From the NCBI GenBank assembly GCA_014240285.1, contig JAAZXI010000010.1, forward strand, positions 1 to 35,792: 35,792 bases of DNA, read 5' to 3'. This document shows, in pieces, positions 1 through 35,792 of this stretch; position 1 is the first letter of the stretch; the number at the start of each line of letters is the position of its first letter. This DNA comes from Methanobacteriota archaeon. GTDB lineage: Archaea > Thermoplasmatota > Poseidoniia > Poseidoniales > Thalassarchaeaceae. Both the position numbers and the translations under genes were made by a program. Under the pieces are notes generated by a model. That model worked only from the letters and a program-made list of their open reading frames with translations, searched no databases and was not told the DNA's origin.

Positions 1-1
1 G

Positions 2-322
2 AGACAGGTACTGGTAGAGCTCGACAACGACGGCAGTCGCACCATCGAAGACATCGAACTGCAGGTTAGGTTCATTGACTCCGATGGGATAGAAGTGTCT
101 AGATCGTCGTTTCTGAGAGACAACCTACCGGCGCACTCGTCAGTATCGGGAGATGACATGGAACTTCTCATCGAAGGCGCCTCCGTGTGGGAGAACTACA
201 CTATCGAGGTTCTGATCTACTACGATTCCTATGCTGGTCAGAGGAGCGAGAGATGGACACATGATGTAGGGGAGTGGACGATGGAGATCTTCGTCGACAA
301 GTCGCAATACCGATTCTTCTAG
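2..322 (+). CDS. C-terminal end of a CARDB-like surface protein (5' partial)
   Basis: The reading frame is open from the window edge and ends at TAG 320-322, so the gene begins upstream; a GTG at 95 is in frame but there is no reason to take it as the start. The visible 106 residues look like the end of a beta-sandwich (CARDB/Ig-like) domain: alternating hydrophobic strands, a VELDNDGS-type turn and a final strand ending in YRFF. No membrane anchor or sorting signal is visible. The next two genes also carry CARDB/NEW3-like repeats, so this is probably another exported protein of the same surface block. Function cannot be given from this fragment; the domain assignment rests on pattern only. 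Confidence 0.6.
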   Translation, partial: RQVLVELDNDGSRTIEDIELQVRFIDSDGIEVSRSSFLRDNLPAHSSVSGDDMELLIEGASVWENYTIEVLIYYDSYAGQRSERWTHDVGEWTMEIFVDKSQYRFF

Positions 323-341
323 TGCAAATCATGACTTTTCT

Positions 342-358
342 TGGGTTCGTAGAACCCA
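342..358. terminator. 7-bp hairpin with 3-nt loop after the first gene
   Basis: Perfect inverted repeat TGGGTTC / GAACCCA (342-348, 352-358) around the loop GTA, starting 20 bases after the upstream stop codon and preceded by a short T-rich stretch (ACTTTTCTT). No T tract follows it. It resembles the other compact hairpins of the window. A role as terminator or 3'-end stabiliser is inferred. Confidence 0.45.
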
Positions 359-392
359 TACGCTCAAATTGATAGCGACGAGGCGATAGCCG

Positions 393-3300
393 ATGACAAA
401 GCGCTCAGTGACGTTGATAATGATCGTTCTTCTGTTGTCCTACGCCCCCGTTCCCGACTATTCACCGACTGAGGTCAATCCTATCGTGCAGTCATTGGAT
501 CGCACGGTTGAGAGGGTGGAAATCTCCCCCGACCCTAACAGCATACAGGATCTCGGTTCCCCGCTCATCTACTCCGGCTCTGAGGATCTCAGAGTGATCA
601 GGGCGGACTCCAGCATCGGTGTTTACACCTTAGCAGGGCTACTCCCCTCAGTTCAGATGAGCACTGAACTGACTCAGCCACGAAACGACCTCGCAATCGT
701 CCTCGTTGACGGCGAAGTTGGACTCTGGGAAGCGAGGATGGCAATACTCGAAGTTGGGAATATCGAAGTCAGATCGACGATACCTCCCTCAGGATTCCTA
801 GTGCAGGCCCCGCCCGATGACATCACTGCCCTGTCATTGGTGGAAGAGGTCGAGGCAATTCATATGGTGCCAGCCGGGCTGCTGGTACACCCTGATTTGA
901 GACTGGCCAAAGGGGAGCAGACGCTTCTAGTCGAGGTTCTCGGATGGAAGGACTCAGATTTGAATAGACACGATAAGCCCGGAATGGGCTTTGAGGACAC
1001 ACTGAACATAGCAGCATCGCTCTGGTTGAAAGAGTACTGGTCACCTGAGCCGGGCAGGATGTGGGGACTAATCACTTCAGATGATGTGGATGAAATAGTC
1101 AAACACCCCTCTGTCGCTTATGTCGCTCCTATGCCCGTGCTAGTATTGCATAACGACCAGGCCAGAGTCAACATGGGAATCAATACTGTCGAGTCCACAT
1201 TCATCACCGGATTGAACGGCAGTGGACAGAAGATTGCCGTGGGCGACTCCGGACTCGACGACGACCACGGCGACTTCACCGGCAGAATCGCCGGCTTGAC
1301 TTCAGTCACCCCCGGTGATTCGTCGACAGCAGATCTCTCTGACGGGCATGGCACCCACGTCGCCTGCACGGTTTTGGGTGACGGATTCCGCAGCAGCGGC
1401 ACCTACCAGGGGGTAGCGCCAGAGGCGCAGGTCTATTTCCAAGCGATGGAGGACGATGATACTGGTCATTTGTACAGCTACGGCATCAATAGCATGCTCA
1501 ATTCTGCCTACAACAACGGCGCCCGTTTGCACACTAACAGTTGGGGTGCAGGTAGCGGGAGCGGGAGCTACTCGACCCAATCAGAGGATGCCGACGACCG
1601 TACCTCGACATGGGATCAGTACTGGTCCTACGACGGGATGACTGTTCTGTTCGCGGCCGGCAACGAGAGGAACGATGGAATTTCACCGCCTGGAACTGCG
1701 AAGAACGTCATCACCATCGGCGGTCACAAGAACCGATACAGCGGTGCTCCCGACGAGATGTACTACTGGAGCAGCCGAGGTCCGACGGATGACGGCAGGA
1801 TCAAGCCCGATCTTGTCGCCCCGGGGGACTACGTCCGTTCGTGCAAGTCGCAGGAGGCGGACAGTGCTCAAGGCTCTTGGAGCAACAACTGGTACCTCGA
1901 ATACAGCGGCACTTCGATGGCAACTCCCGCAGCTGCGGGGGCGGCGGTTCTCGTCAGGGAGTACCTGATGGAGGTGATTGGCAGACAGGATCCTCAAGGC
2001 GCTCTGATCAAGGGGCTGATGATACTAGGGGCCCAGGACATGGGTACCCGAGACATACCCAATGATGACGAGGGGTGGGGCCGAGTAAATCTCGTCGAAT
2101 CACTGATTCCAGACAACGATGTCGGCATCTTCGTCGACGACCGCTCGAGACTTTCCAGCGGACAGACGAGTGAGTACTCCTTCGATATCACCCGCGTGGG
2201 CGAGCCGATGAAGGTGGTACTGACTTGGTCCGACTATCCTGGATCATCATCTTCCTCGACCCAACTGAGGAACGACCTCGACCTCGAGGTCATCTCGCCC
2301 AACGGACAGGTCACCTACAAGGGTAATGCCTTCATCAATGGACGATCGGTTACTGGCGGAACCAAGGACTCCACCAACAACGTCGAGGTCGTGTTGATTG
2401 ACAATGCCGCCACAGGGACGTGGACGGTACGCGTACACGACGCCCAGCATGGAGGCGGCAGGACCTGGCAGCCATACGCCCTCGCTGTTCGCGGGGTCAA
2501 TGTCAATGACCTGAGCCCAGATCCAGCTTTTGTACAGAACTCCTTTGAGATATCTTCCCCTATCCCCCAAGTAGGAGAGGAGGTCGATGTCTCCGTCGTC
2601 ATCCAGAATCAGGGTGCCGGTTCGGTTGCCGACCTATCGATTATCGCCCGGGCTGACAACGAAATGCTCGGCACCCGTCAGTTGAGCATGTCTCCGGGGG
2701 AGTCGGCAGTACTCGAGTGGAACTGGACTCCGACTCAGCAGGGAGATGTGGAGTTCACCTTCCACATAGACCCAAGTGACACAGTCGAGGAGGCCTCAGA
2801 GACCAACAACTACCTCACTCAGACTGTCGTGGTAAGTGCACCTGGAGTCAGGGTTTCTTCCGAGCAGGCAACCGTCACCCTTGGCGACGCGACGGACAGC
2901 TCGACCACATGGCAGCTCTTACTGATGAACACAGCTCTATTCGAAACCAACGCGTCAATACAGGTCAGTGACCCCATGCGGATGCAGGACGGAGTGCAAT
3001 ACGACTGGTTCACCTCGTTCACCTCGAATACCTTCAATCTAGAGGCAGCCGAAACCACTTCGGTCAGCCTGACCATGGTCCATGGCGAATCCCCGCCTCC
3101 TGGACTCTACAGCATGATGGTCACTGGCACAGATATCGATAACAGCGTCATCTCGGAGTTAGAGATTTTCTTCGACGTGCCCGTGCTGGCCGAAGCCGAC
3201 ATAGTGATGCCGGGCGAGCATTTCACAGTGAGCCCACTCGATCCCACAGAACTGCAGATCCTAGTCTTCAACGAGGGCAATGGTGCCCAGACCTACGACG

Positions 3301-4886
3301 TGGAACTAATATCCCCAGCCGGTTGGCATCTCGGATTAGACACACTCGGGGCCTTCGCAGGCTCCTCGCATGGCTCTACCGGAACCATGGCTAGGGATGC
3401 CGGCCGGACAATCGACATCACAATCAACCCTCCAGGGGCAATGATTCCCGCCGGCTCAGTGTTCGACGCTGCGATAATTATTCACTCGAGAGTCAGTTCT
3501 GACTCCTGGAGCGAGGACATTTCACTTGTGGTCAAGGCGATTGACGAGGTCAGCACGACACCGTCCTCCGACGGCGCAGAGCACGACATCGCTGCGGATG
3601 CTCTGTTGGAAATCGAGGTGGAGCTCATCAATCTCGGTAATCGGATGCTGGACTTACAGTCGTATATGCGCAATATCCCTGGTGGATGGACTGTATCGGG
3701 AGGGTTGGACACTATCAGCATCCCAGCGGGAGAATCCGGTGTCTGGTCCGTGGCACTACAGGGCAATGGAGTGGCTGTTAGCGGGGATATAAAACTCAGA
3801 TTCGCCACCGATGACGGCTTTTACTTCGACTGGAACAGAACTCTGAACGTCCTTTCAGGTGCAATTCCCACTTTGAGCTTCCACATGGTCGCTTTGCCAG
3901 ACGGAACCAATTCAGACTATCCACTGGGAGTCGGGACCCACCCTGTCGGCGAGCCCGGCTTCGACCTCGCTTGGACTGTTACCAACCAAGGCTCGACGAC
4001 TTGGCATCCTACCACCTATCTTGAGGTCCCGGAAGATGATTGGTCATCATCTTGCTCTGCCCCCTCGGCGCTCTCTGCAGGCGCCTCGTCGACGGTGTGG
4101 TGCACCTTGTTGATACCTCTGTCAGCTGAGGCCACCTCCGAACCCATCGTCACACTGGTGATGCAGGGCGAGGGCATCGAGGTGAGCGACTCGATATCAC
4201 TGTTGGTCGAGTCCGTGGCTAGGGTGAGTTGGACCCTTACCAACCAACCGACAGGGCACGAAGGCTACCCGTCCACATTGTACATCGAATTGGAGAACAC
4301 AGGCAACTCAGATATCTCCTACATCCTTCAGACATCGGGACCTGACGGATGGAATCCTTTGATACTCGATGGCGTGGTGGTCAACCTGAGGCCGGACGAG
4401 GTTCGTAGCCTAAATCTTGGATTCACTCCTAATTCCGGGAATGACGGGATGCTTGTGGTGGAACTGGTCGGAGCGGGAGATGTCGAAGGCTCTTCGTTCG
4501 GTATTGAGATTGATGTACTTCCCGCTGCTAAGGTGCAGGGAACGTCAATTCTAGAGACACTGCTGATTGCAGTGTTGGTACTCGCTCTGGTCGGTGGCGG
4601 TCTCTATGTTTACTCTCGCAGAGGGGGCGATTCCTCAAGTCTGATTCAAAGCGACACACTGGCCAAGATAGCTGACAGTTTTGGGCTGGGTGAACAGCAA
4701 GAAGTGGAGAGTGACGGTATTCCCTGCTGGATCTGCAGCCAGGACATCACACCAGGGGAGGCATGGGCCTGTCTAGAGTGCGGTGCGAGATATCACAGGT
4801 CGGACCAAGTACAGGGCTGTGACATCGTTTCCATGGGGAACTGCCTGCACTGTGACGCCCCGTCTGAAGAACTCGCAGAAGCGTGA
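393..4886 (+). CDS. Secreted subtilisin-family (S8) serine protease with CARDB/NEW3 repeats, membrane anchor and RING-like cytosolic tail
   Basis: A 1497-residue protein. An N-terminal signal segment (about residues 5-20) is followed by a pro-region to about 270. The S8 catalytic domain spans about 275-570, with Asp285 in VGDSGLD, His319 in HGTHVA, oxyanion Asn424 in AAGNE and Ser508 in GTSMATP. A P/proprotein-convertase-like beta domain follows (about 585-705), then several Ig-like modules: a CARDB-type one near 715-820 and NEW3-like ones to about 1380. One membrane helix lies at about 1388-1408. The cytosolic end (1445-1487) holds a zinc-ligand pattern C-x2-C-x11-C-x2-C-x4-H-x7-C-x7-C-x2-C. 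The role is probably extracellular protein degradation by an anchored enzyme. All catalytic residues are present, so it should be active. The tail is odd for a protease: it could bind zinc and a cytosolic partner. ATG start chosen because the signal peptide follows directly. Confidence 0.9.
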   Translation: MTKRSVTLIMIVLLLSYAPVPDYSPTEVNPIVQSLDRTVERVEISPDPNSIQDLGSPLIYSGSEDLRVIRADSSIGVYTLAGLLPSVQMSTELTQPRNDLAIVLVDGEVGLWEARMAILEVGNIEVRSTIPPSGFLVQAPPDDITALSLVEEVEAIHMVPAGLLVHPDLRLAKGEQTLLVEVLGWKDSDLNRHDKPGMGFEDTLNIAASLWLKEYWSPEPGRMWGLITSDDVDEIVKHPSVAYVAPMPVLVLHNDQARVNMGINTVESTFITGLNGSGQKIAVGDSGLDDDHGDFTGRIAGLTSVTPGDSSTADLSDGHGTHVACTVLGDGFRSSGTYQGVAPEAQVYFQAMEDDDTGHLYSYGINSMLNSAYNNGARLHTNSWGAGSGSGSYSTQSEDADDRTSTWDQYWSYDGMTVLFAAGNERNDGISPPGTAKNVITIGGHKNRYSGAPDEMYYWSSRGPTDDGRIKPDLVAPGDYVRSCKSQEADSAQGSWSNNWYLEYSGTSMATPAAAGAAVLVREYLMEVIGRQDPQGALIKGLMILGAQDMGTRDIPNDDEGWGRVNLVESLIPDNDVGIFVDDRSRLSSGQTSEYSFDITRVGEPMKVVLTWSDYPGSSSSSTQLRNDLDLEVISPNGQVTYKGNAFINGRSVTGGTKDSTNNVEVVLIDNAATGTWTVRVHDAQHGGGRTWQPYALAVRGVNVNDLSPDPAFVQNSFEISSPIPQVGEEVDVSVVIQNQGAGSVADLSIIARADNEMLGTRQLSMSPGESAVLEWNWTPTQQGDVEFTFHIDPSDTVEEASETNNYLTQTVVVSAPGVRVSSEQATVTLGDATDSSTTWQLLLMNTALFETNASIQVSDPMRMQDGVQYDWFTSFTSNTFNLEAAETTSVSLTMVHGESPPPGLYSMMVTGTDIDNSVISELEIFFDVPVLAEADIVMPGEHFTVSPLDPTELQILVFNEGNGAQTYDVELISPAGWHLGLDTLGAFAGSSHGSTGTMARDAGRTIDITINPPGAMIPAGSVFDAAIIIHSRVSSDSWSEDISLVVKAIDEVSTTPSSDGAEHDIAADALLEIEVELINLGNRMLDLQSYMRNIPGGWTVSGGLDTISIPAGESGVWSVALQGNGVAVSGDIKLRFATDDGFYFDWNRTLNVLSGAIPTLSFHMVALPDGTNSDYPLGVGTHPVGEPGFDLAWTVTNQGSTTWHPTTYLEVPEDDWSSSCSAPSALSAGASSTVWCTLLIPLSAEATSEPIVTLVMQGEGIEVSDSISLLVESVARVSWTLTNQPTGHEGYPSTLYIELENTGNSDISYILQTSGPDGWNPLILDGVVVNLRPDEVRSLNLGFTPNSGNDGMLVVELVGAGDVEGSSFGIEIDVLPAAKVQGTSILETLLIAVLVLALVGGGLYVYSRRGGDSSSLIQSDTLAKIADSFGLGEQQEVESDGIPCWICSQDITPGEAWACLECGARYHRSDQVQGCDIVSMGNCLHCDAPSEELAEA

Positions 4887-4892
4887 AATTTC

Positions 4893-4911
4893 CGCGACCC
4901 TAGGGGTCGCG
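4893..4911. terminator. 8-bp perfect hairpin, 3-nt loop, after the subtilase gene
   Basis: CGCGACCC (4893-4900) pairs fully with GGGTCGCG (4904-4911) around the loop TAG, starting 7 bases after the TGA at 4884-4886. No T tract follows. It is the clearest of the recurrent stop-proximal hairpins; a transcription-end or RNA-stability role is inferred. Confidence 0.5.
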
Positions 4912-4952
4912 ATGCCCGAAGTCCTTAGAGGGGCGGTTATGTCGGAGTGCCG

Positions 4953-7646
4953 ATGAAGCGTAGTTCATCTGTAATCATCCTCACGGCGATGCTGCTTCTC
5001 ACAATCGCATCACCGCTAACCGCAGCAGCGGCCTCAGTGTCGCTTTCAGCCAACCCCACGGCACAGGAAGCGACCACAGATGACGAAGCGGAGTACGATA
5101 TCATCGTGACCAACGACGGGGATGAGGACATCACAGTGACCCTCAGCACTCAGCAGGGCAACGACTGCAGTGGTTTCTCCTCCGCTCTGGATCAGCCCAC
5201 GGTTTCGGTGAATGAAGGAGAATCTGAAACCGTCCTGCTCACGGTTTCGGTGAATGATCAGGCTGATGGTGACTGCGAAACGACGGTCAACGCTCAGGCA
5301 ACAGGGGGCATAGGATCTCCGGCCAGTGACGATGTGACTGTGACGACAACTGCCGGCGATGGTGGCGGACTCTACTCTGTGAAGATGACTACCGATGAGC
5401 AGTTGAAAATCTACGACGGCGACTCGATCGAGTCCGACAGCGTGGTCTGGGACGTCGAGGTCGAGAACAACGGCGAGCAGCAGGCTAACGTCCAGTTGGA
5501 GATGACTTCGGACAATGACTGCGAGTCTGACACCCTTGATGCCACTGTCGACCCGCAGGTCCTGCAACTGGATCCTGAGGACACGGAGACCGTAGAAGTG
5601 ACCGTTGACGTGCCCGACGGGAGCTCAACCGAGGCGGGGGATCACTGCTTCATCCTCAAGGCCACCGTGACTAACGACCCCAATGCTGCTGACCAGGCCG
5701 AGGACAACATCACCTTGACTCTCAAGATTCCCGAGCGCAAGGAGTGTGACCCCGACCTACAGTTCACCTCGCACAACCTTGATCCGGGCGATTCGGCCAC
5801 CAACTCGTTCGAAGTCGAGAACATCGGGAACACAGAGTGGACCGTGACTGCCAATGCACAGGCTCAAAACTCCGACTACGATATCACAGGATGGGTGGAT
5901 TTCGACAGCCCCCTAAGCAAACTCCTCTCCGAGCCCGGTGGTTCGCAGGACAGCCACACGTTCACCTTCAGCGTCACCCCCGATGACTCCGTCGAGTCCG
6001 GGACACAAGTGGGAATCAAGATTCAGGGACGTGCTGGGACTTCGGTCGGCTGTGAGCAGATTCTGACTGTCACAGTTGGTCAGAGTCATGATGCCATCAT
6101 GAGTCTGAGCAAGAACAAGCTCAGCAACGTTGAGCCGGGCAGTTCTGACACAGTCACAGTTCAGATCATCAATCAAGGCAACGGTATGGAGACCATGTCT
6201 ATCGGCGCTACAGGACTGCCTCCTGGGTGGCAGATCTCTTTCTCCCAGACTTCGGTTACTGTTGGCAGTTCGCACTCTGGCAACAACCAAGAAACAGTGA
6301 CTGCGGAGGTATTCATACCTGAGGACGCGAGTGCGGCTGAGGACACGGTCATCACCTTCACCGTTGGACGCGGCGGAGGCAGTTCACCTTACGACACCAA
6401 GGAACTCACAGTTTCAGTGGCTGCGCGTCATAGTGTCACTACCTCGATCCTTTCGATCCAGCAGACCGGTAAAACAGGTCAGACGGTCCAGTTCCCCATC
6501 GATGTGACTAACTCAGGAAACATCCAGGACACTTTCAAGCTACAGACCTGCGACCCGGGAGACCAGACCGGATGTAACTCCCCGATGTGGGAATCGTCAT
6601 TCTCCGACTCTCAGGGGAACACAATCTCGCAAATCATCCTCGATCCAGGCCAGAAGCAGACGGTCTATCTCGACATCCTAGTCGAGGGCGAGGAGGACGC
6701 TGACTCGGCCAGCGTGCTTGCACGGATAGCGATCTATGGGACGGCCGAGGCGGACGAACACACTGTCAGTGTGGTGGTTTCAAACTACAACTACGCGATG
6801 GCCATCTCCCCCCAGAGCCCCGGTGAGATACCGGACCTGATTGGTGCGACCCTTCCTCCAGGAGGTTCCATGGCCGCCTCGTTCTGGGTCGAGAACACCG
6901 GAGACTACCCCGGTGGAGACACGGCGGTGATTACCGTTACTGGCATGGAGTCGTCTGTGCTGAGGACGATGACAATCGAAGGTGTCGAGATTGATGGAAC
7001 AGTGATGATTGGGATGGGAGAGAGAGTCCTCGTCGAAATTCAGTTTGACATTCTCGAGGGAGTTGCCAACGGCGTCGCAGGCGTAGTCAAGGTGAGCGCT
7101 TCGTCGGAGAAGAACACAGCTCAGAGCACTTCGGTCGACGTCGTGGTTGAGGTGATGACTGTTCACGATCTCAGATTCACTCTCGAGGGTGAGGACGAAC
7201 AGACCGCCGAGTACCCTGACAAGGCCTATTTCACTCTCTACATCACCAACTATGGTAACACCTTAGAAGACGTACAAATTATCTCGAGCGAGTCTCTGAG
7301 GGGTTGGGCAGTCAATGTCGATTTCGACGAGTTTGAACTTGAACCAGGGTCGACCAAGGAGGTCCAGATTAGTGTTACGCCGCCCAGCGATTTGCTCGAT
7401 GAAGATACCTATCAATTCACGGTCACGGTGCAGCCCGAGGGTCTTGCCGTTGCAGGCGAACCTATCGATTTGACAGTGACCTCACAGATGCCATCGACCT
7501 TCATCGGCCTGTCTGAGGAAATGGCTCAGGCCCTCGTTTACGGGTCTATTGTTCTGGGCGCCATTTTGGTCATTGTTCTATTCTTCCGCTCGCGCTCGGA
7601 GAACCGCAGAATAGTCGAAGCACTGGAAAATCAGTTCGAGGACTAG
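4953..7646 (+). CDS. Exported Ig-like (NEW3/CARDB) repeat protein with C-terminal membrane anchor
   Basis: About 897 residues from ATG 4953; a GTG two codons earlier (4947) is possible, but the ATG puts Lys-Arg directly before the hydrophobic signal segment (about 7-25, ending in an Ala-rich cleavage region). The body is a tandem series of roughly seven beta-sandwich repeats. Recurring phrases such as ENNGEQ, ENIGNT, INQGNG, TNSGNI, ENTGDY and TNYGNT mark the turn typical of NEW3/CARDB-type domains, and most repeats end with a Glu/Gly-Ser plus V-x-V strand. Scattered Cys pairs may form disulfides. A single membrane helix lies near the C-terminus (about 865-885), followed by a charged cytosolic tail. 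No catalytic motif is visible; a structural, adhesive or S-layer-associated role is likely. It lies 66 bases after the protease and may be co-displayed with it. Confidence 0.8.
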   Translation: MKRSSSVIILTAMLLLTIASPLTAAAASVSLSANPTAQEATTDDEAEYDIIVTNDGDEDITVTLSTQQGNDCSGFSSALDQPTVSVNEGESETVLLTVSVNDQADGDCETTVNAQATGGIGSPASDDVTVTTTAGDGGGLYSVKMTTDEQLKIYDGDSIESDSVVWDVEVENNGEQQANVQLEMTSDNDCESDTLDATVDPQVLQLDPEDTETVEVTVDVPDGSSTEAGDHCFILKATVTNDPNAADQAEDNITLTLKIPERKECDPDLQFTSHNLDPGDSATNSFEVENIGNTEWTVTANAQAQNSDYDITGWVDFDSPLSKLLSEPGGSQDSHTFTFSVTPDDSVESGTQVGIKIQGRAGTSVGCEQILTVTVGQSHDAIMSLSKNKLSNVEPGSSDTVTVQIINQGNGMETMSIGATGLPPGWQISFSQTSVTVGSSHSGNNQETVTAEVFIPEDASAAEDTVITFTVGRGGGSSPYDTKELTVSVAARHSVTTSILSIQQTGKTGQTVQFPIDVTNSGNIQDTFKLQTCDPGDQTGCNSPMWESSFSDSQGNTISQIILDPGQKQTVYLDILVEGEEDADSASVLARIAIYGTAEADEHTVSVVVSNYNYAMAISPQSPGEIPDLIGATLPPGGSMAASFWVENTGDYPGGDTAVITVTGMESSVLRTMTIEGVEIDGTVMIGMGERVLVEIQFDILEGVANGVAGVVKVSASSEKNTAQSTSVDVVVEVMTVHDLRFTLEGEDEQTAEYPDKAYFTLYITNYGNTLEDVQIISSESLRGWAVNVDFDEFELEPGSTKEVQISVTPPSDLLDEDTYQFTVTVQPEGLAVAGEPIDLTVTSQMPSTFIGLSEEMAQALVYGSIVLGAILVIVLFFRSRSENRRIVEALENQFED

Positions 7647-7672
7647 TCGCGACTCCAAAGTTGAGTCCGGAT

Positions 7673-7682
7673 AGGCTTATTG
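7673..7682 (+). promoter_or_regulatory. TATA-like box of the complex I operon
   Basis: The A/T-rich core GCTTATT (7675-7681) stands in otherwise GC-rich sequence. Counting about 25 bases downstream puts transcription start near 7700-7705, exactly where the leader hairpin begins. The element is inferred from position and composition only. Confidence 0.4.
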
Positions 7683-7701
7683 CCCAAATTCAGGTGCAAT
7701 G

Positions 7702-7732
7702 ACCCGTCGGTCCCTATAGGGGACCGTCGGGT
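7702..7732 (+). promoter_or_regulatory. Leader hairpin directly before nuoA
   Basis: ACCCGTCGGTCCC (7702-7714) pairs with GGGACCGTCGGGT (7720-7732): 12 of 13 positions pair, with one T-T mismatch and the loop TATAG. It ends 6 bases before the ATG at 7739 and begins where transcription is predicted to start, so the nuo mRNA would carry a 5'-terminal stem-loop and no Shine-Dalgarno for its first gene. It could protect the 5' end, modulate nuoA translation, or be a terminator for the upstream gene (55 bases away). Confidence 0.5.
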
Positions 7733-7738
7733 GTTGCA

Positions 7739-8185
7739 ATGACTTCAGTTCCCGAAGCTTATCTCGCTGTTGCTGTGATGGCATTGGTGGGGATTGGATT
7801 CCCGGTGGGTAGCTTCATCGCGGCAGCAGTTCTGAGGCCAAGGAAATCACCCAATGACCCAACCAAGATGCGCTCGTGGCTGCTTCCGGGGTATGAGACG
7901 GACCAGAGTCTGTACCTCCGCAGGGACAGCACCTACGAGTGTGGCGCAGAGCCTGTGGGAGACGCCCACATCAACTTCCACTTCCAGTATTACTGGTACG
8001 CCATCATCTTCCTTGTCTTCGACATCGCCTTCATGTTCCTCGCCTTTGGCGGGGTCATCGCCATACAGGACGGCATGCTCGATGAAGAAGTCATTGGCGC
8101 TCTAGCCACCTTGACCGCGTTCATCGTGCTGATGGGACTGGGGGTATGGCATGTTTTCCGCAAGCGAGGAAGGATTTACATTTGA
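7739..8185 (+). CDS. nuoA: Complex I subunit A (NuoA/FpoA)
   Basis: 148 residues with three membrane helices. The family signature YECGAEPVGDAHINFHF is followed by the second helix. This is the small membrane subunit at the junction of the peripheral and membrane arms. The loop before the signature is longer than usual (about residues 35-65, with GYETDQSLYLRRDS). In helix 2 the family normally shows FD-(V/I)-E; here it is FDIA (codons gac atc gcc), so the conserved Glu is replaced by Ala while the Asp remains. It is the first gene of a 12-gene operon and starts at an ATG without Shine-Dalgarno, right after a strong hairpin. Assignment is firm from the signature and the operon order. Confidence 0.93.
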   Translation: MTSVPEAYLAVAVMALVGIGFPVGSFIAAAVLRPRKSPNDPTKMRSWLLPGYETDQSLYLRRDSTYECGAEPVGDAHINFHFQYYWYAIIFLVFDIAFMFLAFGGVIAIQDGMLDEEVIGALATLTAFIVLMGLGVWHVFRKRGRIYI

Positions 8186-8194
8186 GGTGAGCGA

Positions 8195-8791
8195 ATGAAG
8201 GATGAGGGTCAGAACTACTCGCTCTTTAACAGTAGGATGCTGGTTGATGTAGTGGGCGACGTGACCGATGAGGCGCTGAAGGCCAGTCGGATGAAGGACA
8301 TCATCGGGGTGCTCGCTGGCAGGATGTTCAATTGGGGCCAGCGCAAATCCTTGTTTCCACTCCACCTCGGCATCAAGTGCTGTGCTTTGGAGATGGCTGC
8401 GGCAGGAGCCAGCCGATTCGACGCTGAGCGATTCGGGGTTTTCTTCAGATCCAGTCCTCGGCAGTGCGACGTCCTTCTTGTCAACGGCCCAATCAGCAAG
8501 AAGTTCGCCGACCCCATTGTTAGGCTGTGGGAGCAGATGCCCGAGCCAAAGTGGTGCATAGCCATGGGTGAGTGCGCCATCTCCGGTGGCCCCTACTTTC
8601 AGTCATACAATATCCTCGAAGGCGTCGATACCGTGATTCCGGTTGACGTCTACATACCAGGATGCCCCCCAAGACCGGAGGCCCTGATAGATGGATTCGA
8701 TAAGTTGCGACAGAAAATCATCAGAATCGGTGCGGCCCCCAGCGACGCCAGACCGGTTACTGCAGCCCCGCTGATTCCCGGAGACGAGTAG
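8195..8791 (+). CDS. nuoB: Complex I subunit B (NuoB/FpoB), carrier of the N2 cluster
   Basis: 198 residues, a soluble connecting-arm subunit. The four ligands of the terminal [4Fe-4S] cluster N2 are visible: the tandem Cys62-Cys63 (IKCCALEM), Cys127 in MGECAISGG, and Cys157 in PGCPPRPEA. Cluster N2 hands electrons to quinone (or methanophenazine in Fpo enzymes). The start ATG is preceded by GGTGAG with a 3-base spacer, 9 bases after the nuoA stop. The C-terminus has a short extension rich in Ala and Pro. Confidence 0.95.
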   Translation: MKDEGQNYSLFNSRMLVDVVGDVTDEALKASRMKDIIGVLAGRMFNWGQRKSLFPLHLGIKCCALEMAAAGASRFDAERFGVFFRSSPRQCDVLLVNGPISKKFADPIVRLWEQMPEPKWCIAMGECAISGGPYFQSYNILEGVDTVIPVDVYIPGCPPRPEALIDGFDKLRQKIIRIGAAPSDARPVTAAPLIPGDE

Positions 8792-8802
8792 GAGATTCCA
8801 GC

Positions 8803-9462
8803 ATGGGTAATACTGTCTCACCTGATTTCCAGAAGGCAGCGGCTGAGACACTGGCCGTGGCAACTTCCGCAATCGAGGGAGTGGATGCCGAGGTAATCGA
8901 GCGCTCTAGCGGCACTAGTCCACGACACGTAGTGCTCATCAACGCCTCGCCCGGGAGTTGGAGGGCCCTAGCCGAGAATCTCTACTCCGAGCACGCTGTC
9001 GATTACTGCTCCATGGTCACCGGTATCCACTGGCCCGAGGGCGATGAGGAGCGCAAGTGGGAGGTGGTCTACCATCTCTTGAGGACGGGAGTCAGAGACC
9101 CTCCCATCGAAAACGGCCTAGTCAGACCGATGATCGTGAATCCTTCGAAACTCAAGGGGGCCAGCATGCCTCTCGAGATCGAGATCCATGTCCACATCCC
9201 GGACACGACCACCCCATCGGTGGATTCTGTACAGGACATTTGGGTAGGGGCGGATTGGAACGAGAAGGAGACATGGGACCTCGTTGGCATTGACTTCGAC
9301 GGCCATCAGGAGATGAGAAGGGTGCTGCAACCGCATGAGACCCCGAAGGGATACCACCCTCTACAGAAACAGCACCATCTCCGCTACCATGGCTTCGAGG
9401 AGATGTATGATGATGCTCAGGGATTCATGCGCAAGCCGGCCGACGTTGGCAAGATCAAGTGA
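8803..9462 (+). CDS. nuoC: Complex I subunit C (30-kDa, NuoC/FpoC)
   Basis: 219 residues, a soluble subunit of the connecting arm. The 30-kDa family is recognised by a beta strand with EIEIHVHIP, then KETWDLVGIDFDGHQEMRRVL and a final PKGYHPLQK segment that corresponds to the usual G-x-PLRKD end. The N-terminal 40 residues form a separate, poorly conserved segment. It is a stand-alone C, not fused to D as in some bacteria. Spacing is 11 bases after nuoB and 9 before nuoD, which places it firmly in the same transcript. Confidence 0.92.
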   Translation: MGNTVSPDFQKAAAETLAVATSAIEGVDAEVIERSSGTSPRHVVLINASPGSWRALAENLYSEHAVDYCSMVTGIHWPEGDEERKWEVVYHLLRTGVRDPPIENGLVRPMIVNPSKLKGASMPLEIEIHVHIPDTTTPSVDSVQDIWVGADWNEKETWDLVGIDFDGHQEMRRVLQPHETPKGYHPLQKQHHLRYHGFEEMYDDAQGFMRKPADVGKIK

Positions 9463-9471
9463 GGTGAGAAA

Positions 9472-10608
9472 ATGGCGGAGATGTGGATTTCAATGGGCCC
9501 CCAACATCCTATGACCCATGGACTGTGGACTCTCAAGATTAAGGTCGACGGCGAGACTGTTGTAGACACCGAACCCGATCTCGGCTACATCCACAGAGGC
9601 GTGGAGAAAATCTGCGAGGCGCGCGATTTCACCCAGATTACGACTTACTGCGACCGACTCTGCTACGCTAGCGCCAACACGTGGTCGCACGCCTACATCT
9701 ACGCCGCTGAAGACCTCCTCGGGGTCGAAGTACCTGAGCGAGCCGAGTACATCCGCTTGGTGGCAGTGGAACTGCAGCGCATCGCGAGTCACCTGATGTG
9801 GCTGGGGGCTTACGGGCCAGACATCGGTAATCTCTCGGTGATGGTATGGTGTCTGCGCGAGCGTGAGATGATGATGGATCTCCTACAGGAGCTGGGTGGT
9901 TCTCGGATGCATTACAACTTCCCTCGCATCGGCGGCGTAAAGCGCGACCTTCCTCACGGTTTCGCCCAGCGAGCCCGTGCCAAACTCAAGTTGTTCCTCA
10001 ATAGAATCCAAGAGTACGAGGCGCTGTTCGATGAGAGCACTGTATTCCTAGTTCGCAGTCAGGGAGTCGGTTACGCCAAGCCCGAGGAGATGATTAATCA
10101 CGGAGTCTCAGGTCCAAATCTCCGTGCTGGCGGAGTGAACTACGACATCCGCTGGGCTCACCCCTACTCGGTGTACAGTGAACTCGACTGGGCACCACCC
10201 GTCGAACGCTCATCAATCAAGGGAGCTGATTGCTATGACCGCTACAGGGTCAGGGTCGAGGAGATGCGCGTTAGCGCGTCTTTGGTGCTCCAAGCTCTCG
10301 ACAAGATGCCCGGCGGCGCTGACACCTACCATAATCCCGGAGACCCGATGATTATCGCCAAGGCACCCACTCGAGCCCCGGAGGGCACTACAGGGGCACA
10401 TCACTTCGAGGACAGTAGGGGTGAGTCGATGTTCTACATCGCCGGTGGAGGCGAGAGTCGAGGCAAGCAACCGTACAGAGTGTCGATACGTTCTCCCATG
10501 TTCATCACGATTCCATACGCGGCTAAGTGCATGATTGGCTACAAGGTCGCCGACATACCTGCCATCATGGGCTCCTTTGATCCATGCATAGGCGAGACTG
10601 ACAGGTGA
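9472..10608 (+). CDS. nuoD: Complex I subunit D (49-kDa, NuoD/FpoD)
   Basis: 378 residues, the subunit that lines the quinone cavity with NuoB. It begins with the GPQHPMTHG loop (residues 8-16, containing the quinone-contacting His) and keeps the Tyr of the DRLCYASA segment that matches the quinone-binding Tyr. It ends with the family signature YRVSIRSP...VADIPAIMGSFDP and GETDR. Length is close to the normal archaeal size. GGTGAG lies 3 bases before the ATG. The product is related to [NiFe]-hydrogenase large subunits, but the nickel-binding cysteine pairs are absent, as expected for complex I. Confidence 0.95.
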   Translation: MAEMWISMGPQHPMTHGLWTLKIKVDGETVVDTEPDLGYIHRGVEKICEARDFTQITTYCDRLCYASANTWSHAYIYAAEDLLGVEVPERAEYIRLVAVELQRIASHLMWLGAYGPDIGNLSVMVWCLREREMMMDLLQELGGSRMHYNFPRIGGVKRDLPHGFAQRARAKLKLFLNRIQEYEALFDESTVFLVRSQGVGYAKPEEMINHGVSGPNLRAGGVNYDIRWAHPYSVYSELDWAPPVERSSIKGADCYDRYRVRVEEMRVSASLVLQALDKMPGGADTYHNPGDPMIIAKAPTRAPEGTTGAHHFEDSRGESMFYIAGGGESRGKQPYRVSIRSPMFITIPYAAKCMIGYKVADIPAIMGSFDPCIGETDR

Positions 10609-10609
10609 T
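10604..10609 (+). promoter_or_regulatory. Shine-Dalgarno of nuoH, overlapping the nuoD stop
   Basis: GGTGAT contains the nuoD stop TGA (10606-10608) and sits 3 bases before ATG 10613. The same 3-base spacing precedes several other genes of the operon, so it favours ATG 10613 over the in-frame TTG at 10610. Confidence 0.55.
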
Positions 10610-10612
10610 TTG

Positions 10613-12190
10613 ATGGCGAGCAGTGATTGGTTGGATATAGTTGGATGGTCAGACTCCTTCTGTAGTTGGTCGATGGACAACGTGCACGACATCCTGCCCT
10701 CTAGCGATATAGACATGCAAGTGACGATTCCGAGTACATGGGCTTGGCAGAATCCGATTACCATGGGTCCTATTTTCAACATGCAGAGCGGATTTGCTAG
10801 TATTCAACCAGCTCTTGAGTCCTTCATGCATGCCACCATCATGTGCACTGTTGTTTTTGGCATGATGATGACCACCATGCTGGCGATTCCGTACATCGAG
10901 AGAAAGTTCATCGGACGATTGATGGATAGGCTCGGTGCTACCACCACTCTCAGGAGCCTGTGGGTAGGCGAGAGTGGTGTCACTGCTGGCGAGTGGTGGA
11001 ATCAGTTGCCGTTCGGAATGGGAGCCCCCATCGGCTGGGTGGTGAACGCGCTCAATTCCACATGGGGGAACTCGCACGAGCTCGAGACGGTCGCGAGAGT
11101 GAACAACCGCAGTTACCATGGATATTGGTTCCTGCTTCCCGGTTTCTTCCAAGCCTTCGCCGATTTCATGAAGTTCGCGACTAAGGAGCACATCGTGCCG
11201 AAGAACGCTGACAAGGTGGTCTTTGAGGTCGCCCCGGTAATCATCATAGCGACCACTGTCATGGTGTTCGCATTCGTCCCGTTCGGACCGCATATTTACG
11301 CCGCCAACCCGGAACTCTCTCTACTCTTCATGATGGCGATATTCGGGATAGCTCCTCTAGGCGTATTCTTCGCCGGTTGGGCGTCAAACAACAAGTACAC
11401 GCTGATTGGGGGGATGCGCTCGGCAGCCCAACTCACCGCTTACGAGATACCTCTCTTGATTACGGTTCTCGGAGTCGCGGTGCTGAGTGGCTCGTTCAAC
11501 ATCATTGAAATCGTCGACTTCCAGATGGGACAGGACCAAGGTAATGTCTGGAACATCTTCCTGATGCCGCTTGGTGCCCTATTATTCCTAGTCACGATGA
11601 TTGCCGAGGTGGAGCGCATCCCGTTCGACATGCCCGAGGCCGAGGCCGAACTCGTAGAGGGCTGGTGGACCGAGTACGGAGGCATACGTTGGGGATTGAT
11701 GTTCGCAGCCGAGTACATGCGCTCGTACGCGGCATGCATCCTATTCGCTCTGTTCTTCCTAGGGGGTTGGGAGGCACCGTTCCAGCACACCCTCTCAGAC
11801 CTGCCTCTGGTAGGGGGTTTGATCTCTTTCGCGTTCTCACTCATTCCAGGCGTCGCATGGATTTTGCTCAAGGCATGGGGATTATTCGCTGTATTCGTTT
11901 GGATTCGCGCCTCCCTTCACAGAGTGAGAACTGATCAAATTCTTGAGTTCGGATGGCGCTACCTGCTACCTCTCTCGATGCTAAATCTCGTCATAGCCAT
12001 CGTCCTGCGTCTACAGTTCTGGACTGGTGAGCCATGGGCGCTTTGGGTCCCAGCAGCGATCACTCTGGTCTCTGGCGGGCTGTTCGTAGTACTGGCAATC
12101 GATGAGGACAAGGAAGCGCTGGAGGTCCAGCGCAGGCCATACAGCACTCAGGCTGTGGTCAAGGCGTCTCCAGGGAGTCACAGGGAGTAA
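10613..12190 (+). CDS. nuoH: Complex I subunit H (NuoH/FpoH) with N-terminal extension and large insert
   Basis: 525 residues against about 320-350 usually. Recognised by IPYIERKFIGR (ERK, residues 96-98), PGFFQAFADFMKFATKE (176-192), the cytosolic loop ERIPFDMPEAEAELVEGWWTEYGG (334-357) and about eight membrane helices. It anchors the peripheral arm and forms part of the quinone channel. Two extras are visible: about 60 residues before the first helix, and about 60 residues (roughly 110-168) inserted between ERK and the amphipathic helix, replacing the usual R-x-GPN-x-VG segment. The insert holds several Trp and Gly and is probably cytosolic. A short tail follows the last helix. The reading frame is uninterrupted, so these are genuine features and not a frameshift artefact. 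Confidence 0.93.
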   Translation: MASSDWLDIVGWSDSFCSWSMDNVHDILPSSDIDMQVTIPSTWAWQNPITMGPIFNMQSGFASIQPALESFMHATIMCTVVFGMMMTTMLAIPYIERKFIGRLMDRLGATTTLRSLWVGESGVTAGEWWNQLPFGMGAPIGWVVNALNSTWGNSHELETVARVNNRSYHGYWFLLPGFFQAFADFMKFATKEHIVPKNADKVVFEVAPVIIIATTVMVFAFVPFGPHIYAANPELSLLFMMAIFGIAPLGVFFAGWASNNKYTLIGGMRSAAQLTAYEIPLLITVLGVAVLSGSFNIIEIVDFQMGQDQGNVWNIFLMPLGALLFLVTMIAEVERIPFDMPEAEAELVEGWWTEYGGIRWGLMFAAEYMRSYAACILFALFFLGGWEAPFQHTLSDLPLVGGLISFAFSLIPGVAWILLKAWGLFAVFVWIRASLHRVRTDQILEFGWRYLLPLSMLNLVIAIVLRLQFWTGEPWALWVPAAITLVSGGLFVVLAIDEDKEALEVQRRPYSTQAVVKASPGSHRE

Positions 12191-12202
12191 GGAGGTGAGG
12201 AG

Positions 12203-13171
12203 ATGAGTTACAAAGCAAACACCGGGCACCCCCATGCCACTCCCAATTTCAGGAACCTAATCATCCGCCCGATGTGGATGACCCTCAAGACTGCTCTCAG
12301 GACCGTACCATTCCTCGGTAGGCTGGCCATCCTCAGGAATGATTACCACGGCAAGTCCGCTGCCATGATAGATTCAACCACGCGAAAAAGGGTAGGCTTC
12401 GATCATCCGACCCTGTGGCAGAAGTTCTCTGCTGACCGCGAGTCCAGTGAGATCATGCCTTTCTTAGAGCGACCTGTGACTGTGATGTACCCGTACGAGC
12501 GCTTGGAAGACTTAGAACCGTGGCTGTTCGTCCCAGGCAACTACAACGGCCGCATAGGCATTATCTGGGAGACCTGCACTGCGTGCAAGGCGTGTGTCAG
12601 AGTCTGTCCCAATGACTGCTTGCACATGACCTCGGAAGTGAGAGTCAACGTCCTTGAGTTGGCTGAAGAGGGAGATGACTGGCACGGTTACGGAGAAGAA
12701 TTGGAGGAAGGGGGATATGCCGCGAGAGAGAAGGATGACTATGATGGGATTGCCTCGGGATTCGACCTCGTCAATTCCCATGCCGACGCCCCCGCGCAGT
12801 ATGACTTCGCCGAAGTCATCGAACTGACCGGCGACAAAGCGACGGTACGATGGTCAGACGGCTCGGGCATCGAGACCATAGATTCCAGCACTCTAAAGCC
12901 AGCCGAGCAGGACATTGTCTCGGGGCAAATTGACATCGGCAGATGCATGTTCTGCGGGTTGTGCGCCGAAGCATGTCCGTTCGAGTCTTTCTTCATGACC
13001 AACGAGTACGATGGTATGGCAGAGTTCTCGAGAGAGGAACTCTGGATGGATGCCAGCAGGACCCGTGTTCTCCCCGCAGTTCACCAGGAAAGAGTAGACA
13101 TGGAACTCGCCAAGCGCGCCGAGAAGGAACAGAAGAAACGTGACAGGAAGGCTGCAAGAGCGGAGGCCTAA
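12203..13171 (+). CDS. nuoI: Complex I subunit I (NuoI/FpoI), 2[4Fe-4S] ferredoxin-like, with a beta-rich insert between the clusters
   Basis: 322 residues. Cluster ligands are Cys125, Cys128, Cys131 and Cys135 (CTACKACVRVCP) and Cys248, Cys251, Cys254 and Cys258 (CMFCGLCAEACP). The subunit passes electrons from the donor side toward NuoB. In typical NuoI the two motifs lie about 35 residues apart; here the last Cys of the first is 113 residues before the first Cys of the second. The insert has an acidic stretch (about 150-185) and then a short beta-rich piece (about 202-235, with VIELTGDKATVRWSDG) that looks SH3/Tudor-like. The C-terminus is a Lys/Arg/Ala-rich helix, probably docking on NuoH or the membrane. 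GGTGAG lies 3 bases before the ATG. Confidence 0.93.
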   Translation: MSYKANTGHPHATPNFRNLIIRPMWMTLKTALRTVPFLGRLAILRNDYHGKSAAMIDSTTRKRVGFDHPTLWQKFSADRESSEIMPFLERPVTVMYPYERLEDLEPWLFVPGNYNGRIGIIWETCTACKACVRVCPNDCLHMTSEVRVNVLELAEEGDDWHGYGEELEEGGYAAREKDDYDGIASGFDLVNSHADAPAQYDFAEVIELTGDKATVRWSDGSGIETIDSSTLKPAEQDIVSGQIDIGRCMFCGLCAEACPFESFFMTNEYDGMAEFSREELWMDASRTRVLPAVHQERVDMELAKRAEKEQKKRDRKAARAEA

Positions 13172-13173
13172 TC

Positions 13174-13437
13174 ATGGCATTCGACTTTGAAGCACTGGTG
13201 TTCGTCATATTGGCCGCGATTGCCATAGGAGGCGCCCTTGGATGCGTCTACTCCAGACGCGTCGCACACTCACTACTCTCGCTGATGATGACTTTCTTCG
13301 CCGTGGCCGGAGTCTTCGTGATGGCCAGTGCGGAGATGCTGGCAGCGATCCAGATTCTCGTCTACCTCGGATCGGTAATGCTCGTGGTCCAGTTCGGAGT
13401 CATGCTGACGCGTAAGCAGATACAGGAGGATGCCTGA
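13174..13437 (+). CDS. nuoJ: Complex I subunit J, N-terminal half (NuoJ1)
   Basis: 87 residues with three membrane helices. The third, IQILVYLGSVMLVVQFGVML, matches the family's conserved helix (VYAGAIMVLFLFVIML type) that contains the pi-bulge involved in coupling. NuoJ is normally one polypeptide of about 160-200 residues; here a stop codon ends it after helix 3 and the remainder is the next gene. Split J genes are known in other archaea, so this is probably a real arrangement. It starts 2 bases after nuoI ends, with no obvious Shine-Dalgarno. Confidence 0.88.
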   Translation: MAFDFEALVFVILAAIAIGGALGCVYSRRVAHSLLSLMMTFFAVAGVFVMASAEMLAAIQILVYLGSVMLVVQFGVMLTRKQIQEDA

Positions 13438-13701
13438 ATGAGAGGTCTCTCCGCCCTCGCTCAGATTGGCTTACTCGTCTTCATGCTCGTGCTTCTTTCC
13501 GAGGTCATGTCTCACTCGATGTGGGGTGGATCGGGGAACGCCCCTTCTACCCTAGACTTCGCAGTGGCGTTGTTCGGCGAGTGGTGGCTGGCCACCGTGG
13601 TTCTAGGAGCTCTTCTCGCGATGGCGATGATCGGCGCGTCCTACTTGGTTCGCGACGAGCGCCTCGCCAATCTGATATGGGATATGGAGGGTGACCAATG
13701 A
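13438..13701 (+). CDS. Complex I subunit J, C-terminal half (NuoJ2)
   Basis: 87 residues with two membrane helices (about 7-22 and 50-70) separated by a polar loop. It corresponds by position to the last two helices of an intact NuoJ. The ATG directly abuts the stop of the preceding gene (TGA then ATG), and its own stop overlaps the next start (ATGA), so the three small membrane subunits are translationally coupled. Sequence similarity to NuoJ is weak on its own; the assignment rests on gene order, size and topology. Confidence 0.8.
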   Translation: MRGLSALAQIGLLVFMLVLLSEVMSHSMWGGSGNAPSTLDFAVALFGEWWLATVVLGALLAMAMIGASYLVRDERLANLIWDMEGDQ

Positions 13702-14000
13702 TCGAGGCCAGTTGGATAGCTGGACTGGGAGTCATCCTGTTCAGCATCGGCCTGCTCGGCGCGTTCACCCGCAAGAACGCCATAGTGGTGCTCATGTGTA
13801 TCGAAGTGATGCTGAACGCGGCCAACCTGAACTTCGTGGCCGGAGCCAGCCACTACAGCGATGTCGACGGATGGGTGTTCACCGCCATCGCCATCGCCAT
13901 CGCCGCAGCAGAGGTCGCGATTGGTCTGGCCATCCTGCTTTCCCTTTACAGCACCCAGGAGACAATCTCCCTGGAAGATGCAAACATCCTGAAGAACTGA
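13698..14000 (+). CDS. nuoK: Complex I subunit K (NuoK/FpoK, MrpC-like)
   Basis: 100 residues, the normal length, three helices. The family's two buried glutamates are visible: in MCIEVMLNAANLNFV (helix 2) and in AAAEVAIGLAI (helix 3). These form part of the central proton path. The gene overlaps the J2 stop by 4 bases (ATGA), with GGTGAC just upstream. A hexanucleotide run (GCCATC repeated three times, 13884-13901) encodes Ala-Ile repeats in helix 3. Confidence 0.94.
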   Translation: MIEASWIAGLGVILFSIGLLGAFTRKNAIVVLMCIEVMLNAANLNFVAGASHYSDVDGWVFTAIAIAIAAAEVAIGLAILLSLYSTQETISLEDANILKN

Positions 14001-14009
14001 GGTGAGAGA

Positions 14010-16325
14010 GTGAGCGATACGAAGAACGAGTGGGAACTCTTGGTTCCGATTATACCATTTCTATTAGTCGCTCCATCGCTCAAATTCTTGGCCGGTTGGG
14101 AGTCCGTCGAAGCCGCCTTTCTCATCGTGGTCGTGCCTCTGCTTATCTTCCCTGCTATACTGGTCCTAGGGCAGTTGTACAACGGTAACGAGACTTGGAA
14201 AAACCGTTACAAAGAGGGCGGAATATTCGCCCTCGGATCGCTCGCCCTCTCGCTCAGCATCGCCATCTGGATACTCTACGACTACATCGTAGGTTCCGCC
14301 CACTTCGAAGCACATTCAGTAGTCGACCCATTCTCGTGGCTGACTTTCGATGTCATCGAGCAGACCGGCGCGCAATGGGAGGTCAGCACGGGCTTCACCG
14401 ACATCGGAGTCGGAGTCTGGATAGATTCAGTCACCCTGATGCTACTGTTCGTAGCCACCTTCCTGTGCTTCCTGATATGTTGGTTCAGTCTCGGCTACAT
14501 GAACACGGACAAGATCAACGAAGACAGCAACCATCGCTTCTACGGGGAGTTCGTACTGTTCGCCATCGGCATGTTCGGCATGGTGCTGGCTGACAACTTC
14601 CTGTGGCTATTCATTTTCTGGGAGATAATGGGGCTTTGCTCCTACCTTCTTATCGGCTTCTACTACTGGAAGGATAGCGCAGCCTACGCCGCCAAGAAGG
14701 CATTCTTGACCACTCGCGTGGGTGATGTGTTCCTGATGGTCGGCCTGCTGATACTCTACGACATCTACGGCTCTCTGGACTTCGCGGTAATCTTCGATGA
14801 CCCTTCAACCGGGGTTGGAGGTATGATGGTAGAATCTAGTGAGTTGTTCTGGGCTCTGTTGATGTTGTTCATCGGGGCAGTGGGCAAGTCGGCCCAGTTC
14901 CCACTCCATGTCTGGCTACCTGACGCCATGGAGGGCCCGACTCCTGTGTCCGCACTCATACACGCCGCGACCATGGTGAACGCCGGGCTTTACCTCGTTG
15001 TACGGATGGTGCCTTTCGTCGATATCCATGTCAACGGCGTCGCTGGCCTCGAGAATTTTGCCCTGATAGTCGCCTGGATTGGCGGCATCACGGCATTCAT
15101 GGCAGCAGCCATCGCATTCGTCCAGAATGACATCAAGAAGGTTCTAGCATACTCCACGATGAGCCAATTGGCCTACATCTTCACCGGTTTGGGCGCCGGT
15201 CTGTTGTTCCTCAACATCGGCGAGCATCACGCGGGTTACTTTGTCATAGGGGCCTCGATGTTCCACTTGTTCAACCACGCCATGGCCAAAGGCATGCTGT
15301 TCATGGCGAGCGGCTCAGTCATCCACGAGGTACACCACGCACACGACCACGTGCGCGAACTCAGCGACAAGTACAGCACCAACGAGGGCGACGATCACGG
15401 TGACTTCGACCCTCAGGACATGCGTATCATGGGCGGCCTAGCAGCTAGGATGCCAGTCACTGCGACGGCTATGATGCTCGGCTCGATGTCCATCATCGGT
15501 ATCCCACTCATTGGTGGCTTCTGGTCCAAGGAAGGCATCATCGCTGAGACTTGGGCCGCCTGTCTGCACGAGGAACCTTTGATGTTCGTCCCGGCCCTGT
15601 TGGTGCTGGCAACTGCCGGAATGACCGGTTTCTACATGACTCGGATGTGGTTGATGACTTTCGCCGGCCCGCCAAAGAGCGAGATCGTCGGACATGTCCA
15701 CGAGGCGACACCGTGGATCAAGGAGCCACTAATCATCCTCTCCGTCATCACCGCCCTCGGTGGCTTCGCCCTGGCTCTGTTCGGTGCGGTGGAATATCTC
15801 GGTGATCCTGAGTATGACCACCTCTCATTCCATGGCATCCTCTACACGCTAGAACATGCCTTCTTACCTGAAGACACAAATCTCAGGCTGGTTGGCTGGA
15901 CTACCATACTCATCGCCATGGTCATCGGTCCTGTGATGGCCTCGCGCATCCACGGTGGAAGGTTAATCGACGGCGTAGAGGCGAGTCCGCTAGTCTCATG
16001 GCTCGTCGACCTGTCAAGCAGATTTGGCTCGCAGGATGTCTCCGAACTCGCAGATTCTCAACTCGCTGAGGCACTTCAGAGGAGGCTGTACTTCGACGAC
16101 CTCTACGAGATAACTCTCGCCAAGACGGCGATTCCACTCGCAGGACTCTCGGCTTGGTTTGACAAGAACGTAATCGACGGAGTAATCAAACAGATAGAGT
16201 CCAATTCCGCATCAGGATCAGTTCAGGTCCGCAGAATCACCACGGGCAGTGCCCGTGACTACATCCTGATGGCTGCGGTCGGCATGCTCTCCATCTTCGC
16301 GTTGCTGTGGGGGGTGAGCGCTTGA
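14010..16325 (+). CDS. nuoL: Complex I subunit L (NuoL/FpoL), antiporter-like, with a His-rich insert
   Basis: 771 residues from GTG 14010 (GGTGAG, 3-base spacer). The antiporter core is clear: FWEIMGLCSYLLIGFYYW with the key Glu205, GKSAQFPLHVWLPDAMEGPTPVSALIHAAT with Lys293, and helices around the KKVLAYSTMSQLAY segment. The C-terminal part carries the lateral helix and last anchor helix typical of NuoL. Between SVIHE and the MRIMGGL segment (about 440-470) there is an extra stretch of roughly 20-25 residues with six His and several Asp. This distal pump module is expected to translocate protons (or sodium). Length exceeds the bacterial average (about 610-650). Confidence 0.95.
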   Translation: MSDTKNEWELLVPIIPFLLVAPSLKFLAGWESVEAAFLIVVVPLLIFPAILVLGQLYNGNETWKNRYKEGGIFALGSLALSLSIAIWILYDYIVGSAHFEAHSVVDPFSWLTFDVIEQTGAQWEVSTGFTDIGVGVWIDSVTLMLLFVATFLCFLICWFSLGYMNTDKINEDSNHRFYGEFVLFAIGMFGMVLADNFLWLFIFWEIMGLCSYLLIGFYYWKDSAAYAAKKAFLTTRVGDVFLMVGLLILYDIYGSLDFAVIFDDPSTGVGGMMVESSELFWALLMLFIGAVGKSAQFPLHVWLPDAMEGPTPVSALIHAATMVNAGLYLVVRMVPFVDIHVNGVAGLENFALIVAWIGGITAFMAAAIAFVQNDIKKVLAYSTMSQLAYIFTGLGAGLLFLNIGEHHAGYFVIGASMFHLFNHAMAKGMLFMASGSVIHEVHHAHDHVRELSDKYSTNEGDDHGDFDPQDMRIMGGLAARMPVTATAMMLGSMSIIGIPLIGGFWSKEGIIAETWAACLHEEPLMFVPALLVLATAGMTGFYMTRMWLMTFAGPPKSEIVGHVHEATPWIKEPLIILSVITALGGFALALFGAVEYLGDPEYDHLSFHGILYTLEHAFLPEDTNLRLVGWTTILIAMVIGPVMASRIHGGRLIDGVEASPLVSWLVDLSSRFGSQDVSELADSQLAEALQRRLYFDDLYEITLAKTAIPLAGLSAWFDKNVIDGVIKQIESNSASGSVQVRRITTGSARDYILMAAVGMLSIFALLWGVSA
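16313..16318 (+). promoter_or_regulatory. Shine-Dalgarno inside the end of nuoL that sets the nuoM start
   Basis: GGTGAG lies 3 bases before TTG 16322, the same spacing as for nuoB, D, H, I, L and the RIO1 gene. This supports the TTG start, which overlaps the nuoL stop, over the GTG at 16307. Confidence 0.6.
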
Positions 16326-17923
16326 TTGACGACCCCCTGTCAGTGATTACACTGGTCCCACTGGCAGTGGGACTACTCCTGATGATTCTCCCGAGAGTCC
16401 TGCCGGAGTCATCTGCAGAGGGGCTGATACGGGTTTCGAGGAACATCAGCATTGGCGTTGCCCTCGCAATAGCTGCAATCACTACCCTGCTTTTCCTCGG
16501 CCAGTGGGGCAGCATCGACTGGACCAATATCACCCAAGGTGGGTATGTTCTCCAGAACGAAGCGGTCGACCTCATTCCCGCTATTGGGGTGACCTGGAAG
16601 GTCGGAGCGGATGCCCTCTCCTTCCCGATGATTTGGCTGACTGCAATCCTCATACCAATCTCGATGCTGGTCGAATGGGACGCCAAGCGAGGGCATCTCT
16701 TCTTCCCACTGTTGCTGATTATGGAAAGCGCCCTACTGGGAGTATTCGTTGCTCTCGACCTATTCGTATTCTACGTATTCTGGGAGTTGACCCTGATCCC
16801 CATGTTCCTCCTGATACTGCTATGGGGTGGGGAGGATCGCCGCTATGCGGCGATGAAGTTCTTCATCTACACATTCACAGCCAGTGTCTTCATGCTCATC
16901 GGAATTCTCGTGATGTACTTCCATACTGACGCTATCACAGGTCTAGGGAGTCTGTCCGGCCACCACTTTGATCTCGTCGCGATGACAGCTCAGGATAACC
17001 TGATTCCGAGCGAGGGGCTGAGGCACTTCGTCTGGATTCTCTTGTTAATCGGATTCGCTACTAAGATGCCCAGCGTACCTGTGCACACTTGGTTGCCTGA
17101 TGCTCACGTCCAAGCCCCGACAGCAGGCTCAATGCTGCTGGCCGGAGTGATGTTGAAAATGGGAGCTTACGGATTCCTAAGAATCTCGATGACCGTATTC
17201 CCCGAGTCCACCATAGAGTTCGTTCCGCTACTAATCTTCCTCGGCATGGTCAGCCTAGTCTATGGAGCATGGGTGTGCATGGGACAGACCAACCTCAAGA
17301 GAATGGTTGCTTATTCCTCGGTCTCCCACATGGGCCTGATCTTCCTCGGCATTGCCACGATGCAGCCGTTGGGAATCGCAGGCGCTCTGTTCATGATGTT
17401 CGCTCATGGAATAATCAGTCCGCTGCTGTTCGCTGTGGCTGGGGCGTTCAAGCACCACTACCACACTCTGGAAATCGGCTCGATGCGCGGCATCGCACAC
17501 CACAGCCCGTGGCTGGCTGCCCACATGATGCTCGGTTGGATGGCCAGCCTAGGGCTGCCTCTCTTAGCCGGCTTCGTCGCTGAGGTTGCCATTCTGATAG
17601 CATTCTGGATGACCTACGGCTGGTTGGTGCTTCTGCCCGCGCTGACCCTCATCGTCACCGCAGCCTACTACCTAAATTCAATGCAGAGGACAATCTTTGA
17701 GTCCAACGACCCGGATCAGGGAATCCTCCCGGACACCCTGCATGGCGAGAATCCGAGTGACCTGACATGGCACGAGAACGCCGGGATGCTGACTCTCGCA
17801 GCGATGACTGCGCTGTTCGGCATCATGCCTTTCATCTTCTGGGACATGATGTCGGACTGGAGTTCAGGAATCATCATCAACACCATGATCGAAGCCATGC
17901 AAACGCAGGAGTGGAGTCCATGA
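16322..17923 (+). CDS. nuoM: Complex I subunit M (NuoM/FpoM), antiporter-like
   Basis: 533 residues from TTG 16322; the start overlaps the nuoL stop and is supported by the Shine-Dalgarno. The alternative GTG at 16307 would add five residues. Core motifs are FYVFWELTLIPMFLLI (Glu155), GFATKMPSVPVHTWLPDAHVQAPTAGS-type segment (about 245-272) and LKRMVAYSSVSHMGL. About 14 membrane helices are expected. It forms the middle antiporter-like pump between N and L. Length and order are normal. The 3' end overlaps the nuoN start by four bases (ATGA). Confidence 0.95.
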   Translation: MIDDPLSVITLVPLAVGLLLMILPRVLPESSAEGLIRVSRNISIGVALAIAAITTLLFLGQWGSIDWTNITQGGYVLQNEAVDLIPAIGVTWKVGADALSFPMIWLTAILIPISMLVEWDAKRGHLFFPLLLIMESALLGVFVALDLFVFYVFWELTLIPMFLLILLWGGEDRRYAAMKFFIYTFTASVFMLIGILVMYFHTDAITGLGSLSGHHFDLVAMTAQDNLIPSEGLRHFVWILLLIGFATKMPSVPVHTWLPDAHVQAPTAGSMLLAGVMLKMGAYGFLRISMTVFPESTIEFVPLLIFLGMVSLVYGAWVCMGQTNLKRMVAYSSVSHMGLIFLGIATMQPLGIAGALFMMFAHGIISPLLFAVAGAFKHHYHTLEIGSMRGIAHHSPWLAAHMMLGWMASLGLPLLAGFVAEVAILIAFWMTYGWLVLLPALTLIVTAAYYLNSMQRTIFESNDPDQGILPDTLHGENPSDLTWHENAGMLTLAAMTALFGIMPFIFWDMMSDWSSGIIINTMIEAMQTQEWSP

Positions 17924-19617
17924 GTTCGATAATCACCGACATGGACCTGGCCACCACCCAGCTCATCCTGCCCGAGTTACTGTTGCTCGGTGGCATCATC
18001 GCGATGATACTGGTTCCGAACCTCGGAGATGCGACGATGCGAATTCCTCTGACGAGGGTCCGAATTCCTATACTGATAGGAGGCACTAGATTCGCATCGA
18101 TAAACAATCCAAAACTCCCGAATCAGATAGCGACAACCGTCCTCGCCCTAGCATTCCTGACTTCTTTCCTCTTCCTAGGCGAACACGGTGAGGTAGGAAA
18201 CTCGCTACAGGTAGACGAGTTCAGCAGGTTGTTCACCCTATTGTTCACCGCCGCACTTTTTCTCGCCTCGGTGGCGACGACAGCTCGGTTACCCGCTAGG
18301 CCAAGGGCTTCGGTGCCGTTAGATACCGATTCCACTACTCACTCTGATGCCAAGGTCAACGCGTTGATAGACAACCGCCGCCAGGTCGATTTCCACATCC
18401 TGCTACTCACTACTGGGCTCGGAATGAGCCTGATGGCGATGGCGACCAACCTGTTCATGCTGTTCGTGTGCCTCGAACTCGCCTCGCTGTCATCCTACAT
18501 ACTCGTTGCCTTCCACAAGGAGACCGATGTTGGTGGCGAGGCCGGTATGAAGTACTTCATCGTCGGCTCGGTCGTATCAGCGGTAGGCATCTACGGGATG
18601 TCGCTGCTCTACTTGTGGAACGGCAGCCTCGACATGGCCAATCTGGCGGCTTCATGGAAGGGGATGGAGGTAATCGATCCGTTCGCTGCCATCGGCGTCG
18701 GCTTGATGCTCGTCGCCTTCGGCTTCAAGGTCGGGGCAGCCCCGTTCCATCTAGCCGTACCCGATGCCTACGCCGGAGCTTCTTCACCGATTGCAGGCGT
18801 ACTGGCTACGGCCTCGAAGGCGATGGGTTTCGTCGCCCTCATGCGCCTCCTGCTGGTTGTGACGATGCCTTCTGCTGGACAAGCCTCCTGGCTCCTTGTG
18901 TTGGCGTTAGTCGCCGTGGTTACAATGACTTGGGGCAACCTCGCAGCTCTTACCAGCGATAACCCGAAGAGGGTACTGGCATACTCTAGTGTGGCCCACG
19001 CAGGATACATGCTCGCAGCTCTCGCTGCGATTGGCTCTGGGCTGGCAGACTCTGACACGTCCGCACTCATCGCCACCGCCGTGGTGTTCCACCTCTGCGT
19101 GCTTGTGCTGTTCAAGATGGGTGCCTTCCTAGTTCTCTCAATGCTCGAGGCGGAGGGAAGAGGTCACAGAATGGAGGACCTTCATGGGCTGGCTCGTCGA
19201 GATCCTGTGATTGCCACGTCGATGTTCGTGTTCATGCTCTCCCTAGCCGGAGTCCCCCCCCTATCCGGGTTCCTCTCCAAGCTGTTGATGATTAACGGGA
19301 TAGTCAACGTATCAGCCGGCACCGGCTCTGCATCAGCGGCCACCGCCCTCTCCTGGGCTCAGGGAGTGGACCCGGTGTTCTGGCTCGCTATCGCTATCGT
19401 GCTCAACAGCGCGTTGTCACTGTTCTACTACCTCAGGATTGGTTTGGTCATGTTCTTTGAGTCGCCTGACACAGAGAACCCTCTCGTACACTCCCCTTCA
19501 CTGAAGATGGCAATCATCGCATGCGCCGTGCTGACACTGCTCTTCGGCATTGGTCCACTGAGTGACTCACTGCTCGACATGGTAGGCTCCGCAGTAGACT
19601 CCTTCATGCGCAGTTGA
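17920..19617 (+). CDS. nuoN: Complex I subunit N (NuoN/FpoN), antiporter-like
   Basis: 565 residues from ATG 17920, which overlaps the nuoM stop as ATGA and is preceded by GGAG. The frame is open upstream inside nuoM, but those residues are low-complexity His/Arg-rich read-through of nuoM in another frame. Family motifs: LFVCLELASLSSYILVAF (key Glu), AFGFKVGAAPFHLAVPDAY with the Lys, and PKRVLAYSSVAHAGYMLA. It has two longer-than-usual loops, at about residues 40-65 (Arg/Pro/Ile-rich) and 125-150 (PARPRASVPLDTDS). It is the last gene of the operon; NuoE, F and G are not encoded here, so the electron donor is unlikely to be NADH through a local module. Confidence 0.94.
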   Translation: MSSIITDMDLATTQLILPELLLLGGIIAMILVPNLGDATMRIPLTRVRIPILIGGTRFASINNPKLPNQIATTVLALAFLTSFLFLGEHGEVGNSLQVDEFSRLFTLLFTAALFLASVATTARLPARPRASVPLDTDSTTHSDAKVNALIDNRRQVDFHILLLTTGLGMSLMAMATNLFMLFVCLELASLSSYILVAFHKETDVGGEAGMKYFIVGSVVSAVGIYGMSLLYLWNGSLDMANLAASWKGMEVIDPFAAIGVGLMLVAFGFKVGAAPFHLAVPDAYAGASSPIAGVLATASKAMGFVALMRLLLVVTMPSAGQASWLLVLALVAVVTMTWGNLAALTSDNPKRVLAYSSVAHAGYMLAALAAIGSGLADSDTSALIATAVVFHLCVLVLFKMGAFLVLSMLEAEGRGHRMEDLHGLARRDPVIATSMFVFMLSLAGVPPLSGFLSKLLMINGIVNVSAGTGSASAATALSWAQGVDPVFWLAIAIVLNSALSLFYYLRIGLVMFFESPDTENPLVHSPSLKMAIIACAVLTLLFGIGPLSDSLLDMVGSAVDSFMRS

Positions 19618-19633
19618 TTCGATATGCTCAACT
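19612..19633. terminator. Weak hairpin across the nuoN stop
   Basis: AGTTGA (19612-19617) pairs with TCAACT (19628-19633) over a 10-base loop. It is the only inverted repeat seen at the end of the nuo operon; weak, and possibly chance. Confidence 0.2.
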
Positions 19634-19661
19634 TCACATAGGGGACTCTCGACGCAGCCCC

Positions 19662-20174
19662 ATGGCTCGTAGAGAAGAGAAGGTCGACACAGAGCTTCTA
19701 GCTCGGCTGGAATCCGGTGGCGACCGCATCCGAGTCCCCCTTCCAAAGCGGAAGGTAAACGAGATGTTCGCAATCGCCGATCAGATACTCGGAGGACGCA
19801 GGGTCAGAGCAGTCTGCGAGGATGGCGAGAGTCGGCTCGCGCGCATCCCGGGCAAGATGCGACGCCGGCAGTGGGTGCGCGAGGGAGACCTCATCGTGGT
19901 CCAACCCTGGGACTTTCAGGACGAAAAGGCCAACGTCTGCATGCGTTACACCAAGACCCAGTCCCTCTACCTCTCTAGGAAAGGAGTCCTCCCTGAGATA
20001 GTGGATCTTTTCGGTATGACCAATCTAGAGGAAGTGGAAGACATCGAGACTACGGCCTCAGAGGAGCCTGTCGAGGCCGAGGCCGAGTCCCAGGCCCCAG
20101 AAATCACCGAGCCAGAGCCTGAAACCACTGCTGCGCAAGATCCTGAGGATGACATAGACTCGTTCTTCGGGTGA
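19662..20174 (+). CDS. eif1A: Translation initiation factor aIF-1A with long acidic tail
   Basis: 170 residues from ATG 19662; an upstream in-frame start exists but the family begins near RREEKVDTE. The S1/OB-fold (about 18-105) shows the characteristic RVPLPKRKVNEMFAIADQ, GGRRVRAVCEDG, RIPGKMRRRQWVREGD and VQPWDFQDEKANV blocks. The factor binds the A site of the small ribosomal subunit during start-codon selection. Archaeal members are usually about 100-115 residues; here residues 121-170 form an extra Glu/Pro-rich acidic tail ending DDIDSFFG. Eukaryotic eIF1A has an acidic tail ending in a DIDDI-type motif that contacts eIF5B, so this tail is noteworthy. First of three linked translation genes. 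Confidence 0.92.
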   Translation: MARREEKVDTELLARLESGGDRIRVPLPKRKVNEMFAIADQILGGRRVRAVCEDGESRLARIPGKMRRRQWVREGDLIVVQPWDFQDEKANVCMRYTKTQSLYLSRKGVLPEIVDLFGMTNLEEVEDIETTASEEPVEAEAESQAPEITEPEPETTAAQDPEDDIDSFFG

Positions 20175-20178
20175 GAGC

Positions 20179-21060
20179 ATGTCGGATGAGATGGACGAAT
20201 TTCCAGAGCTCGACGCTCTGATGCGAGCGGAGAAGAAGCACGACTGGATGTCTGAGCCGCGCTTCAAGCAGATGTTCAACGAAATAGAGGACGGTCTACA
20301 AGGAGTCCTCGGCAAGGGGAAATACGAATGGGTCGACAAACGAGTCTTCGACCAGGTCTTCGACCGCTCCACGCTACTGGCGGTTCACAAGCTGATGCAG
20401 AAGGGACAAATCGAGACCATAGACTACCCGATAGCCAGAGGAAAGGAGGCACATGTTTTCCACGCTACCACCAATCACGGTCCGGTGGCTGTCAAGATTT
20501 TCCATACTACCAATGCGGTGTTCAAGGGTCTAGCAAAGTACATCGATGGCGATCCGAGATTCTCAGGCCTGTCACGTAGGCACCGCAAACTGGTCAACAT
20601 CTGGGTACGCAAGGAGCTACGAAATCTGAAGCGCATGCGCAAGCACGGACTACGGGTCCCGGAACCGCTTGACAGTCTGAAGAACGTCCTCGTAATGGAA
20701 TATATCGGCGACGAGACTGGCGCCAGTCCACGACTCAAGGACCTCACCATCGATGAGCCCTACGAGGTCTTTGAGGAACTGCTCGAGTTCGTAGCAATCA
20801 ACTGGCAGACGTGCGAGCTCGTGCACGCCGATTTCAGCGAGTACAATATCCTCTGGCTCGACGGCGAGCCATGGGTCATCGATGTCGGCCAGAGCGTAAC
20901 TCGGCAACACCCCAGTTCAGAGGAGTTCCTAGTCAGGGACGTGACTAGACTGGTAGGGTGGATCAATCGACAGGGGCACAGTGTCGATCTTGCTGAAAGC
21001 CTGGCCAGAGTGCTCGACGACCCTGTCCCCTCACTGCCGTCGCTCTCGGGCGGAGATTAA
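20179..21060 (+). CDS. rio1: RIO1-family atypical Ser/Thr kinase
   Basis: 293 residues. RIO1 features: flexible P-loop replacement IARGKEAHVFHA (residues 85-96), Lys106 in VAVKIFHTT, catalytic HADFSEYN (Asp218, Asn223) and the metal-binding IDVGQSV (Asp235). The combination IDVGQ distinguishes RIO1 from RIO2. The N-terminal 75 residues are charged and helical; the C-terminus ends shortly after the kinase. The role is in maturation of the small ribosomal subunit. GGTGAG, whose TGA is the stop of the aIF-1A gene, lies 3 bases before the ATG, so the two genes are translationally coupled. The trio with aIF-1A and the KH protein is a classical archaeal neighbourhood. Confidence 0.95.
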   Translation: MSDEMDEFPELDALMRAEKKHDWMSEPRFKQMFNEIEDGLQGVLGKGKYEWVDKRVFDQVFDRSTLLAVHKLMQKGQIETIDYPIARGKEAHVFHATTNHGPVAVKIFHTTNAVFKGLAKYIDGDPRFSGLSRRHRKLVNIWVRKELRNLKRMRKHGLRVPEPLDSLKNVLVMEYIGDETGASPRLKDLTIDEPYEVFEELLEFVAINWQTCELVHADFSEYNILWLDGEPWVIDVGQSVTRQHPSSEEFLVRDVTRLVGWINRQGHSVDLAESLARVLDDPVPSLPSLSGGD

Positions 21061-21086
21061 AGCAGGGCGGCGGGTCGGCCGCAGTC

Positions 21087-21818
21087 GTGGAGCATCTGGC
21101 ACGCATCCCGCAAGACCGCATTGCCGTGCTGATAGGCAAGGGTGGAGAGACCCGTCGCATGCTCGAAGAGGCATGCGGGGCAACTCTCGAGATTGACTCG
21201 AAGAACGGCGAGGTGATGGCCGACTGGGGCGATGTGGATGCAGACCCAGTCGTCCGCATGAAGATGCCCGATGTCATAGTAGCCATCGGGCGCGGTCTCG
21301 CCCCCAAGCGAGCCGTGCAGTTGATTCGGGACGAAGTTTCTCTCAAGATGTACGACATCCGCGAATGGGCCGGCAGGCAACCGAACCAGACCCGCAGGAT
21401 GAGGAGCAGACTGATTGGTAGGAACGGCCGCATTCGCAGCCTGATAGAGGAGATTTCCCGTTGTGAGATGGCGATTTACGGCTCTACGGTCCTAGTCATC
21501 GGAGACGAGGACGGATTGGCTCTGGCCGCACCTGCCATTGAGGGGATTCTGCGCGGCTCAGAGCACAGCACTATCCTGCACGGACTCGAGCAGGACCGGA
21601 AGCGACAGAGGATACGCTCACGCAGGCTCGAGAGCTACGAGGAACGCAGTCCCGGCGAGACATCCACCTTCGAGACACTGGTCCCGGGACTGGCAGAGGT
21701 TCGCAGACGCAGGGAGCGTCGCTACAGGGACTCACAGGTCGACCCCGATGACGATGAGCAAGTCGACAGCATGCTGGACCTCGCAGATGACGAGGAGATC
21801 ACCTACGAGGAAGAGTGA
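21087..21818 (+). CDS. Two-KH-domain RNA-binding protein (archaeal Krr1/Dim2-like)
   Basis: 243 residues from GTG 21087. The first KH domain begins at once (IPQDRIAVLIGKGGETRRML, with GKGG as the GxxG loop). The second has LIGRNGRIRSLIEEISRCE (GRNG). The family binds the 3' end region of pre-16S rRNA during small-subunit assembly and works next to RIO1 in the same pathway. A charged Arg/Glu tail of about 55 residues follows the second KH domain and ends in an acidic stretch. It lies 26 bases after the RIO1 gene. The TTG/GTG start cannot be placed further upstream because the first strand of KH1 follows directly. Confidence 0.92.
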   Translation: MEHLARIPQDRIAVLIGKGGETRRMLEEACGATLEIDSKNGEVMADWGDVDADPVVRMKMPDVIVAIGRGLAPKRAVQLIRDEVSLKMYDIREWAGRQPNQTRRMRSRLIGRNGRIRSLIEEISRCEMAIYGSTVLVIGDEDGLALAAPAIEGILRGSEHSTILHGLEQDRKRQRIRSRRLESYEERSPGETSTFETLVPGLAEVRRRRERRYRDSQVDPDDDEQVDSMLDLADDEEITYEEE

Positions 21819-21825
21819 CTCACAC

Positions 21826-23145
<1,320 letters not shown>

Positions 23146-23147
23146 AT

Positions 23148-23166
23148 TCGACATCTACGATGTCGA
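23148..23166. terminator. 8-bp perfect hairpin, 3-nt loop, after the DUF63 gene
   Basis: TCGACATC (23148-23155) pairs fully with GATGTCGA (23159-23166) around TAC, starting 3 bases after the stop codon TAA (23143-23145). No T tract follows. Same architecture as the hairpins at 342 and 4893. Confidence 0.5.
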
Positions 23167-23213
23167 GTCCATTCAATTGAAGGTTCGCTGGCTGTCTGGG
23201 GGGGACGAGAGGC

Positions 23214-24773
23214 ATGGACCGGCTGACCACCCGCATCGACCGAGGGAGCGAGGACTTCGAGTCCCGCTCGGTTACCAATCTGGCTCTGGTCGAGGCCCTC
23301 AGGGCCAGATTGGATGCCGCCAAGGAGGGCGGGGGTGGCAAGTACGTCCAGAGACACCGAGAGCGTGGCAAGAGCCTACCGAGGGAGAGGATAGCGGAGA
23401 TCTGCGACGCGGCGACTCCGTTCCTCGAACTCTCGAGCCTGGCTGCGAATGACCTGTACGACGGCCGGGCGCATTCAGCAGGGATCGTCACTGGCATTGG
23501 TGTGGTACATGGCAAAGAGTGCATGTTCGTGGCCAACGACGCCACGGTGAAGGGCGGCTCCTACTATCCGATGACGGTGAAGAAGCACGTCAGGGCGCAG
23601 GAGATCGCCGAGGAGAACAACCTGCCCTGCATCTACCTCGTTGACTCCGGAGGGGCATTCCTCCCCCTGCAGGACGAGGTCTTCCCGGACAAGCTTCACT
23701 TCGGACGGATATTCCGAAACCAGGCAATCCTGTCGAGCAAGGGCATCCCGCAGGTCGCGGCGGTGCTCGGCTCGTGCACAGCGGGAGGGGCCTACATCCC
23801 GGCGATGTCCGACGAATCGATTATCGTCAAGGGCAATGGTACAATCTTCCTCGCCGGCCCCCCTCTTGTCAAGTCAGCCACCGGGGAGGAGGTCTCAGCG
23901 GAGGACCTTGGTGGAGCAGACCTGCACACTAGAGAGTCGGGGGTGGCCGACCACTTCGCCGAAGACGAACCAGAGGCGCTGAGGTTGGTCCGCAGCGTGG
24001 TCGAGAATCTGAACGTCGATTCCAAGCATAGGCTCGACGCCTCACAACCAGAAGAGCCTGCACACGACCCTCAGGATTTGATGAGCATCATACCCATTGA
24101 CAACCGTACTCCCTATGATGTCAGAGAGGTCATCGCCAGAGTTGTGGACGGCTCCCGCTTCCACGAGTTCAAGCAGCGCTACGGTAACACATTGGTCTGT
24201 GGTTTCGCTAGGATTCACGGTTACCCGGTCGGCATAGTCGCTAACAACGGCATACTGTTCTCCGAGTCCGCGCTCAAGGGCGCGCACTTCGTCGAACTCT
24301 GCGGGCAGCGCGGAATTCCGCTGGTCTTCCTGCAGAACATCTCCGGATTCATGGTCGGCCGTGACGCCGAGGCCGGTGGCATCGCCAAGGACGGTGCTAA
24401 GCTTGTCACTGCAGTCTCCTGCGTTCCTGTCCCCAAGTTCACAGTCATTATCGGAGGTTCCCACGGAGCTGGCAACTACGGCATGTGCGGGCGCGCCTAC
24501 GATCCCCGCTTCCTGTTCATGTGGCCCAACGCGAGAATATCCGTAATGGGTGGCGAACAGGCCGCCAGTGTACTCTCCTCAGTGGGCAACGCTGACCCCG
24601 ACGAGATTCGTGAGAAGTACGAGAGCGAGAGCAACCCGTACTACTCAACTGCCCGCCTTTGGGACGATGGGGTGATTGATCCACGCGACACCCGCGATGT
24701 GCTCGGACTTTGCATATCTGCCAGTCTTAATGCCCCGATGCCGGACCAAGACTACGGCGTTTTCAGGATGTGA
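23214..24773 (+). CDS. mccB: Carboxyltransferase (beta) subunit of a methylcrotonyl-CoA carboxylase-type enzyme
   Basis: 519 residues, both halves of the carboxyltransferase fold. Recognised by [76 protein letters not shown] and, in the C-terminal half, [20 protein letters not shown] with [19 protein letters not shown]. These phrases match MCC (and geranyl-CoA) beta subunits more closely than propionyl-CoA carboxylase. The reaction moves carboxyl from biotin to 3-methylcrotonyl-CoA in leucine breakdown. The neighbouring LiuC-like hydratase and biotin genes support this; propionyl- or geranyl-CoA as substrate is not excluded. First gene of a four-gene cluster, preceded by a 68-base gap that includes a hairpin. 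Confidence 0.9.
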
Positions 24774-24777
24774 TACG

Positions 24778-25647
24778 ATGAGGATGAACGATGTAAGGCC
24801 GTCAGCGGAACTCTGCTCATTAAGCATCGATGCCTCGGTCGCCACTCTGACTCTGCAGCGAAGCGATGTCTACAACGCGCTCAATGGACAATTAATCAGT
24901 GAGATTATCGACATACTGGATTGGTCCGCACACCGCTCTGTCGGCAGAACCGGATCGTTACGTGACCATGACGGCGCCGAGTATCTGCGAGTACTGGTTC
25001 TGCGAGGCGCCGGACGACACTTCTGCGCAGGAGCCGACATTAACATGATGCGCGATGCCGGGGTCAAGAGCCCAGATGAAAACCGCACCGACTCCGAGCG
25101 ACTCGATCGCTTGTTCAACAGTCTGTGGTCACATCCTTGTTTCACCATTGCCGCCGTTCAGGGTGTTGCGCTAGGAGGTGGCGCCGGACTCATCGCCTGT
25201 TCGGACCACGTCATTGCCCTAGACAGCTCTAGGATTGCCCTGTCCGAAGCGAAGTTGGGAATCCTGCCAGCGGTAATCGGGCCATACGTCTACCGCCGTG
25301 TGGGCAGTGCCCAGTTTCGCCGATTAGCCATGCTCGCGGGGCGCATCGATGGGCATGAGGCGTTGAACATCGGCATGGCCGATCAGGTCTCCACCTCGTT
25401 GGATGAAACGACTGAGATGGTCGACGCCGCGATTGCGACGGTCATGAGCACCGGTCCCATGGCGGTCACCGAGGCCAAGAGCCTCACCGAGACCCTAGAT
25501 AACTGGCGTGGCACGGATGACGACCTACGTCAGTGGACGCTGGATAAGACCAGTGAGATGAGGGGCTCACCAGAGGGCCAAGAGGGATTGTCAGCGTTCC
25601 TCGACCGTCGACCGCCGGCCTGGTCACCGGAGGATCAGGACGGTTGA
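24778..25647 (+). CDS. liuC: Enoyl-CoA hydratase family, methylglutaconyl-CoA hydratase (LiuC)-like
   Basis: 290 residues from ATG 24778, 4 bases after the carboxyltransferase stop; an open frame further upstream overlaps that gene and is not needed. Crotonase fold: oxyanion segments FCAGAD (82-87) and GVALGGGAG (129-137), and the acidic residue Glu157 in SEAKLGILPAVIGPYV. At the position of the first crotonase catalytic Glu there is Gly, as in LiuC-type hydratases. The predicted step is hydration of 3-methylglutaconyl-CoA to HMG-CoA, directly after the MCC reaction. An insert of about 15 residues (52-68) precedes the first oxyanion strand. The substrate is inferred from similarity and context. 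Confidence 0.85.
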   Translation: MRMNDVRPSAELCSLSIDASVATLTLQRSDVYNALNGQLISEIIDILDWSAHRSVGRTGSLRDHDGAEYLRVLVLRGAGRHFCAGADINMMRDAGVKSPDENRTDSERLDRLFNSLWSHPCFTIAAVQGVALGGGAGLIACSDHVIALDSSRIALSEAKLGILPAVIGPYVYRRVGSAQFRRLAMLAGRIDGHEALNIGMADQVSTSLDETTEMVDAAIATVMSTGPMAVTEAKSLTETLDNWRGTDDDLRQWTLDKTSEMRGSPEGQEGLSAFLDRRPPAWSPEDQDG

Positions 25648-25649
25648 GC

Positions 25650-27203
25650 ATGACAGAAGACACATTCAGCAGTGCTCCTCGTCCATTCTCAAATGTACTA
25701 GTTGCCAACCGGGGTGAGATTGCCGTCAGGGTACTTCAGGCTGCCAGAGAAGCAGGTCTGCGCAGTGTTACAGTGTACTCGGACGCTGATGCAAACGCTC
25801 TCCATGTAGAGGTGGCCGACGAGGCCGTCCACATCGCCGGCCAGACTCTCGCTGAAACCTATCTGAACTCAGAGGCAATCATCTCCGCTGCCCTCAGCAG
25901 CGGTGCAGATGCGATTCACCCTGGCTATGGCTTTCTGTCCGAGAGAAGCGACTTCGCCAGTGCTGTTGTCGACGCAGGACTGGTCTGGATTGGCCCTCCG
26001 GCCGAGGCCATCTCGACGATGGGTGACAAGATATCGGCACGAATTCGAATGATTGAGTCCGGCGTGCCGGTAATCCCTGGCGAGGAGTTGACTGTCCCTG
26101 ACGGAGCAGACCACCTCGGTGCTCTGGCAGCTTGCGCTGCCCGAGTGGGATACCCTCTGTTGCTCAAGGCCAGTGCTGGCGGAGGAGGAAAGGGAATGCG
26201 GGCAGTGCAGGAGCCGAAGATGCTCAGGATCGAGTACGAGGCTGCCTCGCGTGAGGCCTCTGCAGCCTTTGGCGATGGCACCATCTATGTCGAAAGACTT
26301 CTCACCGGTGCGAGGCACATCGAAGTTCAGATTCTAGCTGACTCGCACGGCAACTGCATCCACCTCAATGAGAGGGACTGCTCCTTGCAGCGCAGGCACC
26401 AGAAGGTCATCGAGGAGGCCCCTTCTCCTGCCGTTGACCCTGATCTCCGTCAGGCTATGGGCGCTGCAGCAGTCAAGGCTGCAGAGTCCGTCGGCTACGA
26501 GGGGGCCGGAACAGTGGAGTTCTTATTGTCCTCCAGAGGCAAGTTCTACTTCCTTGAGATGAACACTCGACTGCAGGTCGAGCACCCTGTCACGGAGATG
26601 ACCACCGGTATCGATTTGGTCCTCAAGCAATTCGAGGTCGCCGCTGGCTTGCCCTTAGGAATCATGCAGGCTGACGTAGGTATCAGCGGGCACGCAATCG
26701 AAGCACGTGTATACGCCGAAGACGCATCGCGTGGCTTCCTGCCCTGCGTTGGCCGTCTAGCAATATGGAAGACCCCTCAGGGCCCTGGAATCAGGGTCGA
26801 CTCAGGAGTGAGGCAGGGAGACGCCGTCACAGTCGACTTCGACCCTATGCTCGCCAAGTTAATCGTGCACGCGCCCACACGTAGAGCAGCCCTCCGAAGA
26901 CTCGATACCGCTCTCTCTGACCTCATCGCCCTAGGAGTTACAACCAACATTGGATTCCTGCGCGATACCGCTGCACACCACACTTTCTCCAGCGGCAACG
27001 TGACGACCGACTTCTTAGATTCATCCGACATCTCCGGATTCTCACATTCCGAAGTCGACCCGACGATCCTAGTGGCCGTTGCCTGTGCCGCCCAGAGGCT
27101 CGGGCTTGAACGAGTCCTGTCCGATGGTGGACTAGGGGCATTAGACAATCACACAGGGCATTCTGGAGATCCGTTCAGGACCCTGACGAGGTCGTTCCCC
27201 TGA
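25650..27203 (+). CDS. mccA: Biotin carboxylase subunit of acyl-CoA carboxylase (split MCC alpha)
   Basis: 517 residues, ATG 25650, 2 bases after the preceding stop; a TTG two codons earlier overlaps that stop. Full biotin-carboxylase fold: VLVANRGEIAVRV at the N-terminus, ATP-grasp glycine loop GGGGKGM (177-183), ERDCSLQRRHQK (241-252), and the catalytic EMNTRLQVEHPVTE (303-316). It carboxylates biotin with bicarbonate and ATP. In bacterial and eukaryotic MCC or PCC alpha subunits this domain continues into the BT and biotin-carrier domains (about 650-700 residues); here it ends after the BC domain plus a short Gly/Asp-rich tail and the carrier is encoded next. The C-terminal 55 residues (from about 460) are less conserved. 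Confidence 0.93.
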   Translation: MTEDTFSSAPRPFSNVLVANRGEIAVRVLQAAREAGLRSVTVYSDADANALHVEVADEAVHIAGQTLAETYLNSEAIISAALSSGADAIHPGYGFLSERSDFASAVVDAGLVWIGPPAEAISTMGDKISARIRMIESGVPVIPGEELTVPDGADHLGALAACAARVGYPLLLKASAGGGGKGMRAVQEPKMLRIEYEAASREASAAFGDGTIYVERLLTGARHIEVQILADSHGNCIHLNERDCSLQRRHQKVIEEAPSPAVDPDLRQAMGAAAVKAAESVGYEGAGTVEFLLSSRGKFYFLEMNTRLQVEHPVTEMTTGIDLVLKQFEVAAGLPLGIMQADVGISGHAIEARVYAEDASRGFLPCVGRLAIWKTPQGPGIRVDSGVRQGDAVTVDFDPMLAKLIVHAPTRRAALRRLDTALSDLIALGVTTNIGFLRDTAAHHTFSSGNVTTDFLDSSDISGFSHSEVDPTILVAVACAAQRLGLERVLSDGGLGALDNHTGHSGDPFRTLTRSFP

Positions 27204-27211
27204 GGTGCAAG

Positions 27212-27712
27212 ATGGAGTGGAGTGTAGGAGAAGGCACAGGGCGGTACTCCGCCAGCATATTGGATTCAGAGGGCTCCCTGAGCCTGTCTTCCTTGAATCT
27301 TGACGGCCTCGCAGTCGATACTCCTGATGTCAGCATCTCGCGTGATGATCAGCATGGCAGACTCAGAGTGGAGATTGCTGGTGCACCACGTCTCGCTCAC
27401 GTTACGAAACTTGGAGACGACTGGTGGATTCACCTTGACGGGAGAATCCACGTGGTGCGCATGCACGAACCAGGCAGTGCTGAGACAGAACTAGTTGAAG
27501 GCGGACTATCAGCGCCGATGCCAGGCACAATACTGGAGATTCACGTCAAGCAGGGCCAGAGGGTCCGCGAGGGACAGGCTCTAATGGTGATGGAGGCGAT
27601 GAAGATGGAGCATCGTATACAGGCTCCCATGGCGGGCGAGATTACCAAGCTGCACTATTCAGTGGGTGACCGAGTGGAGATGGGAGCTACACTCATCGAA
27701 ATCGGTGACTGA
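27212..27712 (+). CDS. Biotin carboxyl carrier protein with N-terminal BT-like segment
   Basis: 166 residues. The C-terminal 70 form a biotinyl domain with the modified Lys131 in VMEAMKMEH and the preceding SAPMPGTILEIHVKQGQRV. The N-terminal 90 residues are beta-strand rich (alternating hydrophobics, DDWWIHLDGRIHVV) and probably correspond to the BT barrel that links biotin carboxylase to the carrier in fused enzymes. Together with the preceding gene it makes up one MCC alpha subunit cut into two. It starts 8 bases after the biotin-carboxylase stop with GGTG just upstream, so both halves come from one mRNA. Confidence 0.92.
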   Translation: MEWSVGEGTGRYSASILDSEGSLSLSSLNLDGLAVDTPDVSISRDDQHGRLRVEIAGAPRLAHVTKLGDDWWIHLDGRIHVVRMHEPGSAETELVEGGLSAPMPGTILEIHVKQGQRVREGQALMVMEAMKMEHRIQAPMAGEITKLHYSVGDRVEMGATLIEIGD

Positions 27713-27724
27713 GGCCGGGTCTGG

Positions 27725-27733
27725 GTTAATATC
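27725..27733 (+). promoter_or_regulatory. TATA-like box of the DUF4126 gene
   Basis: TTAATATC is the only A/T-rich run in this gap and lies about 25 bases before ATG 27755, which fits a leaderless transcript separate from the carboxylase cluster. Confidence 0.45.
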
Positions 27734-27754
27734 GAGCCCCGAGGTCGGCTGTAC

Positions 27755-28363
27755 ATGGAAGCAGTCACCGTGATTATGGCCACACTGATGGGGATAAGCC
27801 TAGCAGCGGCTTCCGGTTTCAGGGTGTTTCTGCCGCCGTTCCTGCTATCTCTGGCGGCTCGCTTTGATATCGTCTGGTTCCTCGAGATCGACCTCGCGGG
27901 GACCCAGTTCGAGTTTTTCACTTCCACACTGGCCATCGTAGTCCTAGGGATAGCCACCGTGGCCGAGTTCGCGGGTTTCTACGCACCATGGATAGACAAC
28001 GCCCTCGACACTGTAGCAACACCTGCTTCCATCCTTGCTGGAGTAGCGATGACGGCAATTGTTCTCGAGGGGGCCGACCCAATAATTCAGTGGGCGGTTG
28101 CTATTGTGGCTGGTGGAGGAGTGGCTGCCACCATCCAGTCCGCCACAGTCGCGACTCGTAGCCTGAGTTCTACCTTCACCTTCGGACTAGGCAACTCTGC
28201 TGTTGCCACAGGAGAGAACGTGGCCAGCGTAGCCCTAACACTGATTGCTATCCTGATACCTTTCATCTCTGCTTTCGTCGTGATACTAGTAGTGGCGCTG
28301 CTTGTCGGGATGAAGCGTCGCAGAGAAGCAACGTCTCAACGAAGTGATTCCAAGGACTCTTGA
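27755..28363 (+). CDS. DUF4126-family membrane protein
   Basis: 202 residues with about five to six membrane helices and a basic C-terminal tail. The DUF4126 pattern is visible in GISLAAASGFRVFLPPFLLSLAAR near the N-terminus and AEFAGFYAPWIDNALDTVATPASILAG (about 68-95). Function is unknown; the family is found in bacteria and archaea as a small integral membrane protein. Its 3' end overlaps the convergent seryl-tRNA synthetase gene by 28 bases, so the two mRNAs would be complementary at their ends. Confidence 0.75.
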   Translation: MEAVTVIMATLMGISLAAASGFRVFLPPFLLSLAARFDIVWFLEIDLAGTQFEFFTSTLAIVVLGIATVAEFAGFYAPWIDNALDTVATPASILAGVAMTAIVLEGADPIIQWAVAIVAGGGVAATIQSATVATRSLSSTFTFGLGNSAVATGENVASVALTLIAILIPFISAFVVILVVALLVGMKRRREATSQRSDSKDS

Positions 28364-29616
28364 CCGCCCATGTATGGCCTCAGAACCTCGGGGATCGACA
28401 CCCGCCCGTCCTCGAGTTGGTTCTGCTCGAGGATAGCCACCAGCGCCCGACTGGTCGCAATGGCCGTGGAGTTCAGCGTGTGCACCGCCTCGTTGCCCTC
28501 AGTGGTTCTGTATCTCATGCGCAGACGGTTAGCCTGATAGTCGGTGCAGTTTGAGCACGAGACGACCTCCTTGTAGTCTCCAGCTCCGGGCAGCCACGCC
28601 TCGAGGTCGTACTTCCTCGCCGCCACCGTGCCCATGTCGCCAGTGCAGATGTTCACCACTCGGTAGTGCAATCCGAGACTGTCCCACAGATCCACCGCAT
28701 TGCCCAACAATTCCTCGTGATGACCCCAAGAGTCGTCCGGATGGCAGATTACTATCTGCTCTACTTTGGTGAACTGGTGAACTCTCCAGATACCACGGTC
28801 GGACAACCCGTGCGCACCGACCTCGCGACGGAAACAGGCCGAGACCCCGACTAATCTTATCGGCAACTCACTGGGCTCGATTATCTCGTCCATCCGCATT
28901 GCGGTGAGGGGGTGCTCGCTGGTAGCGATGAGGTAGTACTTGTCAGGCTCAATGCCGTACATCACGGTCTCGAAGTCGGCGAGATCAGTGACACCCTCGT
29001 AGGCCTCGCGGTTCATCATCAAGGGCGGTTGTACAAGCGTGTAGTCCCTACCTCTAAGAAAATCAGCGCCATACTGCTGCAGGGCCATCTCCAGTCTAGC
29101 TAGGTCTCCCTGCATGAAGTAGAAGCGACTGCCAGCGACCTTGGCGCCGCGCGCCTGGTCGACCCAGCCATTCATCTCGATCAGGTCGTTGTGGTTGCGC
29201 GGCTCGAAGCCCAGTTCGGCCTTCTCGCCGTGCATGCTGTGCAGGGTGTTCTTCTGATCATCCTCGCCTATTGGCACCTCAGCGTGCAGGATATTGGGAA
29301 TCCTCATCCTCAGTGCGTCGCGTTGTGCTAGGCACCCGTCCGAGCGCTCTGCCAACTCGTCGATTTGAGCGCCGATGTCGGCCACTTCGGCCAGTATCGC
29401 ATCGGCGGCCGTAGAATCGCCTGATTTCTTCGCTTCGGCTATGCCCCTAGCAGCCTCGTTGCGGGCCTTTCTGAGTTGGTCAGCATCATATCTAGCCTTG
29501 CGCCATTCCTCATCGAGGCGGATGACCTCGTCAATGCTCTCTTGCGTCATCCCACGTCTGTCATGGTCAGCCCTGATGACGTCAGAATGCTCTCTGAACA
29601 TGCTGATGTCTAGCAT
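28336..29616 (-). CDS. serS: Seryl-tRNA synthetase (bacterial/common type)
   Basis: 426 residues, the family's normal length. The N-terminal 100 residues are the long antiparallel coiled-coil arm that grips tRNA-Ser (Arg/Glu/Ala-rich). The class II core holds motif 2 (ACFRREVGAHGLSDRGIWRVHQF) and motif 3 (STAIATSRALVAILEQNQ with its Arg). It attaches serine to tRNA-Ser (and to tRNA-Sec where present). It belongs to the common SerRS type and not to the rare methanogen type. The ATG at 29614-29616 is preceded, 3 bases away, by a 9-bp hairpin. The upstream gene on the same strand is the A22 protease, 54 bases away. Confidence 0.95.
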   Translation of the reverse strand: MLDISMFREHSDVIRADHDRRGMTQESIDEVIRLDEEWRKARYDADQLRKARNEAARGIAEAKKSGDSTAADAILAEVADIGAQIDELAERSDGCLAQRDALRMRIPNILHAEVPIGEDDQKNTLHSMHGEKAELGFEPRNHNDLIEMNGWVDQARGAKVAGSRFYFMQGDLARLEMALQQYGADFLRGRDYTLVQPPLMMNREAYEGVTDLADFETVMYGIEPDKYYLIATSEHPLTAMRMDEIIEPSELPIRLVGVSACFRREVGAHGLSDRGIWRVHQFTKVEQIVICHPDDSWGHHEELLGNAVDLWDSLGLHYRVVNICTGDMGTVAARKYDLEAWLPGAGDYKEVVSCSNCTDYQANRLRMRYRTTEGNEAVHTLNSTAIATSRALVAILEQNQLEDGRVSIPEVLRPYMGGQESLESLR

Positions 29617-29619
29617 TGC

Positions 29620-29640
29620 GACCAGCCCCTAGGGCTGGTC
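29620..29640. terminator. 9-bp perfect hairpin with 3-nt loop between the A22 protease gene and serS
   Basis: GACCAGCCC (29620-29628) pairs fully with GGGCTGGTC (29632-29640) around CTA. On the minus strand it lies 30 bases after the A22 stop and 3 bases before the serS ATG. It may terminate the A22 transcript or form a leader hairpin for serS, as the similar one does before nuoA. Confidence 0.5.
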
Positions 29641-29670
29641 AGCGACCCTTCAACCAATCGGCCGTTGAGC

Positions 29671-30753
29671 TCACAGGAACGAGATGTCCTGCCACAGGGC
29701 CGCTGGGCCGATTGCGATTACGCCCGATACTAGGTAGCCCAGGATGCTGCCTCCGTTGAGCAGCGGCAGACCAGCTTGCGCTTCACCACGAGCAACTTGT
29801 GTCATCAGTGCCACGTAGCCACACAGGCCACCAAACAGTGTGCCTAGGCCGACAGCTAGAGGTCCTGCGTACATGGTACCGAAGATCGTCCCGATTTCAG
29901 GACCCCATTCAGGTAGGAAGGATACAGATGAGATTACCAGCATCCCCGGGAATATGATATCGCCCAAACCCATGAACAACGCACCCCTGCCATCGCTCTT
30001 CGGTTTGATGTGAGGGGCCGGGTCATCCCAATCCATTCCCTCAGGTGTCTCACTACGCATCACTTGGTCATCTTCCTCAATGAAGGAATAACCTCTTCCC
30101 TTAGGGGCAACCAACAGCACTGGGAGCTTGTTCTTAATCATCGTGTCAGCCAGTTCGAGCATGTGCTTGCTGCTGTTGACTGCCCAGTGGTCGTATACCG
30201 CCGCTGCAATCATGAACGCGATGATGAGTACGGGAACAAATGAAACCCCAATCAGCGTAATGACTCCGGCACCGACGAGTACTCCAACAGTGTTGACAAC
30301 ATACCATTCTGGATATTTTACTAACATCGCCATTAGAGATATGCAAATTGCTATTGAAGAACCCAATATTAGATCGTTAGATGAGATTCCTAGTATGTTG
30401 AATAACAACCATACGTATGGCATCACGATGTAGAAGAGACTCATTCCTAAGGCTAACATCACAATGGCCTTGATTGCGAAATCTAGGCCCTTTCGCGCCA
30501 ACCAGATAATCAGCACCGTGAAAATCATGATGAATAACAGTTCCAAGGCGACATAGCCGCCCTTGGACGCACCCTCGGCTCCGAAGGCTCTGACTTCGTC
30601 AACATCGTAAATCGGCTGGATGCTGAGGCCCAGCAGAATCGTGCCAACGAACATGCCCCCCATGCTCACCATCGATGCCCACTGCTGTCGCATCACTTCG
30701 AGCACACTGCTGGGCTCGCTTCCGTCCATGCTCCCACGAACTTCAAGGCCCAT
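29671..30753 (-). CDS. Presenilin-like A22 intramembrane aspartyl protease
   Basis: 360 residues with nine predicted helices, as in presenilin and signal peptide peptidase. The two catalytic aspartates are visible: Asp188 in AAAVYDHW (YD motif, helix 6) and Asp265 in MGLGDIIFPG (GxGD motif, helix 7). The third conserved element, normally PAL, is AGLPLLNGG (327-335), a variant seen in archaeal relatives. A hydrophilic loop of about 60 residues (200-258) separates helices 6 and 7. It probably cleaves membrane-spanning segments, for example leftover signal peptides. ATG 30753 sits right after GGTGAT; an alternative Met at residue 9 would drop the first eight residues. Divergent from folC. Confidence 0.85.
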   Translation of the reverse strand: MGLEVRGSMDGSEPSSVLEVMRQQWASMVSMGGMFVGTILLGLSIQPIYDVDEVRAFGAEGASKGGYVALELLFIMIFTVLIIWLARKGLDFAIKAIVMLALGMSLFYIVMPYVWLLFNILGISSNDLILGSSIAICISLMAMLVKYPEWYVVNTVGVLVGAGVITLIGVSFVPVLIIAFMIAAAVYDHWAVNSSKHMLELADTMIKNKLPVLLVAPKGRGYSFIEEDDQVMRSETPEGMDWDDPAPHIKPKSDGRGALFMGLGDIIFPGMLVISSVSFLPEWGPEIGTIFGTMYAGPLAVGLGTLFGGLCGYVALMTQVARGEAQAGLPLLNGGSILGYLVSGVIAIGPAALWQDISFL

Positions 30754-30775
30754 ATCACCTTGACCCGTTCGCGCA

Positions 30776-30790
30776 CGGACGATACTTGGG
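30776..30790. promoter_or_regulatory. TATA-like element shared by divergent A22 and folC promoters
   Basis: The 51-base divergent gap contains one A/T-richer core, CGATACTTGG. It lies about 22-25 bases before the folC ATG and about 30 before the A22 ATG, so one site may serve both directions. Low-confidence inference. Confidence 0.25.
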
Positions 30791-30804
30791 AGTGGGGAAT
30801 CTGA

Positions 30805-32022
30805 ATGAGCATCCGAAACTGGCTCGACGAACAGATGTTGATGGGCGTTAAACTGGGCTTAGAGAACTGCGCGACACTGCTCTATAGACTCGGAAATCCA
30901 CATATTGACTTTCCTTCCATCCACGTCGCTGGCAGTAATGGAAAAGGTTCTGTTTGCGCCCAGTTGTCTGCGGCTGCCTGCGCTAGCGGCCTGACTGTAG
31001 GACTGTTCACCTCGCCGCACTTGGTGACCGTCGAGGAGAGAATCAGAATCAACGGCAGACCCATTTCAACTGAGACATTCGACAGATTGCTCGGCTCGGT
31101 TAGGGCTGCTGCCGAGATAGAGCCGGAGTGCAGCCCGACCTATTTCGAGACAACCTTCCTTGTTGCAATGCTCGCCTTCAACGAGGCCGGTGTCGAGCGA
31201 GGCATCATCGAGACCGGGTTGGGAGGACGGCTCGATGCGACTAGACTGGTCGAGGCCGATCTTTGCATCCTGACCACTATCTCGAAGGAGCACAGCGAGT
31301 TCCTAGGTGAAACTCTGGCCGAGATAGCTACCGAGAAGGCGGCCATACACCGGCCCGGAGTTCCCCTCATAGCGCTGCAGCACGACGACTCGCTGGTCAG
31401 GCGAGTCATCGAGCAGACAGCGGGGGACGACTTGTCTTGGTTGTCCAGTTCCCGTATCGGTTCGACGTGGTTGAGTCACACCCCGATGGTCGAGGCCGCT
31501 GCCAAGTATTTGGGGTGGGAGACCTCGACGGGCGACTGCGTCTGGCCCGGTCGTTCGGGGGGTTATGGCGAGAACTGGATCGACGGCGTGGTGACCCGGC
31601 TGAGCGCTGCTCACAATGCTGAGAGCCTCGCGAACGACCTCGCAGAGGTACTCAGTCCCAGTGTGGTCCTGCTTGGCATGAGCCAGAAGGCCGACCTTAG
31701 GACCACGCTGGAACCGGTCGTTGCCGAGATTTGCAAGGGCGACAAGTTCCCGCAAGTCGTCTTCACTGAACCGATGAGCGGCAGGAACCCTGCTGTCAGC
31801 GTCGAGGAAATGTCTGCAATGATGGAGAACATGGAGGCGGGACACATCCTCAAAGCAGTGGATAGAGACCCAGGGAAGGCCTTCGAGATGGCAGGGGCAA
31901 TGGCGAGGGAACTCAAGTGCGAACTGCTAGTCATTGGAAGTGTCTACCTCATCGGAGACCTTCTCGGATACGTGGCCGACAGGGACGGATTGGACCTCTG
32001 GAACGAGTTGACTGTCCACTAA
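30805..32022 (+). CDS. folC: Folylpolyglutamate synthase / dihydrofolate synthase family
   Basis: 405 residues. The Mur-ligase-like ATP site is GSNGKGS (43-49), followed by GLFTSPHLVTVEERIRING, the family's next signature, then ETGLGGRLDATR and ISKEHSEFLGETLAEIATEKAAI. It adds glutamate to folates, trapping them in the cell, and may also make dihydrofolate from dihydropteroate. A typical member is about 420 residues; this one is slightly short in the C-terminal domain. The next genes include a dCMP-type deaminase, which fits thymidylate synthesis. Whether it acts on folate or on a modified archaeal pterin cannot be told from sequence. Confidence 0.9.
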   Translation: MSIRNWLDEQMLMGVKLGLENCATLLYRLGNPHIDFPSIHVAGSNGKGSVCAQLSAAACASGLTVGLFTSPHLVTVEERIRINGRPISTETFDRLLGSVRAAAEIEPECSPTYFETTFLVAMLAFNEAGVERGIIETGLGGRLDATRLVEADLCILTTISKEHSEFLGETLAEIATEKAAIHRPGVPLIALQHDDSLVRRVIEQTAGDDLSWLSSSRIGSTWLSHTPMVEAAAKYLGWETSTGDCVWPGRSGGYGENWIDGVVTRLSAAHNAESLANDLAEVLSPSVVLLGMSQKADLRTTLEPVVAEICKGDKFPQVVFTEPMSGRNPAVSVEEMSAMMENMEAGHILKAVDRDPGKAFEMAGAMARELKCELLVIGSVYLIGDLLGYVADRDGLDLWNELTVH

Positions 32023-32061
32023 GAACCCAAGTATGATGACTTGCTGAGATGCTCGCATCAC

Positions 32062-32373
32062 ATGTCCGAGGATAAGGAAGACAAGGTCGAAGTCAGGGTC
32101 GTAGTGGAGTCGAAGGACTCTGCGTCTAAAGTCATCCTGATCTCCCTCACGCTGGTTCTCTTGGGCATCCTGATTGCAGTAGTCTCCTCCGGAGGGGTAG
32201 ACCAGTTGTTACCCAAGAGGGGCGATAGCGGAGGTGGGAACTGCGGAGACGGGATTGACAATGACAATGGCGGTCAAGCCGATGAAGGCGACCCCGACTG
32301 CTACTCAAATCCGAAATTATGGGAAGGATACGACCCAAGTCTGACCGAGGACCAACCAGATAATGACGTTTAG
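32062..32373 (+). CDS. Small single-helix membrane protein with CGDGIDND-type acidic loop
   Basis: 103 residues from ATG 32062; an upstream TTG (32041) is in frame but would add an unlikely Cys/His leader. The N-terminal 20 residues are highly charged, then one membrane helix (about 23-45), then a Gly-rich linker and an acidic module between Cys61 and Cys80 beginning CGDGIDND and ending EGDPDC. That pattern is common in secreted multi-domain proteins of bacteria and archaea, where it is thought to bind calcium with a disulfide across it. The charged N-terminus suggests an inside-to-outside orientation with the acidic module exposed. It is unrelated in sequence to the flanking folate and deaminase genes. 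Function not known. Confidence 0.65.
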   Translation: MSEDKEDKVEVRVVVESKDSASKVILISLTLVLLGILIAVVSSGGVDQLLPKRGDSGGGNCGDGIDNDNGGQADEGDPDCYSNPKLWEGYDPSLTEDQPDNDV

Positions 32374-32385
32374 ACAGGTGTAGAC

Positions 32386-32826
32386 ATGAGTGAGAAGTGG
32401 GACAGAAGATTCCTCGATTTGGCGACCCATATCTCAGCTTGGAGCAAGGATCCCTCGACCAAGGTCGGATGCGTCGTGGTCGGCGAAGACAGGGAAATCC
32501 GCTCGACCGGGTTCAATGGCTTCCCACGTGGTATCGAGGACGATGCAGTGAGGCTCGCCGATCGTGAGCAGAAGTATCCGTTGATATGTCACGCCGAGGA
32601 GAATGCCATCATGCATGCAGCGAGAACCGGCATCTCGCTCAAGGGCAACACCGCTTACGTCACCTGGCCGCCGTGCTCTCGCTGCTCACGCTCACTCATT
32701 CAAGCCGGAGTCTCCGAAGTGGTTTATCCTGCAGATATTGAGATTCCTGAGCGCTGGAAGAAGGATTTTGGCATCGCCATGGGGATGATGCAAGAGGCCG
32801 GAATCACAGTCAGACAGGCTTCCTAG
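32386..32826 (+). CDS. dCMP deaminase family (zinc-dependent deoxycytidylate deaminase)
   Basis: 146 residues. Zinc and catalytic residues are visible: His69 and Glu71 in CHAEENAI, and Cys97 and Cys100 in PPCSRC. The opening DRRFLDLATHISAWSKDPSTKVGCVVV is typical for the dCMP/ComEB branch. Deamination of dCMP gives dUMP, the substrate of thymidylate synthase, which uses methylene-folate; this links it to the folC gene upstream. Alternatives in the family act on other pyrimidine deoxynucleotides. Its stop TAG and the stop of the convergent kinase-like gene share the palindrome CTAG (32823-32826). Confidence 0.88.
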   Translation: MSEKWDRRFLDLATHISAWSKDPSTKVGCVVVGEDREIRSTGFNGFPRGIEDDAVRLADREQKYPLICHAEENAIMHAARTGISLKGNTAYVTWPPCSRCSRSLIQAGVSEVVYPADIEIPERWKKDFGIAMGMMQEAGITVRQAS

Positions 32827-33365
32827 GCAAGCCTCTCGACAAGGTCTTCTAGATCGCTGTGTAGATCCTCTATCGAGCCATTGTTGTAGAGGACCAAATC
32901 AGCCATCTCCGCTGTTGCCACCAGTGCTTGGCCAGCAGCATCGAGAGCCACTTCTTCCGACTTCTCCTGCGAGATGAAGGTGGCCTTGTCAGATGGGTCG
33001 CCCGGCCGAGCCCGCTCCTGAGAGCGCTGCCAGCGTGAATCAATTCCGGCTAGAATCTCAATGAGAACGAAGTCTTCTCGAACCCTCAGAGCTTCAACTT
33101 CACTAGGTGTCCGTATCGAGTCGATGACAGCGTCACCCCCTGACAACTCATCGAGCAGCATTTCGGCGAGAATACCAGCTCCTCCCCGCCGCCTCAGTTC
33201 ACGTCCTCCCTCGATAAGGGAATCCCTACTTTCCTCGATCCCTTCCTCAGAGAGCCACCTCCTGATTGAGTCGGAACACGACATCGTCTGTACTCCTCTG
33301 TTGGCGAACCACTGCATCACAGTGGTCTTGCCAGAGGCGTACCTCCCAGTCAGTCCCACCAGCAT
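32823..33365 (-). CDS. P-loop NMP-kinase-like protein (UPF0200 / dephospho-CoA kinase-like)
   Basis: 180 residues. Walker A is GLTGRYASGKTT (residues 4-15). The segments IDSIRTPSEVEAL and RWQRSQERARPGDP, and the ending with ADLVLYNNGS, match the archaeal UPF0200 pattern that is related to dephospho-CoA kinase and adenylate kinase. The predicted activity is phosphorylation of a small nucleotide or coenzyme; the exact substrate is not known. In this context it could act in nucleotide or CoA metabolism. It converges on the deaminase gene with a four-base overlap and lies 48 bases after the lipoprotein gene on the same strand. Confidence 0.75.
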   Translation of the reverse strand: MLVGLTGRYASGKTTVMQWFANRGVQTMSCSDSIRRWLSEEGIEESRDSLIEGGRELRRRGGAGILAEMLLDELSGGDAVIDSIRTPSEVEALRVREDFVLIEILAGIDSRWQRSQERARPGDPSDKATFISQEKSEEVALDAAGQALVATAEMADLVLYNNGSIEDLHSDLEDLVERLA

Positions 33366-33413
33366 GACTCCCCCGTCAGGTCAGACGCGCATAGGGATTG
33401 CGTCGCATCCGAA

Positions 33414-34601
33414 CTAAGGGTGTGCAGGGACCTCATCGGACCAATGCGACATCTTGTTCAAGGTGATGGTGACATTGGTGACCTCTCCGTCCTCCCAGTA
33501 GTCGACGGCGATGAAGGTGGGCCTGTCACCAATTTCTTCCCAGCATAGTAAAGCCCGTTCCAGAAGAGCGTCATAGTCATTCACATCTCGGGCCCGGACT
33601 GGATCAGGCAGGCCGAATGCACTGGTCAGCCAATTGTTGAGGTGCCAAACCGGCTGGGTACCATCACCTCTGTAGACATCGCATTTCATGTCCTCAGGAT
33701 TGTTCTCTGCATAATCGGTAGTCCAACTGAATACTAGAAAATCATGTATCCATGGATACTCATCATTCTGGGATTGCTCCCAAAACACCACCAGATTCTT
33801 CCCAGTCAATACTAAATCTCCTATGCTAGGCCAAGCCTCGCCTAGGGTGTGGACATAGGTCCTGTCTAGAAGCCCAGTGGTTTCGAAGAGGTACTCCAGA
33901 TGTTCGGCTGGGACGTAGTTCTCAAGAAGTATGGTGACTACATCACCACTACTGTTATTCATCAGCGAACCGAGGGTCCTGAGCCATTCGAAAGCATCCA
34001 CCTCTCCGAACTGACAAGGATGAAAGAATTGACCAGTAGAATGGCAGAATCGGACATCCACAGCAGTGGTATTCTCATATGTACGATGATGGGAGTCGAG
34101 CATGAAGGCACGTATGCCGCCATCCCATTGTGCCAGTAGACCAGTCTTGTGATTGACTCCGATTAAAATCCCGTCCTCCACTGTCGAGTATCCATTGTGA
34201 GTCTCCGAGAAGGTGAAATTGTCGTACGATCTAAGGCAGTACTCTGACATTCCATGGCAAACCAACGTGTCCTCGGCATCCATTGGGTCCAACCCCCTCT
34301 CCTCCTCCCATTCGTTGGGCAGGCCATCTCCATCGACGTCATCATCCATCTCGTCACATTCACCGTCGTCATCGACGTCACTGGGTACTGACATCTCGTC
34401 GAGCGGGTCTGTCAAGCATTCCTCCTCGACCGAATCATTCCATCCGTCACCGTCGTCGTCGGTATCGTCCACGTCTGCGATTCCGTCTCCATCGAGGTCC
34501 GGTATCGAAGGAGCCGCACAACCAGGAGTAAACAGGCTGCTGACCAACAGCAGCGCCATCCAGAGAGCCCGCATAGCATCTAAGCGGCGCACTACACTCA
34601 T
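33414..34601 (-). CDS. PI-PLC-X-like lipoprotein with calcium-binding (thrombospondin type 3-like) repeats
   Basis: About 395 residues from ATG 34601; other possible starts are 34643 (GTG), 34619 and 34574. A signal segment ends in a lipobox-like LFTPGC (Cys28 from the chosen start), so the protein is probably lipid-anchored outside the membrane. Residues about 35-108 are Asp-rich repeats of the D-x-DGDG-x-x-D type (DLDGDGIADVDD, DDDGDGWND, DVDGDGLPNEWEE), typical for calcium binding. The rest (about 120-395) resembles the PI-PLC X fold: ETHNGYS with the first catalytic-type His135, an HSTG segment at about 187, VTILLENYVPAEHL and the strand GKNLVVFWEQ. The substrate is unknown; archaeal lipids are ether-linked, and bacterial relatives include many uncharacterised forms. 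Confidence 0.72.
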   Translation of the reverse strand: MSVVRRLDAMRALWMALLLVSSLFTPGCAAPSIPDLDGDGIADVDDTDDDGDGWNDSVEEECLTDPLDEMSVPSDVDDDGECDEMDDDVDGDGLPNEWEEERGLDPMDAEDTLVCHGMSEYCLRSYDNFTFSETHNGYSTVEDGILIGVNHKTGLLAQWDGGIRAFMLDSHHRTYENTTAVDVRFCHSTGQFFHPCQFGEVDAFEWLRTLGSLMNNSSGDVVTILLENYVPAEHLEYLFETTGLLDRTYVHTLGEAWPSIGDLVLTGKNLVVFWEQSQNDEYPWIHDFLVFSWTTDYAENNPEDMKCDVYRGDGTQPVWHLNNWLTSAFGLPDPVRARDVNDYDALLERALLCWEEIGDRPTFIAVDYWEDGEVTNVTITLNKMSHWSDEVPAHP

Positions 34602-34645
34602 GAAACAATCGGATTTCATGCCCCGGAGCTCTCCGCAGAGCACTT

Positions 34646-34660
34646 CCCGGAGTAAACGCC
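34646..34660 (-). promoter_or_regulatory. TATA-like element upstream of the lipoprotein gene
   Basis: On the minus strand the run GGCGTTTACTCC lies about 25 bases before an expected start near 34625-34630 and just ahead of the candidate ATGs. Inferred from composition; weak. Confidence 0.2.
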
Positions 34661-34707
34661 TTGTCGGAAGGCACTAATCGTGAGAGCATGACCCCACGCC
34701 GAGGGAG

Positions 34708-35535
34708 ATGGCGCGTCGAGGCACTGCCAGACTGGGGCCGTTCGGCCGTTGGTGGAGAAGTCAGAGCGACCGCCACTTCCAGATTATAGTCTACTCGACG
34801 ATTATCTCCACCGCCGGCCTTGTCTGGGGATTCGTCTTCCTGTTCGTTCTGGACGGCTATAGCGACCCGGAAGTCGAGCACCTAGTTCCGTGGAGCTGGC
34901 TGGCCTTTGTCGGTGGGTTGGTAGGGGCGTTCTTCGCCGCACCGGAGTTCCACGTATACTGGGGGCAGCGAAATACCCTAGAGGACATCCTGCTCCTTGA
35001 TTCACGCCCAGAGATTCTTCGTCGTCACAAGGAGGCTGAAGATGCTGCGGACATGCTCGGAAAGTCATACCAAGCACGTTTAATGGGTCTTTACAAGGTG
35101 CATAACGTCAACATTGGCAAGAGGTACAGAGTCGATCCTGTGAGTCCAATCATGTCTACTGCCTCCATAGGGGGAGACGAAATCGAAATCCAATTCCCCT
35201 CGGAGCGGTCATGGTGGGGCACCAACGACTCCGTCCTCGCCGGCACCCTGCCCGGGTTGCATGCCCTCAGGCAACAGTCTGTCAACCGGGGTTTGATTGC
35301 TGGTTCGGTCATAACGACTCTACTACTCACTTCCAATACTCTGTGGGGGCTGTTCACGAGTTCCAGCGGCGAGCGCGACCACACGCTCGACCTGACTGCA
35401 TCGATTTACGATTTATCTAGGGTCTACGAACCATCTCCTCACTATGACATCATCAGCCTGCTTTTCATCGCCCTGTTCGTAGGCTTGTTGCTCTCCACCC
35501 GTCCACGCACCGGACCGGGCGACGAGGAGGAGTGA
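34708..35535 (+). CDS. Unknown four-helix membrane protein, upstream of signal peptidase
   Basis: 275 residues, no family recognised. The N-terminus is basic (MARRGTARLG). Two membrane helices follow (about 26-48 and 62-80), then a long soluble segment of about 120 residues (85-195) with a helical part (RRHKEAEDAADMLGKSYQARLMGLYKVHN) and a beta part around EIEIQFPSERSWWG. Two more helices close the protein (about 200-220 and 250-266), and the tail is acidic. It precedes the signal peptidase gene by one base (TGA, A, ATG), so the two are very likely co-transcribed. A role in export or membrane biology is suggested by context only. Confidence 0.7.
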   Translation: MARRGTARLGPFGRWWRSQSDRHFQIIVYSTIISTAGLVWGFVFLFVLDGYSDPEVEHLVPWSWLAFVGGLVGAFFAAPEFHVYWGQRNTLEDILLLDSRPEILRRHKEAEDAADMLGKSYQARLMGLYKVHNVNIGKRYRVDPVSPIMSTASIGGDEIEIQFPSERSWWGTNDSVLAGTLPGLHALRQQSVNRGLIAGSVITTLLLTSNTLWGLFTSSSGERDHTLDLTASIYDLSRVYEPSPHYDIISLLFIALFVGLLLSTRPRTGPGDEEE

Positions 35536-35536
35536 G

Positions 35537-35792
35537 ATGTCCTCAGGAATAGCCAGGGAAGCCACGCTGGCGCTCGGTCTAGTGGCCCTGCTGCTCGGAT
35601 CGATGTGGGTCGCGACCGGCTTGTTCCCTCCGATGGTGGTTGTTGAATCCAAATCTATGATGCACGAGGATGAAGGCTCCCTTGGAGCCATCGACCCCGG
35701 TGATCTGGTGCTGGTGATGAACCCCGACAGGGTCGATATTGTGACCTTCGTTGAGGCCACTGAGGCAGGTAGCGAAGACTTCGGTTACGAAT
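35537..35792 (+). CDS. Signal peptidase I, archaeal/SipW type (3' partial)
   Basis: The first 85 residues are visible and the gene runs off the window. An N-terminal membrane helix (about 9-30) is followed by VVVESKSMMH, which matches the catalytic box of S26 signal peptidases; Ser40 is the predicted nucleophile. The next block, IDPGDLVLVMNP, is the family's GDLV element, and VDIVTF follows. The second catalytic residue (His or Lys) lies beyond the window edge, so the S26B (ER/archaeal) class is inferred from the organism and from the short spacing to GDLV. It removes signal peptides from exported proteins such as the protease and surface proteins in the first 7.6 kb. Confidence 0.85.
   Translation, partial: MSSGIAREATLALGLVALLLGSMWVATGLFPPMVVVESKSMMHEDEGSLGAIDPGDLVLVMNPDRVDIVTFVEATEAGSEDFGYE

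Follow-up and report, generated by a model that had tools for sequence, protein, structure and literature searches.

Membrane-anchored subtilases and prokaryotic RING-like domains are both already known. The membrane-anchored S8 subtilases of archaea and bacteria combine an S8 domain, Ig-like repeats and a C-terminal helix, and ubiquitin-type cascades with small RING proteins are present in Aigarchaeota and Asgard archaea (PMC5654768). The Poseidoniales, which have no cultured members and are thought to live on proteins, rank among the most abundant archaea in the surface waters of the ocean (PMC6461757). A cytosolic RING-like module on a membrane-anchored S8 subtilase was not found described in the literature searched. 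The RING-like tail on such an enzyme, its order-wide conservation and its replacement by recurring tails appear to be undescribed within that literature, from which the main survey of RING domains in prokaryotes, published in 2011 (cited in PMC4506424), is absent.

The window, i.e., the whole stretch of 35,792 nucleotides that was analyzed, encodes a protease that shares S8 domain, Ig-like repeats and C-terminal helix with these subtilases and differs from them by an additional, predicted cytosolic RING-like module. The features of the locus are as follows:

393-4886, forward strand: S8 subtilase, 1497 aa, C-terminally membrane-anchored (PF00082, E 2e-43; CARDB, PF07705; triad motifs)
393-455, forward strand: N-terminal signal-like hydrophobic segment, MTKRSVTLIMIVLLLSYAP... 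(read directly from the translation)
1218-2081, forward strand: peptidase S8 catalytic domain, residues 276-563 (Pfam PF00082)
4548-4613, forward strand: predicted single C-terminal transmembrane helix, about residues 1386-1407, followed by RR (KD19 maximum 2.44; K/R counts)
4614-4724, forward strand: predicted flexible cytosolic linker of about 37 aa (length and sequence differ among orthologues; dN/dS 0.18)
4725-4853, forward strand: predicted RING-like eight-ligand zinc module (ligand pattern; AlphaFold pLDDT 85; RING fingers in Foldseek)
4854-4883, forward strand: short conserved C-terminal extension DAPSEELAEA, consensus end [FL][VIL]xA (alignment A1, columns 58-61)
4947-7646, forward strand: Ig-like anchored surface protein of the choice-of-anchor T family with a short tail lacking zinc ligands (NF041740, 79.9 bits, cut-off 70)

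In the open reading frame 393-4886 the PF00082 match covers profile positions 1-288 of 288, and the motifs VGDSG, GHGTH and GTSMA at residues 283, 318 and 506 of the translation supply the D, H and S of the triad, so that the protein is an S8 peptidase by full domain and by triad; a CARDB Ig-like domain (PF07705) is found by Pfam in the same frame. Together with the signal-like N-terminus and the one C-terminal helix this agrees with the original prediction of a secreted, anchored protease. The KD19 hydropathy exceeds 1.6 solely in a segment starting at residues 1379-1391, directly upstream of the zinc module, and the window protein has no second helix of comparable hydropathy on this scale, while the ectodomain maximum of some orthologues is as high as 1.95. 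All 64 full-length orthologues carry more Lys and Arg in the 15 residues that follow the helix (mean 2.9) than ahead of it (mean 0.5), and the tail is therefore predicted by the positive-inside rule to be cytosolic, as had been proposed, with no prediction of an outside placement. The window's genome encodes a second large anchored S8 protease of 1596 aa (L225, G000 C35:5500-13500) that ends in a further, different cytosolic tail, GLPEGWTMEQWTAYGHLWWEQN, and has an adenylate kinase-like ORF on its 3' side.

Positions 4725-4853 of the forward strand translate in frame to CWICSQDITPGEAWACLECGARYHRSDQVQGCDIVSMGNCLHC, near the C-terminal end of the protease. The ligands are C1445, C1448, C1460, C1463, H1468, C1476, C1484 and C1487, and the proposed order C-x2-C-x11-C-x2-C-x4-H-x7-C-x7-C-x2-C within a 43-residue tail is reproduced exactly by the translation. 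Seven of the eleven cysteines of the protease fall within this module, and a relaxed form of the ligand pattern occurred in none of 20,000 shuffles of the protease sequence. The orthologue set comprises 80 loci from a whole-protein search (37-88% identity), those with names being assigned to Marine Group II/Candidatus Poseidoniales and the nearest ones coming from Thalassarchaeaceae genomes. Sixty-five of these loci have tails with all eight ligands, four have tails with unreadable bases, nine have other tails and two are cut by contig ends; tail retention is slightly favored in this set, as one of the six search seeds lies inside the tail, and the deep as well as the tail-less orthologues were recovered through seeds outside of it. 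Every readable tail of the RING-like type (65/65) holds the eight Cys/His ligands in four pairs, and a partly lost zinc site was found in none of the 80 loci, so that the ligands, which the original prediction required to be conserved in orthologues, are indeed retained. Across orthologues the spacing varies slightly, within C-x2-C-x10/11-C-x2-C-x4-H-x5-7-C-x5-7-C-x2-C. Exceptions come from further genomes, one tail (L122, genus g15) having CFSC and an H-x2-C spacing and another (L117) having Cys in place of His. In alignment A1 (42 rows) the Trp of CWxC, a GAR[YF]H block and a terminal A are kept among the non-ligand residues; the rows were selected by the eight-ligand pattern, and the invariance of the ligand columns in A1 is thus partly by construction, the independent count being that of the 80 loci. 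The dN/dS ratio is about 0.08 in the tail and 0.18 in the adjoining linker, the tail being more strongly constrained than this connection to the membrane.

From the ligand pattern we infer that the tail binds zinc. One role that was considered is that of a zinc or redox sensor informing the outer protease of zinc or of the thiol state in the cytosol, which would be in line with the eight conserved ligands, with zinc limitation at the ocean surface and with the differences in zinc transporters among Poseidoniales genera (PMC6461757). We regard such a sensor as very improbable, no mechanism being evident across a single helix. Furthermore, eight-ligand sites of this kind usually hold zinc tightly and structurally, which also speaks against sensing.

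The predicted fold was analyzed with two tail models from separately aligned families, both of which carry no zinc as AlphaFold models. The AlphaFold2 model of the window tail has a pLDDT of 85 and a pTM of 0.69, and the model obtained from the alignment of the other family alone has a pLDDT of 88 and a pTM of 0.70. For both models the top Foldseek matches against the PDB are RING fingers (RING1B, BMI1, PCGF5, 3lrq) with probabilities of 0.97-1.00, TMq of 0.54-0.60 and weak E-values (best 0.016), as expected for a domain of only about 60 residues, and rubredoxins stand lower in the list. The proposed RING-like zinc module is supported at the level of modeled structure, and the tail is likely a RING-like treble clef. 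In Pfam the best matches are Prok-RING_1 and DZR (double zinc ribbon), reached at E<=1 by 40 of the 42 members of A1 and below the curated cut-offs; the window tail scores 20.8 bits for Prok-RING_1 (PF14446), the cut-off of which is 29.1. C2H2 zinc fingers and rubredoxin, found in a single-sequence PDB search, match via the CxxCG stretch and were judged to be chance matches.

Eukaryotic RING E3 ligases (RING1B/BMI1/PCGF5, TRIM, RAD18) and the small RING protein of Caldiarchaeum share the predicted fold and the eight ligands with the tail, the Foldseek matches include E3-E2 complexes and RING E3 cascades are known in archaea (Aigarchaeota, Asgard; PMC5654768), all of which would fit an active E3-type module that recruits an E2 or a ubiquitin-like transfer enzyme to the membrane. 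The tail differs from these ligases as the E2-contact residues and the linchpin Arg are not conserved (alignment columns 11, 49 and 52) and as ligase partners were not seen. In alignment A1 the second Cys is preceded by a mix of residues (I, S, A, V, T or G), Pro follows the seventh ligand in 5 of 42 rows and Arg/Lys after the last Cys is not conserved; these three positions we take to be the E2-contact sites of RING ligases. No ubiquitin-like cluster lies beside the protease gene, the locus offering one gene only. A search for E2 enzymes (UQ_con) gave no match in 60 Poseidoniales genomes, which adds little since the control genomes gave no match either. An active ligase is thus extremely unlikely in our estimate. 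As the tail stays below the Prok-RING_1 cut-off and does not have the residues that RING ligases use for E2, we describe it as RING-like and not as a demonstrated ligase.

Of 194 Poseidoniales genomes, 166 are matched by the tail profile, in nearly every case through a single strong, protease-sized match, and the RING-like tail is present in both families; further matches in the same genomes are weak, partial and zinc-ribbon-like. The original prediction had suggested looking for the same tail on other membrane proteins of the lineage, and none was found to carry it, the search returning one strong copy per genome, always on this protease. The RING-like tail is thus specific to this protease, as judged from about one strong match of protease size per genome. 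One genome (G186) has two protease-sized ORFs with RING-like tails (L230 on C97, L127 on C139), one of them resembling the window's genus and one more distant, which may be a paralogue or reflect a mixed bin. In the sister order of the class neither a tail match nor a full-length orthologue was found, only distant S8 matches, and elsewhere in the phylum the tail profile picked up nothing closer than distant Prok-RING_1 or zinc-ribbon domains, carried by unrelated proteins. Plasmid records gave no tail match, and viral contigs gave no match to the strict DNA pattern of the tail. The profile also finds a protein of about 1590 residues from another Thermoplasmatota family (L239, L240) with a clear Prok-RING_1 domain at its C-terminus (E 4e-16).

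Nearly all loci with sufficient flanking sequence have the gene order small upstream gene, protease, Ig-like anchored protein, nuoA and nuoB. This shared order indicates that the proteases of the 80 loci are true orthologues at one genomic place, and it is the same with a RING-like or a PGWLWD tail. In nearly every Poseidoniales locus that was checked, the gene of the Ig-like protein (4947-7646) separates the protease from the nuo operon. Positions 95-322 of the window encode the C-terminal part of the conserved upstream gene, which is about 200-240 aa long, has no Pfam match and is present beside the protease across the order.

Where a genome lacks the RING-like tail, the protease is retained with another C-terminal end. 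Genera g4 and g10 have PGWLWDPxxEEWVPDP, part of g2 has ...LQSTGWSASQSKALIDLSKR, g20 has ...YVKQLISTGYPEDKAREHAMKH and g18 has a His/Gln-rich end. A protease-core tree (FastTree, tail and helix left out; long branches L062, L152, L046 and L151) requires a minimum of four changes of the RING-like label and places each alternative tail in a single clade; this count rests on well-supported clades, L151 being a possible frameshift and L152 standing alone. At this one locus, unrelated short tails have thus taken the place of the RING-like tail at least four times, and the RING-like tail is favored as the ancestral state because it is found in both deep branches of the core tree. Three of the replacement tails recur on other proteins: PGWLWD tails on an anchored beta-helix protein of about 1450 residues and on an anchored protein of about 400 residues, GYPEExAR (GYxEExAR) tails on an FG-GAP protein of about 2200 residues in the genomes checked, and the STGWSxxQS tail, with the same KRKLFSKDEI-type approach, on an anchored calcium-repeat protein of the same genome. 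This reuse of three replacement tails, like the architecture, the ligand conservation, the predicted RING-like fold and the tail replacement at a syntenic locus, can be read from the sequences. In the window's genome other anchored surface proteins (L222, L223, L224) end in PGWLWD or GYxEExARxYA. No Pfam family covers these recurring short cytosolic tails (PGWLWD, GYxEExARxYA).

That unrelated tails can substitute for the RING-like tail would agree with a mere folded stop, which fixes the anchor and prevents pull-through or C-terminal degradation, so that any compact or short tail suffices, and at least one orthologue (L151) seemingly ends without a folded tail, unless a frameshift accounts for this. 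We consider a mere stop unlikely, as the conserved non-ligand CW, GARYH or GARFH and terminal A suggest a specific surface and as the replacement tails are recurrent motifs and not random ends. Our preferred reading, held with evenly balanced confidence, is that the tail serves as a zinc-stabilized docking module in the cytosol and is one of a small number of exchangeable tails specific to the lineage. The protease would be exported and held by one C-terminal helix, the catalytic and Ig-like domains lying outside, and behind this helix a cytosolic linker of mostly 33-68 residues would display the compact two-zinc RING-like treble clef as a stable knob for protein-protein docking and not as a ubiquitin ligase. 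Through the interchangeable tails, Poseidoniales surface proteins with a C-terminal anchor would be marked for one shared process in the cytosol, by which the anchored enzyme might for example be assembled, placed, turned over or controlled.

We infer the docking role because a folded module with conserved non-ligand residues is predicted at the inner face of the membrane and is exchangeable for recurring short tails. The putative coupling to an inside partner, which the original prediction had suggested, gains indirect support from the replacement of the tail at the same locus by short tails that recur on other anchored surface proteins. The different tails may serve a common or related process, and they might equally mark different fates. 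Against docking, the exchange could mean that the job of the tail was lost or changed rather than kept, and the RING-like tail is confined to the protease, unlike the three replacement tails. A tail code, in which each exchangeable cytosolic module is read by a dedicated factor and which would constitute an undescribed system for sorting, assembly or turnover, with the RING-like module ancestral on one protease, strikes us as a decidedly speculative and quite unlikely extension. Physiologically, an order-wide protease encoded beside the genes of respiratory complex I and bearing a conserved cytosolic zinc module suggests an inner handle on an outer enzyme. With the swapping of tails, the idea that surface proteins of archaea bear a set of cytosolic tags becomes testable, and the tails supply bait sequences for finding their readers.

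Among known domains, Prok-RING_1 (PF14446) has the order C-x2-C...C-x2-C-G-x2-[YF]-H in common with the tail, whereas most tail members show H-x5-7-C instead of H-x2-C, the spacing found in genus g15, and the tail is placed behind the membrane anchor of a subtilase. The best whole-module profile match to a solved structure is the variant RING of NSE1 (2ct0, 5hvq), which shares C-x2-C...CxxCGxRxH at a non-significant E of 0.1, while the tail has no SMC5/6 context. In the choice-of-anchor naming of NCBIfam, one type of ectodomain ends in different C-terminal sorting or anchor elements. In analogy to the tail replacement described here, C-terminal elements are exchanged behind the ectodomain of these surface proteins; in the Poseidoniales protease, in contrast, the membrane helix is retained and the cytosolic part behind it alone changes.
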